From assembly GCA_020055645.1 (NCBI GenBank), contig CM034550.1, positions 15,141,001-15,205,000 of the forward strand: 64,000 nucleotides of DNA. Direction: 5' to 3'. Shown here piece after piece: positions 1 through 64,000 of the stretch. This stretch comes from Tomocerus qinae (lineage: Eukaryota; Arthropoda; Collembola; Entomobryomorpha; Tomoceridae). The notes under the pieces were generated by a model. The model searched no databases, was not told the origin of the DNA, and saw only the letters and a list, made by a program, of their open reading frames with translations. How positions within the stretch are numbered: the first letter of the stretch is position 1; each line of letters opens with the position of its first letter. The position numbers and the translations under genes were made by a program.

Positions 1-348
1 GTACCACGCTTAATAAAGTGGACATGTAACAGTTGCAGGCAAATTACAATAACACTGTTTAATGTTTAAATCTTGTAAGGATAAGATGAATATCAAATGA
101 TGAATTTGATGAACACACTGTAACGGCTGCGACTCAAAACGTTGACTCTTTCAGAAGTTTAATTTCTTACGATGTTTGACTAGCTGGAAATATGTTATTA
201 AGTTAAAAATACAAAAGGTGGTTCAAAATAAAAAAATGTATGCTTGAAATGCCTTTATTTTTTGATTTGGCGGTAGTTTCCCCGTTTTCAAATTACCTTA
301 GATATGAAATTATGTTTATTATTGCCTATAATAAATAAACTACCTTTT
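1..348 (+). repeat. Diverged first monomer of the 343-bp satellite, cut by a mobile element
   Basis: From about position 13 (TAAAGTGGACATGTAAC) to 348 the sequence follows the satellite monomer of the main array in the same orientation. It is more diverged than any internal copy: it has GTTGCAGG for CATGCAGG and TGCCTATAATAAATAAAC for the usual TGCCTTTAATAAAG stretch. The first 12 bases do not match the monomer, so this may be the true left edge of the array, but 12 bases cannot prove it. The copy stops in the T-rich stretch after CTACCTTTT, where the 349-1478 element begins. Confidence 0.85.
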
Positions 349-1478
349 AGCTCGCCTGAGTAAGCGAGCTTATAGAACCGCACAGTCTGTCCGTCTGTCC
401 GTACGTCCGTCGCCACGATAACTTTCGAAAGCAATGACGGATATTGACCAAACTTGGCAAAAACAATGCCTATGGACCACAAACGATCCCTATTGAATTG
501 GGGGTTAATCGGTCCATTGGTTGCTGAGATAACGCGCGCTCACTTTGTCTTCATTTTGATAGTCAAAGTGAAAATTTGGCATTAAATGGACATTAAAAAG
601 TTCAATGGCGTTTCCTGTAAATTGTTAGCGAGATAATATAAAATATTTCAATCCGCTTCTACCAAATTTCAAATCATCAGAAATAATCAACAGAAAATCT
701 AAATTGAGTATCTGTTGATTTTCATAATCAACATTAATCAATTTTGATTTTCTGTTGATTTTCATAGTCAACATTAATCAATTTTGATTTTCTGTTGATT
801 TTCATAGTCAATATTGATCAATTTTGATTTTCCGTTGATTTTCATAGTCAACATTAATCAATTTTGATTTTCTGTTGATTTTCATAGTCAACATTAATCA
901 ATTTTGATTTTCTGTTGATTTTCATAGTCAACATTAATCAATTTTGATTTTCTGTGGATTTTCATAGTCAACATTAATCAATTTTGATTTTCTGTTGATT
1001 TTCATAGTCAATATTGATCAATTTTGATTTTCCGTTGATTTTCATAGTCAACATTAATCAATTTTGATTTTCTGTTGATTTTCATAATCAACATTAATCA
1101 ATTTTGATTTTCTGTAGATTTTCATAGTCAACATTAATCAATTTTGATTTTCTGTAGATTTTTATAGTCAACATTAATCAATTTTGATTTTCTGTAGATT
1201 TTAATAGTCAACATTAATCCATTTGGATTTTCTGTTGATTTTCAGTCAACAATTATCAATTTTATGTTGATTTTGCAAGTAATATATCTTCGTTTCCTTA
1301 TAATATCAATGTCTGAATTTTTAAAATGTCGTAGCTATATATATAAAGACTCAGTTCCAAAAGTTTGATCAAAATCCGTACGCTCGGTTTTCAGTTACGT
1401 CCGAGTACTTTTCGTCTACCAAAATGTGTACACGGCAACCTTTACTCAGGCGAGCTTCTGTTACGGCTTGCTGTAGGT
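349..1478. mobile_element. Non-autonomous Helentron/HINE-like element with internal minisatellite
   Basis: The segment interrupts the satellite at a T-run: monomer sequence stops after CTACCTTTT and resumes at TTTTTGCGTAAAGTGG. Near its ends lie perfect 15-bp inverted repeats, AGCTCGCCTGAGTAA at 349-363 and TTACTCAGGCGAGCT at 1442-1456. The left repeat also folds back locally (AGCTCGC 349-355 with GCGAGCT 364-370). About 20 bp of non-satellite sequence follow the right repeat. There is no coding capacity. A GTCTGTCCGTCTGTCCGT tract lies at about 387-404, and a 40-bp minisatellite fills the centre. Asymmetric (sub)terminal inverted repeats, a terminal hairpin, an internal tandem repeat and insertion in T-rich DNA are known traits of Helentron-derived elements. 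The class is inferred; a MITE of another superfamily remains possible. The exact right end is uncertain by a few bases. Confidence 0.6.
711..1272. repeat. 40-bp minisatellite, about 13.5 copies
   Basis: The unit is TTCATAGTCAACATTAATCA followed by ATTTTGATTTTCTGTTGATT. It repeats with a strict 40-bp period from about 711 to 1240, then decays. Copies differ by single substitutions such as TCTGTAGATT, TCCGTTGATT and AATATTGATCA. A single reverse-complement unit core (AATCAACAGAAAAT) sits just upstream at about 686-699. The tract lies inside the mobile element at 349-1478, and its purity suggests recent expansion. Confidence 0.93.
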
Positions 1479-1482
1479 TTTT

Positions 1483-3540
1483 GCGTAAAGTGGACATATA
1501 ACACATGCAGGCAAATTACAATAACACTGTTTAATGTTTAAATCTTATAAGGATAATATGAATATCAAATGATGAATTTGATGAACACACTGTACCGTCT
1601 GCGACTCAAACCGTTGTCTCTTTCAGAAGTTTAATTTTTTACGATGTTTGACTAGGTGGAAATATGTTATTAAATTAAAAATACAAAAGGTAGTTCAAAA
1701 TGAAAAAATGTATGCTTGATAATACCTTTATTTTTTGATTTGGCGGTAGTTTCCCCGCTTCTAAATTACCTTAGATATGAAATTATGTGTTTATTACTGC
1801 CTTTAATAAAGAAACAATCTTTTTTGCGTAAAGTGGACATGTAACACATGCAGGCAAATTACAATAACACTGTTTAATATTTAAATCTTATAATTATAAT
1901 ATGAATATTAAATGATGAATTTGATGAACACACTTTACCGGCTGCGACTCAAACCCTTGCCTCTTTCAGAAGTTTAATTTTTTACGATGTTTGACTAGGT
2001 GGAAATATGTTATTAAGTTAAAAATACAAAAGGTAGTTCAAAATGAAAAAATGAATGATTGATAATATCTTTATTTTTTGATTAGACGGTAGTTCCCCCG
2101 TTTTCAAATCATCTTAGATATGAAATTATATTTTTATTACTGCCTTTAATAAAGTAACTATCTTTTTTGCGTAAAGTGGACATGTAACACATGCAGGCAA
2201 ATTAGAATAACACTGTTTAATATTTAAATCTTATAATTATAATATGAATATTAAATGATGAATTTGATGAACACACTGTACCGGCTGCGACTCAAAACGT
2301 TGCCTCTTTCAGAAGTTTAATTTCTTACGATGTTTGAGTAGGTGGAAATATATTATTAAGGTAAAAATACAAAAGGTAGTTCAAAATAAAAAAATGTATG
2401 CTTGATAATACCCTTATATTTTGATTTGGCGTTAGCTTCCCCGCTTTCAAATTACCTTAGATATGCAATTATGTGTTTATTACTGCCTTTAATAAAGAAA
2501 CTATCTTTTTTGCGTAAAGTGGACATGTAACACATGCAGGCAAATTACAATAACACTGTTTAATGTTTAAATCTTATAAGGATAATATGAATATCAAATG
2601 ATGAATTTGATGAACACACTGTACCGTCTGCGACTCAAACCGTTGTCTCTTTCAGAAGTTTAATTTTTTACGATGTTTGACTAGGTGGAAATATGTTATT
2701 AAATTAAAAATACAAAAGGTAGTTCAAAATGAAAAAATGTATGCTTGATAATACCTTTATTTTTTGATTTGGCGGTAGTTTCCCCGCTTTCAAATTACCT
2801 TAGATATGAAATTATGTGTTTATTACTGCCTTTAATAAAGAAACAATCTTTTTTGCGTAAAGTGGACATGTAACACATGCAGGCAAATTACAATAACACT
2901 GTTTAATATTTAAATCTTATAATTATAATATGAATATTAAATGATGAATTTGATGAACACACTTTACCGGCTGCGACTCAAACCCTTGCCTCTTTCAGAA
3001 GTTTAATTTTTTACGATGTTTGACTAGGTGGAAATATGTTATTAAGTTAAAAATACAAAAGGTAGTTCAAAATGAAAAAATGAATGATTGATAATATCTT
3101 TATTTTTTGATTAGACGGTAGTTCCCCCGTTTTCAAATCATCTTAGATATGAAATTATATTTTTATTACTGCCTTTAATAAAGTAACTATCTTTTTTGCG
3201 TAAAGTGGACATGTAACACATGCAGGCAAATTAGAATAACACTGTTTAATATTTAAATCTTATAATTATATTATGAATATTAAATGATGAACTTGATGAA
3301 CACACTGTACCGGCTGCGACTCAAACCGTTGCCTCTTTCAGAAGTTTAAATTTTTACGATGTTTGACTAGGTGGAAATATGTTATTAAGTTAAAAATACA
3401 AAAGGTGGTTCAAAATAAAAAAATTTATGCTTGATAATACCTTTATTTTTTAATTTTGCGGTAGTTTCCCCGCTTTCAAATTACCTTAGATATGAAATTA
3501 TGTGTTTATTACTGCCTTTAATAAAGAAACTATCTTTTTT
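1483..3540 (+). repeat. Three-monomer higher-order unit, two tandem copies
   Basis: The monomer carrying TTATAAGGATAATATG with ACTGTACCGTCTGCGAC at 1483 reappears at 2512, and its two successors follow in the same order, giving a period of 1029 bp (3 x 343). The second monomer of each copy shares CACACTTTACCGG and GATTAGACGGTAGTTCCCCC. The third monomers differ more. This indicates unequal exchange of a trimer near the array's left end. Confidence 0.7.
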
Positions 3541-6500
3541 GCGTAAAGTGGACATGTAACACATGCAGGCAAATTACAATAACACTGTTTAATATTTAAA
3601 TCTTATAATTATAATATGAATATTATATGATGAATTTGATGAACACACTGTACCGGCTGCGACTCAAACCCTTGCCTCTTTCAGAAGTTTAATTTTTTAC
3701 GATGTTTTACTAGGTGAAAATATGTTATTTAATTAAAAATACAAAAGGTGGTTCAAAATAAAAAAATGTATGCTTGATAATACCTTTATTTTTTGATTTG
3801 GCGGTAGTTTCCCCGCTTTCAAATTACCTTAGATATGAAATTATGTGTTTATTACTGCCTTTAATAAAGAAACTATCTTTTTGCGTAAAGTGGACATGTA
3901 ACACATGCAGGCAAATTACAATAACACTGTTTAATGTTTAAATCTTATAATTATAATATGAATATTAAATGATGAATTTGATGAACACACTGTACCGGCT
4001 GCGACTGAAAACGTTGCCTCTTTAAGAAGTTTAATTTCTTACGATGTTTGAGTAGGTGGAAATATATTATTAAGTTAAAAATACAAAAGGTAGTTCAAAA
4101 TGAAAAAATGTATGCTTGATAATACCTTTATTTTTTGATTTGGCGGTAGTTTCCCCGCTTTTAAATTACCTTAGATATGAAATTATGTGTTTATTACTGC
4201 CTTTAATAAAGAAACTATCTTTTTTGCGTAAAGTGGACATGTACCACATGCAGGCAAATTACAATAACACTGTTTAATATTTAAATCTTATAATTATAAT
4301 ATGAATATTATATGATGAATTTGATGAACACACTGTACCGGCTGCGACTCAAACCCTTGCCACTTTCAGAAGTTTAATTTTTTACGATGTTTTACTAGGT
4401 GGAAATATGTTATTAAGTTAAAAATACAAAAGGTGGTTCAAAATAAAAAAATGTATGCTTGATAATACCTTTATTTTTTGATTTGGCGGTAGTTTCCCCG
4501 CTTTCAAATTACCTTAGATATGAAATTATGTGTTTATTACTGCCTTTAATAAAGAAACAATCTTTTTTGCGTAAAGTGGACATGTAACACATGCAGGCAA
4601 ATTACAATAACACTGTTTAATATTTAAATCTTATAATTATAATATGAATATTAAATGATGAATTTGATGAACACACTTTACCGGCTGCGACTCAAACCCT
4701 TGCCTCTTTCAGAAGTTTAATTTTTTACGATGTTTGACTAGGTGGAAATATGTTATTAAGTTAAAAATACAAAAGGTAGTTCAAAATGAAAAAATGAATG
4801 ATTGATAATATCTTTATTTTTTGATTAGACGGTAGTTCCCCCGTTTTCAAATCATCTTAGATATGAAATTATATTTTTATTACTGCCTTTAATAAAGTAA
4901 CTATCTTTTTTGCGTAAAGTGGACATGTAACACATGCAGGCAAATTAGAATAACACTGTTTAATATTTAAATCTTATAATTATATTATGAATATTAAATG
5001 ATGAACTTGATGAACACACTGTACCGGCTGCGACTCAAACCGTTGCCTCTTTCAGAAGTTTAAATTTTTACGATGTTTGACTAGGTGGAAATATGTTATT
5101 AAGTTAAAAATACAAAAGGTGGTTCAAAATAAAAAAATTTATGCTTGATAATACCTTTATTTTTTAATTTTGCGGTAGTTTCCCCGCTTTCAAATTACCT
5201 TAGATATGAAATTATGTGTTTATTACTGCCTTTAATAAAGAAACTATCTTTTTTGCGTAAAGTGGACATGTAACACATGCAGGCAAATTACAATAACACT
5301 GTTTAATATTTAAATCTTATAATTATAATATGAATATTATATGATGAATTTGATGAACACACTGTACCGGCTGCGACTCAAACCCTTGCCACTTTCAGAA
5401 GTTTAATTTTTTACGATGTTTTACTAGGTGGAAATATGTTATTAAGTTAAAAATACAAAAGGTGGTTCAAAATAAAAAAATGTATGCTTGATAATACCTT
5501 TATTTTTTGATTTGGCGGTAGTTTCCCCGCTTTCAAATTACCTTAGATATGAAATTATGTGTTTATTACTGCCTTTAATAAAGAAACTATCTTTTTTGCG
5601 TAAAGTGGACATGTAACACATGCAGGAAAATTACAATAACACTGTTTAATGTTTAAATCTTATAATTATAATATGAATATTAAATGATGAATTTAATGAA
5701 CACACTGTACCGGCTGCGACTCAAAACGTTACCTCTTTAAGAAGTTTAATTTCTTACGATGTTTGAGTAGGTGGAAATATATTATTAAGTTAAAAATACA
5801 AAAGGTAGTTCAAAATGAAAAAATGTATGATTGATAATACCTTTATTTTTTGATTTGGCGGTAGTTTCCCCGCTTTCAAATTACCTTAGATATGAAAGTA
5901 TGTGTTTATTACTGCCTTTAATAAAGAAACTATCTTTTTTGCGTAAAGTGGACATGTAACACATGCAGGCAAATTACAATAACACTGTTTAATATTTAAA
6001 TTTTATAATTATAATATGAATATTAAATGATGAATTTGATGAACACACTGTACCGGCTGCGACTCAAAACGTTGCCTCTTTCAGAAGTTTAATTTCTTAC
6101 GATGTTTGAGTAGGTCGAAATATATTATTAAGTTAAAAATACAAAAGGTAGTTCAAAATGAAAAAATGTATGATTGATAATACCTTTATTTTTTGATTTG
6201 GCGGTAGTTTCCCCGCTTTCAAATTACCTTAGATATGAAAGTATGTGTTTATTACTGCCTTTAATAAAGAAACTATCTTTTTTGCGTAAAGTGGACATGT
6301 AACACATGCAGGCAAATTACAATAACACTGTTTAATATTTAAATTTTATAATTATAATATGAATATTAAATGATGAATTTGATGAACACACTGTACCGGC
6401 TGCGACTCAAACCCTTGCCTCTTTCAGAAGTTTAATTTTTTACGATGTTTTACTAGGTGGAAATATGTTATTAAGTTAAAAATACAAAAGGTGGTTCAAA

Positions 6501-7199
6501 ATAAAAAAATGTATGCTTGATAATACCTTTATTTTTTGATTTGGCGGTAGTTTCCCCGCTTTCAAATTACCTTAGATATGAAATTATGTGTTTATTACTG
6601 CCTTTAATAAAGAAACTATCTTTTTTGCGTAAAGTGGACATGTAACACATGCAGGCAAATTACAATAACACTGTTTAATGTTTAAATCTTATAATTATAA
6701 TATGAATATTAAATGATGAATTTGATGAACACACTGTACCGGCTGCGACTCAAAACGTTACCTCTTTAAGAAGTTTAATTTCTTACGATGTTTGAGTAGG
6801 TGGAAATATATTATTAAGTTAAAAATACAAAAGGTAGTTCAAAATGAAAAAATGTATGCTTGATAATACCTTTATTTTTTGATTTGGCGGTAGTTTCCCC
6901 GCTTTCAAATTACCTTAGATATGAAAGTATGTGTTTATTACTGCCTTTAATAAAGAAACTATCTTTTTTGCGTAAAGTGGACATGTAACACATGCAGGCA
7001 AATTACAATAACACTGTTTAATATTTAAATTTTATAATTATAATATGAATATTAAATGATGAATTTGATGAACACACTGTACCGGCTGCGACTCAAAACG
7101 TTGCCTCTTTCAGAAGTTTAATTTCTTACGATGTTTGAGTAGGTCGAAATATATTATTAAGTTAAAAATACAAAAGGTAGTTCAAAATGAAAAAATGTA

Positions 7200-10100
7200 T
7201 GCTTGATAATACCTTTATTTTTTGATTTGGCGGTAGTTTCCCCGCTTTTAAATTACCTTAGATATGAAATTATGTGTTTATTACTGCCTTTAATAAAGAA
7301 ACAATCTTTTTTGCGTAAAGTGGACATGTAACACACGCAGGCAAATTACAATAACACTGTTTAATATTTAAATTTTATAATTATAATATGAATATTAAAT
7401 GATGAACTTGATGAACACACTGTACCGGCTGCGACTCAAACCCTTGCCTCTTTCAGAAGTTTAATTTCTTACGATGTTTGAGTAGGTGGAAATATATTAT
7501 TAAGTTAAAAATACAAAAGGTGGTTCAAAATAAAAAAATGAATGATTGATAATATCTTTATTTTTTGATTTGACGGTAGTTCCCCCGTTTTCAAATCATC
7601 TTAGATATGAAATTATATTTTTATTACTGCCTTTAATAAAGTAACTATCTTTTTTGCGTAAAGTGGACATGTAACACATGCAGGCAAATTAGAATAACAC
7701 TGTTTAATATTTACATCTTATAATTATATTATGAATATTAAATGATGAACTTGATGAACACACTGTACCGGCTGCGACTCAAACCGTTGCCTCTTTCAGA
7801 AGTTTAAATTTCTACGATGTTTGACTAGGTGGAAATATGTTATTAAGTTAAAAATACAAAAGGTGGTTCAAAATGAAAAAATGAATGATTGATAATATCT
7901 TTATTTTTTCATTAGACGGTAGTTCCCCCGTTTTCAAATCATCTTAGATATGAAAATATATATTTATTACTGCCTTTAATAAAGTAACTATCTTTTTTGC
8001 GTAAAGTGGACATGTAACACATGCAGGCAAATTAGAATAACACTGTTTAATATTTAAATCTTATAATTATATTATGAATATTAAATGATGAACTTGATGA
8101 ACACACTGTACCGGCTGCGACTCAAACCGTTGCCTCTTTCAGAAGTTTAAATTTCTACGATGTTTGACTAGGTGGAAATATGTTATTAAGTTAAAAATAC
8201 AAAAGGTGGTTCAAAATAAAAAAAATGAATGATTGATAATATCTTTATTTTTTCATTAGACGGTAGTTCCCCCGTTTTCAAATCATCTTAGATATGAAAA
8301 TATATATTTATTACTGCCTTTAATAAAGTAACTATCTTTTTTGCGTAAAGTGGACATGTAACACATGCAGGCAAATTAGAATAACACTGTTTAATATTTA
8401 AATCTTATAATTATAATATGAATATTAAATGATGAATTTGATGAACACACTGTACCGGCTGCGACTCAAAACGTTGCCTCTTTCAGAAGTTTAATTTCTT
8501 ACGATGTTTGAGTAGGTGGAAATATATTATTAAGTTAAAAATACAAAAGGTAGTTCAAAATGAAAAAATGTATGCTTGATGATGCCTTTATTTATTGATT
8601 TGGCGGTAGTTTCCCCACTTTCAAATTACCTTAGATATGAAAGTATGTGTTTATTACTGCCTTTAATAAAGAAACTATCTTTTTTGCGTAAGGTGGACAT
8701 GTAACACATGCAGGTAAATTACAATAACACTGTTTAATATTTAAATCTTATAATTATAATATGAATATTAAATGATGAATTTGATGAACACACTGTACCG
8801 GCTGCGACTCAAAACGTTGCCTCTTTCAGAAGTTTAATTTCTTACGATGTTTGAGTAGGTCGAAATATATTATTAAGTTAAAAATACAAAAGGTGGTTCA
8901 AAATAAAAAAATGAATGATTGATAATATCTTTATTTTTTGATTAGACGGTAGTTCCCCCGTTTTCAAATTATCTTAGATATGAAATTATATTTTTATTAC
9001 TGCCTTTAATAAAGTAACTATCTTTTTTGCGTAAATTGGACATGTAACACATGCAGGCAAATTAGAATAACACTGTTTAATATTTAAATCTTATAATTAT
9101 AATATGAATATTAAATGATGAACTTGATGAACACACTGTACCGGCTGCGACTCAAAACGTTGCCTCTTTCAGAAGTTTAATTTCTTACGATGTTTGACTA
9201 GGTGGAAATATGTTATTAAGTTAAAAATACAAAAGGTAGTTCAAAATAAAAAAATGTATGCTTGATAATACCCTTATATTTTGATTTGGCGGTAGCTTCC
9301 GCTTTCAAATTACCTTAGATATGCAATTATGTGTTTATTACTGCCTTTAATAAAGAAACTATCTTTTTTGCGTAAAGTGGACATGTAACACATGCAGGCA
9401 AATTACAATAACACTGTTTAATGTTTAAATCTTATAAGGATAATATGAATATTAAATGATGAATTTGATGAACACACTTTACCGGCTGCGACTAAAACCC
9501 TTGCCTCTTTCAGAAGTTTAATTTTTTACGATGTTTGACTAGGTGGAAATATGTTATTAAGTTAAAAATACAAAAGGTAGTTCAAAATGAAAAAATGTAT
9601 GCTTGATAATACCTTTATTTTTTGATTTGGCGGTAGTTTCCCCGCTTTCAAATTACCTTAGATATGAAATTATGTGTTTATTACTGCCTTTAATAAAGAA
9701 ACTACCTTTTTTGCGTAAAGTGGACATGTAACACATGCAGGCAAATTACAATAACACTGTTTAATATTTAAATCTTATAATTATAATATGAATATTAAAT
9801 GATGAATTTGATGAACACACTGTACCGGCTGCGACTCAAAACGTTGCCTCTTTCAGAAGTTTAATTTCTTACGATGTTTGAGTAGGTCGAAATATATTAT
9901 TAAGTTAAAAATACAAAAGGTAGTTCAAAATGAAAAAATGTATGCTTGATAATACCTTTATTTTTTGATTTGGCGGTAGTTTCCCCGCTTTTAAATTACC
10001 TTAGATATGAAATTATGTGTTTATTACTGCCTTTAATAAAGAAACAATCTTTTTTGCGTAAAGTGGACATGTAACACACGCAGGCAAATTACAATAACAC

Positions 10101-12680
10101 TGTTTAATATTTAAATTTTATAATTATAATATGAATATTAAATGATGAACTTGATGAACACACTGTACCGGCTGCGACTCAAACCCTTGCCTCTTTCAGA
10201 AGTTTAATTTCTTACGATGTTTGAGTAGGTGGAAATATATTATTAAGTTAAAAATACAAAAGGTGGTTCAAAATAAAAAAATGAATGATTGATAATATCT
10301 TTATTTTTTGATTTGACGGTAGTTCCCCCGTTTTCAAATCATCTTAGATATGAAATTATATTTTTATTACTGCCTTTAATAAAGTAACTATCTTTTTTGC
10401 GTAAAGTGGACATGTAACACATGCAGGCAAATTAGAATAACACTGTTTAATATTTACATCTTATAATTATATTATGAATATTAAATGATGAACTTGATGA
10501 ACACACTGTACCGGCTGCGACTCAAACCGTTGCCTCTTTCAGAAGTTTAAATTTCTACGATGTTTGACTAGGTGGAAATATGTTATTAAGTTAAAAATAC
10601 AAAAGGTGGTTCAAAATAAAAAAAATGAATGATTGATAATATCTTTATTTTTTCATTAGACGGTAGTTCCCCCGTTTTCAAATCATCTTAGATATGAAAA
10701 TATATATTTATTACTGCCTTTAATAAAGTAACTATCTTTTTTGCGTAAAGTGGACATGTAACACATGCAGGCAAATTAGAATAACACTGTTTAATATTTA
10801 AATCTTATAATTATATTATGAATATTAAATGATGAACTTGATGAACACACTGTACCGGCTGCGACTCAAACCGTTGCCTCTTTCAGAAGTTTAAATTTCT
10901 ACGATGTTTGACTAGGTGGAAATATGTTATTAAGTTAAAAATACAAAAGGTGGTTCAAAATAAAAAAAATGAATGATTGATAATATCTTTATTTTTTCAT
11001 TAGACGGTAGTTCCCCCGTTTTCAAATCATCTTAGATATGAAAATATATATTTATTACTGCCTTTAATAAAGTAACTATCTTTTTTGCGTAAAGTGGACA
11101 TGTAACACATGCAGGCAAATTAGAATAACACTGTTTAATATTTAAATCTTATAATTATAATATGAATATTAAATGATGAATTTGATGAACACACTGTACC
11201 GGCTGCGACTCAAAACGTTGCCTCTTTCAGAAGTTTAATTTCTTACGATGTTTGACTAGGTGGAAATATGTTATTAAGTTAAAAATACAAAAGGTAGTTC
11301 AAAATAAAAAAATGTATGCTTGATGATGCCTTTATTTATTGATTTGGCGGTAGTTTCCCCACTTTCAAATTACCTTAGATATGAAATTATGTGTTTATTA
11401 CTGCCTTTAATAAAGAAACTATCTTTTTTGCGTAAGGTGGACATGTAACACATGCAGGTAAATTACAATAACACTGTTTAATATTTAAATCTTATAATTA
11501 TAATATGAATATTAAATGATGAATTTGATGAACACACTGTACCGGCTGCGACTCAAAACGTTGCCTCTTTCAGAAGTTTAATTTCTTACGATGTTTGAGT
11601 AGGTCGAAATATATTATTAAGTTAAAAATACAAAAGGTGGTTCAAAATAAAAAAATGAATGATTGATAATATCTTTATTTTTTGATTAGACGGTAGTTCC
11701 CCCGTTTTCAAATTATCTTAGATATGAAATTATATTTTTATTACTGCCTTTAATAAAGTAACTATCTTTTTTGCGTAAATTGGACATGTAACACATGCAG
11801 GCAAATTAGAATAACACTGTTTAATATTTAAATCTTATAATTATAATATGAATATTAAATGATGAACTTGATGAACACACTGTACCGGCTGCGACTCAAA
11901 ACGTTGCCTCTTTCAGAAGTTTAATTTCTTACGATGTTTGACTAGGTGGAAATATGTTATTAAGTTAAAAATACAAAAGGTAGTTCAAAATAAAAAAATG
12001 TATGCTTGATAATACCCTTATATTTTGATTTGGCGGTAGCTTCCCCGCTTTCAAATTACCTTAGATATGCAATTATGTGTTTATTACTGCCTTTAATAAA
12101 GAAACTATCTTTTTTGCGTAAAGTGGACATGTAACACATGCAGGCAAATTACAATAACACTGTTTAATGTTTAAATCTTATAAGGATAATATGAATATTA
12201 AATGATGAATTTGATGAACACACTTTACCGGCTGCGACTAAAACCCTTGCCTCTTTCAGAAGTTTAATTTTTTACGATGTTTGACTAGGTGGAAATATGT
12301 TATTAAGTTAAAAATACAAAAGGTAGTTCAAAATGAAAAAATGTATGCTTGATAATACCTTTATTTTTTGATTTGGCGGTAGTTTCCCCGCTTTCAAATT
12401 ACCTTAGATATGAAATTATGTGTTTATTACTGCCTTTAATAAAGAAACTACCTTTTTTGCGTAAAGTGGACATGTAACACATGCAGGCAAATTACAATAA
12501 CACTGTTTAATATTTAAATCTTATAATTATAATATGAATATTAAATGATGAATTTGATGAACACACTGTACCGGCTGCGACTCAAAACGTTGCCTCTTTA
12601 AGAAGTTTAATTTCTTACGATGTTTGAGTAGGTCGAAATATATTATTAAGTTAAAAATACAAAAGGTGGTTCAAAATAAA
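7200..12680 (+). repeat. Eight-monomer higher-order unit, two tandem copies
   Basis: Private variants recur 2742-2744 bp apart (8 x 343). Examples are ACACACGCAGG near 7332 and 10075, TGATGATGCCTTTATTTATT at about 8578 and 11321, and TTGATTTGGCGGTAGCTTCC near 9280 and 12025. The order of intermediate variants is preserved, so one block of about 2.74 kb was duplicated in tandem. The outer limits are approximate. Confidence 0.7.
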
Positions 12681-14430
12681 AAAATGAATGATTGATAATA
12701 TCTTTATTTTTTGATTAGACGGTAGTTCCCCCGTTTTCAAATTATCTTAGATATGAAATTATATTTTTATTACTGCCTTTAATAAAGTAACTATCTTTTT
12801 TGCGTAAATTGGACATGTAACACATGCAGGCAAATTAGAATAACACTGTTTAATATTTAAATCTTATAATTATAATATGAATATTAAATGATGAACTTGA
12901 TGAACACACTGTACCGGCTGCGACTCAAAACGTTGCCTCTTTCAGAAGTTTAATTTCTTACGATGTTTGACTAGGTGGAAATATGTTATTAAGTTAAAAA
13001 TACAAAAGGTAGTTCAAAATGAAAAAATGTATGCTTGATAATACCTTTATTTTTTGATTTGGCGGTAGTTTTCCCGCTTTCAAATTACCTTAGATATGAA
13101 ATTATGTGTTTATTACTGCCTTTAATAAAGAAACTACCTTTTTTGCGTAAAGTGGACATGTAACACATGCAGGCAAATTACAATAACACTGTTTAATATT
13201 TAAATCTTATAATTATAATATGAATATTAAATGATGAATTTGATGAACACACTGTACCGGCTGCGACTCAAAACGTTGCCTCTTTCAGAAGTTTAATTTC
13301 TTACGATGTTTGACTAGGTGGAAATATGTTATTAAGTTAAAAATACAAAAGGTAGTTCAAAATGAAAAAATGTATGCTTGATAATACCTTTATTTTTTGA
13401 TTTGGCGGTAGTTTCCCCGCTTTTAAATTACCTTAGATATGAAATTATGTGTTTATTACTGCCTTTAATAAAGAAACTACCTTTTTTGCGTAAAGTGGAC
13501 ATGTAACACATGCAGGCAAATTACAATAACACTGTTTAATATTTAAATCTTATAATTATAATATGAATATTAAATGATGAATTTGATGAACACACTGTAC
13601 CGGCTGCGACTCAAAACGTTGCCTCTTTAAGAAGTTTAATTTCTTACGATGTTTGAGTAGGTGGAAATATATTATTAAGTTAAAAATACAAAAGGTAGTT
13701 CAAAATGAAAAAATGTATGCTTGATAATACCTTTATTTTTTGATTTGGCGGTAGTTTCCCCGTTTTCAAATTACCTTAGATATGAAAGAATGTGTTTATT
13801 ACTGCCTTTAATAAAGAAAATATCTTTTTTGCGTAAAGTGGACATGTAACACATGCAGGCAAATTACAATAACACTGTTTAATATTTAAATCTTATAATT
13901 ATAATATGAATATTAAATGATGAATTTGATGAACACACTGTACCGGCTGCGACTCAAAACGTTGCCTCTTTCAGAAGTTTAATTTCTTACGATGTTTGAG
14001 TAGGTGGAAATATATTATTAAGTTAAAAATACAAAAGGTAGTTCAAAATAAAAAAATGTATGCTTGATAATACCTTTATTTTTTGATTTGGCGGTAGTTT
14101 CCCCGCTTTCAAATTACCTTAGATATGAAATTATGTGTTTATTACTGCCTTTAATAAAGAAACTATCTTTTTTGCGTAAAGTGGACATGTAACACATGCA
14201 GGCAAATTAGAATAACACTGTTTAATATTTAAATCTTATAATTATAATATGAATATTAAATGATGAATTTGATGAACACACTGTACCGGCTGCGACTCAA
14301 AACGTTGCCTCTTTCAGAAGTTAAATTTCTTACGATGTTTGAGTAGGTGGAAATATATTATTAAGTTAAAAATACAAAAGGTAGTTCAAAATAAAAAAAT
14401 GTATGCTTGATAATACCTTTATTTTTTGAT

Positions 14431-17400
14431 TTGGCGTTAGTTTGCCCGCTTTCAAATTACCTTAGATATGAAATTATTTGTTTATTACTGCCTTTAATAA
14501 AGAAACTATCTTTTTTGCGTAAAGTGGACATGAAACACATGCAGGCAAATTACAATAACACTGTTTAATATTTAAGTCTTATAATTATAATATGAATATT
14601 AAATGATGAATTTGATGAACACACTGTACCGGCTGCGACTCAAAACGTTGCCTCTTTCAGAAGTTTAATTTCTTACGATGTTTGACTAGGTGGAAATATA
14701 TTATTAAGTTAAAAATACAAAAGGTACTTCAAAATAAAAAAATGTATGCTTGATAATAGCTTTATATTTTGATTTGGCGGTAGCTTCCCCGCTTTCAAAT
14801 TACCTTAGATATGCAATTATGTGTTTATTACTGCCTTTAATAAAGAAACTATCTTTTTTGCGTAAAGTGGACATGTAACACATGCAGGCAAATTACAATA
14901 ACACTGTTTAATATTTAAATCTTATAATTATAATATGAATATTAAATGATGAATTTGATGAACACACTGTACCGGCTGCGACTCAAAACGTTGCCTCTTT
15001 CAGAAGTTTAATTTCTTACTATGTTTGAGTAGGTGAAAATATATTATTAAGTTAAAAATACAAAAGGTAGTTCAAAATAAAAAAAATGTATGCTTGATAA
15101 TACCTTTTTTTTGATTTGGCGGTAGCTTTTTTCGCTTTCAAATTACCTTAGATGTGCAATTATGTGTTTATTACTGCCTTTAATAAAGAAACTATCTTTT
15201 TTGCGTAAAGTGGACATGTAACACATGCAGGCAAATTACAATAACACTGTTTAATATTTAAATCTTATAATTATAATATGAATATTAAATGATGAATTTG
15301 ATGAACACACTGTACCGGCTGCGACTCAAAACGTTGCCTCTTTCAGAAGTTTAATTTCTTACGATGTTTGAGTAGGTGAAAATATATTATTAAGTTAAAA
15401 ATACAAAAGGTAGTTCAAAATAAAAAAAATGTATGCTTGATAATACCTTTATTTTTTGATTTGGCGGTAGTTTCCCCGCTTTCAAATTACCTTAGATGTG
15501 CAATTATGTGTTTATTACTGCCTTTAATAAAGAAACTATCTTTTTTGCGTAAAGTGGACATGTAACACATGCAGGCAAATTACAATAACACTGTTTAATA
15601 TTTAAATCTTATAATTATAATATGAATATTAAATGATGAATTTGATGAACACACTGTACCGGCTGCGACTCAAAACGTTGCCTCTTTAAGAAGTTTAATT
15701 TCTTACGATGTTTGAGTAGGTGGAAATATATTATTAAGTTAAAAATACAAAAGGTAGTTCAAAATGAAAAAATGTATGCTTGATAATACCTTTATTTTTT
15801 GATTTGGCGGTAGTTTCCCCGTTTTCAAATTACCTTAGATATGAAAGAATGTGTTTATTACTGCCTTTAATAAAGAAAATATCTTTTTTGCGTAAAGTGG
15901 ACATGTAACACATGCAGGCAAATTACAATAACACTGTTTAATGTTTAAATCTTATAATTATAATATGAATATTAAATGATGAATTTGATGAACACACTGT
16001 ACCGGCTGCGACTCAAAACGTTACCTCTTTAAGAAGTTTAATTTCTTACGATGTTTGAGTAGGTGGAAATATATTATTAAGTTAAAAATACAAAAGGTAG
16101 TTCAAAATGAAAAAATGTATGCTTGATAATACCTTTATTTTTTGATTTGGCGGTAGTTTCCCCGCTTTCAAATTACCTTAGATATGAAAGTATGTGTTTA
16201 TTACTGCCTTTAATAAAGAAACTATCTTTTTTGCGTAAAGTGGACATGTAACACATGCAGGCAAATTACAATAACACTGTTTAATATTTAAATTTTATAA
16301 TTATAATATGAATATTAAATGATGAATTTGATGAACACACTGTACCGGCTGCGACTCAAAACGTTGCCTCTTTCAGAAGTTTAATTTCTTACGATGTTTG
16401 AGTAGGTCGAAATATATTATTAAGTTAAAAATACAAAAGGTAGTTCAAAATGAAAAAATGTATGCTTGATAATACCTTTATTTTTTGATTTGGCGGTAGT
16501 TTCCCCGCTTTTAAATTACCTTAGATATGAAATTATGTGTTTATTACTGCCTTTAATAAAGAAACAATCTTTTTTGCGTAAAGTGGACATGTAACACATG
16601 CAGGCAAATTACAATAACACTGTTTAATATTTAAATCTTATAATTATAATATGAATATTAAATGATGAACTTGATGAACACACTGTACCGGCTGCGACTC
16701 AAAACGTTGCCTCTTTCAGAAGTTTAATTTTTTACGATGTTTGACTAGGTGGAAATATGTTATTAAGTTAAAAATACAAAAGGTGGTTCAAAATAAAAAA
16801 ATGAATGATTGATAATATCTTTTTTTTTTGATTTGACGGTAGTTCCCCCGTTTTCAAATCATCTTAGATATGAAATTATATTTTTATTACTGCCTTTAAT
16901 AAAGTAACTATCTTTTTTGCGTAAATTGGACATGTAACACATGCAGGCAAATTAGAATAACACTGTTTAATATTTAAATCTTATAATTATAATATGAATA
17001 TTAAATGATGAACTTGATGAACACACTGTACCGGCTGCGACTCAAAACGTTGCCTCTTTCAGAAGTTTAATTTCTTACGATGTTTGACTAGGTGGAAATA
17101 TGTTATTAAGTTAAAAATACAAAAGGTAGTTCAAAATGAAAAAATGTATGCTTGATAATACCTTTATTTTTTGATTTGGCGGTAGTTTCCCCGCTTTCAA
17201 ATTACCTTAGATATGAAATTATGTGTTTATTACTGCCTTTAATAAAGAAACTACCTTTTTTGCGTAAAGTGGACATGTAACACATGCAGGCAAATTACAA
17301 TAACACTGTTTAATATTTAAATCTTATAATTATAATATGAATATTAAATGATGAATTTGATGAACACACTGTACCGGCTGCGACTCAAAACGTTGCCTCT

Positions 17401-20400
17401 TTAAGAAGTTTAATTTCTTACGATGTTTGAGTAGGTGGAAATATATTATTAAGTTAAAAATACAAAAGGTAGTTCAAAATGAAAAAATGTATGCTTGATA
17501 ATACCTTTATTTTTTGATTTGGCGGTAGTTTCCCCGTTTTCAAATTACCTTAGATATGAAAGAATGTGTTTATTACTGCCTTTAATAAAGAAAATATCTT
17601 TTTTGCGTAAAGTGGACATGTAACACATGCAGGCAAATTACAATAACACTGTTTAATATTTAAATCTTATAATTATAATATGAATATTAAATGATGAATT
17701 TGATGAACACACTGTACCGGCTGCGACTCAAAACGTTGCCTCTTTCAGAAGTTTAATTTCTTACGATGTTTGAGTAGGTGGAAATATATTATTAAGTTAA
17801 AAATACAAAAGGTAGTTCAAAATAAAAAAATGTATGCTTGATAATACCTTTATTTTTTGATTTGGCGGTAGTTTCCCCGCTTTCAAATTACCTTAGATAT
17901 GAAATTATGTGTTTATTACTGCCTTTAATAAAGAAACTATCTTTTTTGCGTAAAGTGGACATGTAACACATGCAGGCAAATTACAATAACACTGTTTAAT
18001 ATTTAAATCTTATAATTATAATATGAATATTAAATGATGAATTTGATGAACACACTGTACCGGCTGCGACTCAAAACGTTGCCTCTTTAAGAAGTTTAAT
18101 TTCTTACGATGTTTGAGTAGGTGGAAATATATTATTAAGTTAAAAATACAAAAGGTAGTTCAAAATGAAAAAATGTATGCTTGATAATACCTTTATTTTT
18201 TGATTTGGCGGTAGTTTCCCCGTTTTCAAATTACCTTAGATATGAAAGAATGTGTTTATTGCTGCCTTTAATAAAGAAAATATCTTTTTTGCGTAAAGTG
18301 GACATGTAACACATGCAGGCAAATTACAATAACACTGTTTAATGTTTAAATCTTATAATTATAATATGAATATTAAATGATGAATTTGATGAACACACTG
18401 TACCGGCTGCGACTCAAAACGTTACCTCTTTAAGAAGTTTAATTTCTTACGATGTTTGAGTAGGTGGAAATATATTATTAAGTTAAAAATACAAAAGGTA
18501 GTTCAAAATGAAAAAATGTATGCTTGATAATACCTTTATTTTTTGATTTGGCGGTAGTTTCCCCGCTTTCAAATTACCTTAGATATGAAAGTATGTGTTT
18601 ATTACTGCCTTTAATAAAGAAACTATCTTTTTTGCGTAAAGTGGACATGTAACACATGCAGGCAAATTACAATAACACTGTTTAATATTTAAATTTTATA
18701 ATTATAATATGAATATTAAATGATGAATTTGATGAACACACTGTACCGGCTGCGACTCAAAACGTTGCCTCTTTCAGAAGTTTAATTTCTTACGATGTTT
18801 GAGTAGGTCGAAATATATTATTAAGTTAAAAATACAAAAGGTAGTTCAAAATGAAAAAATGTATGCTTGATAATACCTTTATTTTTTGATTTGGCGGTAG
18901 TTTCCCCGCTTTTAAATTACCTTAGATATGAAATTATGTGTTTATTACTGCCTTTAATAAAGAAACAATCTTTTTTGCGTAAAGTGGACATGTAACACAT
19001 GCAGGCAAATTACAATAACACTGTTTAATATTTAAATCTTATAATTATAATATGAATATTAAATGATGAACTTGATGAACACACTGTACCGGCTGCGACT
19101 CAAAACGTTGCCTCTTTCAGAAGTTTAATTTTTTACGATGTTGGACTAGGTGGAAATATGTTATTAAGTTAAAAATACAAAAGGTGGTTCAAAATAAAAA
19201 AATGAATGATTGATAATATCTTTTTTTTTTGATTTGACGGTAGTTCCCCCGTTTTCAAATCATCTTAGATATGAAATTATATTTTTATTACTGCCTTTAA
19301 TAAAGTAACTATCTTTTTTGCGTAAATTGGACATGTAACACATGCAGGCAAATTAGAATAACACTGTTTAATATTTAAATCTTATAATTATAATATGAAT
19401 ATTAAATGATGAACTTGATGAACACACTGTACCGGCTGCGACTCAAAACGTTGCCTCTTTCAGAAGTTTAATTTCTTACGATGTTTGACTAGGTGGAAAT
19501 ATGTTATTAAGTTAAAAATACAAAAGGTAGTTCAAAATGAAAAAATGTATGCTTGATAATACCTTTATTTTTTGATTTGGCGGTAGTTTCCCCGCTTTCA
19601 AATTACCTTAGATATGAAATTATGTGTTTATTACTGCCTTTAATAAAGAAACTACCTTTTTTGCGTAAAGTGGACATGTAACACATGCAGGCAAATTACA
19701 ATAACACTGTTTAATATTTAAATCTTATAATTATAATATGAATATTAAATGATGAATTTGATGAACACACTGTACCGGCTGCGACTCAAAACGTTGCCTC
19801 TTTAAGAAGTTTAATTTCTTACGATGTTTGAGTAGGTGGAAATATATTATTAAGTTAAAAATACAAAAGGTAGTTCAAAATGAAAAAATGTATGCTTGAT
19901 AATACCTTTATTTTTTGATTTGGCGGTAGTTTCCCCGTTTTCAAATTACCTTAGATATGAAAGAATGTGTTTATTACTGCCTTTAATAAAGAAAATATCT
20001 TTTTTGCGTAAAGTGGACATGTAACACATGCAGGCAAATTACAATAACACTGTTTAATATTTAAATCTTATAATTATAATATGAATATTAAATGATGAAT
20101 TTGATGAACACACTGTACCGGCTGCGACTCAAAACGTTGCCTCTTTCAGAAGTTTAATTTCTTACGATGTTTGAGTAGGTGGAAATATATTATTAAGTTA
20201 AAAATACAAAAGGTAGTTCAAAATAAAAAAATGTATGCTTGATAATACCTTTATTTTTTGATTTGGCGGTAGTTTCCCCGCTTTCAAATTACCTTAGATA
20301 TGAAATTATGTGTTTATTACTGCCTTTAATAAAGAAACTATCTTTTTTGCGTAAAGTGGACATGTAACACATGCAGGCAAATTACAATAACACTGTTTAA

Positions 20401-23400
20401 TTTTTAAATCTTATAATTATAATATGAATATTAAATGATGAATTTGATGAACACACTGTACCGGCTGCGACTCAAAACGTTGCCTCTTTCAGAAGTTTAA
20501 TTTCTTACGATGTTTGAGTAGGTGGAAATATATTATTAAGTTAAAAATACAAAAGGTAGTTCAAAATAAAAAAATGTATGCTTGATAATACCTTTATTTT
20601 TTGATTTGGCGTTAGTTTGCCCGCTTTCAAATTACCTTAGATATGAAATTATTTGTTTATTACTGCCTTTAATAAAGAAACTATCTTTTTTGCGTAAAGT
20701 GGACATGAAACACATGCAGGCAAATTACAATAACACTGTTTAATATTTAAGTCTTATAATTATAATATGAATATTAAATGATGAATTTGATGAACACACT
20801 GTACCGGCTGCGACTCAAAACGTTGCCTCTTTCAGAAGTTTAATTTCTTACGATGTTTGACTAGGTGGAAATATATTATTAAGTTAAAAATACAAAAGGT
20901 ACTTCAAAATAAAAAAATGTATGCTTGATAATAGCTTTATATTTTGATTTGGCGGTAGCTTCCCCGCTTTCAAATTACCTTAGATATGCAATTATGTGTT
21001 TATTACTGCCTTTAATAAAGAAACTATCTTTTTTGCGTAAAGTGGACATGTAACACATGCAGGCAAATTACAATAACACTGTTTAATATTTAAATCTTAT
21101 AATTATAATATGAATATTAAATGATGAATTTGATGAACACACTGTACCGGCTGCGACTCAAAACGTTGCCTCTTTCAGAAGTTTAATTTCTTACTATGTT
21201 TGAGTAGGTGAAAATATATTATTAAGTTAAAAATACAAAAGGTAGTTCAAAATAAAAAAAATGTATGCTTGATAATACCTTTTTTTTGATTTGGCGGTAG
21301 CTTTTTTCGCTTTCAAATTACCTTAGATGTGCAATTATGTGTTTATTACTGCCTTTAATAAAGAAACTATCTTTTTTGCGTAAAGTGGACATGTAACACA
21401 TGCAGGCAAATTACAATAACACTGTTTAATATTTAAATCTTATAATTATAATATGAATATTAAATGATGAAGTTGATGAACACACTGTACCGGCTGCGAC
21501 TCAAAACGTTGCCTCTTTCAGAAGTTTAATTTCTTACGATGTTTGAGTAGGTGGAAATATATTATTAAGTTAAAAATACAAAAGGTAGTTCAAAATAAAA
21601 AAATGTATGCTTGATAATACCTTTATTTTTTGATTTGGCGGTAGTTTCCCCGCTTTCAAATTACCTTAGATATGAAAGTATGTGTTTATTACTGCCTTTA
21701 ATAAAGAAACTATCTTTTTTGCGTAAAGTGGACATGTAACACATGCAGGCAAATTACAATAACACTGTTTAATATTTAAATCTTATAATTATAATATGAA
21801 TATTAAATGATGAATTTGATGAACACACTGTACCGGCTGCGACTCAAAACGTTACCTCTTTAAGAAGTTTAATTTCTTACGATGTTTGAGTAGGTGGAAA
21901 TATATTATTAAGTTAAAAATACAAAAGGTAGTTCAAAATGAAAAAATGTATGCTTGATAATACCTTTATTTTTTGATTTGGCGGTAGTTTCCCCGCTTTC
22001 AAATTACCTTAGATATGAAAGTATGTGTTTATTACTGCCTTTAATAAAGAAACTATCTTTTTTGCGTAAAGTGGACATGTAACACATGCAGGCAAATTAC
22101 AATAACACTGTTTAATATTTAAATCTTATAATTATAATATGAATATTAAATGATGAAGTTGATGAACACACTGTACCGGCTGCGACTCAAAACGTTGCCT
22201 CTTTCAGAAGTTTAATTTCTTACGATGTTTGAGTAGGTGGAAATATATTATTAAGTTAAAAATACAAAAGGTAGTTCAAAATAAAAAAATGTATGCTTGA
22301 TAATACCTTTATTTTTTGATTTGGCGGTAGTTTCCCCGCTTTCAAATTACCTTAGATATGAAAGTATGTGTTTATTACTGCCTTTAATAAAGAAACTATC
22401 TTTTTTGCGTAAAGTGGACATGTAACACATGCAGGCAAATTACAATAACACTGTTTAATGTTTAAATCTTATAATTATAATATGAATATTAAATGATGAA
22501 TTTGATGAACACACTGTACCGGCTGCGACTCAAAACGTTACCTCTTTAAGAAGTTTAATTTCTTACGATGTTTGAGTAGGTGGAAATATATTATTAAGTT
22601 AAAAATACAAAAGGTAGTTCAAAATGAAAAAATGTATGCTTGATAATACCTTTATTTTTTGATTTGGCGGTAGTTTCCCCGCTTTCAAATTACCTTAGAT
22701 ATGAAAGTATGTGTTTATTACTGCCTTTAATAAAGAAACTATCTTTTTTGCGTAAAGTGGACATGTAACACATGCAGGCAAATTACAATAACACTGTTTA
22801 ATGTTTAAATCTTATAATTATAATATGAATATTAAATGATGAATTTGATGAACACACTGTACCGGCTGCGACTCAAAACGTTACCTCTTTAAGAAGTTTA
22901 ATTTCTTACGATGTTTGAGTAGGTGGAAATATATTATTAAGTTAAAAATACAAAAGGTAGTTCAAAATGAAAAAATGTATGCTTGATAATACCTTTATTT
23001 TTTGATTTGGCGGTAGTTTCCCCGCTTTCAAATTACCTTAGATATGAAAGTATGTGTTTATTACTGCCTTTAATAAAGAAACTATCTTTTTTGCGTAAAG
23101 TGGACATGTAACACATGCAGGCAAATTACAATAACACTGTTTAATATTTAAATTTTATAATTATAATATGAATATTAAATGATGAATTTGATGAACACAC
23201 TGTACCGGCTGCGACTCAAAACGTTGCCTCTTTCAGAAGTTTAATTTCTTACGATGTTTGAGTAGGTCGAAATATATTATTAAGTTAAAAATACAAAAGG
23301 TAGTTCAAAATGAAAAAATGTATGCTTGATAATACCTTTATTTTTTGATTTGGGGGTAGTTTCCCCGCTTTTAAATTACCTTAGATATGAAATTATGTGC

Positions 23401-26400
23401 TTATTACTGCCTTTAATAAAGAAACAATCTTTTTTGCGTAAAGTGGACATGTAACACATGCAGGCAAATTACAATAACACTGTTTAATATTTAAATCTTA
23501 TAATTATAATATGAATATTAAATGATGAACTTGATGAACACACTGTACCGGCTGCGACTCAAAACGTTGCCTCTTTCAGAAGTTTAATTTTTTACGATGT
23601 TTGACTAGGTGGAAATATGTTATTAAGTTAAAAATACAAAAGGTGGTTCAAAATAAAAAAATGAATGATTGATAATATCTTTATTTTTTGATTTGACGGT
23701 AGTTCCCCCGTTTTCAAATCATCTTAGATATGAAATTATATTTTTATTACTGCCTTTAATAAAGTAACTATCTTTTTTGCGTAAAGTGGACATGTAACAC
23801 ATGCAGGCAAATTAGAATAACACTGTTTAATATTTAAATCTTATAATTATATTATGAATATTAAATGATGAACTTGATGAACACACTGTACCGGCTGCGA
23901 CTCAAACCGTTGCCTCTTTCAGAAGTTTAAATTTCTACGATGTTTGACTAGGTGGAAATATATTATTAAGTTAAAAATACAAAAGGTAGTTCAAAATGAA
24001 AAAATGTATGCTTGATAATACCTTTATTTTTTGATTTGGCGGTAGTTTCCCCGCTTTCAAATTACCTTAGATATGAAAGTATGATTTTATTATTGCCTTT
24101 AATAAAGAAACTATCTTTTTTGCGTAAAGTGGAAATGTAAAACATGCAGGCAAATTAGAATAACACTGTTTAATATTTAAATCTTATAATTATATTATGA
24201 ACATTAAATGATGAACTTGCTGAACACACGGTACTGGCTGCGACTCAAACCGTTGCCTCTTTCAAAAGTTTAATTTCCTACGATGTTTGAGTAGGTCGAA
24301 ATATATTATTAAGTTAAAAATACAAAAGGTAGTTCAAAATGAAAAAATGTATGCTTGATAATACCTTTATTTTTTGATTTGGCGGTAGTTTCCCCGTTTT
24401 CAAATTACCTTAGATATGAAAGAATGTGTTTATTACTGCCTTTAATAAAGAAAATATCTTTTTTGCGTAAAGTGGACATGTAACACATGCAGGCAAATTA
24501 CAATAACACTGTTTAATGTTTAAATCTTATAATTATAATATGAATATTAAATGATGAATTTGATGAACACACTGTACCGGCTGCGACTCAAAACGTTACC
24601 TCTTTAAGAAGTTTAATTTCTTACGATGTTTGAGTAGGTGGAAATATATTATTAAGTTAAAAATACAAAAGGTAGTTCAAAATGAAAAAATGTATGCTTG
24701 ATAATACCTTTATTTTTTGATTTGGCGGTAGTTTCCCCGCTTTCAAATTACCTTAGATATGAAAGTATGTGTTTATTACTGCCTTTAATAAAGAAACTAT
24801 CTTTTTTGCGTAAAGTGGACATGTAACACATGCAGGCAAATTACAATAACACTGTTTAATATTTAAATTTTATAATTATAATATGAATATTAAATGATGA
24901 ATTTGATGAACACACTGTACCGGCTGCGACTCAAAACGTTGCCTCTTTCAGAAGTTTAATTTCTTACGATGTTTGAGTAGGTCGAAATATATTATTAAGT
25001 TAAAAATACAAAAGGTAGTTCAAAATGAAAAAATGTATGCTTGATAATACCTTTATTTTTTGATTTGGCGGTAGTTTCCCCGCTTTTAAATTACCTTAGA
25101 TATGAAATTATGTGTTTATTACTGCCTTTAATAAAGAAACAATCTTTTTTGCGTAAAGTGGACATGTAACACATGCAGGCAAATTACAATAACACTGTTT
25201 AATATTTAAATCTTATAATTATAATATGAATATTAAATGATGAACTTGATGAACACACTGTACCGGCTGCGACTCAAAACGTTGCCTCTTTCAGAAGTTT
25301 AATTTTTTACGATGTTTGACTAGGTGGAAATATGTTATTAAGTTAAAAATACAAAAGGTGGTTCAAAATAAAAAAATGAATGATTGATAATATCTTTTTT
25401 TTTTGATTTGACGGTAGTTCCCCCGTTTTCAAATCATCTTAGATATGAAATTATATTTTTATTACTGCCTTTAATAAAGTAACTATCTTTTTTGCGTAAA
25501 TTGGACATGTAACACATGCAGGCAAATTAGAATAACACTGTTTAATATTTAAATCTTATAATTATAATATGAATATTAAATGATGAACTTGATGAACACA
25601 CTGTACCGGCTGCGACTCAAAACGTTGCCTCTTTCAGAAGTTTAATTTCTTACGATGTTTGACTAGGTGGAAATATGTTATTAAGTTAAAAATACAAAAG
25701 GTAGTTCAAAATGAAAAAATGTATGCTTGATAATACCTTTATTTTTTGATTTGGCGGTAGTTTCCCCGCTTTCAAATTACCTTAGATATGAAATTATGTG
25801 TTTATTACTGCCTTTAATAAAGAAACTACCTTTTTTGCGTAAAGTGGACACGTAACACATGCAGGCAAATTACAATAACACTGTTTAATATTTAAATCTT
25901 ATAATTATAATATGAATATTAAATGATGAATTTGATGAACACACTGTACCGGCTGCGACTCAAAACGTTGCCTCTTTAAGAAGTTTAATTTCTTACGATG
26001 TTTGAGTAGGTGGAAATATATTATTAAGTTAAAAATACAAAAGGTAGTTCAAAATGAAAAAATGTATGCTTGATAATACCTTTATTTTTTGATTTGGCGG
26101 TAGTTTCCCCGTTTTCAAATTACCTTAGATATGAAAGAATGTGTTTATTACTGCCTTTAATAAAGAAAATATCTTTTTTGCGTAAAGTGGACATGTAACA
26201 CATGCAGGCAAATTACAATAACACTGTTTAATATTTAAATCTTATAATTATAATATGAATATTAAATGATGAATTTGATGAACACACTGTACCGGCTGCG
26301 ACTCAAAACGTTGCCTCTTTCAGAAGTTTAATTTCTTACGATGTTTGAGTAGGTGGAAATATATTATTAAGTTAAAAATACAAAAGGTAGTTCAAAATAA

Positions 26401-26779
26401 AAAAATGTATGCTTGATAATACCTTTATTTTTTGATTTGGCGGTAGTTTCCCCGCTTTCAAATTACCTTAGATATGAAATTATGTGTTTATTACTGCCTT
26501 TAATAAAGAAACTATCTTTTTTGCGTAAAGTGGACATGTAACACATGCAGGCAAATTACAATAACACTGTTTAATTTTTAAATCTTATAATTATAATATG
26601 AATATTAAATGATGAATTTGATGAACACACTGTACCGGCTGCGACTCAAAACGTTGCCTCTTTCAGAAGTTTAATTTCTTACGATGTTTGAGTAGGTGGA
26701 AATATATTATTAAGTTAAAAATACAAAAGGTAGTTCAAAATAAAAAAATGTATGCTTGATAATACCTTTATTTTTTGAT
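14431..26779 (+). repeat. Eighteen-monomer higher-order unit, two periods
   Basis: The variant TTGGCGTTAGTTTGCCCGC occurs at 14431, 20606 and 26780, with steps of 6175 and 6174 bp (18 x 343). The neighbouring variant GGTAGCTTTTTTCGC follows the same spacing at about 15120, 21295 and 27470. A third variant, TCTTTTTTTTTTGATTTGACGG, shows a 7-monomer step (about 16819 to 19222) and an 18-monomer step (to about 25394). Long blocks were therefore copied repeatedly with internal length changes. Confidence 0.75.
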
Positions 26780-29700
26780 TTGGCGTTAGTTTGCCCGCTT
26801 TCAAATTACCTTAGATATGAAATTATTTGTTTATTACTGCCTTTAATAAAGAAACTATCTTTTTTGCGTAAAGTGGACATGAAACACATGCAGGCAAATT
26901 ACAATAACACTGTTTAATATTTAAGTCTTATAATTATAATATGAATATTAAATGATGAATTTGATGAACACACTGTACCGGCTGCGACTCAAAACGTTGC
27001 CTCTTTCAGAAGTTTAATTTCTTACGATGTTTGACTAGGTGGAAATATATTATTAAGTTAAAAATACAAAAGGTACTTCAAAATAAAAAAATGTATGCTT
27101 GATAATAGCTTTATATTTTGATTTGGCGGTAGCTTCCCCGCTTTCAAATTACCTTAGATATGCAATTATGTGTTTATTACTGCCTTTAATAAAGAAACTA
27201 TCTTTTTTGCGTAAAGTGGACATGTAACACATGCAGGCAAATTACAATAACACTGTTTAATATTTAAATCTTATAATTATAATATGAATATTAAATGATG
27301 AATTTGATGAACACACTGTACCGGCTGCGACTCAAAACGTTGCCTCTTTCAGAAGTTTAATTTCTTACTATGTTTGAGTAGGTGAAAATATATTATTAAG
27401 TTAAAAATACAAAAGGTAGTTCAAAATAAAAAAAATGTATGCTTGATAATACCTTTTTTTTGATTTGGCGGTAGCTTTTTTCGCTTTCAAATTACCTTAG
27501 ATGTGCAATTATGTGTTTATTACTGCCTTTAATAAAGAAACTATCTTTTTTGCGTAAAGTGGACATGTAACACATGCAGGCAAATTACAATAACACTGTT
27601 TAATATTTAAATCTTATAATTATAATATGAATATTAAATGATGAATTTGATGAACACACTGTACCGGCTGCGACTCAAAACGTTGCCTCTTTCAGAAGTT
27701 TAATTTCTTACGATGTTTGAGTAGGTGAAAATATATTATTAAGTTAAAAATACAAAAGGTAGTTCAAAATGAAAAAATGTATGCTTGATAATACCTTTTT
27801 TTTGATTTGGCGGTAGCTTTTTTCGCTTTCAAATTACCTTAGATGTGCAATTATGTGTTTATTACTGCCTTTAATAAAGAAACTATCTTTTTTGCGTAAA
27901 GTGGACATGTAACACATGCAGGCAAATTACAATAACACTGTTTAATATTTAAATCTTATAATTATAATATGAATATTAAATGATGAAGTTGATGAACACA
28001 CTGTACCGGCTGCGACTCAAAACGTTGCCTCTTTCAGAAGTTTAATTTCTTACGATGTTTGAGTAGGTGGAAATATATTATTAAGTTAAAAATACAAAAG
28101 GTAGTTCAAAATAAAAAAATGTATGCTTGATAATACCTTTATTTTTTGATTTGGCGGTAGTTTCCCCGCTTTCAAATTACCTTAGATATGAAAGTATGTG
28201 TTTATTACTGCCTTTAATAAAGAAACTATCTTTTTTGCGTAAAGTGGACATGTAACACATGCAGGCAAATTACAATAACACTGTTTAATGTTTAAATCTT
28301 ATAATTATAATATGAATATTAAATGATGAATTTGATGAACACACTGTACCGGCTGCGACTCAAAACGTTACCTCTTTCAGAAGTTTAATTTCTTACGATG
28401 TTTGAGTAGGTGGAAATATATTATTAAGTTAAAAATACAAAAGGTAGTTCAAAATGAAAAAATGTATGCTTGATAATACCTTTATTTTTTGATTTGGCGG
28501 TAGTTTCCCCGCTTTCAAATTACCTTAGATATGAAAGTATGTGTTTATTACTGCCTTTAATAAAGAAACTATCTTTTTTGCGTAAAGTGGACATGTAACA
28601 CATGCAGGCAAATTACAATAACACTGTTTAATATTTAAATTTTATAATTATAATATGAATATTAAATGATGAATTTGATGAACACACTGTACCGGCTGCG
28701 ACTCAAAACGTTGCCTCTTTCAGAAGTTTAATTTCTTACGATGTTTGAGTAGGTCGAAATATATTATTAAGTTAAAAATACAAAAGGTAGTTCAAAATGA
28801 AAAAATGTATGCTTGATAATACCTTTATTTTTTGATTTGGCGGTAGTTTCCCCGCTTTTAAATTACCTTAGATATGAAATTATGTGCTTATTACTGCCTT
28901 TAATAAAGAAACAATCTTTTTTGCGTAAAGTGGACATGTAACACATGCAGGCAAATTACAATAACACTGTTTAATATTTAAATCTTATAATTATAATATG
29001 AATATTAAATGATGAACTTGATGAACACACTGTACCGGCTGCGACTCAAAACGTTGCCTCTTTCAGAAGTTTAATTTTTTACGATGTTTGACTAGGTGGA
29101 AATATGTTATTAAGTTAAAAATACAAAAGGTGGTTCAAAATAAAAAAATGAATGATTGATAATATCTTTATTTTTTGATTTGACGGTAGTTCCCCCGTTT
29201 TCAAATCATCTTAGATATGAAATTATATTTTTATTACTGCCTTTAATAAAGTAACTATCTTTTTTGCGTAAAGTGGACATGTAACACATGCAGGCAAATT
29301 AGAATAACACTGTTTAATATTTAAATCTTATAATTATATTATGAATATTAAATGATGAACTTGATGAACACACTGTACCGGCTGCGACTCAAACCGTTGC
29401 CTCTTTCAGAAGTTTAAATTTCTACGATGTTTGACTAGGTGGAAATATATTATTAAGTTAAAAATACAAAAGGTAGTTCAAAATGAAAAAATGTATGCTT
29501 GATAATACCTTTATTTTTTGATTTGGCGGTAGTTTCCCCGCTTTCAAATTACCTTAGATATGAAAGTATGATTTTATTATTGCCTTTAATAAAGAAACTA
29601 TCTTTTTTGCGTAAAGTGGAAATGTAAAACATGCAGGCAAATTAGAATAACACTGTTTAATATTTAAATCTTATAATTATATTATGAACATTAAATGATG

Positions 29701-32700
29701 AACTTGCTGAACACACGGTACTGGCTGCGACTCAAACCGTTGCCTCTTTCAAAAGTTTAATTTCCTACGATGTTTGAGTAGGTCGAAATATATTATTAAG
29801 TTAAAAATACAAAAGGTAGTTCAAAATGAAAAAATGTATGCTTGATAATACCTTTATTTTTTGATTTGGCGGTAGTTTCCCCGTTTTCAAATTACCTTAG
29901 ATATGAAAGAATGTGTTTATTACTGCCTTTAATAAAGAAAATATCTTTTTTGCGTAAAGTGGACATGTAACACATGCAGGCAAATTACAATAACACTGTT
30001 TAATGTTTAAATCTTATAATTATAATATGAATATTAAATGATGAATTTGATGAACACACTGTACCGGCTGCGACTCAAAACGTTACCTCTTTAAGAAGTT
30101 TAATTTCTTACGATGTTTGAGTAGGTGGAAATATATTATTAAGTTAAAAATACAAAAGGTAGTTCAAAATGAAAAAATGTATGCTTGATAATACCTTTAT
30201 TTTTTGATTTGGCGGTAGTTTCCCCGCTTTCAAATTACCTTAGATATGAAAGTATGTGTTTATTACTGCCTTTAATAAAGAAACTATCTTTTTTGCGTAA
30301 AGTGGACATGTAACACATGCAGGCAAATTACAATAACACTGTTTAATATTTAAATTTTATAATTATAATATGAATATTAAATGATGAATTTGATGAACAC
30401 ACTGTACCGGCTGCGACTCAAAACGTTGCCTCTTTCAGAAGTTTAATTTCTTACGATGTTTGAGTAGGTGGAAATATATTATTAAGTTAAAAATACAAAA
30501 GGTAGTTCAAAATAAAAAATGTATGCTTGATAATACCTTTATTTTTTGATTTGGCGGTAGTTTCCCCGCTTTCAAATTACCTTAGATATGAAATTATGTG
30601 TTTATTACTGCCTTTAATAAAGAAACTATCTTTTTTGCGTAAAGTGGACATGTAACACATGCAGGCAAATTACAATAACACTGTTTAATTTTTAAATCTT
30701 ATAATTATAATATGAATATTAAATGATGAATTTGATGAACACACTGTACCGGCTGCGACTCAAAACGTTGCCTCTTTCAGAAGTTTAATTTCTTACGATG
30801 TTTGAGTAGGTGGAAATATATTATTAAGTTAAAAATACAAAAGGTAGTTCAAAATAAAAAAATGTATGCTTGATAATACCTTTATTTTTTGATTTGGCGT
30901 TAGTTTGCCCGCTTTCAAATTACCTTAGATATGAAATTATTTGTTTATTACTGCCTTTAATAAAGAAACTATCTTTTTTGCGTAAAGTGGACATGAAACA
31001 CATGCAGGCAAATTACAATAACACTGTTTAATATTTAAGTCTTATAATTATAATATGAATATTAAATGATGAATTTGATGAACACACTGTACCGGCTGCG
31101 ACTCAAAACGTTGCCTCTTTCAGAAGTTTAATTTCTTACGATGTTTGACTAGGTGGAAATATATTATTAAGTTAAAAATACAAAAGGTACTTCAAAATAA
31201 AAAAATGTATGCTTGATAATAGCTTTATATTTTGATTTGGCGGTAGCTTCCCCGCTTTCAAATTACCTTAGATATGCAATTATGTGTTTATTACTGCCTT
31301 TAATAAAGAAACTATCTTTTTTGCGTAAAGTGGACATGTAACACATGCAGGCAAATTACAATAACACTGTTTAATATTTAAATCTTATAATTATAATATG
31401 AATATTAAATGATGAATTTGATGAACACACTGTACCGGCTGCGACTCAAAACGTTGCCTCTTTCAGAAGTTTAATTTCTTACTATGTTTGAGTAGGTGAA
31501 AATATATTATTAAGTTAAAAATACAAAAGGTAGTTCAAAATAAAAAAAATGTATGCTTGATAATACCTTTTTTTTGATTTGGCGGTAGCTTTTTTCGCTT
31601 TCAAATTACCTTAGATGTGCAATTATGTGTTTATTACTGCCTTTAATAAAGAAACTATCTTTTTTGCGTAAAGTGGACATGTAACACATGCAGGCAAATT
31701 ACAATAACACTGTTTAATATTTAAATCTTATAATTATAATATGAATATTAAATGATGAATTTGATGAACACACTGTACCGGCTGCGACTCAAAACGTTGC
31801 CTCTTTCAGAAGTTTAATTTCTTACGATGTTTGAGTAGGTGAAAATATATTATTAAGTTAAAAATACAAAAGGTAGTTCAAAATAAAAAAAATGTATGCT
31901 TGATAATACCTTTTTTTTGATTTGGCGGTAGCTTTTTTCGCTTTCAAATTACCTTAGATGTGCAATTATGTGTTTATTACTGCCTTTAATAAAGAAACTA
32001 TCTTTTTTGCGTAAAGTGGACATGTAACACATGCAGGCAAATTACAATAACACTGTTTAATATTTAAATCTTATAATAATAATATGAATATTAAATGATG
32101 AAGTTGATGAACACACTGTACCGGCTGCGACTCAAAACGTTGCCTCTTTCAGAAGTTTAATTTCTTACGATGTTTGAGTAGGTGGAAATATATTATTAAG
32201 TTAAAAATACAAAAGGTAGTTCAAAATAAAAAAATGTATGCTTGATAATACCTTTATTTTTTGATTTGGCGGTAGTTTCCCCGCTTTCAAATTACCTTAG
32301 ATATGAAAGTATGTGTTTATTACTGCCTTTAATAAAGAAACTATCTTTTTTGCGTAAAGTGGACATGTAACACATGCAGGCAAATTACAATAACACTGTT
32401 TAATGTTTAAATCTTATAATTATAATATGAATATTAAATGATGAATTTGATGAACACACTGTACCGGCTGCGACTCAAAACGTTACCTCTTTAAGAAGTT
32501 TAATTTCTTACGATGTTTGAGTAGGTGGAAATATATTATTAAGTTAAAAATACAAAAGGTAGTTCAAAATGAAAAAATGTATGCTTGATAATACCTTTAT
32601 TTTTTGATTTGGCGGTAGTTTCCCCGCTTTCAAATTACCTTAGATATGAAAGTATGTGTTTATTACTGCCTTTAATAAAGAAACTATCTTTTTTGCGTAA

Positions 32701-34175
32701 AGTGGACATGTAACACATGCAGGCAAATTACAATAACACTGTTTAATATTTAAATTTTATAATTATAATATGAATATTAAATGATGAATTTGATGAACAC
32801 ACTGTACCGGCTGCGACTCAAAACGTTGCCTCTTTCAGAAGTTTAATTTCTTACGATGTTTGAGTAGGTCGAAATATATTATTAAGTTAAAAATACAAAA
32901 GGTAGTTCAAAATGAAAAAATGTATGCTTGATAATACCTTTATTTTTTGATTTGGCGGTAGTTTCCCCGCTTTCAAATTACCTTAGATATGAAAGTATGT
33001 GTTTATTACTGCCTTTAATAAAGAAACTATCTTTTTTGCGTAAAGTGGACATGTAACACATGCAGGCAAATTACAATAACACTGTTTAATATTTAAATTT
33101 TATAATTATAATATGAATATTAAATGATGAATTTGATGAACACACTGTACCGGCTGCGACTCAAAACGTTGCCTCTTTCAGAAGTTTAATTTCTTACGAT
33201 GTTTGAGTAGGTCGAAATATATTATTAAGTTAAAAATACAAAAGGTAGTTCAAAATGAAAAAATGTATGCTTGATAATACCTTTATTTTTTGATTTGGCG
33301 GTAGTTTCCCCGCTTTTAAATTACCTTAGATATGAAATTATGTGTTTATTACTGCCTTTAATAAAGAAACAATCTTTTTTGCGTAAAGTGGACATGTAAC
33401 ACATGCAGGCAAATTACAATAACACTGTTTAATATTTAAATCTTATAATTATAATATGAATATTAAATGATGAACTTGATGAACACACTGTACCGGCTGC
33501 GACTCAAAACGTTGCCTCTTTCAGAAGTTTAATTTTTTACGATGTTTGACTAGGTGGAAATATGTTATTAAGTTAAAAATACAAAAGGTGGTTCAAAATA
33601 AAAAAATGAATGATTGATAATATCTTTATTTTTTGATTTGACGGTAGTTCCCCCGTTTTCAAATCATCTTAGATATGAAATTATATTTTTATTACTGCCT
33701 TTAATAAAGTAACTATCTTTTTTGCGTAAAGTGGACATGTAACACATGCAGGCAAATTAGAATAACACTGTTTAATATTTAAATCTTATAATTATATTAT
33801 GAATATTAAATGATGAACTTGATGAACACACTGTACCGGCTGCGACTCAAACCGTTGCCTCTTTCAGAAGTTTAAATTTCTACGATGTTTGACTAGGTGG
33901 AAATATATTATTAAGTTAAAAATACAAAAGGTAGTTCAAAATGAAAAAATGTATGCTTGATAATACCTTTATTTTTTGATTTGGCGGTAGTTTCCCCGCT
34001 TTCAAATTACCTTAGATATGAAAGTATGATTTTATTATTGCCTTTAATAAAGAAACTATCTTTTTTGCGTAAAGTGGAAATGTAAAACATGCAGGCAAAT
34101 TAGAATAACACTGTTTAATATTTAAATCTTATAATTATATTATGAACATTAAATGATGAACTTGCTGAACACACG
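24231..34175 (+). repeat. Sixteen- and thirteen-monomer block copies
   Basis: A rare monomer with CTTGCTGAACACACGGTACT and, just upstream, AAGTATGATTTTATTATTGCC occurs only at about 24231, 29718 and 34176. The steps are 5487 and 4458 bp (16 and 13 monomers). The block between the copies keeps the same variant order except for lost or gained monomers. This fits recent segmental duplication overlapping the 18-mer series. Confidence 0.7.
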
Positions 34176-37100
34176 GTACTGGCTGCGACTCAAACCGTTG
34201 CCTCTTTCAAAAGTTTAATTTCCTACGATGTTTGAGTAGGTCGAAATATATTATTAAGTTAAAAATACAAAAGGTAGTTCAAAATGAAAAAATGTATGCT
34301 TGATAATACCTTTATTTTTTGATTTGGCGGTAGTCTCCCCGCTTTCAAATTACCTTAGATATGAAAGTTTGTGTTTATTACTGCCTTTAATAAAGAAACT
34401 ATCTTTTTTGCGTAAAGTGGACATGTAACACATGCAGGCAAATTACAATAACACTGTTTAATATTTAAATCTTATAATTATAATATGAATATTAAATGAT
34501 GAATTTGATGAACACACCGTACCGGCTGCGACTCAAACCCTTGCCTCTTTCAGAAGTTTAATTTTTTACGATGTTTTACTAGGTGGAAATATGTTATTAA
34601 GTTAAAAATACAAAAGGTGGTTCAAAATAAAAAAATAAATGATTGATAATATCTTTATTTTTTGATTAGACGGTAGTTCCCCCGTTTTCAAATCATCTTA
34701 GATATGAAATTATATTTTTATTACTGCCTTTAATAAAGTAACTATCTTTTTTGCGTAAAGTGGACATGAAACACATGCAGGCAAATTAGAATAACACTGT
34801 TTAATATTTAAATCTTATAATTATATTATGAATATTAAATGATGAACTTGATGAACACACTGTACCGGCTGCGACTCAAACCGTTGCCTCTTTCAGAAGT
34901 TTAATTTCTTACGATGTTTGACTAGGTGGAAATATGTTATTAAGTTAAAAATACAAAAGGTAGTTCAAAATGAAAAAATGTATGCTTGATAATACCTTTA
35001 ATTTTTGATTTGGCGGTAGTTTCCCCGTTTTCAAATTACCTTATATATGAATTTGTGTGTTTATTACTGCCTTTAATAAATAATATACCTTTTTTGCATA
35101 AAGTGGACATGTAACACATGCAGGAAAATTACAATAACACTGTTTAATGTTTAAATCTTATAATTATAATATGAATATTAACTGATGAATTTGATGAACA
35201 CACTATACCGGCTGCGACTCAAAACGTTGCCTCTTTCAGAAGTTTAATTTCTTACGATGTTTGAGTAGGTGGAAATATATTATTAAGTTAAAAATACAAA
35301 AGGTAGTTCAAAATAAAAAAATGTATGCTTGATAATACCTTTATTTTTTGATTTGGCGGTAGTTTCCCCGTTTTCAAATTACCTTAGATATGAAAGAATG
35401 TGTTTATTACTGCCTTTAATAAAGAAAATATCTTTTTTGCGTAAAGTGGACATGTAACACATGCAGGCAAATTACAATAACACTGTTTAATATTTAAATC
35501 TTATAACTATAATATGAATATTAAATGATGAATTTGATGAACACACTGTACCGGCTGCGACTCAAAACGTTGCCTCTTTCAGAAGTTTAATTTCTTACGA
35601 TGTTTGAGTAGGTGGAAATATATTATTAAGTTAAAAATACAAAAGGTAGTTCAAAATGAAAAAATGTATGCTTGATAATACCTTTATTTTTTGATTTGGC
35701 GGTAGTTTCCCCGTTTTCAAATTACCTTAGATATGAAAGAATGTGTTTATTACTGCCTTTAATAAAGAAAATATCTTTTTTGCGTAAAGTGGACATGTAA
35801 CACATGCAGGGCAAATTAGAATAACACTGTTTAATATTTAAATCTTATAATTATAATATGAATATTAAATGATGAATTTGATGAACACACTGTACCGGCT
35901 GCGACTCAAAACGTTGCCTCTTTCAGAAGTTTAATTTCTTACGATGTTTGACTTCGTGGAAATATATTATTAAGTTAAAAATACAAAAGGTAGTTCAAAA
36001 TAAAAAAATGTATGCTTGATAATACCTTTATTTTTTGATTTGGCGGTAGTTTCCCCTTTTTCAAATTACCTTAGATATGAAATTATGTGTTTATTACTGC
36101 CTTTAATAAAGAAACTATCTTTTTTGCGTAAAGTGGACATGTAACACATGCAGGCAAATTACAATAACACTGTTTAATATTTAAATCTTATAATTATAGT
36201 ATGAATATTAAATGATGAATTTGATGAACACACTGTACCGGCTGCGACTCAAAACGTTGCCTCTTTCAGAAGTTTAATTTCTTACGATGTTTGAGTAGGT
36301 CGAAATATATTATTAAGTTAAAAATACAAAAGGTAGTTCAAAATGAAAAAATGTATGCTTGATAATACCTTTATTTTTTGATTTGGCGGTAGTTTGCCCG
36401 CTTTCAAATTACCTTAGATATGAAATTATGTGTTTATTACTGCCTTTAATAAAGAAACTATCTTTTTTGCGTAAAGTGGACATGTAACACATGCAGGCAA
36501 ATTACAATAACACTGTTTAATATTTAAATCTTATAAATATAATATGAATATTAAATGATGAATTTGATGAACACACTGTACCGGCTGCGACTCAAACCCT
36601 TGCCTCTTTCAGAAGTTTAATTTTTTACGATGTTTTACTAGGTGGAAATATGTTATTAAGTTAAAAATACAAAAGGTAGTTCAAAATGAAAAAATGTATG
36701 CTTGATAATACCTTTATTTTTTGATTTGGCGGTAGTTTCCCCGCTTTCAAATTACCTTAGATATGAAATTATGTGTTTATTACTGCCTTTAATAAAGAAA
36801 CTATCTTTTTTGCGTAAAGTGGACATGTAACACATGCAGGCAAATTACAATAACACTGTTTAATATTTAAATTTTATAATTATAATATGAATATTAAATG
36901 ATGAAGTTGATGAACACACTGTACCGGCTGCGACTCAAAACGTTGCCTCTTTCAGAAGTTTAATTTCTTACGATTTTTGAGTAGGTGGAAATATGTTATT
37001 AAGTTAAAAATACAAAAGGTAGTTCAAAATAAAAAAATGAATGATTGATAATATCTTTATTTTTTGATTAGACGGTAGTTCCCCCGTTTTCAAATCATCT

Positions 37101-40100
37101 TAGATATGAAATTATATTTTTATTACTGCCTTTAATAAAGTAACTATCTTTTTTGCGTAAAGTGGACATGTAACACATGCAGGCAAATTACAATAACACT
37201 GTTTAATTTTTAAATCTTATAATTATAATATGAATATTAAATGATGAATTTGATGAACACACTGTACCGGCTGCGACTCAAAACGTTGCCTCTTTCAGAA
37301 GTTTAATTTCTTACGATGTTTGAGTAGGTGGAAATATATTATTAAGTTAAAAATACAAAAGGTAGTTCAAAATGAAAAAAATGTATGCTTGATAATACCT
37401 TTATTTTTTGATTTGGCGGTAGTTTCCCCGCTTTCAAATTACCTTAGATATGAAAGAATGTGTTTATTACTGCCTTTAATAAAGAAAATATCTTTTTGGC
37501 GTAAAGTGGACATGTAACACATGCAGGCAAATTACAATAACACTGTTTAATATTTAAATCTTATAATTATAATATGAATATTAAATGATGAATTTGATGA
37601 ACACACTGTACCGGCTGCGACTCAAAACGTTGCCTCTTTCAGAAGTTTAATTTCTTACGATGTTTGAGTAGGTGGAAATATATTATTAAGTTAAAAATAC
37701 AAAAGGTAGTTCAAAATGAAAAAATGTATGCTTGATAATACCTTTAATTTTTGATTTGGCGGTAGTTTCCCCGTTTTCAAATTACCTTAGATATGAAAGA
37801 ATGTGTTTATTACTGCCTTTAATAAAGAAAATATCTTTTTTGCGTAAAGTGGACATGTAACACATGCAGGCAAATTACAATAACACTGTTTAATATTTAA
37901 ATCTTATAATTATAATATGAATATTAAATGATGAATTTGATGAACACACTGTACCGGCTGCGACTCAAAACGTTGTCTCTTTTAGAAGTTTAATTTCTTA
38001 CGATGTTTGAGTAGGTGGAAATATATTATTAAGTTAAAAATACAAAAGGTAGTTCAAAATAAAAAAATGTATGCTTGATAATACCTTTATTTTTTGATTT
38101 GGCGGTAGTTTCCCCGCTTTCAAATTACCTTAGATATGAAATTATGTGTTTATTACTGCCTTTAATAAAGAAACTATCTTTTTTGCGTAAAGTGGACATG
38201 TAACACATGCAGGCAAATTACAATAACACTGTTTAATTTTTAAATCTTATAATTATAATATGAATATTAAATGATGAATTTGATGAACACACTGTACCGG
38301 CTGCGACTCAAAACGTTGCCTCTTTCAGAAGTTTAATTTCTTACGATGTTTGAGTAGGTGGAAATATATTATTAAGTTAAAAATACAAAAGGTAGTTCAA
38401 AATAAAAAAATGTATGCTTGATAATACCTTTATTTTTTGATTTGGCGGTAGTTTGCCCCCTTTCAAATTACCTTAGATATGAAATTATTTGTTTATTACT
38501 GCCTTTAATAAAGAAACTATCTTTTTTGCGTAAAGTGGACATGAAACACACGCAGGCAAATTACAATAACACTGTTTAATAATTAAATCTTATAATTATA
38601 ATATGAATATTAAATGATGAATTTGATGAACACACTGTACCGGCTGCGACTCAAAACGTTGCCTCTTTCAGAAGTTTAATTTCTTACGATGTTTGAGTAG
38701 GTGGAAATATATTATTAAGTTAGAAATACAAAAGGTAGTTCAAAATAAAAAAATGTATGCTTGATAATACCTTTATTTTTTGATTTGGCGGTAGTTTCCC
38801 CGCTTTCAAATTACCTTAGATATGCAATTATGTGTTTATTACTGCCTTTAATAAAGAAACTATCTTTTTTGTGTAAAGTGGACATGTAACACATGCAGGC
38901 AAATTACAATAACACTGTTTAATATTTAAATCTTATAATTATAATATGAATATTAAATGATGAATTTGATGAACACACTGATCCGGCTGCGACTCAAAAC
39001 GTTGCCTCTTTCAGAAGTTCAATTTCTTACGATGTTTGATTAGGTGGAAATATATTATTAAGTTAAAAATACAAAAGGTAGTTCAAAATAAAAAAATGAA
39101 TGCTTGATAATACCTTTATTTTTTGATTTGGCGGTAGTTCCCTCGCTTTCAAATTACCTTAGATATGCAATTATGTGTTTATTACTGCCTTTAATAAAGA
39201 AACTATGTTTTTTGCGTAAAGTGGACATGTAACACATGCAGGCAATTTACAATAACACTGTTTGATGTTTAAATCTTATAATTATAATATGAATATTAAA
39301 TGATGAATTTGATGAACACACTGTACCGGCTGCCACTCAAAACGTTGCCTCTTTCAGAAGTTTAATTTCTTACGATGTTTGAGTAGGTGGAAATATATTA
39401 CTAAGTTAAAAATACAAAAGGTAGTTCAAAATAAAAAAAAATGTATGCTTGATAATACCTTTATTTTTTGATTTGGCGGTAGTTTCCCCGCTTTCAAATT
39501 ACGTTAGATATGAAAGTATGTGTTTATTACTGCCTTTAATAAAGAAACTATCTTTTTTGCGTAAATTGGACATGTAACACATGCAGGCAAATTACAATAA
39601 CACTGTTTAATATTTAAATCTTATAATTATAATATGAATATTAAATGATGAATTTGATAAACACACTGCACCTGCTGCGACTCGAAACGTTGCCTCTTTC
39701 AGAAGTGTAATTTCTTACGATGTTTGACTAGGTGGAAATATATTATTAAGTTAAAAATACAAAAGGTAGTTCAAAATGAAAAAATGTATGCTTGATAATA
39801 CCTTTATTTTTTGATTTTGCGGTAGTTTCCCCGTTTTCAAATTACCTTAGATATAAACTTGTGTGTTTATTACTGCCTTTAATAAAGAAACTATCTTTTT
39901 TGCGTAAAGTGGACATGTAACACATGCAGGCAAATTACAATAACACTGTTTAATATTTAAATCTTATAATTATAATATGAATATTAAATGATGAATTTGA
40001 TGAACACACTGTACCGGCTGCGACTCAAAACGTTGCCTCTTTCAGAAGTTTAATTTCTTACGATGTTTGAGTAGGTGGAAATATATTATTAAGTTAAAAA

Positions 40101-41029
40101 TACAAAAGGTAGTTCAAAATAAAAAAATGTATGCTTGATAATACCTTTATTTTTTGATTTGGCGGTAGTTTGCCCGCTTTCAAATTACCTTAGATATGAA
40201 ATTATGTGTTTATTACTGCCTTTAATAAAGAAACTATCTTTTTTGCGTAAAGTGGACATGTAACACATGCAGGCAAATTACAATAACACTGTTTAATATT
40301 TAAATCTTATAATTATAATATGAATATTAAATGATGAATTTGATGAACACACTGTACCGGCTGCGACTCAAAACGTTGCCTCTTTCAGAAGTTTAATTTC
40401 TTACGATGTTTGAGTAGGTGGAAATATATTATTAAGTTAAAAATACAAAAGGTGGTTCAAAATAAAAAAATGTATGCTTGATAATACCTTTATTTTTTGA
40501 TTTGGCGGTAGTTTGCCCGCTTTCAAATTACCTTAGATATGAAATTATGTGTTTATTACTGCCTTTAATAAAGAAACTATCTTTTTTGCGTAAAGTGGAC
40601 ATGTAACACATGCAGGCAAATTACAATAACACTGTTTAATATTTAAATCTTATAATTATAATATGAATATTAAATGATGAATTTGATGAACACACTGTAC
40701 CGGCTGCGACTCAAAACGTTGCCTCTTTCAGAAGTTTAATTTCTTACGATGTTTGAGTAGGTGGAAATATATTATTAAGTTAAAAATACAAAAGGTAGTT
40801 CAGAATAAAAAAATGTATGCTTGATAATACCCTTATATTTTGATTTGGCGGTAGCTTCCCCGCTTTCAAATTACCTCAGATATGCAATTATGTGTTTATT
40901 ACTGCCTTTAATAAAGAAACTATCTTTTTTGCGTAAAGTGGACATGTAACACATGCAGGCAAATTACAATAACACTGTTTAATATTTAAATCTTATAATT
41001 ATAATATGAATATTAAATGATGAATTTGA

Positions 41030-41320
41030 TAGTGCTAATACTGAATTTCAAAATGATTAGGCATATTAACAATGTTTAATTTTCGAAATAAGCTAACTTT
41101 TCACTCATATTGGACTATTGGACCTCATTGTTTTATAAAATATGCATTGTGCACTCTCATGTGCATAAAGCCACATTTACCATGGCATAGATATAGATAG
41201 ATAGAAAGAAATCTACGACATAAGTATAAACAGCTTTATTATATTATAGAGATTTGTATCCACATATCAAAATAGCAATATATTTTTACATATTTGGTTA
41301 TACATAATATACTGTACCTA
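41030..41320. other. Unique AT-rich flank of the satellite array
   Basis: The satellite ends abruptly within a monomer at GATGAATTTGAT (41029) and unique sequence begins with AGTGCTAATACTG. No gene is seen. A short ATAGATAGATAG tract lies near 41190. Confidence 0.7.
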
Positions 41321-41328
41321 ATTGCACA

Positions 41329-41511
41329 CAGGGTTGCGTTTTGTCCGGACAAAACTATTACTGTCCAGGATGAAATTAGTTTTGTCCACTTTCTATCCAG
41401 GACAAAAGTGGACAAAACTAATTTCTTCCAGGACAAAACTAGTTTTGCCCTGGATAAAACCACTTTTATCCACTTTTGTCCACACCTTCCTATCCGGACA
41501 CCGCAACCCTG
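41329..41511. mobile_element. hAT-type MITE, 183 bp, with 8-bp target duplication
   Basis: The termini are CAGGGTTGCG (41329-41338) and CGCAACCCTG (41502-41511). They are flanked by the perfect 8-bp direct repeat ATTGCACA at 41321-41328 and 41512-41519. The interior consists of inverted and direct repeats of TTTTGTCCACTTT and TCCAGGACAAAAC, so the whole element can fold on itself. The 8-bp duplication and CAGGG termini are typical of hAT elements. It encodes nothing; open frames across it are by-products of the repeats. Confidence 0.9.
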
Positions 41512-41519
41512 ATTGCACA

Positions 41520-42340
41520 CCTGTATGACTTAGGGTAGAATTGCGGTTAGTGTTTGGTTAAGGTTAAACTATTTTTACTTAAATTGTAGTCACATAATAA
41601 CGGGAAACTGATTGAATTGTAAGTGACAGCGCTAAATAAAACCATAACATACCGTAATGATTTTGTAATGATACTGAACTTACAGATACCTCAAATTCTA
41701 TTAGTAACAAGTCATGATTTGTATAGGTAATTGTAAAGTCATTCATAAGTATAAACTGGGCCATTGTTTCAGAAAATCGAAATACAATGCTTCATTAAAT
41801 AGAAGGAGAAAGTATAATAATAATAAATTAAGTAATAATTCATCACAACAATAATACTTGGCATGATCATAATCGAGTTATATAAAATATAAAAGCTTTA
41901 TGAACATAAACTTATCTGATAGTAACATCAGACAAATCTTTCTATTATAATCGTAGACTTGATTTGAAGGAATAAATTCACCTACGTACATCGATCTACG
42001 TATGATGTATGATCTATGTATGTATGTCTGGTTGGGCGATCTTAAAAGCAAAATGCATATCGCATAAAAATGAACTGGACTATAGTAGTAGTTTTACAGC
42101 GTATTTTGAAATCCCACCAAAATGTTGACATGTAAATTTTTCAAAATTCAAAACTCTGGTGGCCTAGTACAAAATAACCGGCATTCTTAAATCATCCAAA
42201 AACAGACATCTATCAATATCTACTAAACGACACAATAATACCACTAATATTCTGTGATGTTAATCTCAAATACTATCTAAATGCTATTGTTTACATAATT
42301 CGGATTACACAGATATGCATACATACACCAGACATATGGT
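41520..42340. other. AT-rich region without a recognisable gene
   Basis: There are scattered short AT-rich tracts and a TACGTACATCGATCTACGTATG stretch near 41983-42004. No coding region, RNA gene or repeat family is supported. Confidence 0.5.
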
Positions 42341-43661
42341 TGTCTAGAACCTATAACCATTCGCTGGCAAATGGGTATAGAGAGGTTCCCTCTAAAAAAG
42401 TGCATCAGGTTTGTAATGATATTCATTACAAATTGTTGATGGTCGATGCGGAAATGAGGGGCGACGGCCAAAATATCCATGGTTATTATAATAAATAATA
42501 AATCTGAACACAGTATTTTCATTTCAAAATTTTATATGATTTTCATAAACATTCTCAGGGGGAATATTTATTGCAACATTTGACTTCTGTATTACAGTAG
42601 TTATTACATTACAGTTTGATATTAGAATATATTACATACCTTTCAGCATATTATATTATTACCACCATCCTAAGCTACACTTACTACATTGCGTACTCAA
42701 CTCTATGAATAGTACAAGTTATAATTATGTTATTGGATTAACTTTCAAACTATGTAAACAACACAATAGACTAAATCATCTTAATCACTTACTGTAAGGA
42801 GCAACTGTTGACACAACTATTTGTATTTTACACAGTAATTTTGTGTTCCATTTACAAACAGAACATCGACACTAAACACACTTACATAAAGGAAAATATT
42901 GTAGATAAATAAATAAAATAAGTTCCATAATTTATTCGGAAATGCTGTAATGTAATTGAAAATTCTTTATGCAGTGACTTGCAATATTGATGATGTATAA
43001 CCGAAAAATCTACAATAACTAAACCTTTCAGTATGTCTACTGTCTATTTTGTGTCAACATAATAATAGTTGTGTCAACAGTTGCTCCTTACAGCAAGTGA
43101 TTAAGATGATTTAGTTTATTGTGTTGTTTACATAGTTTGAAAGTTAATCCAATAACATAATTATAACTTGTACTATTCATAGAGTTGAGTACGCAATGTA
43201 GTAAGTGTAGCTTAGGATGGTGGTAATAATATGATATGCTGAAAGGTATTACCTATAATATAAACGTCATAGGTTTGTATGTACGGATGTTTGTATGCTT
43301 GTGTGCACGGATGTTTGTGTGTACGAGATCTTTTTCAGCACAAGTGGTATCTATTGGGGAAAAAATGTAATATATTCTAATATCAAACTGTAACGTAATA
43401 ACTACTGTAATGCAGAAGTCAAATGTTGCAATAAATATTCCCCCTGAGAATGTTTATGAAAATCATATAAAATTTTGAAATGAAAATACTGTGTTCAGAT
43501 TTATTATTTATTATAATAACCATGGATATTTTGGCCGTCTCCCCTCATTTCCGCATCGGCCATCAACAATTTGTAATGAATATCATTACAAACCTGATGC
43601 ACTTTTTTAGAGGGAAACTCTCTAGACCCATTTGCCAGCAAATGGGTATAGGTTCTAGACA
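42341..43661. repeat. Long imperfect palindrome, arms about 0.48 and 0.6 kb
   Basis: The left arm (42341-42822) is repeated in reverse complement as the right arm (43065-43661) with few mismatches. Outer ends are TGTCTAGAACC and GGTTCTAGACA; inner ends are CTGTTGACACAACTATT and AATAGTTGTGTCAACAG. The arms flank about 240 bp of unrelated AT-rich spacer. The right arm is longer because of about 116 extra bases at 43250-43365. Mirror-image open frames on opposite strands of the two arms arise from this symmetry. It is probably a foldback element or a nested MITE pair; no coding capacity or clear target duplication was found. Confidence 0.85.
43250..43365. mobile_element. Extra segment present only in the right palindrome arm
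   Basis: The left arm reads through CATACC/TAATATATTC without interruption. The right arm carries about 116 bp between GAAAGGTAT and TAATATATTC, rich in TGTATG/TGTGTG-like steps (ACGGATGTTTGTATGCTTG). It is either an insertion here or a deletion from the left arm. No clean duplication decides between them. Confidence 0.5.
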
Positions 43662-43780
43662 AGACATATGGATGGTAAGTAAGTATTGGCCTAATATAAT
43701 ATACAGTGAAGTGGAACTTGGAAGAATGATCTTGTGAAATGACAGTGACTACTGACTGCATAAATATAGTACATTGATGG

Positions 43781-43853
43781 CAAGATTTGTAAAACCGTAG
43801 TTTCCATGAACACGGTGGAAGTGTTCATGGAAACTACGGTTTTACAAATCTTG
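43781..43853. mobile_element. 73-bp perfect hairpin with 9-bp flanking direct repeat
   Basis: The 33-base arm at 43781-43813 (starting CAAGATTTGTAAAACCG) is the exact reverse complement of 43821-43853. The arms are separated by a 7-base loop, GGTGGAA. The hairpin is flanked on both sides by CATTGATGG (43772-43780 and 43854-43862). A perfect stem bounded by a short direct repeat looks like a very small, recent insertion, perhaps a deleted MITE. A transcribed hairpin is the alternative. The class is unknown. Confidence 0.75.
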
Positions 43854-44064
43854 CATTGATGGTCACAAAAATAGAATGTTCTCCGGAATCTCTATATTGT
43901 ATTGCCTAGTTTCATTCCCTATTTGGAGATTTAGAATATTCATGGCATGGTTTATTATTTTAATTGATGGAGTGTGGAATAATAATTTTGTATTTTAAGC
44001 GCCCGGTATATACGATTTGAAAAACTCAAAGGACTATCAAAATACATGTAAATCATTTTTTACA

Positions 44065-44371
44065 TTTCGAGCAATATCTACCAAAGTTCTGCTGCGATTT
44101 TATAAAGCAGTACATGGTTAAAATCAGAAACGTATTCCCTTCAAGTTGAATAAAAAAAAGAAATGAATATTTTTGACCCAATATCCGTTAAAAATTGTTG
44201 AACTTTTTTGTCGAATTTTGCCATGATTTCACAACTTAAAATTAACAAAATACATAAATAGCTCGTATAATGCAAATTTTTTTTATATAACTTGAAGGGA
44301 ATACGTTTCTGATTTCAACCGTGTACTGCATTGTAAAATAGGAGTAGAACTTTGGTAGATATTTGAAACGC
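44065..44371. mobile_element. MITE-like inverted repeat, about 90-bp arms
   Basis: The left arm near 44065-44158 (ATATCTACCAAAGTTCT ... CGTATTCCCTTCAAGTT) matches the reverse complement of about 44279-44371 (AACTTGAAGGGAATACG ... AGAACTTTGGTAGATAT). There is about 85-90% identity by eye. The spacer of about 120 bp is AT-rich. There is no coding capacity and no obvious target duplication, consistent with an old MITE. Confidence 0.7.
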
Positions 44372-44674
44372 TGTGTCTAATAACCTGCTTATTCAGTATA
44401 GGATTTCAGTAACTAGGAAATAAACAAAAAATTTGGAAAAAACATGATTACAGGGTCATGGAAAATTGATATAAAATATTAAATACAATGCACAAAACTC
44501 GTTACCTACCTTAATCACTAAAAGCGAAAGTAGATTTTATCGCTTATCATTTTCTGGACTCTAACAAGTCAATTTTACGAATACACGGGAAATATAGTTG
44601 TTCTAAACGGTTTACTCAATTCCATTGCTTCATTCTGCCATTTATTCTGTCTCTTAAATTGTATTTTGTAAAAA

Positions 44675-44917
44675 ATGTCAAGCAACAATATTCCGCTGGC
44701 CGCTGAAACTTAATCGGGTCAGAATTCAAAATTTGCAGCCAAAGCGAAAAATGAATACATTCATGAATGGAATGAAAAAGTTGAAGACGTAATCGGGGAG
44801 AACAATATACCACCACCGAAACGACAGATTTATACTCCTAAAGATTACTCACACGTTTTTGAGCAAACGATTCACGAAAGACAAAATACTGTCATTAGAA
44901 TGTCAAGAGGGATATAA
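44675..44917 (+). pseudogene. Possible broken coding fragment, unidentified
   Basis: From ATG 44675 the frame reads 12 codons to a TAA (44711-44713), then stays open for 67 codons to the TAA at 44915-44917. The peptide has a composition unlike random AT-rich sequence (for example KNEYIHEWNEKVEDVIGE and IPPPKRQIYTPKDYSHVF): charged, with no low complexity. I do not recognise the family. The internal stop and lack of neighbouring exons suggest a decayed exon or a captured gene fragment. Chance cannot be excluded at this length. Confidence 0.3.
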
Positions 44918-45022
44918 AAGACTTTGTCCCGTTAAGACCATATTATACTATACATGCGTCTCTTAAATTATCGCGAGGGAAGTGGATCAAGCTAGAGTGT
45001 CCGTAGAAATGAGACCTACAGA

Positions 45023-45240
45023 GACCCGAATACTGTAGACCCAAAATCCGAATACTGAATAGTCGAAACCCGAATACTGTAGACCCAAAATCCGAATACT
45101 GAATAGTCGAAACCCGAATACTGTAGACCCAAAATCCGAATACTGAAAAGTCGTAACCCGAATAGTGTAGACCCAAAATCCGAATACTAGAGAACCGAAA
45201 CCCGAATGCTGTAAACCCGATATCCGAATACTGTAGACCC
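45023..45240. repeat. 44-bp minisatellite, about 5 copies decaying rightwards
   Basis: The unit is CCCGAATACTGTAGACCCAA plus AATCCGAATACTGAATAGTC plus GAAA. It is itself built from two related 22-bp halves. The first three copies are nearly identical and later ones drift (CCCGAATAGTG, CCCGAATGCTG). Open frames of 77-119 codons on the minus strand here are translations of this repeat and are not genes. Confidence 0.85.
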
Positions 45241-45315
45241 GAAAACCGAATACCCTAGACCCAAAAATCTCGCTACCCGAACCCTGGACACCTGAAAGTG
45301 CCCGAAAACCCAAAT

Positions 45316-45770
45316 ATGCCCCAAAACTCTCAATTTGACCACCCAAATGTTCAAAATGGGCAAAATCTCCTTATTGGCTATCCAAATTGTCAAAACCTTC
45401 AATTTGACCCAAAATGACATAAGCCTCCAATTTGACCACCCAAATGGACAAAATTGTATGAACCTGCAATTTAACCACCCAGTGCTCAAAATGACATAAA
45501 CTTTCAATTTGACCGCCCAAGTTGTCAATATGAAATAAACCTATAATTTGACGCCCCAAATGGTTAAAATTGGTTAAAGTTCAGTTTGACCATCTAAATT
45601 GCTAAAAATGGTTAAAAGTCTCTAATTTTATCACTGGTCAAAACTTCCAATTTAACCATCTAAATGGTTAAAAATGGTTAATGTCTTTAATTTGACCACC
45701 CAAGTGGTACAAATGGCAAAAGCCTTTGATTTGACCACCCAAGTGATAAAGATGTCCAAAAACTTCATTA
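45316..45770. repeat. Degenerate tandem repeat of TTTGACCACCCAAATG type
   Basis: At least ten imperfect units recur at roughly 30-45 bp spacing. Each contains a (C)AATTTGACC-ACC-CAAATGG core followed by TCAAAATGG-like sequence. They lie between the 44-bp minisatellite and the right part of the foldback-like element. Units are too diverged for a fixed period. Confidence 0.65.
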
Positions 45771-46240
45771 TCACCATCAAAGTTTACAAAATGCCAAAAG
45801 TATTTGACCATTTGGGTAAAATTGGAGGTTTATGCCATTTTGATCACTTTTATTTTCACGTATTCGGTTTTCGTGTCTGCGGTAGGTTTTCTGGTCTACA
45901 ATATTCGGATTTCGGGTCTACAGCAGAGTTGCGAATATTTCCATTTCCCATCCAACTATGTTTTACTTCCGGGAAATGTGGGAAATTATGGTAAATGGGA
46001 AATAGATGGGAAATGTGGGAAATAAAGCCCAAAAATTTGAATTTGGCGCAATTTTGACTATTTCCCACACTTCCCATTTTCCATATTTTGATATCCACAT
46101 TAGTTAGTAGAAACTTCCTGTTAGTGATATTTCCCAGTCGAAACCTTGGTCTACACTAATCAGTTTTCGTTAGTTACATTAGATCTACAGTATTCGAATT
46201 TCGGGTATAAAGCATTCGGCTTTCGGGTCTCCAGTAGGTC

Positions 46241-46873
46241 CCCCATCCAAATGTCCAAATACCATCTTCACTAAATACAAAATGAATGGTATCATTTGGA
46301 ACACTTCAATGTCACCCGGCATCTGCTTTAAAATATTGTATTAGAAGTCAAAGATCCTAATCCAATTCCAATACCTGCTCCACTCTTTAACGATTTGCGG
46401 ACATTAATTCGATGGGTTCCGAGTGAATTTAAAAATGCTTGCGCGTTCCTGTTTCTCTCTTTTAATTTAGTACTATGAAACCGCCGTATGTTACAACTAG
46501 TATTTCGTTCATGAACATAACAGTATAATTTGTTAATGACATTCGTTAGCTGTTGTTAAATGAGTTTGATACGAGTTTTAAATAGTTATGAAATACCAAG
46601 TACACGAATTCAAAATTTTTATATTTACGTTACCTACGATACTGGCATAGGCAAAAAAATAAGCAGGTTACTCGGCACAACGTTTCATTTATCGAAATGC
46701 AAAGCATGTTTACGCAAAAATGCAAAGTTGAAAATTACACGTAACTGACCGGATGTGAGGTCATATGAACACCCGACAGATTGAAGTGATAAGATCAATA
46801 GAAACAAGAATCTTTAATGGGGGGGGGGTATCCCTTGGTTTCTTTTCTGCTTTATCAGGAGGAGTCATCTAGA
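46241..46873. other. Unassigned AT-rich sequence with a G10 run
   Basis: No gene is supported. The only notable local feature is a run of ten G at 46819-46828. A 62-codon open frame at 46560-46748 shows no protein-like features. Confidence 0.5.
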
Positions 46874-47580
46874 TACTGTTACAATCAGCCAACATCAGTC
46901 CTATGGTTGCCCTGTGGTACGGCGATAAGCCTTCTGATTGGCTGAAATTTTTTGAAATCCAGCCTTCTGATTGGCTATTTCTATGACGAAAATTCTATAG
47001 ATTACCCAAATGGGGACATTTTAGCAAATTTTGAATTGTTGCAAGCTACAATGCAGTCATACCATGAATCATCTATTTTATTGCCTAATAGTTTTCATTT
47101 CAAGTAGACATTCATTCTGGAATATGATATTGAGCAATGAGAATGAGAAATGTATATATTGAGCTATTTACATGCATGTCTTATGCATTATTACACTATA
47201 AATATTATGCCATGAACTATGAATCATCTATTTTTATTACCTACCAGTTTCCCTTTCAATGTAGACTTCTATTCTGTAATACGATATTGAGCATGAGCAA
47301 TGAGAAACAAGTATAAACCGGAAGAACACACATTGTGGATATATAAATATAGTGCATAATCGAACAAGGAATGATGTGATTAATATTAAATTAGTATTGT
47401 ACAAACAAACTCTTCCTACAATGACCTTTAAAATGATAACTCAGCAAGAAAATTACTGATAACTGAAAAATGTGTGAATAGTAAATATATCTAAACATTA
47501 GACCGTTTCTGGTATAACTTAAAGTCATTATACTGAAATCAGTGAATCACTTTATTTTTATAATACAAACTAAGACTTAC

Positions 47581-47961
47581 CAGGGTAAAGATAGTGTTCC
47601 ACAATTTCAGATGTAATAAATTTCCAAATTATGGAATCTGGGTTGTGCTCAGGTGGACACAGGCTGGCACTTTGGAAGTTGACAAATCCCATGAGTTTGC
47701 CTTCCGTGGGCAGCTCTGCCAAGCAGTCTCCAGCAGGGCCGCAGCGAGGGGGGAGGTGCACCGGGACCCGTGCCCCCCCCGCCGAAATAAAGAAATTTTT
47801 GTCTAAAATCGCAAAATTAGCTAATTTTTTCTCGGTGCCCCTCCTGAAATTTTTTTCTGGCTGCGGCCCTGGTCTCCAGAGAGCACATCGTCCCAGAAAG
47901 CAACACCAGGAAGAGAAGTGCAGAACACACATTGAAAATTTTCAAAACCGAATTTTAACAT
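47581..47961 (-). pseudogene. Unidentified first-exon-like coding piece, interrupted by a MITE
   Basis: Read on the minus strand from ATG at 47961-47959, the frame is open up to the MITE inserted at 47734-47871. Discounting the MITE and one copy of its 8-bp duplication, the same frame continues to a good splice donor, CCCTG|GTAAGT, after 47581. That totals 78 codons plus one base. The part after the MITE includes KLMGFVNFQSASLCPP and IIWKFITSEIVEHYLYPG, which look protein-like. I do not recognise the family. The piece lies entirely in the spacer of the long palindrome, so it may be captured host sequence or the remains of the element's own gene. No further exon was found. Confidence 0.4.
47734..47871. 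mobile_element. hAT-type MITE, 138 bp, family A copy 1
   Basis: The termini are CAGGGCCGCAGC and GCTGCGGCCCTG, flanked by a perfect 8-bp duplication GTCTCCAG (47726-47733 and 47872-47879). The interior AAATAAAGAAATTTTTG and AAAATTAGCTAATTTTTTCT is shared with the copy at 59517-59693, so both belong to one GC-ended family. It breaks the coding-like piece on the minus strand. Confidence 0.95.
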
Positions 47962-48020
47962 AGAAATTGACTCTGGTAGAACTTAAACTACTATTTAAAC
48001 TTAAATTAAAAATCCATCAG

Positions 48021-48146
48021 CGTTTAAATGCTATTAAGAAGTTTACCAAAGCTAAGAAGGAAAACTTGTCTAAGAAAGGCTATCGACGCCTGGATACTAC
48101 TGAGGAACAAGGATCGGGTGGTCAGGAATCACCAGAAACGGTCTAA
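48021..48146 (+). pseudogene. Last-exon-like coding piece, unidentified
   Basis: After a possible acceptor, CCATCAG, at 48020 the plus strand encodes 41 codons to TAA at 48144-48146. The peptide is lysine-rich, then acidic and serine-rich (KKFTKAKKENLSKKGYRRL, then GSGGQESPETV), like a cytosolic C-terminal tail. The frame is open from 47964. No companion exons are visible and the family is unknown. It runs 16 bases into the right palindrome arm, so its end would be duplicated in inverted form in the left arm. This is a captured fragment or chance. Confidence 0.3.
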
Positions 48147-48929
48147 TGTTTAGATATATTTACTATTCACACATTTTTCAGTTATCAGTAATTTTCTTGC
48201 TGAGTTATCATTTTAAAGGTCATTGTAGGAAGAGTTTGTTTGTACGATACTAATTTAATATTAATCACATCATTCCTTGTTCGATTATGCACTATATTTA
48301 TATATCCACAATGTGTGTTCTTCCGGTTTATACTTGTTTCTCATTGCTCATGCTCAATATCGTATTACAGAATAAAAGTCTACATTGAAAGGGAAACTGG
48401 TAGGTAATAAAAATAGATGATTCATAGTTCATGGCATAATATTTATAGTGTAATAACTGCATAAGACGTGCATGTAAATAGCTCAATATATACATTTCTC
48501 ATTCTCATTGCTCAATATCATATTCCAGAATGAATGTCTACTTGAAATGAAAATAATTAGGCAATAAAATAGATGATTCATGATATGACTGCATTGTAGC
48601 TTACAACAATTCAAAATTTGCTAAAATGTCCCCATTTGGGTAATCTATAGAATTTTCGTCATAGAAATAGCCAATCAGAAGGCTGGATTTCAAAAAATTT
48701 CAGCCAATCAGAAGGCTTATCGCCGTACCACAGGGCAACCATAGGACTGATGTTGGCTGATTGTAACAGTACTTGAGTCAATATCTATAGGGGACGTTTT
48801 ATGCCCATTAACCGATTGTTGGCAATGACAACTGGTACGATTTGTCCCTTATAGGTATTCACGCAAAGTGCCTAGTTGAACCCTTCTGATAAAGCTGTTG
48901 ACATTCCTTGACAAGATTCCTATATATAT

Positions 48930-49745
48930 GGTAGGAGGTTAGTCAGTGCGGGAGTTTGCAATTTACAAATTCACTTTTTTCACCTCTATATTCACCTCCC
49001 TGTAATCACCATGGTAGTTAGTAATGGCAGTCTATTATCCTATATATCCAAGCAGTGGAGGACAAATTATAGGATTTTTCCTCCTGAGGGGAAAAAAGTA
49101 AATTTGTAAATTGCAAACAACCACGCTGACTAACCAGTGTACAAAATTTACCGCTTTTTAGCCTTTTCTACCATCACGGTGGTAAAAATGCACTTATTGG
49201 TAAAAATGCATTTAATGGTAAAAATGGTAAATTACAGTGAATAAATTAGCATAGACACACAAAAGACAAATTAAAATGTTTTCATCCTCTATTTTCTCAA
49301 AAATATTTTAAATTAAGACTTATATTTGAATGCTCACTGACAGTAGTGGAGACTATCATTTAAACAAAATTTATTCTCTTGATACTTCCAACTTTCATTC
49401 AATAAGAAGGAATGCCCATTAATTGAAATTAATTATTCAATAAGTAAATACGGACGAAATGTCCCAATTAGTTGACTCGTTCTTGAGTTAATTAACATAC
49501 ATTAAGTTGTGGAGTCAATTTGTAACAACAATCGACAGCCGCAAAGGTAATTTAAGTATTAGCGGCGAATTTTATTCAAAATTCTGTACGCTATTTAAAT
49601 AAAACTGTTTTTTAGTATTTCTTACCAATTATACCATTTACCACCAATTTTTAGCTAGTGGTAAATGACATTAAATACCATTAAAAACCACTTACCAATG
49701 GTAAGTGGTAAATGGTATTTTGTACACTGTGATTAACCTTCTACC
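48930..49745. mobile_element. Inverted-repeat element disrupted by a nested hAT MITE
   Basis: The left repeat begins GGTAGGAGGTTAGTCAG at 48930 and continues GTTTGCAATTTACAAATT. The right repeat contains AATTTGTAAATTGCAAAC and CTGACTAACC up to 49135, and its outermost part, TTAACCTTCTACC, lies at 49733-49745 beyond the nested MITE. Joined, the repeats are about 50 bp and well matched. No target duplication was found. The element encodes nothing. Confidence 0.75.
49135..49729. mobile_element. hAT-type MITE, 595 bp, nested
   Basis: The termini are CAGTGTACAAAAT and ATTTTGTACACTG. The 8-bp flanks are TGACTAAC (49127-49134) and TGATTAAC (49730-49737), differing at one base. Internal GGTAAAAATG and TTACCA repeats strengthen the foldback. 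It is inserted in the right terminal repeat of the 48930-49745 element and is therefore younger than it. No open frame. Confidence 0.85.
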
Positions 49746-50500
49746 ACAGAGGTACAGTTTCTGTTGAAACCTTGATTAGAATGACATAAAATATCATTCA
49801 TTCATTTTGCTTACGACTGTGAACTCCATTGTACTTAATGCCATTTCATTACATTTGCATATTCAACTAGATTATCCCCCCTCATTTCATTTACTATACA
49901 TCTTTAATGTGTCGTTAGTTTAAAGATGTGGGTTTCGGCTAACATTAGGAACCTACTTTGTTTTTCGAAATTCGAAACTTTTTTCATGATTGTCAGAGGA
50001 ACCGGACCCTTAAGGATAGAGTAGTATTAGTAGTATGTATTTGTATACATTATTATAGCGAAATGAAAATGGTGAAGAATGTAAATTTTTGAAATGCTAT
50101 GATACACACGTTTGTCTTTGTCCTCATCCTCATGCACCTCAAGACTCAAAGACAATAATAAGTCTTATAATAATTACTCATCTATTTTCTGTGCATCAGA
50201 CAGAATAGACACTACCTACCGCGTACATGTATACTCTTCTATACAAGGTTAAGACACACCTCATAGACTCATAGCATATAGATAGCTGCTTAATATAATA
50301 AATTTTTTTCAAATATTATTTTTAAATGATTATAATAATATTGATACTCAAACGACTCATACATCTGCGACCTGCCTATAATAAATAGACGCTTCCCACA
50401 TTTCCAGGATAACACAGGCAGGTTTTGGAGTCATTTAAATTTTAAATACCCATTCATGTTAATTTGGTGACCTGTCACCTACCTTAGTGGGAAACCTTTA
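49746..50500. other. AT-rich intergenic region
   Basis: No coding region or repeat was recognised. It separates the transposon-rich zone from the first host gene. Confidence 0.5.
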
Positions 50501-50813
50501 TTGCAATGCAAGCAAGTAGTTACTTTTTTCCGACCGATACCACGTTGCGTTACCACTTCCGACTGTTCCGGCCGTAATCTCAGAAACGAAATAGTTTTTA
50601 TTTATTTCGCAGATATTTATATTGATTATCGGATCGAAACCTTTTTTTATTGGTAAGTACTATAATTAATTACTTTCCGTTTTTGTCGAAAACAAAGTGG
50701 CCACTTAATTAATAAAATGTATTGTGTCAGTGATGTCAATAATACTGCTGTTTTGCATTGCAGCTGTCATATATTGTAAGAAGAGGCTTGGCTGTTTTCT
50801 GAGGGCGATTATA

Positions 50814-51203
50814 ATGGATTCACAAATTCGATTGAACCCTATGCGGGTATTCTTTCACATAAAACGAGACACCGAATGGAAGAAACTTTCGACTGCGGAT
50901 ATGCATCCTAATCCGGTAAATCATCAATCATTCATTTTCCAACATTCTTCATAAGGGATAATTTAAAGATATAGGAATATTTCTTCGATAATTTCTATTA
51001 TTTTTGCTTACTAGACGTGGGTCAATCCTGATATTCCAATGCCTGAGGATTCAGCTAAAGAGATCACTGCCCGTCGACTTTTTGAACGTGCTGAAAAAGT
51101 TTCATCAATGAAACCTTGGAATGATAAAGGCCTAAATAGGTCAGTTGAAATTATTGGCGAAATCTGCATAGCGTCTCTACCTAAGTCAAATCGAGTCTGG
51201 TGA
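50814..51203 (+). CDS. Small two-exon gene, 96-aa protein of unknown function
   Basis: The coding parts are 50814-50915 (34 codons) and 51015-51203 (62 codons plus TGA). They join in phase 0 across a 99-bp intron with ATCCG|GTAAAT and TTACTAG|ACG. An upstream, probably non-coding exon is suggested by TTATTG|GTAAGT (donor at 50653) and a pyrimidine-rich acceptor ending TTGCAG at 50763. I chose the ATG at 50814 because it follows that acceptor and has A at -3 and G at +4. An in-frame ATG at 50733 would add a hydrophobic N-terminus but lies in the likely intron. The protein is soluble-looking and charged, with TWVNPDIPMPEDSAKEITAR at the start of exon 3 and a helix-prone RRLFERAEKV stretch. I do not recognise the family. 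An alternative donor at AATAG|GTCAGT could shorten it. Confidence 0.6.
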
Positions 51204-51551
51204 TCCGTTAGTATTACCATTACCAAGTATTACTTTTATATGTATTTTTCCATACTTCTTCACGTTTAATTGTAGATCTAATTGCTATTTATCTGTAGTT
51301 AATTAAAGCGTTCAGTGGTAGATTTTAGATTTACGTATTATAATTCGATACAATTTAATCAAAATAAATTAATAAGTAAATAAATAAAACTGAATTTTTT
51401 GCACAATAGATAGAAAGTATAGTGTTCTTATACGATGCAGGATACATACAGTAGATGTTTTATAAGCGTTGTAGTCTGCTTAAACCATTTGCTTAAAACA
51501 TGCCTACAATTATTATTGATATTTAACAATAAAATTGGAATTTTTCAGCAT
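51204..51551. other. Convergent 3' intergenic region
   Basis: This AT-rich sequence lies between the plus-strand small gene and the minus-strand gustatory receptor, so it should hold both 3' UTRs. Nothing else is recognised. Confidence 0.5.
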
Positions 51552-53186
51552 TTAATTTATTTTGCCTAGTTGTGTCGTTTTGTTTCTTAAATCTTGTCCA
51601 TGTTCATCTTCAATACTTAAATTGAATTGAAAAAGCACCAGGACGTAGGTGACAATATTTGTGATAGCCTGTAAATGAGATTTTTATTACAAACGAAGAA
51701 TTACGCTGAATACTTTATAACAGAAAATATTTATTTTACCGTTGCAAGAAATGATGCACTAATTGTTGTGATATGAAAGGCCGATATCTTCAGCGGAAAA
51801 TGTCCCAGTTTGATGTTAAAGAGTAAAACTTGTTTGGAAATACGGGGGTCGATGTTTATGTGATGAACTCTGTTCAAAATCCTTGTTGGACTACGAGCCT
51901 AAAAAATTTCATATAAAATAGCTAAGTAAAAGTACACATATTAGATTAATTTAAAACATTGTTAAAACTGCCTACAGCATTTGTGAGAAGCTCTGCCGGT
52001 ACCAAAATATGCGCCATTGTGACTACAGAAGCCCAGGTCTGGAGTGCCCATAGTAAGACAACTCTAACCGCTTGGGTATCATTAAAATTGTTGAAATAAT
52101 GAATATTAGAATAGACACCCATCGTAATGGTGAAACAACCCGAGCAAAGTAACAGCAGTGCCTGAGAATAAAATAATAATATACCTTTTATGCATGATTA
52201 TGGACACAATGTTATAATAGCTACAAACTTTTTAACAATTTTAATCAAATTACCTGGAGGCCAAAAAATTTTTCAAAATGTCCTACAATGTCACAAACTC
52301 TTGCATGTAGGACCCGATAATATTCCACGTTTTGGTAAGTGAGTTGTTTCGAATAGAAAGGAGGATTTTTAAAAAGCAAAGCCATTTCTTCATGAATTTG
52401 GTTAAAGAAGAGTCGAATTGTAGAACATATGGTCGAGAACAAGATTCCAAAAATTAGCATGATTGTTACAGAACCAACATTACTTCCTAAGCAAGTAATA
52501 GTTGCAAATGTGTTTTCTTGACAGATTTTAGTTTTGTGACAAACTTCTTGCACAATGAAGCCTGCGTAAAGGAAACAACACAAGGAAAATATCAAACAAT
52601 GTGCTAACTTTCCCCGTAAGATTTTTGATTCCCATTTTAACGCTTCTATTTGGGCCGTTTCTGTAATTTTTATTTCTTCCGCCAGTTCCATTAAGGAGTT
52701 CCAACCTTTTTCGAATTCATTGGCTCTTAAGACGCTTAAGATTGTAATAGAAAGCGTTATAGCATAAATGATTAGTGTTTGATAAGTGAAAGTATACAAT
52801 TCTGTTCCATGGAGAATAAGTTCGAAGAGTTCTTTGATGCTTTCTTTTACCAAATTTAGAAGAGTTGCTTGAATTATTGCAAATATTATATTTCCAATAA
52901 CGGGCCATGAAATGAAACTGAATTTTACTGTTTGCCTGTCCGAAGAGAAAATCAAGGGAACCAAATGAAAAATTCGTGACAGATTTACTGCTGAGGAAAT
53001 AAAATCAGCAATATTTTTCCTATTTGCTGACTGTATTTTATACAATTTTTTAGTTTTCGCAAAATCGAAATCGCGAATAAATAGATCACTGGGAAAATAT
53101 GAATTTGTGTCTATTTTGCTTATATCCTTCATTTTAGAGATTTCAGGTTTGAAACAAATCAATTCTTGCCGAACTGGGAATTGCAT
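51552..53186 (-). CDS. Gustatory receptor (7tm_7 family), four exons, 464 aa
   Basis: This is a seven-transmembrane chemoreceptor of the arthropod gustatory receptor family, a ligand-gated cation channel of sensory dendrites. Exons on the minus strand are 53186-52254 (311 codons), 52161-51976 (62), 51898-51740 (53) and 51668-51552 (38 plus TAA). All introns are GT-AG and phase 0, as in the conserved C-terminal intron set of insect Grs. The signature TYVLVLFQF (residues about 433-441) matches the TYhhhhhQF motif in TM7. Upstream, YRVLHARVCDIVGHFEKFFG (about 290-309) is the usual intracellular loop before exon 2. Hydrophobic segments lie near residues 90-113, 135-153, 194-216 and 236-258, with two more in exon 2. 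The start MQFPVRQ is the first ATG of the open frame. Length is normal for the family and nothing is broken. The ligand is unknown; it does not show an obvious sugar- or CO2-receptor signature to my eye. Confidence 0.93.
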
Positions 53187-53680
53187 TCGAAGTGTGTTAG
53201 TAAAAATATTGGAACAGAATTAAATACGATTCGGTTAAGTCAGTTTAATTTGCTCTAATTATTTATTCACAATGCTAATTTGTTCAGCTAAGTAATTGAC
53301 TTTTGTAATTTTATTATTAATTAGACAACTATTATAGATGTACATCACACAATTACACTTTGCTTGATTGGCAGGGAAGAGAACAAACACTTAACCACTA
53401 CATTGTATTACGTAATAAAAATATACAACTCTATTTTTTTGTTGGTAGATTATATCTGGAATACATATATGCATAATATATACATAATATATCAAAGACA
53501 AAAAATATATGGAAATAATATGTAAAAAAATATGTGAATTTTTTAAGTAAGAATGTTGACAGGAAAAAGTAGTAAAATCCATGGGCTAGAGAAATGTATT
53601 TGGCCACTTATGACTTATACTTGTAGTTCAGCCAAAGAACTAACTTTTTACCCATTTTGCTACCCTTTTTAAATGAAGAT
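53187..53680. other. Promoter side of the receptor gene and 3' flank of the transporter gene
   Basis: About 500 bp lie between the receptor start and the original transporter stop codon (minus strand TAA at 53683-53681). The sequence is AT-rich and no further gene is seen. TTTATT stretches (AATAAA on the minus strand) near 53258 and 53309 could serve as poly(A) signals for the original transporter transcript. Confidence 0.5.
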
Positions 53681-53729
53681 TTAATCTTCTTTCACCGAGA
53701 TCAGTAATTTCTGAATGCATTTTGTAATT
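53681..53729 (-). pseudogene. Cut-off 3' half of the transporter's last coding exon
   Basis: On the minus strand, from the target duplication AATT (53729-53726) to TAA (53683-53681), the sequence reads in the transporter frame ...ITKCIQKLLISVKED-stop. This fits the usual C-terminal tail of SLC7 light chains, a basic/amphipathic helix ending in acidic residues. It is now separated from the rest of the gene by 2.6 kb of transposon, and the preceding reading frame stops inside the transposon, so it is probably no longer translated. Joining is exact in phase: 8 nt before plus 45 nt after the insertion. Confidence 0.85.
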
Positions 53730-53759
53730 GAAGGCCCTAATTCGAAAAGTAACGGTTTC
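53730..53759 (+). repeat. Left terminal inverted repeat of the transposon
   Basis: Thirty bases, GAAGGCCCTAATTCGAAAAG plus TAACGGTTTC, are exactly complementary to 56311-56340. The next base differs (A on the left, G on the right when oriented alike), so the repeat ends here. Confidence 0.97.
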
Positions 53760-53969
53760 AAATTATGATCGCAGATTGCTGTAATTGTCATAGAAATTAT
53801 GGTTTTCTTGTAAATATGAGGGAAACTACAAATATTTTGTCATCATTCCTTAAGTTGTCATTCTGGGTTCATAATTTTTCATTAGTTGTGCTGCATTTAA
53901 AACAGGTAATTACTAATCAAAAAAGTTTAAGATAATCAAAATCAAAATAAAATTATCATATCCAATGTT

Positions 53970-55981
53970 ATGGATCCACCTCAACAAGCGGTCAGACCGA
54001 AAAAACGCTCACGGAATCCGGAAGTATGGAGACACAATATTATAAAAGTATTGAAAACCAGAGGTAAGGAAAATAATAATTTAAATGAAATGAAATTGAT
54101 AGCATTAAAATTACGATAGTCACTATAGACTGATTCGCATAAATGAAATGTGACAATTACGCAATTAAATTTTCGGATGTTTCGAAGGACTTGAACATCG
54201 TACTCACTGGGGAAATGAACTAAAACCGGCCAGAGAAGTAGTCAATGAACCTTGCCGTCACGGCTGCCACCTGAAATTGGACATGGCAGAAAAGCAACTG
54301 ATTTTGACAAAATTTAACAGTTATCCATCGCACGAATCTCAGAATATTTATTTACAAAGTTGCACAGTACCACTCCAAAATCATAGATACGACTATATTC
54401 TTCAACTACCTGAGCGAATAGAAGTGGTTTGCCAAAAAACCTTTCTCAACGTCCACGGAATAAAGCGATCACGTTTGCAAAGAAAGGTATTAAGTTACCA
54501 ACGTTAATTACAATGTAAATTAAAAGTGGTTTTAATAAATAAAAATGTATTAGGTTTTGCAGAGACAAGTACCCATCTCTGACGGCAGGGGCAAGCATGA
54601 ACGTCACTATACAGTAGATGCTGGAATGCTTCAAATCGTACGTACTTTTATTGAAAATTTGGAGTCCAGAAGCAGTCATTATTCGATTAATGACAACCGA
54701 AATAAGATATTTCTGGAATCGCACACAACGATGAGATCTCTGTACCACCAATTACTCTTGGAGCATCCAAGATTAAATCCAAATGAATACGTCGATGGTA
54801 TCAAAGAATCTAAATTTGTGAATATTTTCAACTACGAGTATAATATAGGGTTCGGTTTTCCCCGAAGTGATATATGTGATAAATGTGAAATTCTCAAGGC
54901 CAAAATAACAGCAGCAGCAGTAGATCGTGAAGAAGATAACGAATTTAGCCTACGTTTGGAACAACAAGAACACTGGTCAGAAGCTGGTATATTTTATAGC
55001 AAGATGTCAAGAGCAACAATGGCTGAAACGGACGAAACACACTTATATCTCTGTTTTGACTATCAGAAAAACTTACCGTTTCCGGTTACAAACGTTGGAA
55101 AAGAATTCTTCCTGCGACAGTTGTGGCTTTATAATTTTGGAATTCGCAATTTAAGGACTGGTGAGACTCACATGTTTACATACTGTGAGCACTATGGTAT
55201 GAAAGGATCGTCTGAAGTCTTAAGCTTTGTAAAGTTTTATATTGAAAACTTCATTCATGAAAATATTCGCCACCTGCACCTATTCTGTGACAACTCGTTT
55301 GGACAAAACAAGAACAGATTTCTAATGGCTTACCTATATTCTATCTGTCCAGGGAGATTTGAAACTATTCTTTTCGACTTCCCATTTCCTGGTCACAGTA
55401 GAATGTTGATCGACTCTGATTTTGCTCAAATAGAAAAGAAGAAACGAAAGGAAGATAAAATACTTTACCCCTCTCAATGGGTTGATTTGATCAGAAGTGC
55501 CAAGCCCTCTGCACCATTCACAGTCATTTACGCAAATTATCCTGTAACCAATGATATGTTAAATGATGGAAGTCTAATTTGTAATATTCACGCTTACAAA
55601 ACCAGCCTGGCACCGTTAGTTCGGCCTTTAAAAGGTCAAATATCAGGAATAAGGGGACTTTCCTATTCCAATCATGGCATCTTCTCGAGAAATACTTTAT
55701 CTGGCGAAACTAATTCTCCTTTACATCTCCTGAAACCAACTATCACCGTCGCTCATTTACAGGAAGTTATTCAAACCACTCCAATAGCTTATAATGACTT
55801 TTTACCTATTGCGCCCGCTAAATTAGCTAATGTTGACGTGCTTCTGGAGACATTCTACAAACCTTCCGAAAACGTGTTTTACGACACTATTTTCAATGCG
55901 CCATTTGATGAAGATGATACCCGATTGGATATTATAAATGAGGTTGAAGATGAAAACTTTGACTTTTCGTTCTTAAATTGA
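53970..55981 (+). CDS. DUF7869-family protein, candidate transposase, 603 aa
   Basis: Exons are 53970-54063, 54188-54486 and 54563-55981, with introns of 124 and 76 bp (CCAGAG|GTAAGG ... GAAG|GA; AGAAAG|GTATTA ... TTTGCAG|AGA), all in frame. The N-terminus has the family's basic motif KKRSRNPEVWRHNIIK (residues 11-26). It is followed by a Cys pair, EPCRHGCHLKL, then SHY, FNYEYNIGFGFPRSDICDKC (zinc-ligand-like CxxC) and a C-terminal DUF7869-type domain. Acidic residues recur in the order expected of an RNase H-like nuclease: D297 (LYLCFDYQKNLP), D374 (LHLFCDNSFGQNKN) and D415/D417/E422 after GHS (LIDSDFAQIE). Proteins of this family are common in arthropod and cnidarian genomes as uncharacterised proteins. 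Here it is the only gene between perfect terminal repeats, so transposase is the likeliest role. The catalytic assignment is inference. Confidence 0.85.
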
Positions 55982-56268
55982 GCTGTCTTAATACATATGA
56001 AATTTAGCACTTTAATATGGTTGAGTAGATTGTTTCTCTAGCTGTTTCTTATGCCTTAAGTTTTCATAGAATTCGTATCGGTTCGTGAATATGTTAAAGT
56101 GATTCGCTGTACGCATGTTTATATTATAGATCTTCAATAAAGTGTTGGTATTCATTCACTGTTAACGCAACGAGTCTACATTTTTACAAACAATACACGA
56201 TTGACGATTACACTACTATATATTTCACTATTCCATTCAACGTAATATATGCGGTATCCCTATAGTTA

Positions 56269-58680
56269 TTATTTATTTGCCAGCAAACATAGGACAAATA
56301 GGGTCGTTTCGAAACCGTTACTTTTCGAATTAGGGCCTTCAATTGAATCTGTACAAGATCAAATAAAATTAATTCAGTTTTAACCATGCTTTTTAATAGG
56401 GTTAAGAATAATTAGCATAATTGAAATCGATGACTTACGATTAATTTCACTCAACCATTTGGGTTGTTTCTCCTTATTAAGTACTACTATGTAATAAACA
56501 GGCAATCCACTAAGTGTTATGATGGCTCCCAATGCTGCACTCACAGGTTTTGTGTAGATTGGGATTACAGTGATGACAAATGAAACCAGCCCAAATAATA
56601 TTGGCACAAATAGGTAAACCTAAACAAAAGCAAAACAAAAACTCAGAAAAAATTACAGAAAAGGTAATATTTAGAATTCTTTGTTCAAAATACGTTTATG
56701 AAGGTCAAAAATTCTTTTGGCGGTATGAATAATGAATGCATTACTTTGAAAGGTCTATTTAGATCCGGCTTTGTCCAACGTAGGTAAAGTAAAGCTGAAA
56801 TTGTGACGACAGCAAAGAATCCATTGGCAATAGAAGAAAAATTAATCAGAACGAACACATCGGATACAATTAAGTAAAATAGAGACAGTCCACTCTAGTG
56901 CACAAAGATGCTAATTAGCATTAATTGACAGAAATTAATTAGAAAAGATAATTTGAATAAAATAATTACCAAAAATATTATTGCAGGCTTTGGGGACTGA
57001 TTATAAACCGAAATAAACGATAATACAGTTGGCAATTGACCTTCACGGGCTCCTACTAGACATTGTCTAAATGGATTAACAAAATGCATAATTAGCAATA
57101 GTTTATACATTAATAACCGTGAAGTATTTATGTCTCACCTGGATGTTATCATTATATGAATGCTTAGAACACCAAAGGTTGAAACAGCGACAAATATTGG
57201 AACGATCCATTCTAATCCAGTTTTCCCCAACAATTTTTCGGCAAAAGTCTACATTTTTATTAGCATAAATTGTCATTTAAATATGTAATTTTATTTGCTA
57301 AGCTTAAATTTTCATTTATTCTTTGTTTTAAAGTTCTGACAACTGCAACTGCATCAGACGCTAGCATTTCTTCTGGAGTGAGGACGGAAAAATAGGCTAC
57401 GTTTGCCAGAAGATACACACAAGTCACCGAAGACATGGAAATAAAAATTGCCCGAGGTAGATTTCTAGTAATTTAAAACAACAAAATTGTATACTTTTGA
57501 ATTTTTCATGACAAACATTCCAAAGGTTGCAAAATTCAAATTAACTTTAAAATGTAAATACTTTTCAGGTTCTTTTAATTCTTCCATCATATGAGTCAAA
57601 CCCTGCCAACCTGTCACAAAAAGAGAAATGATTATCTGTCAGGTTCTAATTTATGCTGTCCACAATAATATACAGGACCATTTACCTGCAAACGCATATC
57701 CTCCATAGAATATAGCAAGAACCAAACCTCCAGCGTCCAATCTAGAATTTTTCCAAACATCATGCGTAAAATTTTCGTTTGGCCCTTCAAAACAAAAATT
57801 TCAATTTAATTTTAGACATTTATAAAGTCAGTTAATACAGACAAATATTCCAAAATAGGGCATTGGAGGGAAAACTAGGTTATACCCTTCGAAAATGAGT
57901 AGAATCCTCCAGCGATGATGATAAGTAAAGCTGAGATTTTCAACAGCAGAAACATATTAACTAGTCGAGTGGTTTTCCGGATGTCGCAGCAATTAATGTA
58001 GGTTAAAAAACAAATCAAAACGGCTGCAATTAGCTGGGAAGCTGAATCAGGTACTTTACATCCAAACGAGAAAAGTGGTTGAGTCAAATAATTGGCTACA
58101 ACAAGTGCTAATATTGCATTTGCTACCGGTCTACAAGACAAAAATAGCACATTTTAAGGTCTTCAAATGAAATTATGTGCATACAAATTAACACAAGGAC
58201 TTACGTAAATAATATAGTCGTGCTCCATATAGACAAGAAGGCCATGCAAGGACCAAAAGCTTCGTAAATGTAAATGTAAACACCTCCAGCACTTGGGAAT
58301 GTTGTCCCTAATTCTGCAAAAGAAAAAGCGCCCAGTATCGAGATCACCCCACAAGCCGTCCATATTACTAAAGACAAACCTACAGAACCTACTTCCGATG
58401 TTATTCCTTTGGGAGAGATGAAAATTCCTATATTCACAAAAAAATGCCAAAGTTTAATAAATGACATTTATAAAAACTTCTGAATAAACAAAGGTCTACA
58501 TACGACATGATAACACTCACCAGATCCGATAATAGAGCCAATGGTTATAGCGACTGCTTCCAGTAGCCCCAACTCTCTTTTCAATTTCATCTCTTTACCG
58601 AAATTTTTATTCGTTTTCGTTTCTCCATTTTTTATTGTAGGTTTTGACTCTCTTTTGATGGCTGGAACTGGACCGGTCAT
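56269..58680 (-). CDS. SLC7-type amino-acid transporter light chain, last exon hit by a transposon
   Basis: A 12-segment exchanger of the heteromeric LAT/b0,+ type. Ten intact exons on the minus strand are 58680-58521, 58427-58205, 58130-57886, 57784-57686, 57610-57562, 57464-57341, 57248-57139, 57066-56970, 56894-56745 and 56619-56439; all are GT-AG and in phase. Hallmarks are the unwound TM1 motif [14 protein letters not shown] (about 48-61), Cys152 in FGCKVPDSA where light chains bond to SLC3-type heavy chains, [26 protein letters not shown] and [20 protein letters not shown]. Exon 11 begins at 56348 (TTGTACAG|ATTC) but is split after 8 nt by the transposon. The present frame reads 23 codons into the element and stops at 56271-56269, giving 505 aa. 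The original would be 496 aa, ending at 53681. The start ATG at 58680 has A at -3. Function is probably retained since only the cytosolic tail changes; whether the heavy-chain partner still pairs is unknown. Confidence 0.92.
56311..56340 (-). repeat. Right terminal inverted repeat of the transposon
   Basis: This is the exact reverse complement of 53730-53759, ending GGGCCTTC at 56340 and followed by the AATT duplication. Read on the minus strand it now codes for the first ten residues of the replacement tail of the transporter. Confidence 0.97.
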
Positions 58681-59508
58681 TGTAGTTGAAGATATTGCGT
58701 AGTACAATATTGGCACACTATTAGGTTATCGTTTTGTACCTATAATATACTATATAGTACTTAACCGCTCTTAAATTGTGTGCCTGAAAATGTAATAAAA
58801 TATAAATCTAAAAAAAGTGTTTAAAAATAAATACTCAGACCGGATAGGTACAATGGTAAATTAACCTACACCTTGACTAGAATTGTTTGGACAAAAGCAA
58901 ACGAGTTGACAAGAACACGTTTACCATTTATCGAACGAAGCGTTAATGCATTAAGGTAGAAAATAAAAACATGCTGCATCATCGTTTTGATTCATTAATA
59001 TTTACACATTTTAATTTATAAAAATGTACGATTAAGCGCAGAGGTCAGAATGTCAAAGAAATTACATTTTAGTACGCAATATAACGAGTCATGATATTTG
59101 AAAATGATGAAAGTTCAAATAAATCCTCACCAACTTGCCCCATCCAATCAATGTATGTTTTCAACTGTTGAAAATGGTAGGAATGATTTTAATTTTCCAG
59201 GAGATATCGAGATGATTCTGGATAATTTGCTAAGGGCAAATATGGTGATGTAAAAATTGCCTAGAAATGAGCAGCTACATAGAATGAAACAATTGTCAAA
59301 GCCACACAAATGAACCGGTGATCAATATTTATTCTAGGATAGACAAACTAAAAATTTACCTACACCCCTGCAAATCAATAATGATTATAGTTACTGGAGA
59401 TCACAACACAAATATGCACTAAGTCACTAACAAAATGTAAACAATGGTAAATGTTATTAATGCCCGTATGTAAATTTTGTGGTTCATGCTACTGCTACGG
59501 AGTTACGG
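58681..59508. other. Upstream region of the transporter gene
   Basis: No coding region was recognised. It should contain the transporter promoter and any 5' UTR exon. AT-rich TATAATATACTATATAG lies about 60 bp upstream of the start codon but cannot be assigned as a TATA box. Confidence 0.45.
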
Positions 59509-59516
59509 AATGTGAT

Positions 59517-59693
59517 CAGGGCCGCAGCGAGGGGGGGGGGGCACCGGGGCACGTGCCCCCCTCGAAATCGAGAAAAATAAAGAAATTTTTGCCTAAAATC
59601 GCAAAAAACCGCTAAAATTTTCGCGCGACGCGCGAAAATTAGCTAATTTTTTCTTGGTGCCCCTCCCGAAATTTTTTTCTGGCTGCGGCCCTG
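59517..59693. mobile_element. hAT-type MITE, 177 bp, family A copy 2
   Basis: The termini are CAGGGCCGCAGC and GCTGCGGCCCTG. The perfect 8-bp duplication AATGTGAT lies at 59509-59516 and 59694-59701. It contains the same AAATAAAGAAATTTTTG core and AGCTAATTTTTTCT as the copy at 47734-47871. It has an additional palindromic segment CGCGCGACGCGCG in the middle, absent from the other copy, and a longer G-run near the left end. Confidence 0.95.
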
Positions 59694-59701
59694 AATGTGA
59701 T

Positions 59702-60733
59702 ACTATGTAGACTGAAATTAGCATTCTAGTAATGTACTGAAAACATTACACAATTGAATCGAACAGATTTCCACGAATTGCTTGAGGCAGAAATTCTTCA
59801 ATGTATTAACTTCAGGTCGCTAACGGCAGTTAGAAAGTAAAGTGCCAGTGATTATTATAAGGGATGGATGATTCCCAACTTATGTTCATACATGCAGGAG
59901 CATAATAGACCCAACAATAATGGATTGTAAATAGGTTACATGTTATGACATCCTTTTAAATATGATTGTGTGCATGCATATCTACCTGTGTCTACTACAT
60001 GACAATGATTGTAATCCAAAGTATACCTAAATTTGACAATGAAATGCAGAAAATCTTAATTTTACATAGACATGCAAATATTATTTATGCTACATTGCAT
60101 CACATTACTACTGTGTACTCAATAGTAAAACGTAAATACCTTTACATAATGTGCAGACCAATTCCATGTAATTACGAAAGTTCTTTTAATTATCTTTTTC
60201 AGCGTACCTGCGCATGCAATTTTCACGGCAAGGTCAAGGTTGTCAAAAAATGATCTAAAAAAGCTATGTGTGCATAGAGACTAGGTGGATTTGCAACTGG
60301 GAGTATAATATTTATACATGGGTTAAGGTAGCATTATTTTAGGCTAGATTAGGTTAGGCTTACCTACATACAAGTATTTATTTTAGAGTTCAAAAGTTGA
60401 GGGGTTCGATCATCATAAGCGCCAAAACGAGTTGTGGCAGTTTGGTCTAAGTCATGTATGCCTGGTTACTCTGTGACCGCAGTACGGATTTTTGTCCAAG
60501 GCTACACATCATAGTCGATAGATAAACGATATAATATAAACGGGACCGTCATAAAATAATAATACATCAAAATCACATTTTGTAATTCATCGTTTCAAAA
60601 TTAATCAAATTGAGACATGGGTCGCAAGAAATGTTGTTATTTTAGTTGCGGGTTGAAAATATCTAATAAAATGGTATCAGCTGATAGTCCATGAAATGAG
60701 CTTTCGAACGGTGTATGACTTGTTAATAATAAC
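59702..60733. other. Intergenic region without a supported gene
   Basis: There are short open frames only. An AAGTATTTATTTTAGAGTTC ... ATCATCATAAGCG stretch at 60379-60420 resembles the left end of the element at 60734-61272 and may be a solo fragment of the same family. Confidence 0.45.
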
Positions 60734-61272
60734 TACACGGAAAGTATTTCTTTTAGAGTTTGCAAGTTGAGGGCCATATCATCATAAGCGACACTTTTTA
60801 AAATGAACTGGGCCCATTTTATCATAAGCGACAATTTTGATTTTCATGTATTTTCCTCATTTTTTTAGGTACTGTATGGAAAGTTAAGACTTTAAATATT
60901 GGAGTATGTAGGTATTTAGCCAAGGTATTTTTGGTATAACTCATATTGATATAGGTTGTTGTTTGACTAAATTATAGACATAATTGTAATTAAAGGTCCA
61001 CTTGCACATATGATGTACTACGCTTTCGACATGTATATAAATCTGAAAGTCATCTTCGTAGTAATCCACTGGGCTTGGAAAATTAAAAGGCATCTCTCAC
61101 AATGGAAATATATGGTTTAAACTATTTATGCAACGTTCAAAGGACATTTTATATAGAATATAAGAAAATTGTCGTTTATGATCATATGGTCAAAAGTCAC
61201 TTATTAGCCACTAAAAGTGTCACTTGTGATGATTACATGCTGTTTCAGCCAACAATAAATACTTCCCGTGTA
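60734..61272. repeat. Old, degenerate inverted-repeat element
   Basis: The left end, TACACGGAAAGTATTT, is matched by AATACTTCCCGTGTA at 61258-61272. Further in, ATCATAAGCGACA-TTTT motifs on the left (60780-60835) correspond to reverse-complement motifs AAAATTGTCGTTTATGATCAT and CACTTGTGATGAT on the right. Matches are patchy. It is probably an old MITE. The 83-codon open frame at 61102-61353 crosses the right end and is not a gene. Confidence 0.5.
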
Positions 61273-62337
61273 TTACCAAGGCCTATACCAATCGAAAGAT
61301 CGTGTAAAGGACTATTAAATGATATTATTATTTTCAACGCACAATTAAAGTGACTTTTCTTATTATGTACAAGTTGTATAAATTTTAATAGTGATTCATT
61401 GCTAAAATTTTATCCTGGTCTGAAAAGTTTTTCGCTTATAAGCATATTATGTAAAATCATATCGGACATTTATAATGTAGCATAAATAATGCATATTAAT
61501 GCCGCAGTTAAAGATGACATGATTATGTGCACTTGTACTAGTAAAAACTAAACATTTAATGTGTATATTTTAAAGGTGAGACAAAAACTGTAAATATTTC
61601 CTTATATTACTCTATGGTGCATAGTAATTGATTTTATTCAGCAATTCATACATTGTAAGGACTGCATGCCAGGTGCGTATAATTTACAACTATCTAAGAT
61701 AGTATACGAACTACATAAAATTAATTTAAGTACATAATCCATTCTTGCAATATCTGTAACTATCTATTTTTTGAAGTTTTGGCAGCCTTCATGATGGTTT
61801 GTATGAATAGATGTGCATTGCTAAGATGCACTTGTGTGTGAAATATAAGTATAATAAATCTCGTATGTGTAATATCATCAAAATCATCATGATGACATTA
61901 AATTAAGTATATAATTAGAATAATATTCATACTCCTACATCCATCCATATTCTCAACACTAAATACACATTTTCGTTCACTAACTCAAATTAGTGAATAG
62001 TAATAAATATAGATCAAATTGTCCACAACAATTTACATCCACTTCAAAAGCTACTACAAACAGACAGACAGAGTATTCGATTGAAATAGTAAAATTATTA
62101 TGCAAATTATTCTATGTACTACCCTTACATATAGAAGAATGTAAATTTTTAATACTTTTACGTACTAAATTTAATTTACTATTATCATAAATGCGTTTTC
62201 CATGGGCATGATTTCGAATTTTCGAAATGCCAATTCTTCCTCTTGCATTTTAGGCGACCATTTTTCTCCCTAACTTAATATTACAGAATTATTGTCTCTT
62301 TCAGTACCATTTTGGTAATGGATGTCACCAAAGCTCT
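61273..62337. other. AT-rich intergenic region
   Basis: No gene, RNA or repeat family is recognised. Its right part should include the 3' UTR of the minus-strand cysteine-rich gene. Confidence 0.45.
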
Positions 62338-62862
62338 TCAATTGCAAACGAAAACGCTAATGAGAAGAATAGTAAAGTAAATTCCATTGAGATAAAAATT
62401 TTGTTCCTGTCCCGGGCTGACTCCACTGCCATTTCCTTCGCATTTAGTTCCATCGTCATTTTTGTCGTAGCCATCTTCACATTGGCAGAAACTTGTGGTT
62501 TTATTGCATCCTGCATGATCTATGCAAATAACGGGGAATTTCTCAGATCCTCCACAAAATACGCCAACTTTAGTTTCACATCTTTCGTCTTCTTCGTCAT
62601 AAATATCTCTTTCTGCATGATGACATTTGCATGTTCGACTTTTGGGTTCACAGCTCAGACGTTTGGAACTATCACACATAAGAGATTCGTCCATAGTGGA
62701 TGGTGACGGGTCGCATATTTGTCCAAATTCTAGTTCCCCGACATGATTATGATGAGAATGAGGTCCTGTGCCCTCAACACTATCAAAAGTCAAAAGCAAT
62801 GTGCCAAAAACAGTCACAGTTGCCACAACCAAAGAAAACACTTCTATTTTCGATGATGCCAT
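62338..62862 (-). CDS. Secreted or GPI-anchored 12-cysteine protein, 174 aa
   Basis: This is a single-exon open frame from ATG 62862. Residues 1 to about 33 form an N-terminal hydrophobic signal (VFSLVVATVTVFGTLLLTF core around 8-26). A His-rich GPHSHHNH segment follows at about 33-40. Two tandem cysteine modules have the same spacing pattern C-x(9-12)-C-x(5-7)-C-x6-C-x-C-x(12-14)-C: Cys 50, 63, 71, 78, 80, 95 and Cys 103, 113, 119, 126, 128, 141. This resembles EB/EGF-like modules. The tail GNGSGVSPG followed by a hydrophobic C-terminus (IYFTILLISVFVC) looks like a GPI-attachment signal with no cytosolic tail. One N-glycosylation sequon lies at NKT (120). An extracellular binding or structural role is likely but the ligand is unknown. 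No orthologue name is claimed. It could instead be one exon of a longer gene, though no splice sites are needed. Confidence 0.8.
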   Translation of the reverse strand: MASSKIEVFSLVVATVTVFGTLLLTFDSVEGTGPHSHHNHVGELEFGQICDPSPSTMDESLMCDSSKRLSCEPKSRTCKCHHAERDIYDEEDERCETKVGVFCGGSEKFPVICIDHAGCNKTTSFCQCEDGYDKNDDGTKCEGNGSGVSPGQEQNFYLNGIYFTILLISVFVCN

Positions 62863-64000
62863 AATGAGGACGATAAAAATTACTGTAAACGAAGCTTGGA
62901 ATCTAATCTTAATCTTCTAACTCGTTTGTTTATGACTTGTTGATCTAGGCTTCTGCGTTTTACGATCCAACAATCCAACCGTGTAAACTTTTAGAGCAAT
63001 AATAATTTTCTATAGGTCCAATAATATCCTGCTGACTGTACCTAAACATTTAAAAAATAAAAATGTCTTGTAATTGATTATTTCAAACCGTAAAATCATA
63101 ATAATTTCGCCATAAATTTGATTTTTACCGGAAATTAGGGCAAAACTAAAGTTATGGTCCAACCAAAATTAAAGTTCAGTTTTCCAGACGATTTTTGATG
63201 TTTTTCCTGAAACATTATTCGTAGATCCATTAGAAGCTAGCAATAATTTCCATTGTAAATTATGTTAATGATTTTTTAACTTGCTATAAATTTTATCTTA
63301 CCGTTTGAAAATGCTAGCCTGTAGTATTTGCACTGATTTATGATGAAATTGCAAATGAATATAAATTATTATTTCCGTGAGAAATTAATACCTAATGATT
63401 TGACTGAATGTATTGTGTAATTCACGTCAGCAGAATTATGTTTAGTATTTAGGAGGGATCCTATTGTATTAGAACTACGGAGATTCGATGAATGCACTAC
63501 AAAGTTTTCGCCATTACTGTAACACTGAAAGCTTGACTCGTATTCTCCGTTTCCGTTACACTCTTTTCAAAGTAACAAGAATATTGGCATGTTTACAAAG
63601 TATATTTTTAAACGGGAGATGTGTATGCATGCAATTTAGACACATGCAAAGGATCGGGGACCGCGTGCAAAAATCACAATCAGACAGAGTGAATTGGCTT
63701 GATTCAGAAAATCAGTTAGAATGTAATACTATGTAACTACCATTAAGTATAGTACTAGACAATTAAAAGAACAAACTTCAGAAACAGAGCATGGTTTTGC
63801 CTATGTGTCAAGAAGAAATTAGCAGGAAGAGTTTAGCATTTCGCAGAAGAAGGTATTCTCGGTCAGAGCAACTAGACAGACAGTCAAAGCCAACACATCG
63901 TTCCATGTCATCATTATAAGTGTCTTTTTGAGAATGCAAGCTACAACGGAATAGTAAGTACAACGTATATAGGAATAAATAGGAAATTACACACCGAACA
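62863..64000. other. Upstream and intergenic sequence to the window end
   Basis: This contains the promoter side of the cysteine-rich gene. Open frames such as 63488-63736 lack recognisable features or splice context. Nothing else is supported. Confidence 0.45.

Follow-up and report, generated by a model that had tools for sequence, protein, structure and literature searches.

A DNA transposon with a DUF7869-type transposase has almost certainly inserted recently, by cut and paste, into the last coding exon of an SLC7 amino acid transporter gene, where it hit an AATT and duplicated these four bases. Gene and element lie in the analysed stretch of 64,000 nucleotides from the collembolan Tomocerus qinae, called the window here. 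The SLC7 light-chain gene hit by the element has 11 exons on the minus strand (58680-53681; Table 1). A sequence-only reading of this DNA had proposed that a transposon interrupts a transporter gene in its final coding exon, that the empty site can be reconstructed, and that the host gene fixes the ends of the element. These proposals are upheld: the host reading frame fixes the ends of the window element, and empty sites fix the ends of related elements. Base-exact ends and a 4-bp AATT duplication are now available for a young transposon whose transposase is known by a DUF domain only.

Table 1. Coordinates of the split SLC7 gene and of the inserted element, in positions of the window.
Feature	Position	Strand	Basis
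SLC7 exon 1	58680-58521	-	GT-AG introns
SLC7 exon 2	58427-58205	-	GT-AG introns
SLC7 exon 3	58130-57886	-	GT-AG introns
SLC7 exon 4	57784-57686	-	GT-AG introns
SLC7 exon 5	57610-57562	-	GT-AG introns
SLC7 exon 6	57464-57341	-	GT-AG introns
SLC7 exon 7	57248-57139	-	GT-AG introns
SLC7 exon 8	57066-56970	-	GT-AG introns
SLC7 exon 9	56894-56745	-	GT-AG introns
SLC7 exon 10	56619-56439	-	GT-AG introns
SLC7 exon 11, first 8 coding bases ATTCAATT, then element begins	56341-56348	-	Reading of frame
SLC7 exon 11, other 45 bases including stop codon	53681-53725	-	Frame, solved-chain scores, paralog tail
Transposon-coded 23-residue tail of inserted allele	56269-56340	-	Stop at 56271-56269
AATAAA just ahead of new stop, possible poly(A) signal for truncated transporter transcript	56272-56277	-	Sequence match only
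DNA transposon, 2611 bp without flanking AATT	53730-56340	+	Ends common to five near-identical genomic copies, host frame
Target-site duplication AATT, first copy	53726-53729	.	Flanking repeat
Target-site duplication AATT, second copy; also last four of eight exon-11 bases	56341-56344	.	
Terminal inverted repeat, left	53730-53762	+	Arm 53726-53762 with AATT
Terminal inverted repeat, right	56308-56340	-	Arm 56308-56344 with AATT
Transposase exon 1	53970-54063	+	Predicted splice sites (sequence-chosen)
Transposase exon 2	54188-54486	+	Predicted splice sites (sequence-chosen)
Transposase exon 3, DUF7869 and D, D, D residues	54563-55981	+	Predicted splice sites, Pfam, alignment
AATAAA 3' of transposase stop, putative poly(A) signal of the transposase gene	56136-56141	+	Sequence match only

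The split exon and its rejoined frame

Exon 11 starts at 56348, behind the acceptor ...ttgtacag, and is cut after eight bases; here the earlier reading was exact to the base. The remaining 45 coding bases, which it had placed at 53725-53681, are confirmed by the frame. When a single AATT is kept, exon 11 measures 53 bp and the frame closes as claimed, in a protein of 496 aa that ends ...HSITKCIQKLLISVKED. Exons 1-10 and the rejoined exon 11 hold neither a stop nor a frameshift across these 496 aa. A join with two AATT copies gives an unrelated 511-aa form, a join with none gives 488 aa ending SQNAFRNY, and the allele as inserted codes for 505 aa with 23 transposon-coded C-terminal residues. 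An empty allele is expected to lack 2615 bp and to have the junction ...ATTCAATTACAAAATGC..., because the element (2611 bp) and one AATT are gained; this corrects the difference of 2611 bp given before.

The protein matches the Pfam family AA_permease_2 (E 3.5e-62), and its 496-aa form finds 18 distinct SLC7 chain sequences among solved structures at E < 1e-60. Its best match there is consensus xCT. The homology to light chains is whole-length, with 7ccs_B aligned to residues 29-495 of 496 (E 3.1e-128), and the rejoined protein can be aligned as far as the final residues of xCT and y+LAT1. The cysteine of FGCKVP is aligned with TCEPP of consensus xCT. It corresponds to the conserved extracellular cysteine that serves the heavy chain in heteromeric transporters.

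The rejoined tail was compared with those of the wrong joins. In 17 of the 18 solved chains, which are non-independent as several are the same protein, the rejoined form gains 4.1-9.9 phmmer bits over the inserted allele and 2.8-8.5 bits over the two-AATT join, and the latter is rejected on this score. The exception is SLC7A13 (8wk6), which shows no gain (219.5 bits for the rejoined form against 219.5 and 219.9). In ungapped comparison with three family tails, the post-junction residues of the rejoined form reach shuffle p values of 0.0005-0.0017, and those of the wrong joins stay at 0.13 or above. The genome itself offers a second line of evidence. At a distance of about 90 kb lies a paralogous SLC7 gene whose last coding exon measures 53 bp (C5:15288887-15288939) and is preceded by a phase-1 intron. 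This exon codes PITECAQKIFLITKED, which is identical to the rejoined tail at 7 of 14 post-junction residues and has a BLOSUM62 score of 42 that none of 200,000 shuffles reaches. The tail of a second paralog (L039, C5:11.476 Mb) reads on from exon 10 in a single open frame, as KLTVVVQKLFITAKQD and four further residues. It also shares 7 of 14 residues with the rejoined tail, and 0 of 200,000 shuffles score as high. Both wrong joins score negatively against the paralog tails. At L041 and L042, two of the four other SLC7-like places in the genome, the match covers the exon-10 part. Within the 60 kb around the window no SLC7 paralog was found. The tail that the sequence-only reading had called family-like thus does have homologs, in two paralogs of the same genome and in solved SLC7 chains.

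These matches also bear on whether the normal last exon lies elsewhere, for instance by read-through of exon 10 into the intron, with the split tail a product of chance. An open frame does continue beyond exon 10, but the paralog agrees with exon 11 in size, phase and tail and the tail matches solved chains, which makes this explanation most improbable. A chance origin of the tail is rejected on the 53-bp phase-1 exon of the paralog and the 7/14 match.

The element, its relatives and their target

The inserted element is apparently an intact, autonomous DNA transposon, to judge from its sequence. Its terminal inverted repeats, counted with AATT, are 37 nt long and 97% complementary. The three predicted exons join into an open frame of 603 aa in the window copy. 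Pfam PF25273 (DUF7869), for which Pfam gives no function, is found on the open frame 54554-55981 above its curated cut-off (E 9.3e-07, 29.1 against 26 bits), and the spliced 603-aa protein scores 28.5 bits. The anatomy of the element suggests that DUF7869 may be read as a transposase label. Across the alignment of six family members D374, D415 and D417 do not vary, and D297 is likewise unchanged in all five that cover its position; the candidate D, D, D set of the 603-aa protein is D297, D374 and either D415 or D417. AlphaFold modelling of exon 3, for which six sequences were used, reached a mean pLDDT of 39.6, a confidence too low to support a search by fold. In this model the first strand carries D297, D374 follows directly on the fourth strand, and D415/D417 fall in a helix further on. 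Such an order of strands and helix is expected of an RNase H-like transposase. The transposase may be RNase H-like, a reading that is confined to strand order because confidence in the model is low.

A search of solved structures with the transposase at E up to 10 returned one match, a non-transposase at E 0.69, and by sequence it found no piggyBac or other transposase. Among viral contigs, 51 stretches fit a pattern and none was confirmed as a relative. A literature search for DUF7869 found no paper bearing the name.

The genome contains at least five full copies of the window element (40 of 57 candidates scored). The five are 2610-2613 bp long, any two of them are separated by 2-10 substitutions and 0-3 indel columns, and all have AATT on both sides. 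Three of them have an open transposase exon 3, and the other two, L003 and L004, carry frameshifts. The window family is very young and has recently moved. The same ends are found in a non-autonomous family whose members measure about 1.5-2.0 kb; two of its copies are identical across 1598 bp. A second autonomous family has about 63-65% protein identity to the window transposase where it is open, the ends GAGCGCGTCAATCG and the same target. The transposase query finds at least 90 matches in the genome at 26-100% identity (90 of 314 candidates scored), some of which are pieces of one element.

Twenty-four complete elements were read, 5 from the window family, 8 non-autonomous and 11 from the second autonomous family. 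AATT stands at both ends in 20 of them. This is beyond chance, as AATT makes up 1.5% of the 4-mers within the window. At 32 of the 40 ends of these regular elements, AATT is flanked on its outer side by a pyrimidine. One element, L046, has the direct repeat ATTT/ATTT, which is non-palindromic and therefore fits duplicated host DNA. The other three are irregular and without a clean duplication (L049 with ATTA/TATT, L025 with ATAA/AATT, and the first copy in L022). The one-ended pieces L012/L018, L053 and L056, outside the count of 24, carry AATT at the one end read in each.

To look for empty sites, the two flanks of each of 18 further insertions were joined around a single AATT, and the genome was searched with the resulting 104-base sequences. 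For eight sites (L002, L004, L011, L017, L019, L024, L026 and L028) repeat copies span the junction; one copy was read per site, with 94-98% identity to the joined flanks. Seven of these eight empty counterparts are clean, with the 4-base site present once and untouched by a gap. The site is AATT in L011, L017, L024, L026 and L028, ACTT in L002 and GATT in L004. The copy for L019 lacks three bases within a TAATAA stretch beside the site; as this gap can slide into the site, the agreement is only rough. The other 10 sites gave no junction-spanning match with 40 of 351 candidates scored. The sequence-only reading had held confirmation of this kind to be rare for an uncharacterised family; for this family the claim is not supported, since a copy of the empty site stands elsewhere in the genome for 8 of 18 other insertions.

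The AATT could instead belong to the element ends, inserted without duplication as reported for Spy. Its presence at both ends of 20 of 24 elements would suit such an arrangement, as would its palindromic form, by which the inverted repeat is extended. The host frame, however, needs exactly one AATT and is lost in the 488-aa product of the zero-AATT join, the seven clean empty sites retain one 4-bp site, and the direct repeats of L046 are ATTT. Insertion without duplication is rejected on these three grounds and is scarcely credible. That AATT is a 4-bp target-site duplication is well supported, because the host frame, the paralog exon, the solved-chain scores and the empty sites agree.

Consequences for the transporter

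In the best-supported course of events, a cut-and-paste transposon with a DDD/E transposase of the DUF7869 type inserted at the AATT of the last coding exon and duplicated these four bases. The sequence itself shows the exact ends, the 4-bp duplication, the exon read with a single AATT, the open transposase frame, the youth of the family and the altered C-terminus of the transporter. The transposase would cut and join through an RNase H-like D-D-D centre. The SLC7 transcript would then end inside the element, and the last 14 residues of the transporter would be exchanged for 23 transposon-coded ones. The likeliest outcome is probably a transporter that is changed and perhaps still works; it would be altered and not abolished because the exchange is limited to the end of the cytoplasmic C-terminal helix. 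In b0,+AT the cytoplasmic C-terminal helix contacts the heavy chain, according to an excerpt of PMC9110406. The alignment suggests that the exchanged region is the counterpart of that helix.

The SLC7 insertion is a clean and fairly ordinary case of gene disruption, and for the host it is one more transposon that swaps the C-terminus of a protein. A literature search on transposons in last exons of transporters found no paper on such a case by title. Dispensable genes tolerate insertions more easily, and the transporter could be a little-used copy in which the insertion is neutral. There are four other SLC7-like places in the genome. Against this, none of the ten upstream exons is damaged, their introns are GT-AG, and at the DNA level the gene matches only itself over its full length in the assembly; a dispensable transporter is unlikely. 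A more serious possibility, though short of an even chance, is that the insertion is present on some haplotypes only and most individuals are empty, which is compatible with recent insertion at the AATT as the main explanation. The youth of the family speaks for it, but the search of the assembly found no alternative contig with an empty SLC7 allele. The split exon is a ready marker for presence or absence of the element and for the precision of its excision.

Comparison with known transposons

The target fits that of Sola2. An excerpt of PMC3627910 describes Sola2 with 4-bp AT-rich target duplications, which are AWWT in one amoeba group, and AWWT fits both AATT (20/24) and ATTT (1/24) in a comparison by target description only. 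The Sola2 protein described in that excerpt has 888 aa, whereas that of the window element has 603 aa. A matching target duplication is not taken as enough to file the element under Sola2. A literature search found no paper tying Sola transposases to AATT target-site duplications. According to an excerpt of PMC7351741, piggyBac has a strong preference for TTAA, a palindromic 4-bp AT target. The window family also inserts at a palindromic 4-bp AT target, but this is AATT and not TTAA. Spy has an AT-rich palindromic target, as does the window family, and the paper on it is reportedly titled as one on elements without target-site duplications. In contrast, the window family shows a 4-bp duplication, from the SLC7 frame, L046 and the empty sites.

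By analogy, DUF7869 transposases could represent a separate transposon lineage with Y-AATT-R as its target, and this lineage might excise without trace, as piggyBac does at TTAA; we regard this as a speculative and rather improbable extension. Traceless excision would be conceivable because the 4-base site is palindromic. If true, the SLC7 exon would offer a natural readout of seamless excision: its frame would be restored by a precise loss of the element and broken by most footprints.

Open reading frames on the minus strand

The hydrophobic 324-aa frame directly downstream of the SLC7 transporter gene resembles an insect chemoreceptor by eye, and a Pfam search with it gave no match at E 0.1. 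By its appearance, judged by eye alone, the 192-aa frame looks like a cysteine-rich protein that is secreted.

Features of the window and of two places carrying related elements
Feature	Location	Strand	Unit	Copies
Open frame, 324 aa	window 52245-53219	-
Open frame, 192 aa	window 62338-62916	-
Tandem repeat	window 704-1263		40 bp	14
Satellite array	window 1478-41030		343 bp	~115
Pair of second-family copies	L022:1582-6925			2
Internal stretch, possible older repeat	L009:749-933

Repeats within and beyond the window

The satellite array occupies most of the first two thirds of the window. At L022, two copies of the second autonomous transposon family lie ~30 bp apart; the first has a piece of its terminus duplicated at its end, followed by TGATGATGATAG and then by the next AATT. 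The L009 stretch, which corresponds to positions 239-423 of a 1.6-kb non-autonomous element, shows ~85% identity to many other places among the matches listed, and is perhaps an older repeat trapped within that element.
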